Origin: Polytrichum commune
Taxonomy: Eukaryota > Streptophyta > Polytrichopsida > Polytrichales > Polytrichaceae
Direction of reading: 5' to 3'
Length of the DNA stretch: 64,000 bases
NCBI GenBank assembly: GCA_950295325.1
Contig: OX485803.1
Span: 43,229,554-43,293,553, forward strand
The position numbers were made by a program, and so were the translations under genes. How positions within the stretch are numbered: position 1 is the stretch's first letter; every line of letters begins with the position of its first letter. Below, piece after piece: positions 1 through 64,000 of the stretch. The notes beneath the pieces were generated by a model. That model did no database searches. It was not told where the DNA came from and saw only the letters and a program-made list of their open reading frames with translations.

Positions 1-1831
1 TCTTGCTCAAATTTAGCCCTCAGCTCCGCCTCCCTCTCTGACTTCTTCTGTGCTCTTCCGACATACCATTCCTTCTCATCAATTTTCTTGCCATTCAAGG
101 CGTCAACAGCTTTTGCAGCATCATCAGCATGCTCAAAGTTTACAAACCCAAAGCACTTCGATTTTCCTTCAATATCCCTCATGACCACAGCACTGCTAAT
201 TCCACCATAAGCACCAAAAACTTTCCTCAGCTCCTCATCATTAGTGTTCTCCCCCAAGTTCTTCACATACACATTGTTGAACTTGGATGCTCCGCCTGCC
301 TGATCCCTTTCCTGGCGGCGTACAAAAGGCCCCACAAACACCGGCTTATCAATCAGGAGCATTCCATTGACCTTTTCGATGGCAGTCTGAGCTGCTTCTT
401 CTTGCTCAAATTGCACAAAACCATACCCCTTGGACTGGCCAGAGCCATCTGTTGCCACCTTACAAGACAGGATAGCACCAAAGGCCGAGAAAGTATCATG
501 CAAGGCCTTGTTATCAATACTCTTGTCCAGGTTCTGCAGCACAACAGAAACAACAGAGTCAGTCCATGCCATTTGAAACACGAACCCCAGATACTCCCCA
601 GGGGCCATGTCAATGAATATAATTCCACTTAGGCTTGGCACCATGTATACCTTGCTCATTCGACATAGTATCACTCAAGTTTAACGTCAAGCACACCTTA
701 CCCATTCAACCCCTTATCAATCAACTGTTGTCATATTCAATGAACATGTCAAGTAGGCATTTCTACCTTGATGAAAATATTGGCCGTGCCACTCTTGCGA
801 ATGCTGGGGTCACGGTGAGAGAACATGATGCGGATGGGCTTGCCATTCACAGCTGTGAAGTTAAGAAGCTCCAAGGCCCGTGTAGCTGCAGAATACCAAG
901 TGCAGTTTAGAAACGGTCCAAGAGGCAAACACCAGTTCATCCACAAAGAATACATCATCTATCCTTCCATCCACTCCTAAAGACTTTCTGACCCCTCAAA
1001 CTACAAACCCTTTCAAGAACGCATCAAATCGCATTAACCCTCCAGGTATGATTGCAATTTGATGTTAACGGTTACATGCAAAACGAAAACAACGACAGTA
1101 AGATACAACGATCACCAAGTGTGTTGCAAAGTTTCATCAATGCAACCTTCGCCATAACGATACGTCAGAAGGAAAGGAAGGAGAAGAAAACGAAGCGTCA
1201 TGCAAAACCTAGAACTCTTAGCCAGGACGTTCACCTTGCTGCTTTGACGCCACCCTAAAAGAACCTAACAGCATAGAGAGTGGAACCCTAGGACTTAAAC
1301 AGTCCATTCCGTTGCGCCCTCTCCAAGACGAATGTAAACTAATGAATATCCGAAAGCCACAGCAACCGTCTTAAGGCGCCGCTAAAAGATATGAACCACT
1401 TCCATACTCAAAGAAATATACTAAAACCCTCATCGTAACCTAATGCGAAGAAGGAGCAGGGAAAAACGACCTAGATAACACCAAACCCTAGACACCACCG
1501 GGGACAGGTAAGCATCGTCATCGTCAACATCATCATCAACATCAACACGCATTCGGTGACGAGCAGACGTACCATCTTGTGCGCTGTTGTAGTTGACATA
1601 GGCATAGCCCAAAGAACGCCTGGTAATGAGATCGCGGCATACCCGGATCGATACAACTGGCCCAACCTGGCTGAAAATCTCGTATAGCTGAGCTTCAGAC
1701 ACGTTGGGCTCTAGGTCTCCAACGTAGAGCGACGTAGAGACAAACTGAGTGGGAGGAGCCCCGGCAGCAGCTGCCTGTTGTGCTGCCTGCTGCTGCTGTT
1801 GCTGCTGAGCTTGGGCCTGACCCTGAGCCAT
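1..1831 (-). CDS. PABP: Cytoplasmic poly(A)-binding protein, 5' part (cut by window edge)
   Basis: Binds mRNA poly(A) tails in the cytoplasm and supports translation and mRNA stability. Three exons are visible: 1573-1831 (ATG at 1831), 767-885 and 1-533, the last running off the edge. Junctions are GT-AG (donors GTACGT and GTAGAA, acceptors CTGCAG) and keep the frame. A Gln/Ala-rich N-terminus is followed by RRM1 ([10 protein letters not shown] as RNP2, SLGYAYVNY as RNP1), RRM2 ([28 protein letters not shown]) and RRM3 ([28 protein letters not shown]), then [16 protein letters not shown], where RRM4 would follow. About 303 residues are present of the roughly 630-660 usual for plant PABPs. Exon 1 ends inside RRM1. 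The ATG is chosen because the protein opens there just before the conserved [15 protein letters not shown] block. Family assignment is very secure; the paralogue number is not assigned. Confidence 0.96.
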
Positions 1832-2130
1832 CTTGTTGATGATGATCTTACAAACGAAATGAAATGATGATCCTAGGCCGCCGCACGGGTTGAGGGGAAA
1901 AGAGTGTCACGCAAAAACTGGTGAGCACAAAACTGCGGACAGGTTTTTTCAGGTTTTCCGAGGCAAGAAGATATAATAGTCTTCCGCCTGAATGATGATG
2001 GTGATGATGGTTAGTAAAAAGTGGCGTTGCTCTTCTCTTCTTCTAAGTTTTAAGGATTTTTTATTTTTTATGGTTTTAGAGACCCTCGCTCACAGAGAGT
2101 TCCAGGAAACAAGAGCGGCGACAAAATAAA
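1832..2130 (-). promoter_or_regulatory. PABP 5' UTR and core promoter region
   Basis: Read on the minus strand, this lies directly upstream of the PABP start. A TATA-like TATTATAT sits at 1971-1978, about 140 bp from the ATG. An A-rich tract (several A4-A6 runs) occupies about 2045-2075. PABP genes of other eukaryotes are known to bind A-rich 5' UTR sequence for self-repression. If transcription starts upstream of 2075, the same could apply here; if it starts near the TATA-like box, the tract is promoter DNA. Transcription start not determined. Confidence 0.45.
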
Positions 2131-2294
2131 CGCACCGCGCCTTATCTTCCCCCCGTTGGAATCTCTGCTGCTCCAACACCACACACACCAAAAGGAGAAC
2201 AACAACACTCCGGTTCGACTCGTCCGGGCCCGAACGTTTTGATGCTTTTTTTCTCAAGCCACACCCCGCACTACAACACCACGCCACTGCCGCC

Positions 2295-2473
2295 GCAACA
2301 ACCACCACCAACGACACAATGAATACAACAACAACACCAACACCAACAACAACAACAACAACAAAAAGTGACGCAACCGGAGAGCGCGACGAATCGGTGG
2401 AACAAGATGATGATCCTGGAAACCCTACCAGATCAGCCCAGCCGGCTTCTCTCGTTCGTTCGTTCGTTCGTTC
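2295..2473. repeat. Simple repeats (CAA/CCA)n and (CGTT)n
   Basis: A (CAA/CCA)n stretch covers about 2295-2366 and a (CGTT)n tetramer run 2453-2473. They lie in the GC-richer DNA upstream of PABP and produce long but low-complexity open frames there, which I do not accept as genes. Confidence 0.85.
2420..2427 (+). promoter_or_regulatory. Telobox upstream of PABP
   Basis: AAACCCTA, about 590 bp upstream of the PABP ATG. This motif is known to be enriched in plant promoters of ribosomal and translation-factor genes, which fits its neighbour. A single short motif is weak alone, but the uL18 gene at the other end of the window has the same element repeated. Confidence 0.4.
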
Positions 2474-2892
2474 AACGGCGGCGCCGCGAAGTGTGTTTTT
2501 GTTGTTGATGTTACTACTGGTGTGCGGATGGTGCGATGCTGATGATGCTGCTGCTGCTGGGGCCTCGCCTCATGATGTCGTCGATTGGGCAGGCATGTCT
2601 GAGTGCCGAACAGGCAAGGCCGTGGCCAGAGCCTGCTGCTGCACAACGGGGGTCGAGCAACGGAGGAAGAGGGCGTGGGCGGGGGCTCTGCAACGCCAAA
2701 GAACCTCTCCCTCCCTAGGGCTCCCTCGCTTCCCCCCCTCCCCGCTTTCCTACCCTCCTCCTCCCCCTTTCCTACCCCCCACCCCTTCCTATCCCTCCCC
2801 TCATCCATCCATAACTCATTCTTCATCCTTCCCTATCTCCTTGCTCCTCATGCTCATCCATCCATTCCGTTCCATTTCCAAGACCCCTCCCC

Positions 2893-3622
2893 TCATTTGA
2901 AGAGAATCACCCTCCCCCACCCTCATCCAATCCATCACTCACTCATCCTCATGCGTCATCCAACACTTACCAACACTTACCACCACATTCACTCATGTCA
3001 TCTCATGTTTCACACGTCCACGCTCATTTGAAGACGCAGCCACCCCCTCATCCATCCATGTCTCATTCATCCTCATTTCTCATCCAACTGTTACCACCAC
3101 GCTAACTCATGTCAAATCGTGTTCACATGTTTCATTCATCCTCCGTCATCCATATCAGGACTGCGTCCCTCACTTGAAGGAAAGCAAGCAAGGTTGAGAA
3201 GGATCACCACTCTCATTCATCCGCGTGTGAATTAATCATCCATTTCTTGCTACCCACGTTTACGAGTATCATCGCATGTTCCATGCACTTTCATTCACCC
3301 TGTCGTCATCCAGATCAGGACTTCCTCCCTCATTTGAAGAAGCAGCCTCCCTCTCATTTATCCATTACTCGTTCACCCTCGTTTTATCATCCAGCTTTGT
3401 GATGATCATCTCATGTTTCATTAACCTCCATTCATCCGGTCATCGACCATATCAGGACCACTCCTCCTCCCAAACTCTTTTGAAGTATAACAACCCTCAT
3501 TCATCCACATTCTGTCATCCAACTTCCACTACAACGTTCACTCATGGCACCTCATGTTCACATACTTTCATTCATCCGGTCGTCATCCATGTTTCATTCA
3601 CATGAGTCTTCCCTCATTTGAA
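2893..3622 (+). repeat. Degenerate tandem array, ~130-160 bp unit, six markers
   Basis: The motif CATTTGAAG, or a one- to two-base variant, recurs at about 2893, 3024, 3171, 3331, 3477 and 3614, i.e. spacings of 131-160 bp. Between markers the order is similar each time: ATTCATCC blocks, CTCATGTTTCA, GTCATCCA, ATCAGGAC. The array is pyrimidine-rich on the plus strand. It lies just beyond the PABP promoter and encodes nothing recognisable. Confidence 0.7.
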
Positions 3623-3639
3623 GCAGTAAATCAGGTGCC

Positions 3640-5030
3640 AAGTCTTGGAGTGTAGGGAGAAGTCATGTTTACAAACTTACATGGCATGTTCTTTCTCATT
3701 CATCCTGCAGTCATCCAGTTTACATGCAATGGACTCCTCCTTTATTTGCAGTGTTGGAAAATTTGCAAGGGTGGCAATAAACAATCACAGGAATTCATTG
3801 TGGCTGTGTGTATATTTGTATGTATATCACTAGTTTGATGCAAAATAACTGGAATAAATTGGCCATATTCTAAATACAACACAAAATATTGGGCATATAT
3901 CTTTGAAAGTTTTGCCACACTTTGTGTTCAAATTAGTCAAGATGTGCAAAACCATGCATGAAATTTTGTCTTTCATCACTCTAAGGCCCAGTTCAGATGA
4001 GCTTCAGACTTGTTGGCAACCCTAACTAGCCCTAACTGAACAAGCATGAGCATTTCTTCACCAGAGAAGTTTGGAGCCCCCCCCCCCAATGGAAGACCCA
4101 AAACTTCTCTATCTTGTGTTGTTCAGTTGGTTGCATTGGTTGGTGACACGATAGGTTGACGATCTAAATTGGGCTTGAGTGTTGAACCATACAACACTTT
4201 GCAATGGACTTGTGTTTCAAAGATATTCACATAGAGGGCTCTCTATTCCAACACACAATATAATTATTCCCTCCTCAAACTTTGCCACGTGTCATGCTCG
4301 AATTTGCTAAGACCCACTTATATCCCATGTGAAAACTACATTCCGGGAGGGCCCTCTACAATACATGCTTTACAAAACATAACATTGAAAGTTGAGAAAA
4401 CCCTCATAAGAAGTGCATTTTTAGTTAATTTTACAGCATGAATCATCACATGTGCATAAAGCCAAAGCTTAAGAAAATCAAAACCCAACCAATCCTATCC
4501 AAGTTTTGAAGTTGGGGGGGGGGGAGGGGCAGTATTGACACTAAACATTCTTATTTAGTGTGGCATTAAAATTAGTATCTCGTGTTCGAGGTTTGTACAT
4601 AGCATCGGTCACTCAACACCTTTTAATGGATGGATGAATCAATTAGAATTGGACAGTTCTAGCTAAAATAACATGATTGAGCCAAAATATGGAGCATGGT
4701 TCTAGAATGACCAAATAGAGAAGATTCTTGATAAAAACTAAAGCAATAATTATGAATAGAGGATTTTTAATATATTTGATGTAAAAAGTAGAATTAGTGC
4801 CATTGGTATAAAAAGAAGCTTGGGGTTTGTGGGAGAGGATCTTTAGTCTCTCTCTTATGGTGGGGTGATTGAAGCGTACAACTAAATTAAATATTGTTGT
4901 TTAAGATGCGAAGCTTTTGTGACGTACAAAGCCTGAAACTAGTGTCTCATGTGCATGTATGATTTGCATTATTTTGTGTAACAAGAGAATGCGACAATGC
5001 CCAACCTCAACCTACATTACCAGCTACACT
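3640..5030. other. Intergenic, no gene seen
   Basis: AT-rich DNA with no recognisable coding sequence. It contains an 11-base C run (4077-4087), an 11-base G run (4514-4524) and a partial copy of the TTTAGTGTGG repeat family at about 4545-4640. Confidence 0.6.
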
Positions 5031-5035
5031 AAATG

Positions 5036-5215
5036 TCTTATTTAGTGTGGCATTAAAATTGGCGTGCCACATTAACTAGAGTGGTCTTCGAGACTTTGTA
5101 CACAACACCGAGTGAAAACTTGACACCCTATGAAGTTGTCATCTAGTGAGACAGAGACAATTAACATGGGTCGATGATGAGTAGTGCGGGGGGCATTAAT
5201 CATAAGTTTGTTGTG
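5036..5215 (+). repeat. MITE-like repeat family B, copy 1
   Basis: Starts TTTAGTGTGGCATTAAAATT, followed by TTAACTAGAGTGGTCTTCG and later GGGTCGATGATGAGTAGTG. The same order of blocks recurs at 10,478-10,610 and 32,139-32,310, and partly at 4545-4640. Copy 32,139-32,310 ends CCACACTAAA, the inverse of the start, so the family looks like a small inverted-repeat transposon. Copies are diverged; target-site duplications not found. Confidence 0.5.
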
Positions 5216-5772
5216 ATCAATTGTGGTATTGAAGTTGGGATTCAAGTTGGGGTGACCTTGCCCTAAGGGTAGAATCCGGGTCCAAAAAACTTGGGACCCA
5301 AAACACCCCTTAATGGACCTTATTATTGGACTTGATATCAAGCCCAAGCTCGAAGATTGGTTTCTCAACCTAGGAGGAGCACCTAATTTCTTGAACATTG
5401 GGATTGCCCAAATTTGGTAGAATTACAATGCCACAATAAGCACCACTTCATTTTCCACACCTTGACCCAAAACCCTAGTGTAACTTCCGTGTGTCCGAAA
5501 TTGTTGCTCTCAACCAATAGTATTGCTCAATTTTGGAGTTTTGTTTTGTCTAGGACCCCAATGTAAGGGGCGCTTTAAATGGGGGTTCACAGTTCGAGAA
5601 CATAAAGGACCAATTTGAAACAATTTGAGGCAAAAATTGAACCCTTGAACTAGACCCGTCCTTCCAAAATGACTCTCCAAAACATGAACTCCCCTTTGAG
5701 CTTCATACCCTCCAAAACGATGCCATGTAGGAGACACCTCACTTTGCCTCTTCTCGGTCATCGACCCCTCAT
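5216..5772. other. Intergenic, no gene seen
   Basis: Short open frames on both strands have no recognisable domain. Blocks such as CCAATAGTATTGCTC resemble the duplicated segment at 6.2-6.45 kb, so this is probably old repeat DNA. Confidence 0.5.
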
Positions 5773-6256
5773 CTAAGGGTCACTTCACACACGAGCCAAG
5801 AGCTGTGACCATGAGATTGTGAGAGCCCAAAAGAAAGTGTCCAAAATCATGGAGTGTGGTCATGGACCCTCAAGTATAGCGTGAAGTCATATGTGACGGG
5901 GCCCTCAACCAAATGCCATTTCAATGAACTTCTATTCATGCGGGTCCTCACACACGATAAAATAAAATAAACCAACGGTTGTGAGCGTTCGGGGTGCCAT
6001 GGTCTCCCGGTTTTGTGTTAGGCCTACCTCCAAGAGGTGAGTTTCAAAAATAATCCAAGTGACTATGAACATGATCCATTCGATGCCATGTAGGATTCCA
6101 TCCATGTAGACTTTACATCCATCTTGCATTCACATACTCTGTTTATCCCTCAAGCGTATGTGAAGCAAACTTGGACCGGCCCCACCTTTTCCACCAATGA
6201 GAGCACTTGAAGTGTACTAGTCACGGGCTCTCAGTCTCGTGTGTGAAGTGGTCCTA
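5773..6256. mobile_element. MITE-like element, family D, copy 1
   Basis: Imperfect terminal inverted repeats: TCACTTCACACACGAG near 5778-5793 and CTCGTGTGTGAAGTGG near 6236-6251, with GAGAGCCC (5819-5826) answered by GGGCTCTC (6226-6233) further in. No transposase is encoded. A second copy with the same termini lies at 62,325-62,668. No target-site duplication recognised. Confidence 0.55.
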
Positions 6257-6453
6257 AAGGCCTTCAGTCCAATTTACACCTTCATCTACACCATTCTCCA
6301 AGCCAATAGAATTGCTCCATTTTATTGCCCCCCCCCCCCCCCCAAGTCTCGTGTGTGAAGTGGCCCTAAAAGCCTTCAATCCAATTTACACCTTCATCTA
6401 CACCATTCTCCAGACCAATAGAATTGCTCCATTTTGTTGGACCCCCCCCCCCC
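6233..6453 (+). repeat. Two-copy tandem duplication (~113 bp) ending in C tracts
   Basis: The first unit begins TCTCGTGTGTGAAGTGG near 6235 and the second near 6348. Both continue through ACACCTTCATCTACACCATT and AATAGAATTGCTCCATTTT and each ends in a C run (16 C at 6328-6343; 12 C at 6442-6453). The first unit overlaps the right terminus of the family D element, so the duplication includes that terminus. Confidence 0.75.
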
Positions 6454-7060
6454 TCCCCTCCCCAAGCGTCCTCTGAACGGCACCCTTTCTGAGAAGATTG
6501 GAACCATGAGACGGGCCTGCAAATTAGGGCAACGCCCCCCAGTCCTCGTTCCAAAACCCTACCCTACCCTTTTCTAAGCTACCATCCCTTGCCCTCCCTT
6601 TCCCGTGAGTAACGTCCCTCCCACCCTCCTTCCTGCCTTCCCGCGCGCTCGCTCGCTCGCTCGCTCCTTCCTACCTACCTATCTACCTACCAACCAACCT
6701 ACCACGTGCCACCTGGCGCTATGTCCTCGGAGCCATGCTTGCGACCGGGTTGCGCTTCCTTCCCTGGCTTGGCTTTCACGCAGCGGCGGCCGCCTGGACG
6801 CGGTCGCTGTCGCCAGAGGGGCAGGTACCGGGTGGATCGGACGGTGGGGGAGGGACGATGGGCGAAAGACCAGGGCGCGCAGCGCAGTGTTCAGTAGAAT
6901 AGTAGGGAAGCAGGGAAGCAGGGAGAGGGAAAGAGATGGAAGGGAAGGGAGGGGGGGGGGGGCAGCGATGATAAGTTTTGGGTTAAGAATAAGTGCGTGC
7001 GCGTTGCATCCATCCTCCTCCCTCCGTTGCCCAGCGCCATCCGCTCCCCACCTGAACATG
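6454..7060. other. GC-rich low-complexity island, no gene assigned
   Basis: Much richer in G+C and CpG than its surroundings. It contains a (GCTC)n run at 6646-6667, ACCTACCT-type repeats, a NotI-like GCGGCCGC at 6784-6791 and a 12-base G run (6951-6962). Open frames of up to 158 codons exist on both strands but are low complexity and match nothing I know. It could be a promoter or a detached 5' region; it sits just upstream, in plus orientation, of the FAS1 relic. Confidence 0.4.
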
Positions 7061-7179
7061 TGGAGCTCTCGGTGCCACTAACGGTGGGAAGTGGCTGGCT
7101 GATGAATCTCATCTTCCTTCTCATCGTATGTGCTTATGATGATTCTCTTTTATGCCAGTTTTCAACGGGTCATGCGCCG

Positions 7180-7577
7180 TTTCAAGGTCCTGGGGCTCGA
7201 CATGCCCCTGTAGTTGGAGGAAGCGCTCGCCTTCGTCGGCTCGGACGACCATTTTGGGCGAGTATGTAATCTACAAACTTACCAATGGTCGTTTCGTTTG
7301 CCTGCCCACTAACGAATGACGCGGTTCACGGCCACGGACACGACGCACCTCGATGAGATGATTCATACCCTCTCTCAAAACAAAGTGGAAGCTGTTGGCC
7401 TCTACGATACTGCTGTTAGCAACTACTACGACGCCACATTGCTCTGCTCGTGCAAAAGCTTGCTTCCTTGACCATTGTATCGAAACCAGCAGGTACTTGT
7501 GGCTTGCTCATCTCAAGGAATCTACGTTGGCGCCAAATTTGCCGACTCCGGAAGGTTGTGAACCACCTGGCTTGTAA
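7180..7577 (+). pseudogene. Decayed FAS1 exon, relic of a GDSL-FAS1 gene
   Basis: The plus strand matches the last exon of the minus-strand gene at 20,354-23,711, but with frameshifts. Recognisable blocks: PLTNDAV, then in another frame TATDTTHLDEMI, then SQNKVEAVGLYDTAVSNYYD, then SSQGIYVGAKFADSG, and finally PPGL followed by the conserved stop at 7575-7577. The intact copies read FLPTNDAF, TATDTTLID, VEAVGLYHTVSNYYD, SSQGIFIG and IPPGL. The segment between SSQGI and PPGL, including the second FAS1 motif (VAIHGIDRVVIPP), is mostly deleted. The YH pair has become YD. No GDSL exon was found upstream; the GC-rich island lies there instead. The left boundary is approximate, because homology fades before 7250. 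Confidence 0.85.
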
Positions 7578-8596
7578 AAGAGGTGCGCCCCAGCATTTAT
7601 CTCACATGGGGACCCAATACCCTATGCCACGGATAGCTGAGCTGTTTTGTTGCAGACACAAATAAGATGAGATTCATTGGAAGAAAAGAGCGAAGCGTTC
7701 TCTACGACCGAGAATTGAGACACGAATAAGTATCAGGTTGGCACTAAGATGCGTACATGTGACACCGTCAGGTTTTTAAGTGCTCCTTGTTGACTCCGGA
7801 GGTCCGTGGTAGGGCCAGCCATCTGATTGCCAAGAATGGTTCGTAAGATAAACTTTGCAGCTCAATCGTACATTTCGGGAACAAATTCATTCATCATAAG
7901 TCCACTGTAGAATGACAATCAGATTTATTCCAACTCCGATGAGGTCGCGCAATTGTTTGCATTTCTCTGAGCATTGTTGTGTGAGGAAAAAGCTTGACAC
8001 GCTGATCCCCAGCACTAATCCTAGCAGCATTGTGCAGCCTGCTGGTTGAGAAGAAATTTTCGTGTTCCCATCTGTGTTCACCAAAAACTTTAAAAAAAAT
8101 CTGGATCAGATTTGTCTTTGTCATGTACAGTTAGTGCAGAGGAAATGTTTGTGTGTGAGATATAACTTACACCGCATGCGCACTTTGACTAATAAGATGA
8201 AGGATCCCCAACAACTCCGACATAACAAAACTCATAGGTGCAGCATCAGGTCATTCATCACGAACTCGTTTCTTGGATCCGTATAGAACGACACCACATC
8301 TCCGCGACAGATTTGTTCTTCACAAATTCGAGAATTATTAGGTTGCACAGTTGCTTGCATCTGTGTGAATGAGCTAAAAGCCCACTCTGCTCAAGAATAT
8401 CCTCACGATGGTTGAATTCCAGTTGAAAGGATCCAACAGGTTGCATTTTAAACATCGAGTCATATGATCGTTTGAGAAGCATTTGAATGAGAACATGTGG
8501 GCTTATCGATTCACTTATGGCTCTCGCATCGATTGATAGGAGGATATATTGGCATTGTACAGTTCAGTTAGATGTGTACCTACTGCACCAAATCTA
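7578..8596 (+). repeat. Duplicated 3' flank of the FAS1 relic
   Basis: Homologous, in inverted orientation, to about 20,353-19,250 downstream of the first GDSL-FAS1 gene. Shared blocks in the same order include TTTTGTTGCAGAC, AAGATGAGATTC, GTACATGTGACAC, CATCTGATTGC and, at the end, GCACCAAATCTA. Similarity stops near 8596 on one side and 19,250 on the other. Conservation over about 1 kb of non-coding DNA shows a DNA-level duplication, not a processed mRNA copy. Confidence 0.82.
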
Positions 8597-8599
8597 GAA

Positions 8600-10049
8600 A
8601 GCAGCGGTTCAAATTCAAAACAAAACAAATTAAAACACAAAATTAGAATGAATCGGTAGCTCCTAATTCACATATTCACTTCTGCATTTGACGTCATCCA
8701 TCCAACATTAAAAACTTGGCTCTTTGTAGGTTTGTGGTCGATTCATCTCGAATGACTTAGACTACACCAATCCAAGGTCTTTCAAACTAATTTCAGTGTC
8801 AAATCAAAATTTCAGAGTAATCTCCGGGATGTATATTATTTAATTTACGGGAGTGTCACATCTTTTGAAAGATTACTACATTGGTATGTGCAATTACGTT
8901 GCTTCCACAAATAGATTGCCTTGTTATCCATGCAAATTACATTGGGCGGACGTTAAACACCCCCCCCCCCCAACGAACTTTTCGAGGGAGGTAGATTCGG
9001 GCAGGTGTAGCCCCCCATAAAGATATCCAGATTTTATGGACTTGACCGAAAACTTTTGCCCACCCGCCCAACTTCGAAAAAACCATTGCCCTTGCATTCT
9101 TGAAGACCACTTGTCCACAAATCCCAAATTGAGTGCACTTCACCTGCAAGGTCCAAAATCCAATATATATGTTCACTTCCATTGAGGAAAAGAAAAAAAC
9201 CACTTAATGGGATTTTATTTTCAAAGTGACACCGTCAATAAAGCATGTAATTAACTTGGAAGTCAAAAATATTCAAAACCCTCATTAGCACTGAGGTTAT
9301 AATTTTGTGACTTATCATTGAAAGGGTCGTTGTCATTTTAAAAATCATGGTTTGGATTGCTCGATAGCACTCCTAAGTATGGGGGATGGTGAGTGTAGTT
9401 TCATTATTGCGACAGTTAAATCAACATGTATCACTCACCCACCAAACTAGAGCAATTGTAATACCGATCAGACACCCAAAATAGGTGTCCAATTAAGACA
9501 ACTCATTGATTTGGCCTCATCTACCTTACACCTTGTGCTACATCATAGAACACCACGATCGATATTAAAAATATTAAAAATAAAAAAATAAAAGTAAAAC
9601 GAGTTCTCCTTCACGTCGGTGCATGAACACCGAAGTTTCCGTATCAATTTCACATACGGTATCAACGCATAGCTAAGTTCCTCGTGTTTGTTTTGTTACC
9701 ATGGTCGCTCGTGAAAGAGGTTGTGTGAGTTCCTCCTTTTCCTTTTCCTTTTCCTTTTCTTCTCCACCAAGTCATTGTGTCCATGTTGTCTCCGCTTTGA
9801 TGGAAGTTACACACTATCATTGCGCAAGGTACCCTTTGGCGATGCAATGGGTTTCCCCTCAATTTGCATGTGCAAGGACCGACCGACTGTTAGCTTCATT
9901 GCCCAGTCAATGGGTACAGGCATTGTCCACTTGTGAGATTAGGGTTGCGATTCACATGCGACGAAATTCATCTACCGATCCGAAGACTATTCTTGTCACG
10001 GTGCACTTGAGGTTTTGTGGAGTTGATACGTTCAATGATTACACAACAA
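8600..10049. other. Intergenic, no gene seen
   Basis: A partial copy of repeat family A lies at about 8712-8870 (GATTCATCTCGAATGACTT block). A 12-base C run is at 8960-8971, a CCTTTT run near 9735-9760, and short AT-rich runs near 9570-9600. Open frames up to 122 codons have no recognisable domain. Confidence 0.5.
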
Positions 10050-10310
10050 GTCCAAATATAAATAAATAAAATAACCAACACCGGGCGATCCGACGTGAAT
10101 TGGAGCTTGTTGGCCCTACCATGCTCAAGAAATCCTCTTGGTGCAAGGTGGGGTTTGCTGCCTACCTTGCGGTGGGTGGGTTCTTGGCTTCCTATCTACC
10201 TAGCTAGTTTTTTTTCCTATCAAGTAGAGAGAAGATTACACATCGGGAATTGAACCGCCAACCACTGCGTTCGGAAATGGGTACCTCTTCCACTATCATT
10301 CAGTAGTTTA
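10050..10310 (-). mobile_element. Possible tRNA-derived SINE
   Basis: Read on the minus strand, an A-box-like TAGTGGAAGAGG (about 10,302-10,291) is followed 38 bp later by a B-box GGTTCAATTCC (about 10,253-10,243), the spacing of a tRNA-type internal promoter. Downstream the sequence is not tRNA-like and ends in a TTTATTTATTTAT-like run near 10,055. The A box departs from consensus, and I saw no target-site duplication or second copy. Confidence 0.35.
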
Positions 10311-10477
10311 GGGTCATCTTGGACCTCAAGTCGACGTACTTTGATAACATCCATTGTCACGAGGTGAACCTCACAAAAATTTCAAGTGGTGATATATAAC
10401 ATGGCTAGGATGTTGGATTTCTATTCTCCAACAATTCAACAACTTTGTGCAATAGATGTTGTTTTAAATACTTGGTT

Positions 10478-10610
10478 TGTGTGGAATTGAAATTGGTGTG
10501 CCATGTTGATTAGAATGGTCTTTGTGCCTTGTCATCACTGATTGCCATTTAATGAATGTGGGACGATGATGAATATTAGTGTGGATAACGCCAAATAAGG
10601 TGTTTGGTGT
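10478..10610 (+). repeat. MITE-like repeat family B, copy 2
   Basis: Contains AAATTGGTGTGCCATGTT, TTAGAATGGTCTTTGTG and GGACGATGATGAATATTAGTG in the same order as copies at 5036 and 32,139. The ends are diverged. Confidence 0.45.
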
Positions 10611-13600
10611 AGCAATACGCCAACAATGAATAGGGTCATTAGAGCTACTAACACTAATTTCTATGACATTTCATAAATGAGTAGACCATGAGGACTTTAC
10701 AAGTCTTGCTCAAACTATGTTATTGAGGGGTTGAGGACTAGTCAAGCTCTTAGTAGTAGTTTGAGATTTGGATGAAAACTTGTCAATTCCGAGCATCAAA
10801 CTCCCAAACTTTGCAAATCCAATTGTAAACTTGAGAGTTGAAGTGCGCAAAAGGGACCTAAATCGATAGAGGTTTGCCACCTGGATATGTGCTTTGATGG
10901 CAATCATGTGTGTTATGGGGGGGAGGGGGGAGGGGTGGATTGTGCCTTTAGTAATGTCGATTTGGAGATTATTGTAACGTTTAATGTACTACTAGGTGTT
11001 GAAGAGGTGGCCTTCACTTCTTGAAGCGGGAACATGCTTAGGAAGCTTAAAGGTGGTGCTCATCATCAATGACTTGCCTTCAAAGAACTCCAAGTTCTTC
11101 AAGCCCATAGACTTATCCGCGAAGTCCCTCAACCCCTAAATCCTTGAGAGACCCAAAATGACCAATTTTGGATGGTTTTTGTTTTGAATGAGACTGTTGA
11201 CTTGTTGAGACGGAGGTGAAATTTTTGTCAAAATGAATGGATTTCTTTTTGCATCCAACACCTCAATTTCCATTGGATTTGGACCAGACCTTAGCCTTGT
11301 GGAGATTTTCAAAGTCATTAAGCGCCCTGAATTCTATTGGAGTTGGACTAAACTTCATGATATACTAGGAAATATGCTAGATATGAGAAAAAAAAATCAC
11401 ATGTACTTGGAAAGCTATGAAAAAATTCAAGGATTTACTTTATTTTATGTTTCATATATTTACCGTAGGGATTGGTAATTGGAGGTCTTGAAGTTACTAA
11501 AACAATATTATGTAGGATTGGATGTAAAACGGTGTGTTACATATTGCAAGGGCTCTCAAAATATCACATGGTGCAAACATAAAAATTTCAAGCCTCAAAG
11601 GTCCACAACTTATTTGGAAATCTAGTGCAAAAACTTCATCCCAATTGGGTCTCATCCCATCATCCATTTGATGATGTAAGTAGGGTTATAGTTTGTTTAC
11701 AATAATTTCCCCCCACCCATTATACTTTCACATATGTACTAGTTTCTCGTTCATATTGCCATGTGGATGGTTGATTTTTTTTTGGATAGCTCATACACAA
11801 GCCGATATTATATCCGTACAGTTGGATGCTCAAAAACACCTATAGATTGAGTCCTAAATTATCTCTTTTAGAAACAATAATTTGAGGCCAATTTTGAGGA
11901 GAATGGTGCTTGGGGATTTAGGGCTTAAAGAGGGATGAGAATGTGGGTTTGATCCTTTTTGGAGAAAGCTTTGTATCAAGAGCTTGTCAGCTTGTTGCAC
12001 ATTGAACCCTATTTTGAAAGTTGAGTGAAACTTTTGGGATGTCCTCTTTCCACCTCTCGAACTTTGAATGAATTCTAGGATGTAAAATAAGGTATGCGTG
12101 TGGGGCCTACTATAGTATCCTAAATCCCGGATCGGCCTGTGCAAGTCAACTTGGCCCACTCATCCTAGTAGGACAAGCTAGAAAGCCGGTTTATAATGGG
12201 CCAACACCACTCTTTGTGTATGGTGACTTAAGCATTCCAAAAACTTGGATGACTTTGTGTTAATTCTCATAAACTCAAAGTTGGAACTAAACACAACGGT
12301 TTTATCTCCTTACTTTTCAAATAAAGTAATGCTATCTTCAAATCTTTATTGACTCTTGCAAGTGAGCTTTTCGAGGTCTTTCCATGGACACCAAACTCTC
12401 TTCCAAATTCTTAAATGTACTTTGGTACCGTGAATATCCCAACTTCGTCATTCCACACTTCTTTTCTCCCTATTGACAATGTTGGAATTGATATGTAGTT
12501 TCTTTGTTATAAGTTACAATGAAATTGGGTGGGTGGAATGAACATCGTAGTTTCACCTTCAACTTCACAAAAGCTATGGAACATATGGCACTTTGTTATT
12601 TTGACGCTACTTCATGAGAAATTGTCCATATTGGAGAGAAAGTACCATACACGGAGGCCGTGTGTGGCATAAGACTTTCTTCCCAACATGTTGTTGATTG
12701 GAGCCTAGTTCAAAGATGGCTTTAGTACAAGCATACGAGTCCTCGGCAATTGTCATGCATCATTGGAAACTTGTAGATATGTAAATTTACCACAATGGTA
12801 GATATGCATTGTTTCTCCACTGGCACCACATGATTGCCCATGACTCATATGCTAGTAGTGCATGGAAATTAAAGTCCAACCAAACTTGAAGGTATGTAAG
12901 TAGCTTAGTTCCTATTGATTTCCTAAGTTATTTACATACATTCAAGTTAAATTGCAATCTAGTTCACCTAGAGATGGAAGGGGATGGTGCTAGCCATTCT
13001 AATTCATGTTATGAACCATATCACTTTCAAACGAGAGAAAAACAAAAGAAAACAAGCACTTTATCTTAGCAATTTTCCCCAACGAAAACACAAGTGGCTA
13101 AACTAGTGCTTTTATGGCATTGATATATGCAAAGTAAGCAGTGGTAGCACTCTTAGATACACATTGAGAATTTTGATGAACATATGGATAGATGGATAGA
13201 TGGATGGATAGATAGATAGATAGATATGAATGCCAACTCATGTTGGAGCAAGCATGAATGACTATTTGATACAAATGAAATCAATGATCTTTTGCATGCA
13301 GATTTGGTATTGGTATGTATGTGTGTGCGGGTGGAGTCACCCATAGGGATGCAAGAGTATTGTTGCAATGTTTATGTAAACTCGTCTATTGTGGATGAAA
13401 GGGCTCTCGTAAAAAAAATCCCTTACAAGACCTTAAAGACCATGTCATTCCAAATGGACCCCACTAGACTAATTCGATGTCTCTGATGCCATACTTGAAG
13501 TTATTTTTTTCAGACAACAAGGTTTTCACCTTCACAATAAATGAGTTTATGTGTACACCACAAAGCGTCCACCAAAACGTTGTGACTCTTTGTAATATAA

Positions 13601-16372
13601 GTCAGAGGTGGGCCAAGGATTCTTGGCAACCATGTACTAAGTTGAAGGTAAGAATGTTGGGATTCTTTTATAACTAAAATTTTTGAACTATTCGAGCACA
13701 TATAATCCACATAATTAATCCCAAATTAGTCTAGTATGACAAAGTTGAGATGAATAAGCCATAAACCCATAAGAGACAATTCTTTTACCATATAGCATGG
13801 TCATTAGAAATTTTAAGCCTTGGAGTGACACTGACACAATCTATCTGTGTCACTATATATTAAGTGTAAGTTTCTAGACGAGCTCGAAAACATTAAAACG
13901 GGATTACAACTTATGGGATTAAAATGGTAGACGTGCCTATTTTGGTTACGTATCTTAATTGAACACCTATATTGGAGTGGTAGTGTATGTGTTTGGTGTG
14001 GCTCCAAAAACAATACCAAAAATATGTGTGTTAAAAAGAGATTGGATTTTATAATCAAAATATGATAAACATCCTAGGTTCAATAGTCAACAAAATTGGA
14101 TGGGGGGGGGGGTCTATATGACCATCTAATGAACATGAAAATCTTCACTTTGATAATGAATAAATTCTCATTCATATAAGCTCCAAAAATTATGAGGAAA
14201 GTGGCAATGGCCTTGATTTGGATTTGCTAATCATCTCGTACTAACTGCGTACATATTTCTTATCCTATGAGAAGTGGGCCAGTTGGAAAAAGTAACCATT
14301 TAAGACCCATCTAATGTCAAGTTTGGCATCCAATAGCAAGGTAGATGAGAAGATGAGCTCCTAGCTTCAAGTGGTCTTTCTTTCTGAAGTGAAGTTCTTG
14401 CTTGTGATTTGAAGGATCTACCGTTATTAAATCGAGAATAAATTAGACTTCAATGTATGTACAAGTACTAAAACATCAATATGCAAGGTGCGTGCATACT
14501 AGTAGTTTCATGATCATCAAAGTGTATTTATTATTACGTAGTGAAGACATTACATTACAAAGTACCTCGATCACGTTCCCATATAAGTCCTTAATGCAAT
14601 TGCCACATGTTCTTCACGGAAGTGGTAGTAATAAGTGTCATGCTTTTTGCATGATTTCGCGCATTAGGCCTCCACATGTCATAAGTATAAGCAAAGAAGA
14701 ATTGAAAGACTCCGTGATGCTACTCACTATTTATGATTTAGGTAGTGGGAAAAAAATCCAAATAATTTTGGTATATTTATTAAGAAGTTTTGGTTTGACA
14801 AGTGGAGTTTGAAGAAAGTTGGAATTGAGGCAATCATTCGATAATTAATATAAAAATTGGATATTGAGATTCAGGTACTCATAGTTTGTTTTTTTTTGCA
14901 GAATTTAATATCTTTTATAGTTGAAATTTCAATAAGTGATGACATTTGAAAATAGTATTTAAAGGATGGTGGATACATGTGATATAGAGGATTGATTGGT
15001 TATGAGTTGTAATAGGGTTATAGAATATAGGATTTCATAGACTATTTTAAGAATTCAATGTATTACTTACTGATATCAAACGTGGGTTATGTGGTCTCTC
15101 CAATTACCACATCTGTAATGCTCGAAACTTACTTATGCTCAACATGGTCATGTTCACATTCCCAAACATTGGTTCGTCGAATCTTCTTCTAATCTAAAAT
15201 TTGAAATGTACCTATGCAAAACATGTTGGAATTTCCTATTGAGCATGATTGAGGATGGTTGAGATTTTGTAATCCACCCAAATGACTAAACCATCTCCGA
15301 CTTTTGGTCATCAATAGAACTAGAAATCTCTGCACTTATGAGGAATCATATTTAGAAGTTACAAGTTCCAAAATGCCCAAATGGAGGTCACAAGCTTGTT
15401 TGGAAATAGGTACTAGCTAGAATAAGGATGTGATTTACTAGGGCTCAATGCTAACAAATTTGCCTTTTGAACTTTTTTCGTGATGGTCCGGGTAGGGTTT
15501 GGAATGAAAACTATAATATTATGGATGATACATAATGAAAATGGCAGCTCGGGCAAAAAATAATTCATTTTAAAGGTGCCTAAGTTTATGGAAAATTAAT
15601 TTCTTTAGTGTCCAAAAATAAATAAATGAATTCAAAGAGTGCCTAAAATCACAATAATGCAAGTGACATTCATTGGAATCCAACAAAGTAGCATCAAATA
15701 ACTTCAACAATGTCTTCACGTGGCATGGATCTCACTCATGGTCTAAAAACAAAACAAGCATGAATTTGCTCCACAACATAATTGGTTGAATGAGACAAGC
15801 AAATGGGAATGAATGTCTAACTTATTTTGAATTGCTTTTTGAATATGCCCAATTTCATAATATTAATTTCTAGGTTGCCTAACTTACTTTCGCACTTCAA
15901 TTAATTATCATGCAGAAAGGTGCCCAAGCTGCTAGAGAGCTACAATATGTGTTGCTTTTTTTGTTTTTGTTATTTTTATGATACTCAATACCTTGACCTA
16001 ACAAGATTTTGATGTTTGCAAGATGAATGGGACCAATGGTTGTACACAGATTGTCAATTAAGTTGTGAGGTTCTTACAACAATCTTGATCCAAATATACT
16101 CACATTTAGTTACATAACGCATCTATTGTCATCAAAAAGGTTGGACCATATTGACTTCATTTGGATTTCCATCTACCTTTCCAAAGTTTCCCATTTGGAA
16201 TGAAATATTGTGGTGAGCTTAAAGGGCTTAACCCTTAACTTCGTGAGAGACCACAAGTTTTGGGCTTATGAATGACTCTTGAAGGCAAATTTATCCAAAA
16301 GGAAGGCGCTAGATAGGTCACATTAGGTATTATTGTGTTCCTCATAAAATTTTATTGTCAATGGCGATGATT
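10611..16372. other. Intergenic, no gene seen
   Basis: About 5.8 kb of AT-rich DNA. It includes a (GATA/GATG)n microsatellite at about 13,187-13,226, an 11-base G run at 14,102-14,112, a G-rich run at 10,917-10,935, and a fragment near 11,815-11,840 resembling repeat family C. The longest open frames (101-119 codons) lack recognisable motifs and convincing splice context. Confidence 0.5.
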
Positions 16373-16538
16373 TCATAACATTACTCAACGTGCAATTGAA
16401 TGTTCTCTTGTTCTGTGGGCCTTTAGAATATAACAATTGGATGCTCAAAAAGCTATGCAGGGAACCTCGTATTCAAACTGAACTCCCAAAATCCGACTGT
16501 TATATTGTGAGGGCCCGCGTTGATGAGTGATGGCATGC
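16373..16538. mobile_element. MITE-like element, family C, copy 2
   Basis: The left half carries GTGGGCCTTTAGAATATAAC and TTGGATGCTCAAAA; the right half carries the inverse, including GTTATATTGTGAGGGCCCGC. The same inverted arrangement occurs at 33,664-33,817. No coding capacity. Confidence 0.5.
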
Positions 16539-17192
16539 CCATTCCAATATGAAAAGATGGTTATTCACAAGACAATTTCAAAGTTCAAAATGAACTAGAT
16601 TTCCCATTTGTTGATACATTACTACATAAAGTAACTTCATATTCATTTGATTGAAAATTATCAATTTTCTATGGAATTTTTTTCTTACCTCAAAGTGATA
16701 TCTATTATTAATATAATCTTGAAAGTTTGGAGTACAATTTTATTGCATATATTGATCGAAGTTTAATATTTTAAATAGATTGTAAAAATATATTTAAAAG
16801 TATTATATATTGCTACCGTATTGATGTGATTTTAAATCATTAGCAACAACTTTTCTTTTATGTAAAATAAAAATTGAGCTATGGAAAGCTTACTTTTCAT
16901 ATGATCTAATGAAACTAGAATACTCTCCAAGAAGTTAAGGGTTAAGCACCCAAACATAACATTGCAAATGTCATAAGAAAAAGTCCTCTAGAAGAAGGTT
17001 GTTCTCTTAGTCATATATGTGCATGTTGTTTCTTAACCATCTAAGTGTGGCAATAACTAACCTATTTGAGAATCATTTTCGTTGTACTCACTACACACCT
17101 AAGTCATATCTCCACACCTAAGTGTCCAACTGCTCCCATCTTAAGAACAACCATCTCACATTGGGACCCTTCTTCAAATATTAGATTGGATA

Positions 17193-17223
<31 letters not shown>

Positions 17224-19249
17224 CCTATCTTGCTCTTGTTTAAAGCCATATGTTGAGTTTAAATATGTATTCCTTTACTTTATACCTATCATGTACACAT
17301 GGATGAAAATAATAGTTACTGTATGGACTAAGTTTTCATAAGTATAGATGAATGGTACAAGGTGACTAGGGTTAAGGAGGTAGAACACATCCCTAACACG
17401 TGGTAAAATTAGGGTTGTACAGAACTTACCTTGGGTAAGATCTCCAATATAAACCCGTAAACCCTAAAATAGGCTCTTTTTACCATTCGCACAAGAGCTT
17501 GGTGAGGTAACTTAGAGCACACTTACTGGGATACTAGATACGTGTGCTAAGTGAAGTAGAGGATACTAAGGCTATTCACCAAGGAGAGCATTCTACTTGT
17601 GGTGATACAATCATGGCTAAAGAACAGGTTTGAACACCCATTTGACATTTTGTAATGAGTGTTACTATTAGAAATACTACTATGCATGTAATGTAAGTTT
17701 AATGTGTGTGACATGGATAACAACTGGGTCCTGTTGTTATTTACCTCGTGTACTTAACTAATCCTCAATTATTTGTTGGTTGGTTGCATGGGTACAGGTG
17801 AGGCAGGCCCTTCACACTCTCAATACTACGAAGTATTGTGAATATGACATTTTATGCATTTCTTTTGGTTGATACTACTAGGCATATCTCCTGGTATGTT
17901 TTCCATATATATAATAGTTAGGGTACATCCTTGTTGGAGCAATGCATGAAGATAGGCAATTAGATCTACAAAGGTATGATGGGGTCAGCCACAATTTGTT
18001 TTTGGGTACTTAGGAACAATGTATGAGTACTGAAATCCTAAGTATGATACAAATACTTATGAAAGTACAGTATATCGTATTATTACATGTTTGTATTGTT
18101 TACATACAATTAGACATGAGCATTTGCAATGAGCATTGAACATACTTAGCCTTAAAACGATATGATGAGAAGGTTAGATTTGAGGTAATAAGGGTTATGA
18201 AAAAGTTCCCACCCACCCACCCTTGCATTGCAATGAAGAAGACATTGAAGGATTAGGCCTCTGAAAAGAGGAAGTTCAAGCTTTGCAAAAAGCATTGAAA
18301 AGCCAGCTCTCTTTGTGTATATATATTCATTGAGTTAAGAATGCATGGACCTAGAACCCTACATGGGTGTGCTTGGTACAATCAGAAAAAAGCTTGGCAA
18401 GGAAGGGTGCACTGACTTAGTTTCATGATATGAGAGATATATCAATTTTTAGGTGAACTATAGCATGGAAATTTGCATCAAATAAGATAGTAGATTACTG
18501 ATAATGGCTACATCCTATTAGGCTCCTAAATTTGAGGTAAATGGATAAAATCTTCAAAACATCTCATTATTGACGTTCTAACAATGAATTGCCTCAAAAC
18601 ATCTATTTCATATGATTCAATAAATTGTTTTAGGGAGAAATTAGTTATTTGACTTTAAATGACATCTTAGAAATTGTGGTGACAACGTTTAATTCACTTT
18701 GCAATATGCCATTTGTTCCCATCCAAGATCCTAAACTAGTACTTGCATAGTTCCAGGACCAACAACCACATTGCCATTATAGTTCCATTAATTTGAAATC
18801 TTCAACAACAATTGTTTTTAGAGTAGCTATGTAATTACTAGGAGGCTACACCTGTATAGAAGGATGCAATCTAAAACCACCACTAGATTTAAACGAGAAT
18901 GATTTAAATTGACATTTGCAAAACTAGATTAAATGTAAACTTACAAAAACTATTGAAAGACCTTAAAAGATGACATGAGGAACTTACAATTACTATTGTA
19001 ACAAGTTTCATAGATGCATGTAGAAGTTTGTGGAGGGAGAATTCAAAATTTTTGCAAAACTAAGAAAGAGAAAGAAACACCATCCAGAAAGGATTATGGA
19101 ATTGATTTACAATACTAACCCACCCCTAGCCCTAAACCCTAAACCCTAACATCACTAACATTACTAACATGCAATGATAAATCTGAATTTCACAATACTC
19201 ACATGTGGAAAAGTGAAAGGTCACAAAATTTCGAATTGTGACGCCTTAG
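16539..19249. other. Intergenic, no gene seen
   Basis: AT-rich DNA with a (CT)n microsatellite at about 17,193-17,222 and plant-telomere-like repeats at 19,124-19,149. No recognisable coding sequence on either strand. Confidence 0.5.
19124..19149 (+). repeat. Short interstitial telomere-like repeat
   Basis: About three and a half copies of CCCTAAA, the plant telomere unit, the first one imperfect (CCCTAG). It lies in intergenic DNA about 100 bp beyond the limit of the duplicated flank. It may be chance, a telobox cluster or a repair scar. Confidence 0.6.
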
Positions 19250-20353
19250 ATTTGGTGCAGAAGGTGCATATCTAACTGGATTGTACTCTGCCAATATATT
19301 CTCCGTTGAATTGATGCGAGAGACATGTGCATCGAAAAGCCCACATTCTCATCTCATTCAAATTCTTTTTCTCACGATCCTACGATTCGATGTTTCAAAT
19401 GCAAGTTGTTGGGATCTCAGATTCATTTGTCACGCGTCTTCAATGAAATTCAAGCTCATGATGATGTCTAATGAGCAGTGCGGGTTTTAGCTCCTTCACA
19501 GAGATGTAAACAACATGTCACATAGATGCAAGCAAGTTTGCACCATAGTATTTGAGCAGTTGCTTTTGTTACAGTATTTGAGAACAAATCTGTTTCGGAA
19601 TTGTATTATCTTACTATGGGTTTTAGGAACGCGGCGGTTCTAATGAACGACGTGATGCTGCACCTGTGAGTTTGTATAATGAAGTTCTTGGGGATCCTTC
19701 GTCTTATTAGTCACCGTGTGCACGCGGAGCTGCAGTGTGAGTTATACATCACACACGAACATTTCCTTTCAACAATTGTACAAGATATTGACGAATATGC
19801 TCCGAAAAGAGACTCTGTTCTGGAGGGGAATATGTAAATTTCTTCTTGACCGCTAGGGAAATGTGTTGCGGAATTTCATGCCAAGCTTCTTCTTCATGGG
19901 TTTAATTCTCGCAAAACAATGTTAAGAGAAATGCAAACCATTGTACAACCCCAGCGGAGTTGGAAAATCTAATTTTTTATTCCAAATGTACATAGTGTAC
20001 AGAGGGTGTACAAGATGAATAAATTCGTTCCCAAAGTATGTTATTTTACTGTAGAGTAATCTCGCAAACCATTCTGGCTGCATGCACAGCAGGCTTTGCA
20101 ATCAGATGGCAGGCCTACTTCGAACCTTCGGAGTCAACAACGAGTGATTGAAACCTGACAGTGTCACATGTACACATCTTATTGCAAACCTGATGCTTAT
20201 TCATGTCTCAACCCTCGGTCATAGAGAGCGCGGCACTCTTCTATTCCAACGAATCTCATCTTCTTTGCGTCTGCAACAAAAGGCTCCGAATTCCGTGACA
20301 CAGGGTTTAGGGTTTGTAGTCACCTGTGAGATGAATGTTGGGGCGAATCTGTT
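19250..20353 (-). repeat. 3' flank of first GDSL-FAS1 gene, duplicated at 7.6-8.6 kb
   Basis: Non-coding DNA downstream of the stop at 20,354. It pairs with 7578-8596 on the opposite strand. A possible polyadenylation signal AATAAA (minus strand, 19,976-19,981) lies about 375 nt after the stop codon, so the first few hundred bases are probably 3' UTR. Confidence 0.75.
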
Positions 20354-23300
20354 TTACAAGCCAGGCGGGATGACGACACGATCGATTCCATGGATCGCAA
20401 CCTTCCCAGGCACAGTGTACAAGTCGGGGTCAACAACTTTGGCAGCCGAATTGGCGCCAATGAAAATGCCTTGAGATGAGTAAGCCACAGGTAATTGTTG
20501 ATTCGACACGGTGGTCAAGGAAGCAGGCTTTTGCGTGAGCAGAGTGTTAGCGTCGTAGTAGTTGCTCACGGTGTGGTAGAGGCCAACAGCTTCCACTTTG
20601 TTTTGAGAGAAGATGTTGTCAATGAGCGTCGTGTCGGTGGCCGCAAATGCGTCGTTAGTGGGGAGAAAGACGGTGACCACAGTCTGTGGATATTGACCCA
20701 ACATGGTGTCCAAGTCGAAAGATTGCAACAGGCCGACCGCCTCCGAGTATTTAGGATTGCCGAGGAGGAAATCGAGCGCAGCTTGCACTTGGCCAATAGC
20801 TAAAGACATATCTGAAATCACAAAGTGAAAACACCACATTCAAGTTCAGATTCATATTCATTGGGAAAACTGACAAATACATCAATGAAACTCAATCTGT
20901 ATAAAACATCCGCAAACCACTCCAAATTTGTTACATTTTAGTGCTTTCAGAATCTACTCTTCACAGCAACCATTCAAGTACTACCTAGACGGCCCTCTTG
21001 TTGTACGAGTTCCCATCAATTTGCAATTAGACATCACAATGCAACCTTCCTACAAACTGACCAAGCTCCCACCCCACAGACAAATTGAAACTAACGCCGA
21101 AATTCTCACCCAAAATGTCAGCAAATTACTTACACTCAAAAATACGTGGATCTGTTTCTTCAGACTACCTCCATCGAATTCTCTGCTTCAACATGCAATA
21201 AACCTCCAGCACGCATTCTTAAAGTTCTAGGCAGGAGTTTGCAGAATACTTACCAGGCTGAGCCATGGGGGCGGCGACAGGCTCTTGGACGGCGTCATTG
21301 ATTTGCAACCACTGCTTCAAAGTGGGAGCATCTGCCAACAGAATGAATTGAGGGTGATCAGTGTAGAGCTGAATCAAATAGTGCCATGCCCACATGGTAG
21401 GGTGAAACTTGTCCCAAAACACCGCTCTCCCTCTCTTCTTGCACACGGTGTACAGCCATTTCCCATTTGCATCGACATCGCCACAGTTGCTAGTGTTCGT
21501 AGTTCCCTTACAGCAGGGTACCAGCTTATCGGTGAAACCTACGGCGGATGTCTGCTTGAATAAATGGCTGAACGCAGCGGCCTGGTCCAAGATGATAAAC
21601 CTCGCTCCGGGATTCAGGGCATTGATGCTTTGAACTGCACCGAGGAGGAAGGCATTGTGCATGGTTACGATCGAATCGTAGGAACTGTCACAAACACGGT
21701 AATTGGTTTTTGCGGTGAGTATAGGGTAACAGCCGACCGGAGGTAAGTTGGTCACCAGCACATTGCGCAGGCCCAGATCGTAAAGTCTCTGTAAGCTTGT
21801 TTGAATCCCCGAAACAACAAGCTCAATGTACATGAAGAGTTCCTGAATAATATACACAAAACAAATCAATGCAAGCACCTCATTCTTTTTTAAAGCCCAG
21901 AAACAACAAGCTCAATGTACATGAAGAGCTCCTGAATAATATACACAAAACAAATCAATGCAAGTACCTCATACTTTTTTAGAGCCCAGAAGCAACAAGT
22001 AAAATGTACATGAAGATCTCCATCATAACCACAAAAACCGAATGCAAATGCCTCGGTTAGTACTATTTACAATGTACGCGCTTAGCTCAAATTTAACTAG
22101 GATTTTGATAGCAAGCCTCTATTTCGACGACTATGAATGTGACTTACTGCAGATGTTGTTCCAGTGAAGGCAAGATAGTCATTTCCGCTTACAGACACCA
22201 GGGTGACTGAATTAGCCAAAGCGACTTTAGAGTATGGATCTGTGCGGAGGAACAACTCGAAATTGTCAACCTGCCCAGCCAGAGGTGTGTATTGCACACC
22301 ACTTGTGTAGGTAACCCCACTGCCTGCGATTGCAAAATTCACCCCGGAGGAAGTGTTTTGGCCGGCAGAGTAAAAATAGGCAGGCAGGTACGGGAGACCG
22401 AGCATGTCCGCTGCAAACATACCAAACACAGAGTACAAACTTACATGAGAGAATCATACACAAATCACGAATTATGAGAGACAGGAGAAGAAAAAATTGC
22501 ATCAACATGGATATGCACGCAACTTCTCATGGTTGCAAGCATGACACGATTCCAGTACAAGAACATTGTAAACCATAACTTCAGAGCTCCGAATTTCACC
22601 CGAATTTCACGAGGTTTCCTCGTAAGTGGATGAGCAGGGAAAAAGATTGCGAACATACCACATTCATGAGAATCGCAAAGATAGCATTCTGTTTCGAGTT
22701 ACTCACCGAACCAATCGGTTTGTATCTTTCCGTCGGAGTAGCGCCCTGCAGGCTGCCCTGGCCATGTGATGCCGTATGGAAACTTCCATGCGCTGCTCAT
22801 ATTCATTCCACTCTTTTGCGAGTTTCCGGTATCCGCATATGAGTCACCAAACGCAAACATCAATGTTGTCTTTTGGGCATATGCTGCACAAACAGAAGCA
22901 TCGCCACAATGAACCATGATCAGATGGCTACAACAGAAATCACCAGCACAGGAAGCACGACAACTTATAATGGGCATCAAGATGTCTATGAAGAGCATTG
23001 ATGCAGGTCTTGATTATTAGTAGATTGGCATCCCATCATCCTCTCGATGACCTTTTGAGATACTTAGAAGTGTGCACGAAGTCTGTCCAAAGCTCCAGGG
23101 ACACATGATCTGTAATTTTGAAGTAGAAAGCCATGGCTCTTCCGAATTCCCACCGAATTAAACGCCTGGTTACAGAGACTGTTGATAAAATCTTTCACGC
23201 TACTGCTGGCAACTTGAAACCAACTCTTAAGACTTTTGGACATCCTGATATCAGTATACGAGTCTACTGAGAGGATATACGCAGCTCTTGATTACCAGTA

Positions 23301-23711
23301 ATTGTGCATCACCTAAAACGCCAGAGATTTACAAGACCCTTTTGAAGAACTAATTGGACTTCTAATCCAAACCAAAGTGTCGAGTACTTGCATTCAGTCA
23401 AGGTAATTCAAGAGATTTCTCACACATCTTCACAAGTTTCCATAACGTCGGTCGTACTAGATATGACATGAGAACTGATTATAGGAGACAATACGGCCCT
23501 GAAAAAGTGAACGAACAATTTGTCTGCAAAAACAGTCTTTTGGCAAACTCGCAAAGGGACGACTGGAACCAAGTTCAATTATGCGACTGAATAATCTACT
23601 ATATAATACTGCAGAACTTGGGTTTGTAATCTACAACCTACCTGATACGAACAAAGAGGAACAACAACACATCAAGATCACCGCAGCCATAAGCCTCGTG
23701 GTGCCCGCCAT
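20354..23711 (-). CDS. Secreted GDSL esterase/lipase fused to a FAS1 domain (copy 1)
   Basis: Predicted extracellular hydrolase, 518 residues. Exons: 23,642-23,711; 22,707-22,883; 22,148-22,410; 21,254-21,842; 20,354-20,811. All introns are GT-AG, phases 1, 1, 0, 1. Residues 1-26 form a signal peptide (hydrophobic LMAAVILMCCCSSLFVS). The GDSL domain follows: block I FAFGDSYADTGN with Ser38, Gly112 in NFAIAGSG, Asn159 in VSGNDY, and Asp314/His317 in FWDKFHPT, so the catalytic set is complete. Block I plus WKFPYGITWPGQPAGRYSDG resembles the Arabidopsis At5g03610-like clade. After a short Pro/Ala linker (EPVAAPMAQP), exon 5 encodes a FAS1 domain: TVFLPTNDAF (413-422), LYH (444-446), VAIHGIDRVVIPP (504-516). 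There is no C-terminal hydrophobic tail, so no GPI anchor is predicted. Usual GDSL proteins stop near 350-400 residues without FAS1. Domain calls are secure; substrate is unknown. Confidence 0.93.
21808..22020 (-). repeat. Intron 3/exon 4 junction in triplicate (89-bp unit)
   Basis: The true end of intron 3 and first bases of exon 4 (about 21,808-21,896) are repeated at about 21,897-21,985 and, truncated, to about 22,020; offset 89 bp each. The second copy keeps the same pre-acceptor sequence ending TATTATTCAG, giving a decoy 3' splice site before 21,931. Splicing there would read ELFMYIELVVSGL and then a stop. The third copy has lost the acceptor. Exonic bases have thus been copied into the intron. 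Confidence 0.85.
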
Positions 23712-26346
23712 AGTGGTCAGTCAGTCTGCAGATGGGAATTAGCTGCAGCTCCCGCTTGAATACGTAAGTCGATCAATATGTAGCCGATGTTGGTGACCTA
23801 CGAATGATCAATCAGAATTATAACTTATTGTTACTTGGAGGGTCATCATGCCTACTCCCCTTGAGGGCCAAATCCAGGGTGCAGCTCAAGGATTGCCAAG
23901 TGGCGATGCTAGCGATGGGCAGGTCCAAAAGTAAGGGCCCTGCACACGTGGAAGCCACTAATTCCCCACTAATTCCAGCTGCAGCTTCACTTTCCTGAAG
24001 AAGATAGCCGGTGAAGCGCGGTTGTAGTAGTTATGGAAGATGCTGCCTAATCCCCCTAATTCTATCCACACTGTGAGTCATCATAGCTTTGACATACAGA
24101 TGTTGTGCAAACTGTGGTTCCACGCACTTGATCTCCCTCGCTGTGGTCAATTTCTTCTCGGGACTTGTTCTTGTCATCATCATATACCTGGTACTTCTCC
24201 AGAACCGGTCAGCGTTGCAAAAACCACCCCTGCACGCGGAAAACAAACATCGATGTGTAGTTGTAAGTTCCCTGCCAATCCTCACATTGAAATTCGACAT
24301 CGACAGGGAATTTGCACAAATATCTGCAAGTTAATTACCTAACCTCCTAGTCTGTAAGGAATTACTTGTATCTACTAGAGGACCTGCGGAAGAATTTGAT
24401 CACGCCTCCGTTTCGATCATTACCGGTGGTCCTTCTACAAGCTCAGTGAGCTACTAAGAAATTTCAGAGTCGCCAATGGAATTCCTGCCAAAGTTCCTAT
24501 TTTTGTGTGAATGCAGTGGCTATCATTCATTAAACCCCATAGAAGTTTCAAAAGCCTGAGTGAGTGGGCGGTTGGAGGGTGCAAGATCTACCGCAGTAAG
24601 TTAAATGAGGATGCCACGAAGAAACAGATATGCGGGGGGAAAGTGACATGGGCTTGCATGTCGCCGAAGGTATAGCTGATGACGCAGACGCCTGATGAGG
24701 TCAGAAATCTGGATTAGAAAAAGTGACAGGCCTGGGGCAGTACTGCTGCCGCTGCTTTTCATGGTTTCATCTTTTGACTAAATCTTCACAAGGTACTTCA
24801 CTGCACCCGAAAACTATCTTGAGGCACACAGATGAAAAGTTTGTGGTGAAATAATAAGCGCCGGAGTACAGGAGTAGAAAACCTACGTGTAGAACCACTT
24901 ATTACTCACGAAGACAAAAGATTGCCTTTGTGATTCATTCGAATAAAAATTTGTTTGTTGATAGTCTGCTTGGTCGTTATTCACAATCAAGATGCACCAG
25001 GATGACACTATCGGTATAATTAAGTTATACTCTTAATGAATTTTACAGTTGATTATCTCCAGGCGGTTCAAGCGTGCTTGGAGTGACCATTTGTGAAGAA
25101 TCGGTTTAGTTTGTCACTGGTGTAGAGCTTCGGGTAAATGTAGGATTCAGGCTCACTGGATGATTCACGAGACTTGGAACAATATAATGATAACCGAGAA
25201 TTTTCAAGTTCTTCCAGAGACGCAACAGGATTGAAGGGGTTTGCACACGAAATCGTTTTCAAGTCTGAAGTTTGGTTTCTAAGTCTAAGGTGCGGGGGTG
25301 TGATTCGGTTTGTTTTTCTTATTCTCCATCTTCTGTTGATCAGATTTACGTTTTCAAATCTGTGTTGCATTAACAAATGTATGATGGAACTTCGACAAAT
25401 ACCAGATTGAAAATCGGACCTTCCCTGGTTTAGTTATGGTTATTGAAAGTGCATGTTTGTTGATTCGTTAACTGAATATAATAGATCCTCCCAATTGTGT
25501 TCACTATCAACTGTGGAGGAGTCAATGAAATCTGAAGTTGTAATCCAATCTCTAGTAAACAGGTGTCTTTATTCTTCCATCCTCACCTAATCACACACCA
25601 ATCAAATATTGTAGGTGTCCGATTAGGGAAATATCCGAACTACACCCGCGTATCTTACAAAAAGTACGATACTGGAGTTTTCCACATTCTCAGAACATTC
25701 GCAAACCGCCTGAACTTGACCATGCACCGCACTACTCGACATTCCAGTTTTTTACCTTTCTTCAAAAGAAAGTAAAGAAATTGTCTCCTGCACTTTTTAC
25801 TCGTAGGTGAAGAATGGTCGAGATAAATCCAGCTCGCTATACATATGCCAGTACATTCTCTTTTTCACACGGGTTTCAATATGGAACAATCTTAGATTGA
25901 TGATGCCATGACGCAACTCAGTGTATCGGTTTGTAAAAGAGAAGTATCAAAACTCTTTTCCTTCCACAATGTAAACACAATGTACATGATGGTTATGAAG
26001 CAGTGGCATGCGGCTGTTTGCAAAGCGCATCATTATTCCGTGTAAGTTTACCTATGCTTGCTGTAGCCGGACGTAGCCGGCTGTTGTTTTTTTTGATCTG
26101 TAGCACCTTTGCAGTAGTCACTGCTACCTAAAGACCTTCACGAAAGCTAATCAGGATTGTTGCAGGTTCGAACCGACAATCAGCAAAACTTAACAACCAA
26201 CCCAATGCTCTTGACTATACAAATCCTTTAAGAAAGCTGATGTCATCTCCGACCTAAGAAGAAGCTAAGGTTACAAATTGGATTTTGTTAAACCCTAAAA
26301 ACAGAAGAACTTTTTCCCCAACCTTGTGATGGTTGATGGTTGCAGA
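23712..26346. other. Region between the two GDSL-FAS1 genes; promoter of copy 1
   Basis: No gene seen. Near the copy 1 start there is a G-box CACGTG at 23,945-23,950, about 235 bp upstream, and a weak TATA-like TTATAATT (minus) near 23,816. Both genes have a GCCAAGTGG-containing stretch upstream (about 23,897 and 31,159), but I see no extended promoter similarity. The 3' flank of copy 2 (below 26,347) does not resemble that of copy 1. Confidence 0.45.
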
Positions 26347-29300
26347 TTACACACCCGGAGGGATGAGCACATGATCAATTCCGTGAATCACAACTTGCCC
26401 GGACACAGTGTACAAATTGGGGTCAATAATCTTGGCTGTCGAGTTATTCCCGACGAAGATTCCTTGCGTCGAGTAGGTAACAGGGAGCTGTTGGTTCGAC
26501 AGGGTGGTCAAAGTCGCAGGTTTCGACGTCACAAGTGTATTTTGGTCGTAGTAATTGCCCACCGTGTGGTATAGGGCGACGGTGTCTACCTTATTTTCGG
26601 AGAAGATTCGGTCGATGAGCGTAGTGTCGGTTGCTGTGAAGGCGTCGTTGCTTGGGAGGAACACTGTGACGACGGATTGTGGGTATGTGCCTAACAATCC
26701 TTCCAAGTTCAACGATTGCAACAGACCAAGTGCTTCCGAGTACTTGGGCTTGTCGAGAAGGAAATTGAATGCCGCTTGGACTTGTCCGGCAGCCAAAGAC
26801 GTATCTGCATATTATCATCGTTCATCACCACCATCAGAAACAAAATTCATCAGAATGACTTAGTAGGCTGGAACAAACATGTACTCACACTTCCCTCTGG
26901 TCAGACTCAAGGGAATTCTCCAATTATGCCTAAGATCACTATGTCATGGCTATAGGTACACTAAACATCTGCTTAGTTTGACCTACACTATTCATCATCG
27001 ACCAACATTACTTTTGGAACAGGTGTTACATGACAAAGTCAAAAAGACCACAATGCCACAATGGCCTTTTTGACTCTAGTTTAACATGGTACATCTAGAC
27101 AGTTGTTAGAAAAGCTCATTGTGTGATAAGATTCAGAAAAGGCTCACTAAGGATAAGATTGGGGGACAAATAACTACATTAGAGTATATACATGTGATTT
27201 AGTGTGGCCCACACTATTCGTCATCGGTCCATGTAAATGACCTTACAATCGTTGGGTGGCAACCAATCCCCGACCAAATAAGCCTTATGGCCCAAGCAAT
27301 AGACTTCACGTAGCAAAGGCAACACCTCAAACTGACCAAAGTACTTTTCTATGACTTGACTTGTCACACATGATGGTGGTCACCTCGAAATGGTGACCAA
27401 AAATTCATGGATTTTTTTGTTACAGTTACCAACAGATAACTCTTATAGTTTTAGGTTAACCGTGATCACTTCAAGCTTCTTCGAAATTGGGAGTGTCCAA
27501 CTTTGAGATGGTCACCATTTCAATGTGGCAAGCCCTTCCATGCGAGTCCTATTTTATTAGTTAAAGATGCCTGCAAGATTCAATGATGGTGAAAATGGAG
27601 TTAAGGTTAACTGATGGTGAAATCTTCGTACCTGGAAAGCTCATCGGAGCGGCGACAGGTTCTTGGGTGACATCGTTGATTCGCAACCACTTGGTCAATG
27701 TAGGAGCATCCGACAACAAGATGAATTCCGGGTGGTTAAGATACAACTGCATGACGTAATGCAAAGCCCACATGGTAGGATGGTAATAATCCCAGAATAC
27801 GGCCTTCCCTCTCTTCTTGCAAACCGTGTAGAGCCATTTACCATTTCCATCCACATCGCCGCATTGACTTGTGTTGGTGGTTCCTTTGCAACACGGTACC
27901 AACTTATCGACGAACCCAACCGCGGCCGCTTGCTTGAACAGATGGCCGAAGGAGGCATACTGGTCCAGGATGATGAATCGTGCTCCCGGGTTGTTGGCGT
28001 TGATACTCTGGACGGCGCCTAACAGGAACGCGTTGTGGATTTGCACGAGACTGTCTGAGGAGTTGTCGCAGAATCGGTAGTTCGATTGCATGGTGTAGAT
28101 TGGTAGGCATCCTACCGGCAACATGTTTGCCACCATCACATTGCGAAGGCCGAGGTCGTAAAGTCGTTGTAAGTTCGTTTGAATTCCCGTGATTACGTCC
28201 TCGATGTATACAAATAGTTCCTGGAATTCCAACCAAATGGGTTAGTATCTCCCCTTTCGATTAGCTGTTTCTAAATCACTTCTAGTAAGCAGTAGTTTCC
28301 ATGAATATCTATTCATTTGTTACAGTTTCACAATGAATCTGAGTAATGTGACGATGTTTTGGAAAGAGAGCATTAGGAAGCATCCATTCATATTAATTGG
28401 AAATGTCGGAATTAGGATTGGTTGAAACTTTCAAATATTGGTGATGGTCTTAGAACGAATTCGATGCAATTTGTTTCTGAAGCAGGGGTCATCATTAAAT
28501 TACCTCAAAAATCGTTGAAATAATTAGTAAATCTAACCCACAAGACGATTTCACGACATCCCCCTCCAACAAGGCCCTCATATATTTATTTTCAAATGGT
28601 TCGGTGACTCACCGCCGAATTGTTCTGTGTGAAGCTCAAGTAGTCGTTCCCAGTCACCGATACAAAGGTGAGTGAATTGGCGATGGCAGTTTTGGAGTAT
28701 GGGTCGGTGCGACGGAATAACTCGAAATTGTCCACTTGAGTACCCAGAGGTGTGGCGCCTGATCCGTAAGTGACGCCACTTCCCCCAACCGCAAAGTTCA
28801 CGCCCGAAGAGGTGTCTTGTCCGGAAGAGTACAGATATGGCGGCGGGTAAGGAAGACCCAGGGTGTCAGCTGAACACACAAAAATTCACACAACAAACCT
28901 CATCAAATCGTTGCTGAAACCAGCTTCCGGAAGCTTTCTACATGCCAATTGCTTCAAGTCATAATTATGAGTATGCATGCATCTCCGATGCTAAGTAAGA
29001 AGAAACGTAAGGTCCAGCTACACAGAGCTTGGGCTCAAGTTTAACCGCAAGCTTGCAACTTTGATGGGCCAAGGTAAACGAACATGAGCGTTTACGTGTG
29101 CTTTGAGGGTGGTGGAGCTTGATTCCTGCTTATTTAGGATTGATTTTCAAGTTCAAGCCGAAACTTCATTAACTTGTAGTCATCGGACTTGACATGACTT
29201 GTGAATTCTAGACTTCCGGCTTGAATTTGAAAATCGATCCTAAATAAGAAGGAATCGAGCTCCACCATCTTCAAAGGTACACATCAACGCTCATATTCTT

Positions 29301-30959
29301 TTACCTTGGCCCACCAAACTTGAGGTTGAGCTTAAGTTGTGTAAGCAGCCCCCTTATAATTAATCATCATGCATCGGTTCCATTTCAACTCAGCTGTGGC
29401 CTGAAGTTCATCACCTCTGTCCCAATATCTAGGATTAGGATAGATGTACCCTTTTCACCAATGGTACCATCCACCTTTACCCTAGAGTTTGGATAGAGCC
29501 GGTGATGAACTTCAGGACCTTTGCGCACCTTGATTGCCAAGATGTTCAGTGGTCAAAGCGTTTAGATCACTCTGTTACGCTTGTCTTGATAACTCAATTG
29601 CAAGGTACTCAAAGGAAATTCATTCAACTGTCTCCAACACACATGACCACCTTGAAATTGTTGCACTAGATTTTATGACTAAATGGCACTTATAAACTAC
29701 TTTTGAGTGTTGATTCAGATGACAAAATTCTTGCAAGTTGCGGATGAGTGGTGCTTCGACAGTGAGACCGAACCTGGGTCGATCGACACTAGCTAGGTTT
29801 ATACAGAAGTATATATACTTACCAAACCAATCTGTTTGAATTTTGCCGTCGCAAGCACGTCCGTCAGGCTGCCCAGGCCATGTGATGCCGTAGGGGTAGA
29901 TCCACGCCCTGCCGATGTTGGCTCCACTCTTGGGTGTGTTTCCAGTGTCAGCGTATGAATCACCGAACGCAAACAGCAACGTTGTTTTTTGCCCATAAGC
30001 TGCACATCATCAACAAAATCGAATGACAAAAAGTAGTGATTAATTAGGCACATGAAATTTTTCTGCAGTCACGCTGGAGGCCATTCATCATCACGATAAG
30101 TTTTGCAGAATCCGTCTGTTTCACACATTACTTTGTGCCAATTCACGATGCACTCAACACGAGAGAGTCAATTCACGAAGGTGCAGATACAAGTGAAGTC
30201 TGTAAGACCAGAGTTGGCTCCGACGTTGGACCTACAAATCTATGAGTTTGATTGACAAAGGATCACCCGGGTTCATATACCGCACATCAATCCATTGAAA
30301 TATGTTAGGGACTTGCCATCAACTCTACAACTTTGAAATACAAACATGGTGTCTCTTTGATTCCTGCCACTAAATTAACTCATGTTCAGATAACTAGGAT
30401 ATTAAAGACACTTGGGATCTTGAGTCTTGACTGGTTGATTCTGCCACTTCAAGATGCTGGACTCGTCCAGAACATATTCTCAAATTCTCAAACAGATTGA
30501 ATCCCTTTTTAAAGTATCTGGCACTTTTCAGCTGCCTCCAAATCACGATGATCTCGATCGATGCTTACTGTTTTATCCTCTGCCCCAGCTGGACGGTGGA
30601 GTCCAGCTGCAGGGCCGCAACTCGAAGTTGGCTCCTCCTTATACTCTTCTTCCCAAATCCTCAAGAAATTTTCCAATTCATAGCTCTCCTCTTCGGAGGG
30701 AGGCTTGTGTAGTGGTAGACATCTGATTGAAACTCCCTAACTATTTACAGACAACGATCCTGAAACCTGCACAAACCTAATGGGGAGCCTAATACTCTTC
30801 AGATTCAACTTCCAGCTCAACAATTCAGGCGACTCGCACGTTGAGCCATCATGACGCAAAAATCAGAGACTGCAGATCCATACCTGATATGAACAGAGAT
30901 GTACAACTCAGGAGAGCCAAGAGCAGCGCCACCATGATCCTCGTCGAACTAGTGGCCAT
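26347..30959 (-). CDS. Secreted GDSL esterase/lipase fused to a FAS1 domain (copy 2)
   Basis: Tandem paralogue of the gene at 20,354-23,711, also 518 residues. Exons: 30,884-30,959; 29,823-29,999; 28,613-28,869; 27,632-28,220; 26,347-26,804. Exons 2, 4 and 5 have exactly the same lengths as in copy 1 (177, 589, 458 nt) and intron phases agree (1, 1, 0, 1). Signal peptide 1-27 (MVALLLALLSCTSLFIS). Catalytic residues: Ser40 in FAFGDSYADTGN, Gly114 in NFAVGGSG, Asn159 in VTGNDY, Asp314 and His317 in FWDYYHPT. FAS1 motifs on exon 5: TVFLPSNDAF, LYHTV, VVIHGIDHVLIPP. No GPI tail. Introns are longer than in copy 1 (intron 2 is 953 versus 296 bp), partly because of two inverted-repeat insertions. 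Same orientation, with 2.6 kb between the genes. Nothing suggests inactivation. Confidence 0.93.
26970..27250 (-). repeat. Fragments of repeat family B in intron 4 of copy 2
   Basis: TTTAGTGTGGCCCACACTATTCGTCATCGG near 27,197-27,226 and CTACACTATTCATCATCGACC near 26,982-27,002 resemble the inverted right end of family B elements. The intron (26,805-27,631) is longer than its counterpart in copy 1 (827 versus 442 bp). Confidence 0.4.
29011..29353. mobile_element. Long-hairpin MITE in intron 2 of GDSL-FAS1 copy 2
   Basis: About 340 bp that fold back on themselves, with arms of roughly 150 bp. GGGCCAAGGTAAA, GAGCGTTTACGTGTG and TTATTTAGGATTGATTTTC on the left are answered in reverse complement by TTTACCTTGGCCC, CACATCAACGCTC and GAAAATCGATCCTAAATAA on the right. 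No coding capacity; target-site duplication not clear. Absent from the equivalent intron of copy 1. Confidence 0.75.
29395..29522. mobile_element. Short inverted-repeat element in intron 2 of copy 2
   Basis: A perfect 16-bp inverted pair, CCTGAAGTTCATCACC (29,400-29,415) and its complement (29,501-29,516), with weaker pairing further in (AATATCTAGG against CCCTAGAGTTT). Likely a second small MITE inserted close to the first, about 40 bp away. Confidence 0.55.
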
Positions 30960-31420
30960 GATGGTAGCCCTGTGATTTAAACCGCAACACCGGCAGTGTT
31001 CGATCCCTTGGCCTCCTGCTGCAAGTGATCATTCACACACAGCTCTCTGATGAGGTGATGGCCTGCAAGTGATCACCAGTGGGGGAGTTTGCGGGCTCTT
31101 AATTCATTAAACTGCATCCCAAGCCAAGATGGATTGGATCCCGGAACAGCTGCCGCAGTGCCAAGTGGACACTGTGCATGGGATGCGAGCCAAATTCAGG
31201 GGCCCACATCGATCTACCACCTCCAGCTGCTCAAACCATGGGTCTCCAAGTTGGAAATGTGCTTCGAAGATGCGGATGGATCGATGCGATCGTGCTCTCG
31301 GACTCGGACCTCCTCGGACTCGGATGCTTCGATCATGGTGAATCACCATCACCATGCGTGGAGAAATCCGGTATTTGACGATGATGGTGATGGTGGAGAA
31401 ATCACCATCACCATCGGGTG
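30960..31420 (-). promoter_or_regulatory. Upstream region of GDSL-FAS1 copy 2
   Basis: CTGCAAGTGATCA occurs twice, at 31,019-31,031 and 31,063-31,075, 44 bp apart and about 60-115 bp upstream of the ATG. Further out, a 59-bp imperfect tandem duplication (CACCATCACCAT...GGAGAAATC, starting at about 31,344 and 31,403) creates a perfect 13-bp hairpin: GATGGTGATGGTG (31,383-31,395) and its complement (31,403-31,415) around a 7-nt loop. No clear TATA box. Regulatory role is inference. Confidence 0.4.
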
Positions 31421-32138
31421 GAGAAATCTGGTTTTCGCTTTTGTCTGTGCAGTAACTTCGTGGAAAATCCAGGATTGTAGGCGAATTGAGTCAATAGTAT
31501 GGTCCAAAAGTAGAGAGCTATATTTATATTAAAGTATCTAGATTGCAGTATGTATGCATGGATATACATGCGAGTAGATTGACCCATACTGTGAATTGGG
31601 GTTCGAGACGTCTATGTGAACTCCTTCATTCGTTGTGGATGTAGGGGCTCTTGAAGTAAAAGCAAGGCCTCCGGAGGTTGCGGGTCGACTCGTTTCAATG
31701 GGACTCCAATGCTATGTTGGTATGGGGTCTTGGATATTTGGCTAGTATTGGATCTTTGATGCCATTTTTAGAGTTAAAAGGTTTAAAAATTGTCATGTTT
31801 TTTTTAGTTATAAGTAGTTTGATGCAGTTTTCACTTTTCTATTGGATGACTTTTGCATAGACGTATTGTAAAGAAATTTTTGGGTCCATATTGTTGCGAA
31901 TGTTGATGGGTTTGCACCTACGTAGTTTGCGGAAGCTTGATATTAAGGCCCTCTCTACTTCACACTGTAACTGTAGCATCATGACAACTTCAACATTAGA
32001 TGCTTCGGTATTGGAGTCACATGTCACATATTTTTGATCTCTAGACACATAGTGAAGTTGATGTGGCACCAAGAAATATGGTACGGCATGTGGAGTGGTG
32101 AAACCGTCATGGTGCTATGGTATATGTTTATCAAATTT
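31421..32138. other. Intergenic, no gene seen
   Basis: AT-rich sequence with short open frames only. A stretch near 31,610-31,760 vaguely resembles 13,370-13,500, suggesting diverged dispersed repeats. Confidence 0.45.
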
Positions 32139-32310
32139 GAAGTCGCATCAAAATTGGCGTTCCATGTTACTTAGAGTGGTCTTCATGTCTCGTACTGTGC
32201 CATCTTAAAGTGTCATGTGCCACCTTCGTTGCCACCTAGTGATTACATGATAATTAAATGTGGATCAGTCATGGTGAATAATGTGGACCACACTAAACCT
32301 ATTTTTTAGT
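32139..32310 (+). repeat. MITE-like repeat family B, copy 3
   Basis: Contains CATCAAAATTGGCGTTCCATG, TTAGAGTGGTCTTC and ATGGTGAATAATGTGG and ends CCACACTAAA, the inverse of the family start TTTAGTGTGG seen at 5036. It is the copy with the best preserved right end. Confidence 0.5.
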
Positions 32311-33663
32311 GCATCAAGGTTGAGAGCTTGAAGGAGCCTTCTCATTGGCAACAAGGAATTGCCTCTTACGCATGCTTGTTCACCCCAATTCACTTTATAC
32401 TTGAGCTTTAACATTTTACCGGGCTTATAGTGCCTATACGACACCTTGGTGAATCTCTTGTGAAATGATTACAACAACTTCTTTGGTCAAAACCATGAGC
32501 TATTGTACTTCATTAAGGTTGCTTAGGAATGTTGAGAGCTTGTCAAGCTCTTGTCTTGTGGGCCCCAAGGCAATGGGCTTTCAAGCATGCATTGGCTTGT
32601 CATGAATTATCCTTTGTTAAGTATCATCATTTAATCCTCTTTGAAATCTTATAAGTTAAAGCATGGCCACTTTCCACTTAAACGGTTCCCTCCAATGTTC
32701 CAACACTAGATCAAGTGTCCGCTATGTTATGTCGTGAGGCTTGGTTGAATGGATTGAATGAGCACTTTGAACCCCCTTGTAATTGAATCGGTGATAGGTA
32801 AATCTTGAAAATGGGTTAGGTATTCATGAAGCCTCGGTAAACTCATCCATTGGGAAAGGTGGAAATGTAGTGATTTTAAATAATTTGACTGTGAAGATAG
32901 TATTAACAACTCCGAATTAGTTTAGTGGCATTTAAATGGAATCAATGAGTTCTCAATATGTAAGGGACTTTTTTTTCTTTAATATTTTAAAACAAGATAC
33001 ACATATTTAAGTAAAATTGGACTAAGTCCAAGTCCAAAATTATAACATGTTGAATTCTATCATAGGATCTTACGATAAGATTATATGGTAAAGATCCTTG
33101 AGTAGAATATGCAGAGTTAATTATATTATTAATATAGTTTTTATTTTATTTTATTTTCATGACTAAATTTCTATATATATATATATGTAATTAAGATCAA
33201 TTTTTAAAATGATATTTTAATAGCATAAAAATTAAGTAATCACTAAGAATTCATACGTCTCCCATAAAATATAGGTATATCATAAGTATACTGTAGGATC
33301 CTATGATAGAATCGAAGCAATCAAAAAGTCTAGATTTTAAAAATATGTTCAAATTTACTTTAAAATACAACATATAAGCCCCTTCATCCATAAGTTTACA
33401 TAGATGTTGCAAATCCCAAGCCTTGAAAATGCAGACATTACATCATGTCTTAAGCATTGCGATATAATTCGTTGTTGGTTGGTTGTGAACAAACAAACAG
33501 CCAAGGCCTATGTGAATGTCCTACTCTTTGAGACGGATCCCATCAATCTTACCTAATGAGGTATGTAGTCAACAATACTATAACATGGAATTTACCTTTT
33601 ATCAATTCATTTGACTCTAAAAATAGTATTGGAGACCCTTACATTATTCTAGCAAGACACCAT
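32311..33663. other. Intergenic, no gene seen
   Basis: Strongly AT-rich, with a (TA)n run near 33,172-33,186. No recognisable coding sequence or RNA gene. Confidence 0.5.
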
Positions 33664-33817
33664 GACATTACTGAATGACGTGGCCCCTCAGAATATGACA
33701 ATGGGATGTTGGGAGCTCGGTCTGAGTTGAAGTCTCCTTATGTAGATTTTCGAGCATCCCACAGTTACATTCCGAGGGCCCACAAACCAAGCATTGAGTG
33801 CTAAGTAATGTTATGAC
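33664..33817. mobile_element. MITE-like element, family C, copy 1
   Basis: Terminal inverted repeats of about 45 bp: GACATTACTGAATGACGTGG...CAGAATATGACAATGGGATG on the left, answered by CATCCCACAGTTACATTCCG...GTAATGTTATGAC on the right. About 155 bp, no coding capacity. Same organisation at 16,373-16,538. Confidence 0.6.
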
Positions 33818-35606
33818 AATTGGATGAAATAACTCGGGGGGGGGGGGGGTGGGACTCTTCATACCATGTATGAGGTAAAGTGAGTGTAAGAAAGGATATT
33901 ATTTAAAGCACTAGCATACATGATATACATAAGAGATGTGTATTATTTCTCTCTAGTGTGTACATTTAAATAGGCTATTGAGAATTTGAAGTGAAAGTAG
34001 GTGTGCAAAAGGGGGCCCTATGGTTTAGAGATAATTTTAACAATAAATGTGTTAGTTTCATCCAAATTATGTTTTCATCCATTGTTGTCATATAATAATA
34101 GTCCTCAATGACTATCATGTTCATTCTTGTTAGGGTTTGCATTTGCATTCTAGGTACTTACAAACTAGAGGCTCTTGGAGCACTCATGAATCTTTAAATA
34201 GAAAGTGAAAGTGGATTTTACATGCAATAAAGGTTCACTTAAAACATGAGTTATGTTTTCTATATATATGATGGAGGTAGATATCACATTCAATTGAAAA
34301 GCTTAGTATAAATACATGAGTTCATTTTCTAACCTGCCATTAGTAAGTATACATTTGTTCTTCTCTATAAAATTCTTTTATATAAGTGGTTTAATTTCAT
34401 AGTGGCCCATGCACGCCATTTAGGTCTCTAATGAAGAGTTCACCCCCTAGATGAGATAACTGGGAATACATGTTGACGATTTTTATTGAATCATGCTTAA
34501 ATCATGGTAAGACAAGTGGGAGCCCACCTTAAATGGAAGGTTATCTAAACATGACTCAAACAAAGGAGTTGGGAGTTGGTTGTTTAACTAGACATGAAGG
34601 TAGATGATCCTTAAATTGGCAAGCAATGACCTTGTAATAGATAGGTACATTTTCGAGTGTAAAATGAACATACTTGGAAGAGGATCACAAAGAAATGCAT
34701 GAGTGCATCTTGAACCAAGTTATCAACAAATCAAAAGATGTTCACATTGGCTCCATAAGTAATAAGTTCAACTCTCGTGCTCCTTGGCATTTGGATTTGT
34801 CCACGAGCGCATATATTTTAATATCTTTGAGCTCAAAGATCTATGGAAGTAAGCAAATCAATAGTAGTGTCCATAGAAGCTTCCTCCACCGGAGAGTGTT
34901 TATAAGTACACAAATGATGGTTGAACTATAGTTAGGGGACATTAGAATTCAAAATTCCCATGTCTTGGAGACCTTGTACCACATATTAAGTGGATGGTAA
35001 TTCGCACCTTGACCTTGGAATGTTGGAGTTGTGGTTAGAACTTATATAATGGCACTCAAAGTACATGGACAAAGTCATTTGACCAATAAAATATTCCCAT
35101 ACAATAGTCTTCATGGGGCCCATAACTTGGTGGGTATCTATGTTTTGTCACAATTTCAACTCATGAATAAGAATGTATCCAAAGTTTCTATACAAAGCAT
35201 CTACAATCTTGCATCATGAAGCTGCATTCAGATAATGTACGAGTTCCCTCCTTAATTGTTTGTTGAATAGGAGCATAATCATGTCACTCAATTGTGCAAA
35301 TTTGCAATTGCGTTCCCTTTCTATATCACGGTCATGTCGGAAGGCTTCATGTCGCCGAACAAGCATGTGACGACCATCCCCTTCCAATTAAGCTTGAGTA
35401 TGGAGGAATATTAGAATAATTGCATGAGATGCTCAAATTGCACTCAACATATTCATGAGCTTAGGGAGTAGCTTAGTTCAATTGAGTCTTGTTATAACAC
35501 GATATTCAATATTTTGAGAGAGTGGGATCCTCTCAAAATAATATTGGCCATTTGGACACCTAAAAGTCATGTTAGGTTGATAAATACTAGATTATACTTC
35601 AGACGT
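33818..35606. other. Intergenic, no gene seen
   Basis: AT-rich, with a 14-base G run at 33,836-33,849 immediately next to the family C element. Open frames up to 85 codons without recognisable motifs. Confidence 0.5.
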
Positions 35607-36125
35607 GTAGTTTCCATTAAAATGAGAGTATGTTAAGCTGGGAAATCAACTCATATAGGTTGAGTCGACCTAAATGAGGACAATATTTTGTCAATTTAGG
35701 TTGAGTCGACCTAAATGAGGACATTATGTTGTCAATTTAGGTTGAGTCGACCTAAATGAGGACAATATTTTGTCAATTTAGGTTGAGTCAACCTAAATGA
35801 GGACATTATATTGTCAATTTAGGTTGAGTTGACCTAAATGAGGACAATTATGTTAGTTAATTTAGGTTGAGTCAACCTAAATGAGGACATTATGTTGTCA
35901 ATTTAGGTTGAGTCGGCCTAAATGAGGACAATTATGTTAGTTAATTTAGGTTGAGTCGACCTAAATGAGGACAATTATGTTAGTTAATTTAGGTTGAGTC
36001 GAACTAAATGAGGGCAATTATGTTAGTTAATTTAGGTTGAGTCGACCTAAATGAGGACAATATGTTGTCAATTTAGGTTGAGTCGATTTCCCAGCTTAAC
36101 ATACTCTCATTTTAATCGAAACTAC
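35607..36125. mobile_element. Fold-back-like element: 40-bp TIRs around 11 hairpin repeats
   Basis: Terminal inverted repeats at 35,608-35,647 and 36,085-36,124 match at 39 of 40 positions (TAGTTTC...CTGGGAAATC). Between them the motif GGTTGAGTC recurs 11 times, at 35,658, 35,699, 35,740, 35,781, 35,822, 35,865, 35,906, 35,949, 35,992, 36,035 and 36,076, with periods of 41 or 43 bp. Most units carry a small palindrome, ATTTAGGT-TGAGTCG-ACCTAAAT. Two unit types alternate in blocks (spacer ending TTTTGTCA/TGTTGTCA or TGTTAGTTA). No coding capacity and no clear target-site duplication. Confidence 0.85.
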
Positions 36126-36692
36126 GGCAAAATTTACGGCGGAAAATCAAATGTTATTTTTTTACTTGTACTCTACAACTTTCCAGTGGTTTTCATTTCA
36201 TTCTTGGATTAATAGCTTGCTTTATGTACTCTCAATTCACTGGAAAACTCTCATTTGAATGAATATTGTGTTTTATGACCAAACCACCAAATTCTGAATG
36301 TGATATTTGTTGCATGATTCTTAGTTAAGAAATAAAACATGAACCAAATAGCTAGAAGAATCCTCCTCCTCAATTGATCGTCCTCACTTGATGGTTGGAG
36401 ATAGTTGCAAGATCAATTGAACTAAAAGTATGAATTGAAACCAACATCAGCGCCCAATAGCAAGCACAATAATCTAATTGAACAATTAGTATTCTTATTA
36501 TTAGAATAAAATAATTAATTATTGTAATGAAATCTCAATGAAAAAGAGTGATAAAATGCTAACAGCATTGGCCAAGCTAAGGATCATGTAGAATGTGTTC
36601 TAGAGGTATAAGGTATATGACGCACTCAAAACTTGGTGTGATTGTCTACATATTAGTCTACAAATGGGTCCAAATAGAGAAAAGTGGACAAC
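36126..36692. other. Intergenic between two transposons, no gene seen
   Basis: AT-rich DNA with no recognisable feature. Confidence 0.5.
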
Positions 36693-36700
36693 TTGTGATC

Positions 36701-37251
36701 CACGGGTAGATCACTTAGTGCATTTTAAAAACGACGTGCGGCATAATATAGAGAGGATTAAAATCATTTGAAATAAAAATTATAAAGGAATTCCAAATAA
36801 TGAAGGGGCCATTAAATGTAGACAATCCCGTTATAAGTAAGTTAGATGGACATAAAACGTGGGCCATTATTTTTTTGTAAAATTAATATAGGGGCTGAAG
36901 ATAAGGATCCTAGAAGGTATGTTTAGTATGGTATGTAAATGGGTTTAGGACTCACGGGGATGAATGATAATTGGGATTTCCGTCTGTCCAAAAATGGATG
37001 AAGAGGGAACGCGCTGTCGTTGGGGTCGTCTTCTCCACGCTTTTATTACTTAAAAGGAATATAGAGTACAAAAAATTACAGTGACTTGGACAATATAAGT
37101 AATGGAAGGGTGCAAACAAATGGGCCATTTTTGAAATTTAAGTAATTATAGGGAGGCTTTAATTCAGCCCTTGAAGGTAAATAGCCCCAAAACAAAAAAA
37201 AACCCCAGCCGCACGTGGTGCACAAAAATGCCTTAGAGTGATCTACCCGTG
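36701..37251. mobile_element. Non-autonomous hAT-like MITE (551 bp) with 8-bp TSD
   Basis: The left end CACGGGTAGATCACT is the exact inverse of the right end AGTGATCTACCCGTG. Weaker matching continues inward to GACGTGCGGC / GCCGCACGTG, about 45 bp. The element is flanked by a direct repeat TTGTGATC at 36,693-36,700 and 37,252-37,259. An 8-bp duplication and a terminus starting CA-GGG are typical of hAT transposons. No transposase is encoded, so it would have depended on a helper. A 9-bp reading (TTGTGATCC), as for Mutator-like elements, is possible but fits the ends less well. Confidence 0.82.
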
Positions 37252-37259
37252 TTGTGATC

Positions 37260-40200
37260 CTTGCAAAGGTGCAAGTGAAATTGATTGAAAACTATGTACA
37301 AATTTTCAATGTTGTGAAAAAATCACAATAGTTCAAAAAATAAAATCAATTTACAAGGCCAGCCAATTTACGTTGACAGAAACAAGATAAAAAAAAAATG
37401 TACACATATTTCTAAAGGATGGTGTAACTAGTATGCAAGTAGGTGATATTGAGCAAGTGATTGTATGAAATTTGTTCAATATAAACAAACTAAGAATAAG
37501 GTTAACTTGATGGTTTTCTACCATTTTGTTGATGATGCCCTCAAAAGTTTAACGAATTCAAGGAATATGAAGAAAATTTTCAAGTTCAAAATATTTAAGG
37601 TCATGAAATTGAGCCATTTGCTTTTGAGCATTACATTTAATGATACTTTATGGAGATCTCATCTTGATATTCTATATTAAGGGTCTTAACATAATAAGAT
37701 AGGGCACCATGGAAAAAAATTCCAATTTAAGCGACATTTTGCTCCTACTTGTAGGCATTTGACTAGAACTTTATGGTTCTAGTAACCTAGAGCACTTTTT
37801 GATCCACTCAACCATGCTTGCACCCAAATCTTACCAATTCATGTGCACGGGTGTCACATGCTGGTACAATGTGGACCATACCAATACACTTACCAAATTT
37901 GAGACACATATATGGTCCACACGAGCAAATGTGGAAATATTATTCTATAACATGTGGTAGTGATAGCTTTTCTTTTTTTCCCATTTAGAAGCAGTAAAGT
38001 GCATCACACTTAATGTAAGATCGCATTCAATAGGCTCAAGTGTAGACATGTGGAGCTAGTGTACCATAGCATAGTAACAAAACATGTTGTAGTTCAAATC
38101 TTACCACCATCATTGCACTCCATGCATAGTGCAAACATGAATAATAAAGGTATGGGGGAAGTTACGCGAAAGTCAAGTTGTGGTACATGCAATTCTTCTA
38201 CATTGAATGAGCTTGAGATTTGTGGCAATTATGTTACGGGACTAATAAAAATTGACCCATGTCGATTTGTGGTTAATTGATCTTAATTTATTCTCTCAAC
38301 ATCAATACGGGACCTCTAATAATGCAACTCTTGCATACAACAATCAAATAAAGCGCAATTTGGTGCATTAGAATCCCTTTGCAATTGCTAATAGGAAACA
38401 CCTAGAATGTATCTTTCTAATAATAGTACATAAAATCAAATCTTAAAGCGATAGCACCTTCTACCTTATGATGCCTATCCTCTTCCATGAGTCGGGGTAA
38501 GTGATGACCACGGCGCCTACTGTCAAATGTACTTCAAGACTAATCTGTTGATTCGTTGGGAAACTCAATTGCACATATTTCCACCGTTTTTTAGGTGGAC
38601 TTAGGGGAGACAAAGCAACACCTCTCCCTTTCCTTAGCAACATCGATGGCCAAGAAAAGACGAATAACTTCACCCTTAAGGTATGTGGCCCTATTGTGGG
38701 CATTCCCAAACCCGCAAACAATCTTGGCCATTGATTTGGACTACAATTTGTTTCACATGGCTAGCAATTGCGAATCGCGTAGATTGTCAATCCAAGTCTT
38801 AGATTCAATGCAAAATTTGTAAGAAGTCGAATTGCAGAGATTCTCTTTCTCTTTTAAGTGATCACATAGGACCTCCTTCCAACGATATCAACTATTAAAC
38901 CCAGAACAATATCTAATTTCTAAGCAACTTCTCCAATCTCGTTAGTCTTATGTCTTCTTGATGTCCATTCTTGACTACAACCCTTGTCATACATATCACT
39001 CAAAACGAAACGAAACTTATACACTATTTGTCACTTAAAGATTATAAGAGTTCAATTAAGAGTTCACCACATAAGGCCCACATACCTTAAACTAACATAT
39101 ACCGGTACACGAATGTTGCCTTCTGTGATCGATTCTGGAACAGGGTTTTCGGGTTCATTATACTTTATTTTATTTTGTTTTAATTTAGTGTTCGATGTAC
39201 ATCTCTCTCTCTCTCTCTAGATTTGACTTTCATCAACATGACAAAATGAAAAGTCGGATAGCCTCATCGTCCAAGGGCCGTCCGGGCCCGATGTTGTAAC
39301 TCGTGTACTTTCATCTGGCCCCCTTTTTGTGTTTTTGGTAGTTGGACCGGAGACCGAGCTTGGGGGCCGGGGTTGGCCCATAATCTATTCTATTGGACTC
39401 AAATTCCTATCCAAAGTGTTATGACACTACCGTCGATGATTGTGTGTCTGTAGACCCAATCTCGTCATCATGGTATACATAAGATATCATGTTGCCGATG
39501 ACGCCTTGTTGTTAAGGACACCTCGTTGTCATAGGATGGCAACTAGGTATGATGCATAATGGTGCATTTCTTATTTATTGGCTCTGTCTGTAGGACAAAG
39601 ACTATGCATCAACTTCTTCGTTTCAAGAGCAAATTTCCTAACCACTTTGTGTTCACACTTGGATGTTACTTGTTCTTGTTATTTTTGGTCCACTTTATGT
39701 AATGTGGATGTTAACTATAGTTTATATATATATATAAGTGCTCCCTAAAATGCATTGAAAGAAATCTAATTACCTATAGTTATTTCGGCAGTTCTTGATT
39801 ATTTATTTTAAAAATCTCGGGTGATAAATGAGTAGCTTCAATCCGTGACCCATATTTGAGAAGAAGGTGCACAAAATCCAAGAAAGGTTTGGTATAGTGA
39901 ATAGCCATAAATTGGCATGAGCAAAGTGGACAACTACAATTGTAATCTTTCATAATAAAGAACAGAGCCTCACGGTTCTACCGTTTTCTTGTTAATTTTA
40001 AAATACACATTTTAAAATACATTTCAAAATACTCGGCAAATTTTGAGGCATTTTTAATGTTTTTATTATTATAAATTCATGACTACAGTCAGTCCAGGCC
40101 AATAGGACAAATATAGACACGCTCAACTTTGCCAATTGTTCCATATTACCATATAGCATTAGTACATTCAAACTCAATGGTGATGTCTGAGCCTTTGAAT

Positions 40201-40511
40201 GTTGCCACACGAATTGACAAATATTGGAATACCACCATACCACATGGCACACCGGACAAGTCGTGAATGGTGGTTTGCATTTGCAATGTCTTCATTTTGG
40301 GATCAATACTTGGGCAGAGAAGAGCTCGAAAAAAATGATCTCGGAAGAGGGGAATGTTTTCGACAATGATTTGCCATAAAGGACCTCACGGATTGATGTC
40401 TTTGATGATTTTCAAATTTAAAAAACATAAAGAAAAATATTTTAAAATATTTAGAAAAGCATTTTATAATGCCGTCTCCGACCTCTAGAATAAAAAATTC
40501 AACACTAATGG
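37260..40511. other. Intergenic, no gene seen
   Basis: AT-rich, with a (CT)n run near 39,203-39,220, a (TA)n run near 39,725-39,737 and a GC-richer patch at 39,268-39,375. Open frames at 38,461-38,822 on both strands were considered but show no known domain. Confidence 0.5.
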
Positions 40512-40682
40512 TGCCCCATCATCTTAGGAGGTGGTGATGATCAAAGACCTTAAATGAACACCGAGGTTGAGAGGGAAGAGAATAAAACTCTCGGTCTTGC
40601 TCTCTAGCTCTCAAGGATTATGCAATCTTATTTGCATGATGTGCTTCTCATTTTGTATACATTTTGTATATGTTTTGTAACA
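40512..40682 (+). repeat. 5' LTR
   Basis: 171 bp, TG...CA. Differs from the 3' LTR by scattered substitutions and a few small indels; for example, a 3' LTR segment near 42,024 has extra bases. Confidence 0.88.
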
Positions 40683-41012
40683 TGTTATCAGCACGGGGCT
40701 CGAAACAACGAAGTTGTGATTTTGTAGTGAATTTTTGTTGAACGGTATTCTTGTTGACTGTTGTGAGGTGAAGGAAGGAAATGTACAACCAAATATGGTG
40801 TTGTGATATGAAAGAGAGGAGGATGTAGCGAAATATAGTATAGAAGTATAGAGCGTGTATGATATTTTCGTATAGGATTTGTAGCACTAAATTTAGATTT
40901 AAAAATTTGTTGTCTCTTTGAAGCCACTAGTGTTTTAGAGAGATGAAAAATGGTTTAAGATGATATCACACAATATAGATTATGATTCTAGAGGCAAAAT
41001 GACGCACCTAGC

Positions 41013-41880
41013 AAATTTAAGTTTTCTTCCCTTGCACTTGATGGAGAGAATTACTTCATTTGGGCCCTTAATGCCAAATTACATCTACAGGCACGCAACC
41101 TTGTGAAGAAAATAGAGGAAACAATTTTAGAAATTCCTACGGATCATCATGATGCTCAAATAGTAGTTTTCATGCGATGTTATTTCAATCCAACATTGCA
41201 ATTGCAGTATCTTTCTGTGATGTCAACTTATGCTTTGTGGGTATTATTTTAAAATTAATTCAATTACCAACAAATAATAATTTTTCCAAATGCTCATTAC
41301 GATTGGATATATCTTCGAGTTCAAGATTATCCAACCATAGCCGAGTACAACACTGAAATGTATAAGATAGCATCCTAACTATCTTTGTGTGATGAACCGA
41401 TTGATGATGTGAAGATGATAGAAAAAACTTAGTCTACGTATCATGCTGCCAATATTATATTTGCTCAACACTATCGACATATGCGATACTCTAAATATGC
41501 AGATCTCATGTCAGTGTTATTACTTGTTGAGAAGAAGAATGAGTTATTGCTAATGAACCATGGAGAACGATCTACTGGAACACTTATTATGCAAATTCAT
41601 GTAACATACGTACCAACGACGCGGTTCATGTTCTAAGGATCGAGGAGAAGACCAAAATTGGAGAAAATGAACTGAATACCAATGCAAAGGGAAATTTAAG
41701 GAGCATGTACACGACCCGTTTCACAATCTTTACAGAAGGGTTGTTTTTTGGAATCATCATCTACACGACTAATTTTTCAAAATATTCGTACGTATTTTAA
41801 GTATGGGACCAAGGGTCACATTGCCAAAAATTGTAAGACTGCCCTTCACCTTATAAAACTTTACAAGGAACACGGCGAGT
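41013..41880 (+). pseudogene. Decayed Copia-type gag
   Basis: One frame reads KFKFSSLALDGENYFIWALN, then KLHLQARNL, to a stop at 41,250. A later frame gives RVQDYPTIAEYNTEMYKIAS, then, past stops at positions where Gln and Leu would be expected, DEPIDDVKMIEKT, STYHAANIIFAQHYRHM and YADLMSVLLLVEKKNELL. Near the end, FKYGTKGHIAKNCKT is a CCHC zinc knuckle in which early Cys positions are changed (the Tyr codon TAT is one base from a Cys codon). These blocks match the gag of plant Copia elements of the type whose gag begins LxGxNYxxW. Confidence 0.82.
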
Positions 41881-41964
41881 GATATACACGCTACACATTA
41901 GGAGCACGTGGAGATGTCATACGATGAAACAATGACAAACCCATTTGGAGATATGTAGGTATAG

Positions 41965-42141
41965 TGCCCCATCATCTTAGGAGGTGGTAATGATCAAAGA
42001 CCTTAAATGGACACCGAGGTTGAGAGAGAAGAGAAATTCAATAGAACTCTTGGCCTTGCTCTCTAGCTCTCAAGGATTATGCAATCTTGCTTGCATGACG
42101 TGCCTCTCATTTTGTATACATTTTGTACCCGTTTTGTAACA
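41965..42141 (+). repeat. 3' LTR
   Basis: 177 bp, TG...CA, preceded by GGAGATATGTAGGTATAG, a weak polypurine tract. A 12-base G run lies shortly beyond the element (42,209-42,220). Confidence 0.88.
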
Positions 42142-42589
42142 CAAAGGAACCACGCAATGTAAATTCGGGAGAGAGGGAACTAGTGAATATGAACGTACCT
42201 CTCATCCTGGGGGGGGGGGGCAGTGTGTTAAAAAGTTAAGGATATATATGCAAACAACCACTATTTTATAAGGGGGTATTACTTTCAATTCTCTTCTTTT
42301 TTTCACATGCTATCATTATGTAAATTTCTACTTTGGGTTAATAGAAAAATGACTTGCATTACTTATAATTCCAAATTACCTATTATTCCATACCCTATAG
42401 TACTTTAAAGATGTCCAATGCCATTTTTGATACCCTATATTACTCTTAAGTCCATTTATAATTTTTAGCCCTCATGTTTTTAAAATACCCTATCATTTGT
42501 TCGCACGTATATTGCTACTCCAACCAATGACTACCCCCCCCCCCGAGCTCTCATCCATTCATCCAACGTGTAGACTTGATCTCCTATAG

Positions 42590-42845
42590 GATTTGTTGCC
42601 AATTTATCTCAAATGACTTCGCCGAGTAATCTAATTCAAGGTCTTAAAAGCGATGTTGATTATCGCAATTAGTGCATGTTACTATCCAGAGTTACGCAGT
42701 GCTATAACTATTCAATGAGAGTGTAATATTTTACCAAGCTGAAAGTCATTGATGTTCTATAATGTCCAGACAAGTTATTCAAACTTTCGATAGTAAAACT
42801 TTAACTCCTGAGCAAGACGTTATTGCACTGCATAACTTTGGAGGG
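42590..42845. mobile_element. MITE-like element, family A, inverted copy
   Basis: GTTGCCAATTTATCTCAAATGACTT leads into CAGAGTTACGCAGTGC and ends with the inverse GCACTGCATAACTTTGG. The core TATAATGTCCAGACAAGTTATTCAA is the reverse complement of the core in the copies at 42,971 and 53,058. An 11-base C run (42,534-42,544) lies just outside. Confidence 0.55.
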
Positions 42846-42970
42846 AGTTTTTAGGCCCGTACGAATCTCATCCATTCTTTCCGGAACCTTCCTGAGTCAT
42901 CAAAGTTCCACTATGTTACCACATGCTGGGAGTGGGACTCACGTTCTACAACAGACAACCCCACTACAAT

Positions 42971-43223
42971 ACACCGTTTACGGTATCCAATGTCACTTAC
43001 TGATTGGAAATTATGCAATGTAATGCAATGCAATTCAATTCAGTGCAATAGAACTTTATATTTGGGAGCTCAATTTCTAGTCGCGAAAGTTGAATAGGTT
43101 GTTTGGACATTCGAGAACGTAACTGACTTTGCTTGGAGTACAATATTGCATTATTGATAAAAAAAATTCACAGGCACTGCATAACAACGAATCGTAAGTG
43201 ACACTAAACACCATAAACGGTGT
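42971..43223. mobile_element. MITE-like element, family A, copy with intact ends
   Basis: Left ACACCGTTTACGG...TGTCACTTAC and right GTAAGTGACAC...CCATAAACGGTGT form an inverted pair of about 30 bp, with further pairing inward (TTATGCAATG against CACTGCATAA). 253 bp, no coding capacity. Core GTTGAATAGGTTGTTTGGAC. A second copy with ends lies at 53,058-53,275. Confidence 0.7.
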
Positions 43224-44663
43224 AGACCTTTGATCATGAATTCTACTATCAGCTCTACTTTACCTAGTATACTTAGAATGATTGATTAAATAACACATAC
43301 ACAGGCAACAGTACGTTCGTACAGTGCTGCTTCTACAACATCATATAAAATAATTTATAAGTTACAACGTGCAGATAAACACTGAGGGAAACACATCGTC
43401 CATTAAGCCTGACGATTTAAAATAGTCATATCTTCCTTCAAAGTCTGACTGTTCCTGTCCTTGTGACCTGTAGTAGCTTCGCAACAAAATTTGTTTAAGC
43501 AATCGAATCTCGAAGTTCGAATCTCAAGCTAGTCGAAACTGTGGATGAAACCATGCAACCCATTCCGAACCTATGCAAAGATTCTTCGTATTGAAGAGGC
43601 CCAGCAACCCCGGGTCTCTAGGCTTAAACCCTTAAAGCACGTGGGGATCTCCACATCTACGCCCATCTACACAATTTTATACAGGCTTCACCAAGTTCAT
43701 ACACCATAGTTTTATATGCTTGTGTGTTTGGAGCCTTACTTTAATACACGCTGTGTTATGTCACCGAGAATACACAACTGTACACTTTTTACTAGACACT
43801 GATGATCGAAATACATCAACGTGTGTGTTTGCATCCGAGGGCATCCATGTTTGCGTATTGGAACCTCAGATCTTCGGTGACATCGAAGTATGTTTTTCCA
43901 CTCGTTCGAATAATGTCACTTGAAGAGTACGTTGGTCTTCGATAGGGTGACGTTTTGACACGAGTAACGAACGATGCGCTAGTTTTTGCTTGGAGAGGTC
44001 CAGTTTGGGTCTTGTCGACGCTTCACGAGTCGAGTTACCCATGGACTGTCTGTCTTACCGTATCGTTCATCTCTTCACTCCTCACATCACATGCCAAAAT
44101 GTGAAACACGATTCCTTCTCCAAAAGAATACTTGTGGCGATCGGCAAGTGGACGCAGAAACCACCACAACAGGAGGATTTTGAGGAGAGACTGCCTATTT
44201 TTGACCACCGTCCAAGTCCCAAATTTGTAACGTAGTGTGGATTGTGGCCTACCACACTCATAACCAGGAAGCTCTTGTGCCCATGCGACGATGCTGCGTA
44301 GTAGTATAACGCCAAGAAAGATTTGGGGATTTTTTGATTTTTTGATTTATTTTTTTTCCTTTTCGTTTTCCTTTTCGTTTTCCTGTGGAATTGGTGAAAG
44401 TAAGATTGGTAGTATTATCCAGCAAGTTAACCAAGCTCAGCTCGACGTCGTACAAAGCCCCATTGCTTTGAAACAGGGAGCATCAGCAACTTTCTTAGAA
44501 GGCCTCCCCAAAGTGGCCACAGGCGGTGCCGCTTTCCAACGGTAATTTCCTCCTCAGGCCCTTTTAACTTTACGACGGATGGCAAGGGCCCCCATGTTCC
44601 TGCAAGGGCCGGTTTGGTTTCCTAACACCTACTGAGGGCATACTAGTGTAAAACATTGTCCCT
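43224..44663. other. Intergenic; one exon-like open frame
   Basis: No full gene. An open, codon-like stretch at 44,423-44,541 is bounded by CAG and GT (see findings). T-rich TTTTCCTTTTCG repeats precede it at about 44,330-44,385. Confidence 0.4.
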
Positions 44664-44910
44664 ACTTATAGGTTAGTTGCCGATTCATCCCAATTCAAGC
44701 AGCTCACTAAACTACGCTAATTATTTCAACTGGTGTATGTTACTGTTTGGAATTATGCAGTGTGAAAAGCCTTATTCGAGAGGTCAACTTTTTCCTGCTA
44801 TCAAAAGTTCAATAAGTTGTTCGGACATTGTAGAACATATGTAAATGACTTTGTTTGGTAACATATTACATTCTTATTAAACAATCATAGCACTACGGAA
44901 CTCCGATAAT
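44664..44910. mobile_element. MITE-like element, family A, partial copy
   Basis: Contains GTTGCCGATTCATCCCAATT, GGTGTATGTTACTGTTTGGA, ATTATGCAGTG and TTCGGACATTGTAGAACATA in family order. The terminal repeat on the right is degraded. Confidence 0.5.
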
Positions 44911-47900
44911 TCGTGTAGATTAATTTGGGGGTTTCGATTCCTATTTAAGGGTTAATTCAACTGAAATAATATAGTAGCAATGATCATTTTCAACCTCCAC
45001 TCCCCCTTGATAGGTGTGGTGAACATTCTCCCTCCACCAACCATGTCCAAGGTGGACAACATGTCACTTATATTACACCATTTCTTTTTCCCTTCCTTTC
45101 AAAAAACAATCTGTCATCGTAACTAGCTAGCATCATGTATAAGAACGCACATGAGACGGACTAAGTATGGGGGCGAGTTAGGGTTTTAACTAGACTCCCT
45201 TTAATTACCTCGGTAATGTTGGTGGGGGGCCAGCTCAAAGAAAGAGGTGGCTATCTAGCCATGGCCGGAAGGTCCTTCACTATTGCGAGCCGCCACCTCC
45301 TTCATACATATGATTGGAAAAATCATTTCCTTGCATGCTGGCACGTTCTTTTTTAGACACATACTCCGCGACTAGAAGCGGTGATGATGCCCATGAGTGC
45401 CTGTGTGTCTCATTTCCCGCGTTTTGTGGAGCTTCAACTTCTTTAGCCTTGACAAGTGTCAAGTAATTTGATTACCGGGAAGTCTCTAGTATGGCACACG
45501 AAGAAGTACGTATTCCCAAACCTACCGATACTATCTACGACGATTGTAGATTTTGGGTTTCTTCAAATTATGATATTGGTACCTAGTAGTAGTAGTAGTA
45601 CTAGTGGTGGTGGTGTTGGTTTTGAAGGTGATGTGTTGGTTTTGGGTGTGCCGACTTTACATGGCGGTAGCGTGCTTCGGATATTCGCTTTCGACCGAGT
45701 TGTCGGTCTTATGATTCGATCACTCGACATCACCGACATGGCATCCGCATGTGTGGGGAGAATTCACATTTTGAAATATAAAGCATTCCTTGTGGTCGTA
45801 TGTGGGGTTTGAAGACCTCCAAATGCACATAACTAATCATGATGTGACCTTCAACCGACATGTATCATATGGCGTGGCGCACATTGGTTAGGTAGGTAAC
45901 ATTGGACACTGTGCGGTTTCCTTTTCCTATAGTAGAGGGGCGCTCCACTTCATCTTTATTAGTGCCATGTATGTAGTCTCCACAGGAGAAACAAGTGAGT
46001 CTCAACCAATGTGAACACGACACGTGGCAAATTTGTGAAGGACTTTATTAAAAAAAATTGTCAAATAAGAGAGCGTTTGATCCAACACTTTGAGTGCAGC
46101 TGAAACATGTTTTCCACATGGGAGTTTATAACGTTGCACCTTATGGGATAACAACATGTGGGAAAATTTCTTCGGGATATTTTTAGAATTTATATTTGTA
46201 TATGTATGTATATGCATGTATGTATGTCAAACCCAATAGCCAACTACAATATATGATTGAATCCCTTTGTTCGTCAAGTCATGTTTGAAAACCGAGTTGT
46301 AAAGGACACCAATAACATGATGCAACTTAACCCTAAGTATTCACAATGGCCGTAGTTGTTAACTGTCATTGACAACCATTTAAGTTGAAGATGGAAATGA
46401 TAAGAACCCTTATAGTTTGGAATTTCTTTTTAACAAAATAAAACATGAATAACCCAAATTTTCATCTAATCATTCTATCCCAAGTTACTATAATGATATT
46501 AGGTTTGCACACTTCTAACATGGATGTCACAAATCATAAGCCGCGTCGTGACTCCACAAGACATGTGGATGCTATTTCATTACGTTTCTTCACCAAACAC
46601 TCGTGATTGATTGGTGTCTGGTTTGGTGAGGATCAAAAAACAAACACCACAAATACACATATTCAAAAAAGAAATTGCACTACGTCTCCAAGATTTACTA
46701 ACTACTCAACACTCATCAGTAAACACAACTAGAAAAACAAACATGTGTATTCAATTAAAGAATCAACAAACATGCACTTCCGATCCGATTTTGCAGATGA
46801 ATTCAACATAGGTTTGCTAACCTGCAACAACCGTTCCTTCCATTTCCATCTGTGACTTTTCGGTTTTTGATTGTTTTGTAAATCTAATCAATAGAAGTTG
46901 GAGACTCAACATGAACAACAAACCGAATAACATCCAGATAGATACCTTCCTCACTTTGTCTGTACGTTGAGGAAGAACAAACCTGCGGCAGCTTCACATG
47001 CATTTGTTGCAAGGCCGATATTTTTTAAAACACATCCTCCAGAATCATACTCACGGCTTTGGTAGCTATCCATGCATGAGCCTTGAGGTATAAAAGGATG
47101 AAGTCGAAAGGATGGAGTAGTGGCGTCTTTCTATAAGCTCGTACGATTGACTTCAATCGACAAAGATTGTAAAGAGCATGTACTTACAGTTTACAAACTT
47201 CTTATCGACTGGGCCACATCTATGGTCAGCTTGCAGCTACTGTATACTTTTTTTCTTTTCTTTTGTTTTTGTTTTTTGTAGCTGTCTAACTTGGTGGCTC
47301 GATCACCACCCATTTCGAGGCTTCCAATGAGTGACAAAGTCTGTGTGACCTTGTGCAGAGTGAGGAATTGGTTTTTGTCACTCCCATGCAAGATACATGC
47401 TTCGCTTCTGCAAATGGGTTACATATCACTACAAGGAAAACAGGTCGTTGCGAATGTGTTTTTGTGTTTTTGTTACGAGGTATATTTTAGGTATCAAATT
47501 GTATTACCATGATAGACTTCACAGTCTGGAATTTTATTGTTGTAGTGGCGAAGAACCAATGATGACGATATGTGGTCCTTATGGTTTGTATATATGTATA
47601 CTATTTAGATATCATTTGTAGGAACCAAACTAGGTGTATGTAAAAATTCAGGACATGAATGAGTGATGGGAGCGTGGGTTGGGTTGGGGTGGGGGTGTGG
47701 GTGTTATGTTCGTATGCAACAACTATCACTATCAATATGTGAGATCTAGATGATTGTGAGTCTTACGTCGGTGAAAGAAGGATACAAAGCTACCCTTATG
47801 GTAATTTTGTAGGTTCTTTTTAGTGATGTAGGACGATTTCCTAGGATTGGTACATATGTCCTTATGGAAAAACGTGACTCCCTTCACGTTTGTTGCCGAT

Positions 47901-50900
47901 TCATCTCAAATGATCTCGGGTAGACTGACTCGAGGTTTTTGAAGCGAGTTCCAATGTCAAATCACCTCAAGAAAGTAACATCACGGGTTGCATACTTACC
48001 TCAGGGTTTGCACGCTTGAATAAACGAGAGGTACGCATGCTTATATACGATGAATTCCCTTGGTACATGCGGCAGACGATGGGTTATAACTGTTCTCCTG
48101 TGTAACATTAAGATTTCAAGCAGCCTGTGCAGATGCAAGATTTGGGCGAACCAACCCATACACTCGTTCCTTGTTGGATGCCTAAACCCTTGCCTCCAAA
48201 ATCACCATGAGAATTACCTTACCTTCAGGAGTGCGATGATATTGTGGAGCATGCGGAATGCATGAGTTGCATGGGACTTGGGCCCTCCATTGTCCTCACT
48301 CAACATTCATTTGTCCAAATGTTAGGTTTCAGGGATTCTGGAAAGGAAAGGAATAAGTTAAAATGGCAGTTCAAATACGCGAGGACTCGGGACTTATTGA
48401 ATGAGCCTCTAAGAACTCTTTCCCAGCTGCTTTTTAACTTTCCGCATGCACAGGTTAACTTGATCCATTCCCCCCTCACACAAATGAACGACACCCTAGA
48501 GTGCTTCCTGCTGCTTTGGCTTTGATATATAAAATAGAAACACTCTTTGGTTGTTTTTGCCAAGTGGCAGTCTTACATTGGTTGAGACCCCACCAGGTTC
48601 CACATCGTAGCTTGGAATAAGAAAAGATGAACTATGGAGCAGCTTATGGTATAGCTCCAATCAAATCAGCCAAGGGTTTGCAGTGTATACTCATCAATTA
48701 GTGAGGTGAAAATGCAGTGAGCTATTCGACAACGTGGAAATAAAGATTTTGAGATGAATAACTCCGGAAATGGCATTAGACCCTCAACTAGTTTTTATCG
48801 AGGTCTAGTAGATGTGAATAAGCCCTCAACGTTGTAGGGGCTTGTTTACATGCAATTCCTACATCCACGATGATCAAGTGTACATGGAGGTCACGAAGCT
48901 CAAGTCAAACGAATTGGATTATCCCGAAAGATTTATATAATCGCTTATACTCAGTTGATGACAACAACAAGAACAACAATGCACATGTGAAACTTTTTTT
49001 AGTCATTTCATTGTAGGTGGCCCATCACATGGAATGTTTATACTAATTGACTTTGAAGTCAATCGTTTCTAAGGCATGCATATCCAAAATCAACAAATGT
49101 ATAAGTGTGGTACATACTATTGGTTTTTGAGGTTTAGAAGTGTTGGATTTGGGTTTATGTATATGTCGTGTGTCCTATACCGTCTCAATTGAATTGTTCA
49201 TTGTACATGGAAGTCGGTGTCCTTTCACATGGAGATTTGGTCCTCAATGTGGGAGATCTTCTATATTTACCTATAAGGTACACGGTGCTAGATTTTTCAC
49301 TTTCAGCACCGAGCATGGATACCATCGTTATAATTATAAACAATGAATCCTCATACCGATCGACAAGGGGTTCCAACACACCACAACATGTGCAATGTGA
49401 GCTCCCTATGAAAAAAAATAAAAAAAATATAAGAGTTCAAAACTTGATTGGTAAGATAACCCCGAAACAGTAGATGCTCGTGATGTAAAGGCTCAATATG
49501 TACTTATCATTCAAAAATCCAGGATCCTAAAATTTGGGTGGAGTGAAGCATTGTGACTTCGTGACAAGCCCGTTAGAGGGCTTTGAAAGTCGTGGCCTCA
49601 AAGTAGATGAGTGGAGTTCGATAGGAACGAACTTAAAAGAGGGCTTGTTTTTACTCTAAACCTTCGTCCCACGACACACGCATGTTTACATAGTAAACGA
49701 CACGATGCCAGAATTTATGCACAGAGCTCAAGGTGTTGATGATGAGGCCCAGCTTTGCATGGTTGGAACTGAAAGTCCGGTACTGGAATGATCCATTCAA
49801 AGAACAACGGAAGAAAAGAAAAAAAAGAGGAGAAACAAATTGCTGCTGCTGTAGTACTAGTAGCAGAAGCATTAGCCGGGGAACTTGTGATCCATTAATT
49901 GGAAAGACTCTTTAAATTTGTGGGCGGGTTTGAAGTGTTACACGGAGGGAGGAGGGAAGTTTCAACTTTCAAGTCACAGCCAGCAGCTATGGAAGCTGCT
50001 TGCATTGCTGTCGCTGAAACCTAAACTTGGACCAAAGCCAGCCACCCGGGCGACCCTTTCCTCCAAAACAAGAGGTGCACATGGCGTGTCTATGTCTGTG
50101 CCATTTGTACACATTAGCCGCCAATGAGGAGGCGACACGTGGACGAAGAACACAACAACTAAGGCGGCCACATCGTACTACAAGTGGTCGGTGACTTCAT
50201 TCGCCTCTTTCTTCATTCTAACTTAGTTGCATTGGTGGCGAATCTTTTACAAGGTTGGTGGAATTTCATGGTAGGAGGCGCGATAGATCTCGCTTTTCAA
50301 GCTCCGTCCCCGATTTGATTGGATTGGTTTGGTGTGTGGTTCACCGCACTAAAATTTGGTGGGTGGGTTTAGGGTTTAAGGGCCGTGGATGTCATTCGGT
50401 TACTTTGTCTTGATCGGGCCCCTATATGGGATTGGTGTGTGGGTTAGGTGAGGATGAAATCAAACATCATCATAAAAGAAACACGTTTTTAAATAAGAAA
50501 GGACAAAGTCTTCGTATTTCAATGCCTAATTCACAGTTTATAGTGAACACAATTTGGGAGGGCTTAAGGACTCAAGAAACGTGCATTCACGAGAATCATA
50601 ACTGATAGTATGTCCACGCGAGGGCCGGTTGTTGCTCCTTGGCAACAGGAGGAGTCCCTCGTGCTAGGGGAAGTTCATCTCTTTCCGGAATTAGTTACTA
50701 TCAATGAGGATATTTGTCCCGCTCACAGTATCCTCACTTGATGTCATGTATTGCAATTCGCCCGTTCTCTTCACCATATACAAGACGTAAACTCCAATCA
50801 AGATGGAAATTCTCCCACGATCGTGGGCCGGTTCTTGGGCTTCGTGTGGCCATGCTATACATCAGGGTAGGTCCAATTTCCAATCCTCATTTTTGTTGAT

Positions 50901-53057
50901 GTTGCATCCTAGATGTGCAACACAAGTTTTTGTTACGTAAATCTAATATGTAGAAGTTGGAGAACATACAATCAAACCAATTAACATCCACATATCTTGC
51001 AGTTTTCGAGGGTGTGGATCCTAAAGATTCCCTTCACAAACCTTACATATGGACTCAAGTTCAAACTAAATCTTGAACTTAGGTTTTGTAAAATTGAGTG
51101 AAGTAATGTTTTTTTTTTGTTTTTTTTTAGTTGGGATTGATAATATTTGGCAGGAAAGTGGCGCTACATTAGGTCCACCACTTCATTCTCCCATGCTTTA
51201 GACTTTGGTGCTTTGGTTTCCTCACACCTAGTGTGTGTGTGTGTGGGGGGGGGGGGGTAAATACTAGAAACTTGCTCCCCTATAAGTTGGTCAACGATTT
51301 ATCCCCAATTCAGGTTCACTACAAAAATTTGGAGGTCTTTGACCCCCAAATAGGGGGTATTTTAACTAAATATAATAATCTTTGGGCTTTACAATGGTAA
51401 TCAACATTTTTACCCCCTCCCCTTCCCCCACTTCACCCTCCTCCTTGGAAGGTGTTATGAACATTCACCCGGCTTGGGGTCTTATTGGTGTAAACTCCTT
51501 GGGTCCAAACTTTTAAGTTACTGTCAACCAATTCAGTGCACTACTCACACCACATTTAATGGCTTTTGTTATTAAACAAGCAACATAAGTGGTGAGTTAG
51601 GTTGCACCAACATGCAAGGACCCAAAGAATATCATTTGTAAACACAACAACCTTGCAACTAAACTATTGCTTTAAGCCACATCACGTAGATACATTTCCA
51701 AAGCAGCTAGATGATGGTCTCTTTCCAAAGAAAGAGGTTCTGAATATAATTTTTTTGATCAGTTACAGCCGGTTGTCAAAACTCTACAGGTACACCACTT
51801 GAGTGCTCCCCATAAAATAAGAAATCCTAGAATTAAAGAAGAATTATGCTTGTCTGATAGTTGGTATCACAAAATGCATCAAACGAGCCACATAATGATA
51901 TGGTAGAAAGCCATTTGGCAACTCAGATGGTTCAAATTTTTACCCCTCACCTAGGACTAAACGAGCCCTTCATGCTTGCACATTAGATTGTGCTCAAACC
52001 TTCGGAGCCCCATGTGTGCCAGTTGAATTGGACAACACACCCTTGGAACTAGGATTAACTAAAATATGGAAATAATACTTATCCAACACACCTAAGAGTA
52101 TTTTTTGCGCAATCAAGACTTGCACATTGCAAAGCAACCTACTTGGAGGAAGAAGCTACAAATCAAGATGGAAACCCTAATTATAACTACTCTGAGAACA
52201 AATGTGGTCCGAAAATCATTGTCAAAGAGTTACTTTTCACAAATAACATAATGTGCATGCAAAGAAAATGTGTCTGCAATAACAAGTGTCTACAATCCTC
52301 ATCCAAGGTAAGTTTCCACCATTTTAATTATAAGATATGCCGATGAAAATGCACATGTACCAACTTCTTTATGTCGAATATTCACCATAAGTGTAGATTT
52401 ACTCGGCACTTCGTTTTGGGCTGCATAAAATTTCGACGACCAAGCACCAAAGGCCCAAAACACAAAACAAAGTTTAGTTGTTGGGTCAAGTCTGGGTAGA
52501 CCTCGTTTAATTCGAATCTAGACCCGGTTTCGATTGGAATCATGTCCATGTTCTTTTGTGACCGATTTGGTTTTGAAGTTTGTTCCTGCTCTTTATTTAA
52601 GAGTACCAAGCTGCCAATTCAATTCCAATTGTTAAAAGTGAAGAAGTCGCGGTGGGTCGATGACAGTACACTTTCACAAACATCCCCAAAATTAATCATC
52701 TAGATCAGTGCCTGGGAAGTTTTTGGGCGTATAAAGTCGGCCAAGGTCCTAGTGATTCTAAACGCAACCGGTTACATGTATGTTGACATAATCTTCATGT
52801 TTTGCTTTTATTCATTTGAGGAGGTATATTCTTCCATAGATTCTTCTAAAATGATCGGTAATTCTCTTGAAGTCTCCAACTTCAACCGGTTATTTCTCAA
52901 ACTCAACTGGTTCATCTGTAACTAACCATCGGTTCTCCCCGGACATAGATCTAGATGTCATTCTTCTTACTTAGGGACTTGTTACTAGAATGTTAGGTAT
53001 TCCGGATGTGCATCGTTCTAACCGTTTTGAGATCACATTAATTAACTCATCCATTCT
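44911..53057. other. Intergenic, no gene seen
   Basis: About 8 kb with no recognisable coding sequence. It includes a (TAG)n run at about 45,585-45,602, a partial family A copy at about 47,885-47,975, and a 13-base G run at 51,245-51,257. A GC-richer patch at 49,920-50,200 has CACGTG (50,136-50,141) and CCAAT motifs that look promoter-like, but no gene is attached that I can recognise. Confidence 0.45.
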
Positions 53058-53275
53058 ACACGTTTATGGTATTTCGTGTCACTTACTATTTGGAATCATG
53101 CGATGCAATGATTTCTTACTCTTGACTTCAATTATAATTCATAAAAGTTGAATAGGTTGTTCAGACATTATAGAACATAAATGACTTTGCTTGGTAAAAT
53201 TTTACATTCCCGGTAAACAATTATAGCACCGTGTCACTCCGAAAAGTAAGTGACACTAAATACTGTAAATGGTGT
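53058..53275. mobile_element. MITE-like element, family A, second copy with ends
   Basis: Left ACACGTTTATGG...GTGTCACTTAC and right GTAAGTGACAC...TGTAAATGGTGT are inverse to each other. The core GTTGAATAGGTTGTTCAGAC, ATTATAGAACATAAATGACT and TTGCTTGGTAAAAT matches the copy at 42,971. About 218 bp. Confidence 0.7.
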
Positions 53276-56200
53276 GGTGTTGGATCAAATGTACATAATG
53301 CTCTTAGAAGTCGTACACAATAGAGTGCCTCTCCTCAAATCAACCAAAGTCTTGGTCGGAGTAGGTTGATCTCTATGCAGAAATCTACCATCTTGAGTAT
53401 GTTTTCAGTGCACGAATAGAGTCGGTGTGGAGGTTTGAACAAAGAACGATTAGTGTGGATTCACTGGGGAGCCAAACTCAATCTGGCACTTCTTATTGGC
53501 ATGCCAAAATGAGTTTGAAACCCCCATGAGCTGATATAATAAGTTATTGTTCCAACCCCCACACCGACTTCTTATTGGCATGTACACTAGAAACTTACTC
53601 AAGATGGTAGATTTTTTGTATAGAAATCAAACCAACTTTGACCAAAATCTTTTGGCTGAATTTAATGATTACTCCAATCTCTTTAAAGTTGAAAACCAAA
53701 TGAAGGCCAAGGGTCCTTTTCGAGAGGTCTGGTCATTTAATCTTTGTTATTATAACATTTATGGAAACTAGATGCAAGAAGGCAACACTCGATGGGATAT
53801 GGATTTTGGAGTGGAGATGGTTTTACAACTTTGTGCTATTCAATGCATTGGTACATAATGTTCCTGTAAGCAAGCTTAACCAAATGATTGATTTCACTTA
53901 ATAATGCCATAAGCCCACCTGCCAAAAGGGAGGCAACACACTTGATAGTGCTACAAGGGAGCTCATGGGTACACTATGAGGCTAACGGGCTCAAATTCAT
54001 GTTAACTACACAACAACCCCGGCATTGGTTTTTGTTTGATTGAATTTAATTTTTAAATTCTTTCATTACCTTCCAGAACAACAAGAAAATAACATTTTTG
54101 TGATGTTCACACCTAGGTCAATTCTAAATCAAATGAGGGAGATGGCATATCCATGACATAGGTTTTTCCCAAACTTACCTTTCCAACGAGGCATCACGAA
54201 ATCAAATTCTATCTAGTCATTTGAACAAGGGACGGCTAAGTGATGAGCGGTCATACATTGAGCAATGAGTAATGAGCAATGAGGGCAAGTGACCAATGTT
54301 GCTAACTCAAAATCAGGTTCGGCATGCAACAAGATCTAGGTTCTAGTGTTGGGTATTAGATAGTATTTTTGTGAATTTTGGGTGCCATTATTAGATTATT
54401 GATTGGATCATTTCTTGACAGTATAATTACTACATCCTAAAATGTATGTAAACCAAACTACACAAAAATTGGAACATTGAATCTAGCTTAGGCCCAAACT
54501 TGAGTACACATCTAAAAATAGGTCAGGTGTGTTTTAGACATTTTTACATTTATCTTCAATAATAATCTCTATAAGTGTTGTTGGAGTTTTCCAAATTAAA
54601 ACATAAGACCAATAATTATGGATCATGCACTCTAACTTGAACTTGAGTTAGCCATATTCCACTATTATTCCAACTTGGGCTAACTTGAGCTCGAGTAAGA
54701 CTCAACTTAATTTATACTAAATCGATATGTGGTTTGCAAGCTCATCCTTGCATCACGCATAAGGTCTCATTCCAACTATTTTTTAGAGACTCAAATACCA
54801 ACTAATGGTCAAAACACATGAAGATGTTGTGGGGCACATCACGGTCACTATCCTAACCGTTGGCATTTGGGGAAGCATCCGCACAAACAATATTACCAAA
54901 ATATTTGAACAATGTTACATCCCCCTTATGTCCCATCCATGCATGCATGCAACAAATCCACTTGGTGTTCATATTATACTCACCCTACACATGCTCAATA
55001 AATAAAAAGACTTGAAAACCACCAACTCCATATCTTACCCACCTGAAAATCACAACAAAGTCATATACCCAAGTACCATTGTACCAAAACCTGAAGATTT
55101 AGTCCTACAACAAGATGCCAAAACCGACTCACTCAACTCGGTTTAAGAGATAAACAACCCACCTGTGGCCAAATCCTCATGATTCAAAAACAACACGCAT
55201 TGAGACTAGTAAATACAATAATGCCAACATAACACCCAACCTCATGATGCCCACATGAAACAGAGACATATTAATATACAACTTAATTTAGGCCACCAAC
55301 TACCCTTTCTTTGTCTCATTGCCAAAAGGGACCACCTCCAACATGAGGCAGGAACACTTGTCCTAGACCCATGCTATGTAAACTTGTTTCAGGTTCACAT
55401 ATGAGTTTGTGGTTGTGGTTTAGGGTGAATTCGTCTCTATTCACATCAACATAAGGTTGGCCTCATATCTCTTAGTCCACATTCTGCCGGCAATAAAGCA
55501 CGAAGACTATCAATTCAATCTTCAAGGTCATAATTCAAATGCGATATTTTTTTAGGGGTAAACACGAAGCTAGCCTTAAGTTAAGAAATATTCCTATTTT
55601 CGACATTGTCCACACTTCCATAGCTTAACTCGAATTCGGGTTAACATTAAGTTTTGAGGATTTACTTATTTTCATCATTCTTTATCCACCCTTAGATTAA
55701 CTCAAATTTGAGTTAGCCTCAAGGTTTGAAAGTTTTCAATTTTCTATAGCACACACTTATCCGTAAGGTAACTCAAACTCAAATTCAAGATAGCCTCAAG
55801 TCTTGAAATTTTGAGTGAATGCTAATTGGTGTTCAAGTAAGCCACAACCTTTAAATTTTTACATACATGTTAGAAGTGTATCCATTAATCAGATCTTCCC
55901 TTAAAGTTTGGACATTGTGCACTAACCCATGGGTTATATTGAACTTGACTCACGACTTGACTAAGCCTATAGGTGAGTGGACAATGTTAAAAAAAATTAG
56001 AAAGTTGACCCCTAACGAGCTCAAGTTAGCCTCATGGTTCATTGACAAAGCTCAAACATATAAATCTATAAGCATAGGTTATGTAAGTCAAGGTTAAAAT
56101 GGACTCTCAAGTTATCATATGGTTGGATAGTTCTAGATTTATATGCATAGGTGTGGAAATTGAATTTAAGTTAGCCTAGGGGTGGAAAATACTTGAATAC

Positions 56201-58935
56201 ATGGGCAAACGTAAACTCTATAACATATCATTCCGTCACACAACGTTTAAATGATACTCAAAAGTTGGGAAGGTAGTTTGTAGACTCATGGATTAGTCTT
56301 AATCAAGTAGTTGCGGACTTCTATATGTTATTAACTTTCTTCAAGGCTTCTTGGGGTTTTGAACCTGGACCTTCACGTTAACATACAAGGGCACCCACCA
56401 ACCATCCTACTCAACTTCAAAGAGACAAACATCTCCCTTCCCCCAAGTATGATCAATACCCCTCCACCAACCTTGGGCTGTCACAAATGTCTATAATTTG
56501 GTTACCTACTCCATCTGCGACAAAAGGCAGTCTCTTGCAATTGAAGAGCTCTTCATTTCATGCTTGCTCTTACATGAGCCAATGTTTATATGATTTAAAC
56601 ATGTCTACCTATCCATGTTGGTAAAGGTTCATCCAACAATCATCCACATTTTGGGACAAAAAACACACGTTTTCATCCTTATGCACATTGCTCACATAAT
56701 AGCCACATCCATTTGAACACAACGAACCCCCAAATTTGTATGACAAAATATCACATATTTCATTGGATAAGAATTGGAGAAGTGGTGTATTGTATAATAA
56801 GATAACGCTTTCAAGTTTCAAGACTACCTTTGCCATAAATATTAAATAAATAAATATTGGGCGGTTATAAATAAGTTTATAAATTAGAAGTGCTAGTTGT
56901 AGCTCACATCTCTTGGGCAATGCCATCAAACCACATAGTTTGTTGAAATGTTTAGAGACATATTGACAAAATCTAATGAGTTTATTTAAGGCTTGACAAT
57001 TTCTTGCCCCAAATTCTATAATATTTCATTTTCCACATTACACCTAGTTCACAACAAGGGACCACCTGAATTCTATGGTACCCAACTTTGTTGGATGTCA
57101 TCATGGGAAGTTGGGTCCCAAAATAAATAAAATATAGTAATACTATTAAAGTGCTACTTTGCATGGTCTTGAGGTAAACCCGAGAGACCCCCATACTAGG
57201 GAGGGGAAAAAATGAATGTTAAGAAAGCTAACAATGTGGATCACCTGATAAACTAAATAGACCAAAATCCATAGTTGTGAGATTTGATGCATCATGCTCC
57301 TCTGTATTTCCATTAGGCCTACCTCAAAGAGGGAGGTGGTTCAAAAAACCAATTATCCTAGAAACCATGATAACACCAGCTACTTTGACCATGTAAGATT
57401 CCAAGTGGACTTCTCAACAGAGAAAAGGCATGGACCTCCGCCTAAGTGTAAACCCACCAACTTGGACCAAAACCTTTTTCTTTCTTTTTTGCCAATCGTA
57501 GTTTGTTGGTTTCAAGTGGCTAGCAATGAACGGCAAAAAATTGTTCGCTAGTTACAATGAATCAATTGAGTTAGAGAAATAGATGGTTGAAGTTCAAGAC
57601 TTCGGGAAAATTACCAATCATCATTTTAAAGGAATTTAGAGAATATGCCTAAAATTCATAAAGAAAAACCAAAAGATGTCAACCATTAGCCAGTTGGACT
57701 TGGAAACATTAGGATATCGACCGATTACCCAAAAACCTTGCCCAACACTGGTGGTTAGTACCTTACTCCAATCTTGGTGTAAACCACCCCTAATTCCACC
57801 AGTAATATATGATACTTATCCTCTCTAAAGGTTGAGAAAGAGACATAATAGCCAACAAGTGCACAGTGCACCTTCATTTGTGTTGATAATGTTGAGTCAC
57901 ACTTAGGCTACGCAAATTATCTCAGCACATTTATTGCAGCTCCAACTTAGAACTCATAAGCCCCTCCTAAGTTACTGGGAATTAAGATAACTGTCACAGC
58001 CTCATGACAACAACAAACTTACAGAAAGTAAAGATGTAAGGTAGATGTGCCTAATTCCAACACAACAATAATCTCGACACTCATATTTGAGTTATATGTG
58101 GTTAGATGTGGAACTAAGAACGGACACCAAAAACATATATATATATATAAGAGATTGGACTATGTACTCAAAATATGCTAACTATTGTAGGTTCCATGAG
58201 GCAAATGGTTACGGTCACGACTCGGGTTTGGATTTGGATATGGGCACTTCTTGCATGTTTCAAACCGTAAAAGGAGTGCTTGCTGAGAGAAAAGAATCCA
58301 AATAAAACACGGTTAAGAGCCTTATTGTCACTGTGGAGTTCATAGAAAATGGGTCAGAAACTATGAGCACTAATTGACAAGCTGAATGGCAATCATGAAA
58401 GAATTAACTTAGTTCATTAGTATGGCAGTTGACATCTTCCCACAAACTGCTAGGCAGTTACATGTACATCAACCTAGACCCATAGAGCTTTGGAATCAGT
58501 GTCACCCACTCTAATTGGTGTTATGAGATCGTTCAATCTGTCGGTTAAACCGAGGGACCACAAACATGGACGTTCCAAAACACGCTTACCTTCAATTAAA
58601 CATAGTTAATTAAGCCCAGTGATAAAATATGGAATTCGACTCTCAACTCCTACGATATATCTGTTTTTTTTAAGTGGATGGTGCTGTATCATCTGACTTT
58701 CGATAGCCTGCACAAAACTCAAAGCCCTACTAGGTCCACAAACTCACGAAAAGTTCTGGAGGACGCCCAAGTACAAAAACCTGTTCAGTGTCATGCCTCA
58801 TGATGGAAAAACAGCTTCTGAAAAGGATGACGAGGCAATCTCCATTCCCCACGCGCACTAGGCTGTACATCTCCTCGCCTGCATTTATTTAAACTAGTCG
58901 TGGCCTCAATTCACCACTCCCGGATCTATGTAGCC
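53276..58935. other. Intergenic, no gene seen
   Basis: AT-rich. At about 55,565-55,840, loosely repeated blocks of TTAACTCAAATTTGAGTTAGCCTCAAG type occur at roughly 90-bp intervals. A (TA)n run lies near 58,135-58,148. The segment near 57,300-57,480 resembles 5990-6120. No recognisable coding sequence. Confidence 0.45.
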
Positions 58936-59025
58936 CAAGATGCGATGTTCTTTCTATCCTTTCAAAGTGCTCTTCAAACGTGTGAGCCAGTCGCGGCTCA
59001 AGCTTCCCGGTGCACCCTGCAATAT

Positions 59026-59930
59026 AAGTTATGAAATGCTAGAGGACCTATTCAGCATGACTTGGGGGAAGAGGCTACTGCAAAATATGAACATCGATTT
59101 TATTTGGGTTAGGGTGGCTTGGGAAGAGTGGGAGCAGCAGTGACAGCTCAGCAGCTCTCCTCCCAAGCCATCCGGTCCATGTTTCAAAAATGACAACCAT
59201 TTTTGTTATAATACAATTCAAAGTTACTCTGACAGTTTTGAGAATTTCCAGCTTTTTGCACAGTAAAAAGATATATGTGGTAGTGTGGCAAAGGCGCAGA
59301 TAGACATGAAGAGCAAATTTACAGTGGTTGATTTTCATCAAAAATATTTGTGGGGTTCATCACCCCTCAATTCACAGAACCTACCAAAAATCAATCCTGG
59401 TGAATCTTGATGCACGCTATCCCTCCATCACGATTGCAGGTACTTAAACGAGTGGGCTCTTGCTCTGGATAACAGTTCCCTCTTTGAAAAATATTCCAAA
59501 GCTTCTCAGTGACCCTTAAATTATAAGTTATCATATGCAAGAGGAATTATTCAGCATGACTTGGGGGAAGAGGCTACTGGAAGAATGAACTTAATATAAT
59601 TTTTTGGTTCGGGTGGGTCTGGAAGATTGAGAGCAGACGACACCTTGGCAGCTCTCCTCTCAAACCCTTCAGCCCCGCTTCAACCATAATGACAGAAATA
59701 TGTGTGTAATATAATTCAACGGTACTCAGAGCAATTTTCGAGCAATTTTCAGCCAATTCTACAAGTCTTCTTTACACATAATAGAACTGCGTGGCAGCTA
59801 TGGCAAAGCTGCAGATATAAGTGAAAACAAACTTACTTCTTCTCATCAAAAATAGATTTGTGGGGCTCTTCATTACACTGACGCAACTAGAAAATCAAAT
59901 CCATTTTTTGATACCTTCTCTACATCATAG
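59026..59930 (+). repeat. Two-copy degenerate tandem duplication, ~499 bp unit
   Basis: TTCAGCATGACTTGGGGGAA occurs at 59,051 and 59,550. Later blocks recur in order: GGCAGCTCTCCTC-like, ATAATACAATTCAA / ATATAATTCAACG, GCAAAGCTGCAGATA-like, and TTGTGGGGTTCATC / TTGTGGGGCTCTTC. Non-coding. Confidence 0.75.
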
Positions 59931-60240
59931 TTGCAGATAACAAGAGGGAGCTTGTTCTGCATGATAATTCTCTCTTTGGACCAAAATCTTCTTGAAGGTG
60001 AAGCTAAAGGTTGTAGACTTTTGAGATTAACCCCAGCGCCACATGATACCAAAGGAGAATCAAATTGAATAAGCTCATGTGCTTAATCACAACCCAGTGC
60101 CTAAATGTCAGACATAATCAAGATTGCTCCATAGTCACTTCACCAGAAATCATATCCAATCGGTCCATATTCCAAATTTCATAGTTAAAATACTATTGCC
60201 CTTCATTACAAAGACATTTGCATCCCAATGTGGGTTGCGA

Positions 60241-61290
60241 GTGCTTTTAGTTGCTGCCAGAAGCTGTCTTTCTCAAGCCACCCCATTTATCATCCTCCTC
60301 AAACTAAAGTCAATCTAGACTACAAATCAGGTTGATCCAAACTTGAAGAATTTGAAGTCAGAGTATCCTGGGACTCATACACATTTGTCAAATCCTGTGA
60401 AACACAATGATGTTCACAAGCGCTCCATTCGCACAGGAAAAAAGAGATGCCATTAGTACGCACGTTATGGAAGGAACTTTATGACCCTAAAATGTTGGGA
60501 GTGCTTTGATTGTAGCCAGAATAAGCTGCCTTTTCCAGCCATCTAACTTCTACCTTTCCCCAGACTTAACTCAATTTAGACTACAACACGCCAATGTTCA
60601 ATCCAAACCTTCAGAAATATGAAGTCCAAGCATCCTTATAATCATAGACATTTGTCAAATTTCATGCAACACAAGCATGCTCACAAGCACTGCATAGCAA
60701 CGGGTAGAAGAGATGCCACAATTCTGCAAGGGAATCTAAAACCCTAAAATGTTCAGAGTGCTATTGATTGCAATCAAAATCAGCTGCTTTTCTCAAGCCA
60801 TCTCACATCTATCTCTCCTCAAAGAGATGTAAGTTTAGACCACAAAACAACCAGTTGATTCCAACGTCAAGAATATGAAGTCAGAGAATGCTTAGAGTCA
60901 TTCACATTTGTCAAATTCTGTGAACCACAATGATGCTCACGGGCACTCGATAGCAACAGAAAGAAAGAGATGCCACCATGTACGCACATTCTGCAAGGGA
61001 ATCTAAAACCCTAAAATGCTGGGAGTGCTTTTGATTGCAGCCAGAAAAAGCTGTGATGATCCAGCCATTCCCCCTCTGTCTCTCCGCAAACGGAAGTAAA
61101 TTTAGACTACAATTGATCCAAATCTTAGGAAATACGAAGTCCGAGCATGCTTGGAATCATACATAGTTGGTCAAATTCTGTGAACCACGAGGATGATCAC
61201 CAGCACTCATTAGCAACAGACAGAAAGAGCGAGATTTCCATCATGTGCGCACATTCTGCAAGGGGGTTTGAAACCCTAACATAATTCCTA
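60241..61290 (+). repeat. Tandem array, four copies of ~260 bp
   Basis: The marker GTGCTTTTGATTGCAGCCAG or a variant occurs at 60,241, 60,501, 60,758 and 61,025 (spacings 260, 257, 267). Each unit continues with CAAGCCA, TTTAGACTACAA, AAGTC-GAGCATGC-like, ACATTTGTCAAATTC, TGTGAACCACAATGATGCTCAC, AGAGATGCCA and ACATTCTGCAAGGGAATCTAAAACCC. The last unit ends about 25 bp before the uL18 stop codon, so the 3' UTR of that gene must lie in the array. Confidence 0.85.
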
Positions 61291-61315
61291 CCCTTTGGCA
61301 CGAGACTACGGGACA

Positions 61316-61645
61316 TTAGATGAGTTGAATTCCGTTGTCCCGAAGGCTATCGACGAAGGCCTTGATCTTCCCATGGTACCTCTCGCCCTTCTTCAATTCG
61401 AAGGTGACCGCGGGGATGTCCTTGAGCTTCAACCTCTGAGCCAACACCCCCGCAATCTTGGCAGCGGCAGCCACGTCGCCGGTGGCAGGGAGCTCGCTCC
61501 TCAAATCCTTCTCCTGCGTGGTGGCCGCGACCACTGTGGTGCTGGTCGGCTTGTGCACTACCATCGAGCGCACATACTTGTTGGAAAAGTGCAGCTTCAG
61601 CTCATAGGGTTTCAAGTACTTGGTCATCCGCACCACAGAGCCCAT
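61316..61645 (-). CDS. Bacterial-type ribosomal protein uL18 family, probably organellar
   Basis: Intronless, 109 residues. The protein begins MGSVVRMTKYLKPYELKLHF, then FSNKYVRSMVVHKPTSTTVV, TTQEKDLRSEL, DVAAAAKIAGVLAQRLKLKD and ends GERYHGKIKAFVDSLRDNGI. The block A-S/T-Q-E-K, followed by A-KIAGVLAQRL and a C-terminal YHGK-x-KA-x-x-D-x-x-R-x-x-G, is the uL18 (L18p/L5e) core, which binds 5S rRNA in the large ribosomal subunit. Length and sequence fit the short plant nuclear family exemplified by Arabidopsis At5g27820, thought to be mitochondrial. It has no obvious long transit peptide; the first 15 residues are weakly basic. An in-frame TGA lies 33 bp upstream of the ATG, so this start is sound unless there is an upstream intron; Met7 is an alternative. 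Located between a telobox promoter and the 260-bp array. Confidence 0.9.
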   Translation of the reverse strand: MGSVVRMTKYLKPYELKLHFSNKYVRSMVVHKPTSTTVVAATTQEKDLRSELPATGDVAAAAKIAGVLAQRLKLKDIPAVTFELKKGERYHGKIKAFVDSLRDNGIQLI

Positions 61646-61870
61646 CTCTTTGGGCCAATTCGCAACAGCAGCAGATCAAACAATGTCCACTCACATTACA
61701 CGCACATCACTCACACCATTCGCACCATTCGCACCATCATATTTTTCACGATCTGGACATTCTGGGCTCCGAAGCACGACCCATTCGGAACTCGCAAGAA
61801 CAGGAGCAGAACAGAGGTTTGAACTTTGGGACTCTTGAAAGGGCCTTGAACCCTAAACCCTAAACCCCTT
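61646..61870 (-). promoter_or_regulatory. 5' UTR/promoter of the uL18 gene with telobox repeat
   Basis: At 61,849-61,868 there are two overlapping AAACCC-type telobox units (ACCCTAAACCCTAAACC), about 205 bp upstream of the ATG. Teloboxes are a known hallmark of plant ribosomal protein promoters. Between them and the ATG is a stretch repeating CATTCGCACCATTCGCACCAT (61,719-61,739). No clear TATA box. Confidence 0.55.
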
Positions 61871-62324
61871 ACCACCTTCATATTCGACTAGGTACTCTAA
61901 TAGCATAACAAGTGACACTTTCAGCCATTTTTCTTGCCTAATTGGGTGGTCCATATAATCTTGAGAATTTCTTAGCATGATACGCGGCTCTTTAGTGAGT
62001 CGAGCAAAAGGAATTTCAATCACGTTTTTTTGTTTTGTTTTGTTTGTTTGTTTGAAGTTGATACGAGATTTCAAAGTTCGTTGAATGCAAATTTCAATCA
62101 TTGTTTCATATGGGAACCTATATTAGTCACAAGAGAAAGTCATAGATACGTAAGTTTGGAACCCCAAAAAACCCCTCAATGCTCCACAATTTATGTAAGC
62201 AAGTTGTCGAATCCTTGGTGATGTTTAAGGGTAAAAGAATCCTATGCAATTTAGATCGGATACCCTAAAACATTGACTTGTAAAATTCAGACTTATATCA
62301 CACAAAGCCAAATATTTCACATGC
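61871..62324. other. Intergenic, no gene seen
   Basis: AT-rich, with a GTTTT/GTTT run at about 62,030-62,054. Short open frames only. Confidence 0.5.
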
Positions 62325-62668
62325 TCTCAAGGCCACTCCACACATGAGACTGAAGGCCCATGATGATTGCATTCTAAGATCTATTATTGGTCGAAAAGGC
62401 TGAGACCATCCAAGTGGACTTCACACTAGAAGTTGAAGGCCAACGAATCCCAGTTAATTGTCATGAATGAAAGTCTAGACAAATTCTAACATGGCAAAAT
62501 ATGGATAATGTTTCATGGTCTACTTGAATTTGTGTCATGTCCACCTCCAAGATATAGGCCTAACGTAATTTGGCAAACCTTGTAAATGATATGACCTTTG
62601 GATGAGAAATCAAGGGGCCTCACAATTACATGATCACAGCCCTTCACTTGTATGTGAAGTGGCCCTCT
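62325..62668. mobile_element. MITE-like element, family D, copy 2
   Basis: Left AAGGCCACTCCACACATGAG and right TATGTGAAGTGGCCCTCTA are inverse to each other and match the termini of the element at 5773-6256. About 345 bp, no coding capacity. Confidence 0.55.
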
Positions 62669-62910
62669 AGTGCATATATAGCACAAAGAACCCACCCAAC
62701 TCTATTTGGGAGTTTGATAATTTCTTTCCGGGATCCACCTAGGAGGAACGTCATGTCGAGTTGGGTAACATGAATCGTATTGAAGTTGAGCACCTCATGG
62801 CCTCTATGTCAAAAGTTCAATCCACCTCCATGGTGTGGATTGTGGATGATGGATTGTATTGACTTCAACTTTTTACTCAACAATGATTTCATTGCCAAAG
62901 GAGTCAAATT

Positions 62911-62941
<31 letters not shown>

Positions 62942-62942
62942 C
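62911..62942 (+). repeat. (CAA)n microsatellite
   Basis: About ten uninterrupted CAA units. It gives a poly-Asn run in one frame, which is an artefact of the repeat. Confidence 0.9.
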
Positions 62943-63303
62943 CTCCCAGATCCTAAGCCAAACTTGGAATGGGGAACCCGAGGGAAGAAGAAAAAAATAG
63001 TAAATAAAAAATGCAAGAGAGCAACCATAGAAGTGAGAGACGTCGCCATTAACACCGTCACGGAGTTTTCAATCACCCAATGGGCATGAATTTTTTATAT
63101 TTAAGAATGATATTTAGCAAATTCAACCTAATTTGATGAGCCACAAGTGGGTGAATTCCACATGGTCAATATAGATGTAGATTAACAATGCAACATTTAT
63201 TGGTTTGAGTTTGCATAACATTACTCAGCACTAGGGTGTTGCATCCCTAGGGTCAAGAATCTTGAGAATTTGAGAGAGTTGTACACCTATTTTGTTGGAT
63301 CAC

Positions 63304-63352
63304 CCTTGCAAAGTGAATGATACTCAACATGACTACTATTCACTTTGCAAGG
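63304..63352. repeat. Perfect 15-bp inverted repeat, 19-nt loop
   Basis: CCTTGCAAAGTGAAT (63,304-63,318) and its exact complement (63,338-63,352). It could be the core of a tiny MITE or a transcript hairpin; no flanking evidence decides. Confidence 0.7.
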
Positions 63353-64000
63353 ATGACCCTCCAGTTGAGTCGTTCCCCTCATCTGGTTACTAATTTTTTT
63401 AAATAAAATAAATAACAAAGTTGTAGTAAGTTTTTGCTATGGCTTAAAATAACAAAACCCAAGGAACAAAGTCTCCAGGAAGACTGAGATAGTGTCTATA
63501 AGGGTTAATGTCACATTGGATTAAGGTTCTTAATAACATCTTAGGGTGATTCTCATTCTTTACTCTCTTCAATGTTACTTATCCCATTCTTTCTCTTCCT
63601 CATTGGTTCATATGTGTTGGTTCCGTAGTGAGTGTTGTCTGTCCTATCTTCAAGGTAGGTACTATCACTCTAAGGCTCGGACCTAATTCAGTCGTGAAGC
63701 TCAATAGCTTGGCAAATTGTCAAGTAACTCATAGGCAGGACAACATGTCCGGGGCAACGTCTTTTGAGTAACCATCTTCGTCTTTATTTGTGATGAATTA
63801 TGCTTTGCATGTAATTCAAATTAATTCCAATTATGCTTACTTCCATTCATTGGCAATTCTTCAAAAGACTGTAACCATCACCGCCATCTTCCGATAGACC
63901 TGGTGATACATCTCAAAGAATATCCATTCCATCAATACATTAGATATGTATAAATTTATCAGGCTATAACCTTTGATTAATAAGTTTCTATCATTCACAA

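What the first reader, a model, noticed from the sequence alone, without database searches (positions are those of the whole stretch)
20354..30959. GDSL esterase/lipase fused to a C-terminal fasciclin domain, in tandem duplicate
Both genes splice cleanly into 518-residue proteins with a signal peptide, a catalytically complete GDSL domain and a full FAS1 domain (H1-like TVFLPxNDAF, YH, H2-like IHGIDxVxIPP). Plant GDSL enzymes and plant fasciclin-like proteins are normally separate; I do not know of a described fusion. A secreted ester hydrolase carrying an adhesion domain could be held at the cell wall or cuticle near its substrate. Two intact copies with preserved frames argue that the fusion is functional and not an annotation artefact. 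The function is inference.
Basis: partly seen in the sequence, partly recalled or inferred. Interest (0 to 1): 0.8.

Follow-up and report, generated by a model that had tools for sequence, protein, structure and literature searches.

The report
Plant esterase joined to fasciclin domain
Two neighbouring plant genes each encode what looks like a secreted GDSL-type esterase with a fasciclin (adhesion-type) domain added at its tail, an unusual and apparently old pairing that could hold the enzyme in place in the cell wall or cuticle.

Summary
Both genes (minus strand, 23711-20354 and 30959-26347) splice through five exons into 518-aa proteins with matching intron phases. Each carries a GDSL domain with its catalytic motifs and a full-length FAS1 domain, above the Pfam cut-offs. 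The exon 4/5 join looks real: the copies are 74% identical, dN/dS is about 0.1 in both domains with dS near saturation, introns and flanks barely align or not at all, and exon 5 of B has no in-frame ATG. A broken third copy on contig C4 keeps the order GDSL, linker, FAS1. Two unfused GDSL paralogues stop just before the linker, so FAS1 was added at the usual C-terminus. Seven other FAS1 places found in the genome show no GDSL, and 0 of 78 bacterial or archaeal FAS1 reading frames carry one. Ten literature searches did not turn up the fusion, but plant proteomes could not be searched. Best reading: an apoplastic acyl-hydrolase or transacylase held near its substrate by FAS1; function is inferred. 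A new architecture made of known parts.

The parts
20354..23711 (-). Gene A: five exons (23711-23642, 22883-22707, 22410-22148, 21842-21254, 20811-20354), 518-aa GDSL-FAS1 protein
   Evidence: Splice model (best of two open GT-AG solutions); Pfam; motifs
26347..30959 (-). Gene B: five exons (30959-30884, 29999-29823, 28869-28613, 28220-27632, 26804-26347), 518-aa GDSL-FAS1 protein
   Evidence: Splice model (the only open GT-AG solution in the search); Pfam; motifs
20354..20811 (-). Exon 5 of A: full-length FAS1 domain (residues 367-518)
   Evidence: Pfam PF02469 profile positions 2-123 of 123
26347..26804 (-). Exon 5 of B: full-length FAS1 domain; no in-frame ATG
   Evidence: predicted fold pLDDT 87.5, leading PDB matches are FAS1 domains
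20812..21253 (-). Intron 4 of A (442 bases), joins GDSL exon 4 to FAS1 exon 5
   Evidence: gtaagtat...ttgtgatttcag; hardly any alignable sequence with intron 4 of B, score 29 against a shuffled maximum of 25
26805..27631 (-). Intron 4 of B (827 bases)
   Evidence: gtacgaag...gataatatgcag
21254..21842 (-). Exon 4 of A: second half of the GDSL domain with block V WDKFHP, then linker QEPVAAPMAQP
27632..28220 (-). Exon 4 of B: second half of the GDSL domain with block V WDYYHP, then linker QEPVAAPMSFP
7325..7633 (+). Degenerate remnant of the same FAS1 subtype on the opposite strand, internal stops, no GDSL match beside it
   Evidence: tblastn (in one search 59% over query residues 55-123, one TGA inside)

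Best explanation
Each gene makes one secreted two-domain protein: a plant GDSL (SGNH) acyl-hydrolase or transacylase whose natural C-terminus was extended by one exon encoding a FAS1 domain. An N-terminal signal sequence sends it to the apoplast. The Ser-Gly-Asn-His centre hydrolyses or transfers acyl groups (cutin-type esters or acetylated or feruloylated wall polymers are the likely substrates). The FAS1 domain, which comes with neither an AGP region nor a GPI-type tail, binds a wall, cuticle or membrane-surface partner and keeps the enzyme near its substrate. Shown here at sequence level: the splice model, both domains, purifying selection on both, and a fusion older than the tandem duplication. 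Inferred: transcription as one unit, secretion, activity, substrate, and FAS1 as the holding module.
For: Consistent GT-AG joins and phases in two copies. Exons align and introns barely or not. dN/dS by LWL85 0.095 (GDSL), 0.113 (FAS1), 0.12 (whole), dS 1.4-1.8. No in-frame ATG for exon 5 of B. A broken third copy on C4 has pieces of exons 3, 4 and 5 in the same order on one strand (an exon 2-like frame by eye), with linker-like WLQINEATQGPVGA and a FAS1 start DMSLATGQ behind a TTAG acceptor. Two unfused paralogues stop at the level of fusion residues about 350-354, just before the linker. Catalytic blocks present. FAS1 fold confident, with adhesion-protein FAS1 domains (TGFBIp, fasciclin I, periostin) among its leading PDB matches. 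Most hydrophobic stretch at residues 7-24. The Marchantia cell-wall proteome holds 23 GDSL proteins and six fasciclin AGPs (PMC8792609, passages).
Against: No transcript evidence. FAS1 binding and esterase activity are untested. The linker (dN/dS 0.27) and signal region (0.41) are less constrained than the domains. Reading on past the exon 4 donor gives 11 further codons to a stop in A and 23 in B (my count), so a GDSL-only form by intron retention is possible. Intron 4 aligns slightly above its shuffled maximum (29 against 25). FAS1 domains can also bind hydrophobic ligands (AstaPo1 with astaxanthin is a match), which would be a different role.
Confidence: 0.55

Rival explanations
1. FAS1 is a ligand-binding or substrate-presenting domain (for example for a lipid, carotenoid or cutin precursor), not an anchor; the two domains work as a capture-and-cleave pair.
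For: PDB matches include the carotenoid-binding FAS1 protein AstaPo1 with astaxanthin (rank 16, E 5.1e-06) and AstaP-pink1 (rank 23, E 2.5e-04); GDSL substrates are often hydrophobic esters (general knowledge). No AGP region or GPI-type tail to favour adhesion.
Against: Most of the best structural matches are adhesion-protein FAS1 domains, though chains of phycobilisomes rank 4, 6 and 7; sequence cannot tell the two roles apart.
Confidence: 0.25
2. Two separate genes: a GDSL gene ending in intron 4 and a FAS1 gene starting near exon 5, joined only in the gene model.
For: Reading on past exon 4 meets a stop after 11 codons in A and 23 in B (my count); A has an in-frame ATG at 20839 just before exon 5 and another at 20809, its first full codon.
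Against: Exon 5 of B has no in-frame ATG at all, so those of A are not shared; intron 4 holds next to no alignable sequence; donor and acceptor are shared by A and B, and the acceptor position also by the broken third copy.
Confidence: 0.05
3. Both forms are made: intron 4 retention or early polyadenylation gives a soluble GDSL-only enzyme, splicing gives the FAS1-held enzyme.
For: Open read-through of 11 codons (A) and 23 codons (B) before a stop (my count).
Against: The read-through tails are unrelated between A and B (GKYSANSCLEL versus GTKISPSVNLNSIFTIIESCRHL), so a selected short form is unlikely.
Confidence: 0.15

Closest known systems
Plant GDSL esterase/lipase family (GELP; Pfam PF00657)
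   Same: Hydrophobic N-terminus, blocks I, II, III and V; exon borders near residues 85 and 171 shared with unfused multi-exon GDSL loci of this genome
   Different: Unfused paralogues L003 and L004 stop at the level of residues about 350-354; here a FAS1 exon follows. Block I reads GDSY, not GDSL.
Fasciclin-like arabinogalactan proteins (FLA; Pfam PF02469)
   Same: Full-length FAS1 domain with H1, YH and H2
   Different: No AGP region by the criterion of PMC12209756, no hydrophobic GPI-type tail, and an enzyme domain in front. L006-L008 of the same genome do have Pro/Ala-rich AGP-type stretches (by eye).
Animal FAS1 adhesion proteins (TGFBIp, periostin, fasciclin I)
   Same: FAS1 fold, TM-score normalised by query 0.57-0.73
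   Different: 18-23% identity in those matches; they carry several FAS1 domains and no esterase (recalled)
GDSL wall and cuticle enzymes: tomato GDSL1/CD1, rice BS1 and DARX1
   Same: GDSL enzymes acting on cutin or on acetylated xylan (PMC8792609 and PMC8880598, passages)
   Different: Single-domain enzymes (recalled); BS1 and DARX1 are Golgi-localized, while the fusion looks secreted; its substrate is unknown

Membership tests
GDSL esterase/lipase (GELP) | PF00657 above curated cut-off | tested here: met
   80.4 (B) and 82.9 (A) bits against 23.6
GDSL esterase/lipase (GELP) | Ser, Gly, Asn, His/Asp in blocks I, II, III, V | tested here: met
   FAFGDSYADTGN, GVNFA, GNDY, WDxxHP in both; block names and their residues recalled
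GDSL esterase/lipase (GELP) | Secretion signal | tested here: inconclusive
   The three highest 15-residue hydropathy windows lie within residues 7-24 in both; no signal-peptide predictor at hand
GDSL esterase/lipase (GELP) | Ester hydrolase or acyltransferase activity | not testable with these tools
   Needs purified protein
Fasciclin-like arabinogalactan protein (FLA) | FAS1 domain | tested here: met
   61.1 (B) and 58.8 (A) bits against 22, profile positions 2-123 of 123; fold of exon 5 of B
Fasciclin-like arabinogalactan protein (FLA) | AGP region: at least three [STAGV]P dipeptides separated by at most six residues (criterion read in a passage of PMC12209756) | tested here: not met
   Five such dipeptides in each protein, the nearest two starting 19 residues apart
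Fasciclin-like arabinogalactan protein (FLA) | GPI-anchor tail (many FLAs) | tested here: inconclusive
   Ends IHGIDxVxIPPG(L/V); mean hydropathy of the last 25 residues 0.32 and 0.52, so no obvious hydrophobic tail, but no GPI predictor was run

The most novel reading that the evidence does not exclude
An old class of early-land-plant enzymes in which a FAS1 domain serves as a wall- or cuticle-binding (or lipid-presenting) module for a GDSL esterase or transacylase, much as carbohydrate-binding modules serve glycosidases. It is kept by selection in more than one copy and has not been described in the literature searched here.
Probability: 0.4. Interest if true: 0.55.

Novelty: new variant of a known kind. 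Interest (0 to 1): 0.42.

Why it matters
If true, plants use FAS1 as a targeting module for an extracellular esterase, which gives FAS1 an enzyme-linked and therefore assayable role. What plant FAS1 domains bind is, to my knowledge, an open question. Deleting one exon would separate catalysis from binding. It would also add a variant, probably from an early-diverging land plant, to the enzymes that build or remodel cutin and wall esters.

Tried and rejected
Rejected: two separate genes (no in-frame ATG in exon 5 of B, shared splice sites, next to no alignable sequence in intron 4). Rejected: filing it as an FLA (no AGP region, no obvious GPI-type tail). Rejected: a pseudogene pair (both frames open, dN/dS about 0.1).

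Tried without result: relatives in viral contigs with exon 5 of B (one relative counted but no locus returned), with both exon 5 sequences (none of 95 stretches) and with both exon 4 sequences (none of 67); first scan of bacterial and archaeal genomes (none of 146 stretches). The second such scan used another FAS1 domain of the window's genome (L007) as query and gave 78 loci out of 364 matched stretches. One reading frame per locus was extracted (some loci end at a contig end, so a few frames may be cut). 0 of 78 had a GDSL match in Pfam, while all 79 alignment members (exon 5 of B plus the 78) had FAS1. This is one pattern scan, not a survey of prokaryotes. YN00 dN/dS failed for all five partitions and NG86 dS could not be computed for the GDSL partition. 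Rfam: no match in the window. NCBIfam, protein A only: three matches, all far below their cut-offs. The GDSL half was not folded, because a spliced protein is not given letter for letter by the window DNA; none was sent.

The species was not determined. The genome has seven large contigs (77.9, 70.3, 59.2, 59.1, 52.9, 44.7 and 42.1 Mb) of 407.8 Mb in 64 contigs. From recall this would fit a moss with seven chromosomes (Polytrichaceae?), but nothing here tests it.
Full report
WHAT IS THERE. Two genes lie head to tail on the minus strand. A search of GT-AG combinations within 15 bases of the expected borders gave one open solution for gene B and two for gene A; the best-scoring one in each gives 518 residues. 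The second solution for A uses another acceptor of exon 5 and loses four residues. The exon lengths put all four introns in the same phase in A and B (my reading). Pfam finds Lipase_GDSL (80.4 bits in B, 82.9 in A, cut-off 23.6, profile to position 198 of 208) and a full-length Fasciclin domain (61.1 and 58.8 bits, cut-off 22).

IS THE JOIN REAL. First, A and B are 74% identical in protein. By LWL85, dN/dS is 0.095 for the GDSL part, 0.113 for FAS1 and 0.12 for the whole, with dS of 1.4-1.8; the 30-residue linker region (0.27) and the first 25 residues (0.41) are less constrained. NG86 gives dS 2.3 overall and no value for the GDSL part, and YN00 failed for all five partitions. Both domains have therefore been under strong constraint since an old duplication. 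Second, all five exon pairs align above their controls (scores 34-350, maxima of 20 shuffles 18-26). Introns 1-3 score below their shuffled maxima. Intron 4 is slightly above (29 against 25), as is the 3' flank (26 against 24); the 5' flank equals it (24 against 24). Conservation thus stops close to the splice sites. Third, exon 5 of B has no in-frame ATG; A has one at 20839 and one at 20809, so they are not shared. Fourth, a broken third copy lies on contig C4 (about 41.234-41.246 Mb). tblastn finds pieces of exons 3, 4 and 5 in order on one strand, and a frame beyond them resembles exon 2 (by eye). It has stops and frame changes inside, but keeps the linker-like WLQINEATQGPVGA and a FAS1 start DMSLATGQ behind a TTAG acceptor at the same position.

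HOW IT AROSE. Unfused multi-exon GDSL loci of the same genome share the borders near residues 85 and 171. Two that I read to the end, L003 and L004, stop with WIKKYAS* and FLGVAT*, at the level of fusion residues about 354 and 350, just before the linker. FAS1 was thus added after the natural C-terminus through one extra exon. The Fasciclin family search found 11 matches in the genome: two are the fusions and nine lie at seven other places; it did not list the broken C4 copy or the window remnant, which came from protein searches. I fetched all seven places (L006-L012, 2.2-4.0 kb each). None matched the GDSL part at E of 0.01 or better, and none of the 61 GDSL matches lies within 1 Mb of them. 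Three of the places are FLA-like with Pro/Ala-rich stretches (by eye). These whole-genome searches score only the best candidates, so absence is not proven. Outside plants, 0 of 78 bacterial or archaeal FAS1 reading frames carry a GDSL domain; they came from one pattern scan.

HOW IT MOST LIKELY WORKS. The FAS1 exon of B folds confidently (pLDDT 87.5, pTM 0.84). Its best solved neighbours are mostly extracellular adhesion FAS1 domains (TGFBIp, fasciclin I, periostin), but include chains of phycobilisomes and of NDH-1, and the carotenoid-binding FAS1 proteins AstaPo1 and AstaP-pink1. With an N-terminal hydrophobic stretch, no obvious GPI-type tail and no AGP region, I read it as an apoplastic acyl-hydrolase or transacylase retained by FAS1. 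The main alternative is that FAS1 captures or presents a hydrophobic ligand. Substrate, activity and binding are not shown. The closest solved GDSL relatives of protein A by sequence are Lysophospholipase A (8a24), ChoE and other GDSL-family esterases at E 2e-09 to 8e-06, which say little about the substrate.

LITERATURE. Ten searches of the held library were made. Searches found no paper; only paired GDSL with Polytrichum. I saw listings with titles and the starts of abstracts; one search listed 20 of 46 papers and one search listed 15 of 51, the others all they found. None of these titles or abstract starts reports a GDSL-FAS1 fusion. I looked at passages in nine papers and read none whole: PMC8792609, PMC10945595, PMC9029284 (12 of 17 places shown), PMC6514703, PMC5266747 (12 of 15), PMC12209756 (12 of 32), PMC4757993, PMC8880598 and PMC3412167. 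The main texts of two FLA/AGP papers covering moss and liverwort, PMC6514703 and PMC12209756, hold neither the word lipase nor esterase. PMC5266747 holds no lipase or GDSL, but does mention chimeric AGPs with a pectin esterase, so an esterase joined to another wall-type module is not unheard of. The three GDSL papers PMC4757993, PMC8880598 and PMC3412167 hold no fasciclin. Most subscription papers and all plant proteomes were out of reach.

VERDICT. Real at the level of sequence, old and selected; made of two well-known secreted families in an arrangement I could not find described. New variant of a known kind; interest moderate.

Noticed in passing
window 7325-7633 (+): Degenerate FAS1 remnant of the fusion subtype with internal stops on the opposite strand, about 13 kb from gene A; no GDSL match beside it in the window.
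   Followed up: partly
L001 1061-1237 and L002 1182-6964 (G000 C4 about 41.234-41.246 Mb): Broken third copy of the fusion, same order on one strand, with stops and frame changes.
   Followed up: yes
window 21796-22021: An 89-base unit repeated 2.5 times spans the start of exon 4 and part of intron 3 of gene A and copies the start of exon 4 (ELFMYIELVVSG). At least one copy keeps an acceptor-like ttattcag (read), a possible decoy ahead of the real acceptor.
   Followed up: partly
window 3-674 and 1433-1906 (-): Open frames with RNA recognition motifs (PF00076), perhaps exons of one RRM-protein gene.
   Followed up: no
window 6233-6453, 35656-36086 and 60295-61229: Tandem arrays with 112-base, 41/84-base and 267-base units.
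   Followed up: no
L005 920-1702 (-) (G000 C6 about 27.903 Mb): GDSL match inside a 431-codon uninterrupted frame, unlike the multi-exon GDSL loci of this genome.
   Followed up: no
G000 C2 29437135-29438629 and 29452079-29453573: Two GDSL loci 15 kb apart with the same scores and identities at all three matched stretches, a recent duplication or an assembly duplicate.
   Followed up: no
Viral-contig search: One viral-collection stretch was counted as encoding a relative of exon 5 of B but no locus was returned.
   Followed up: no
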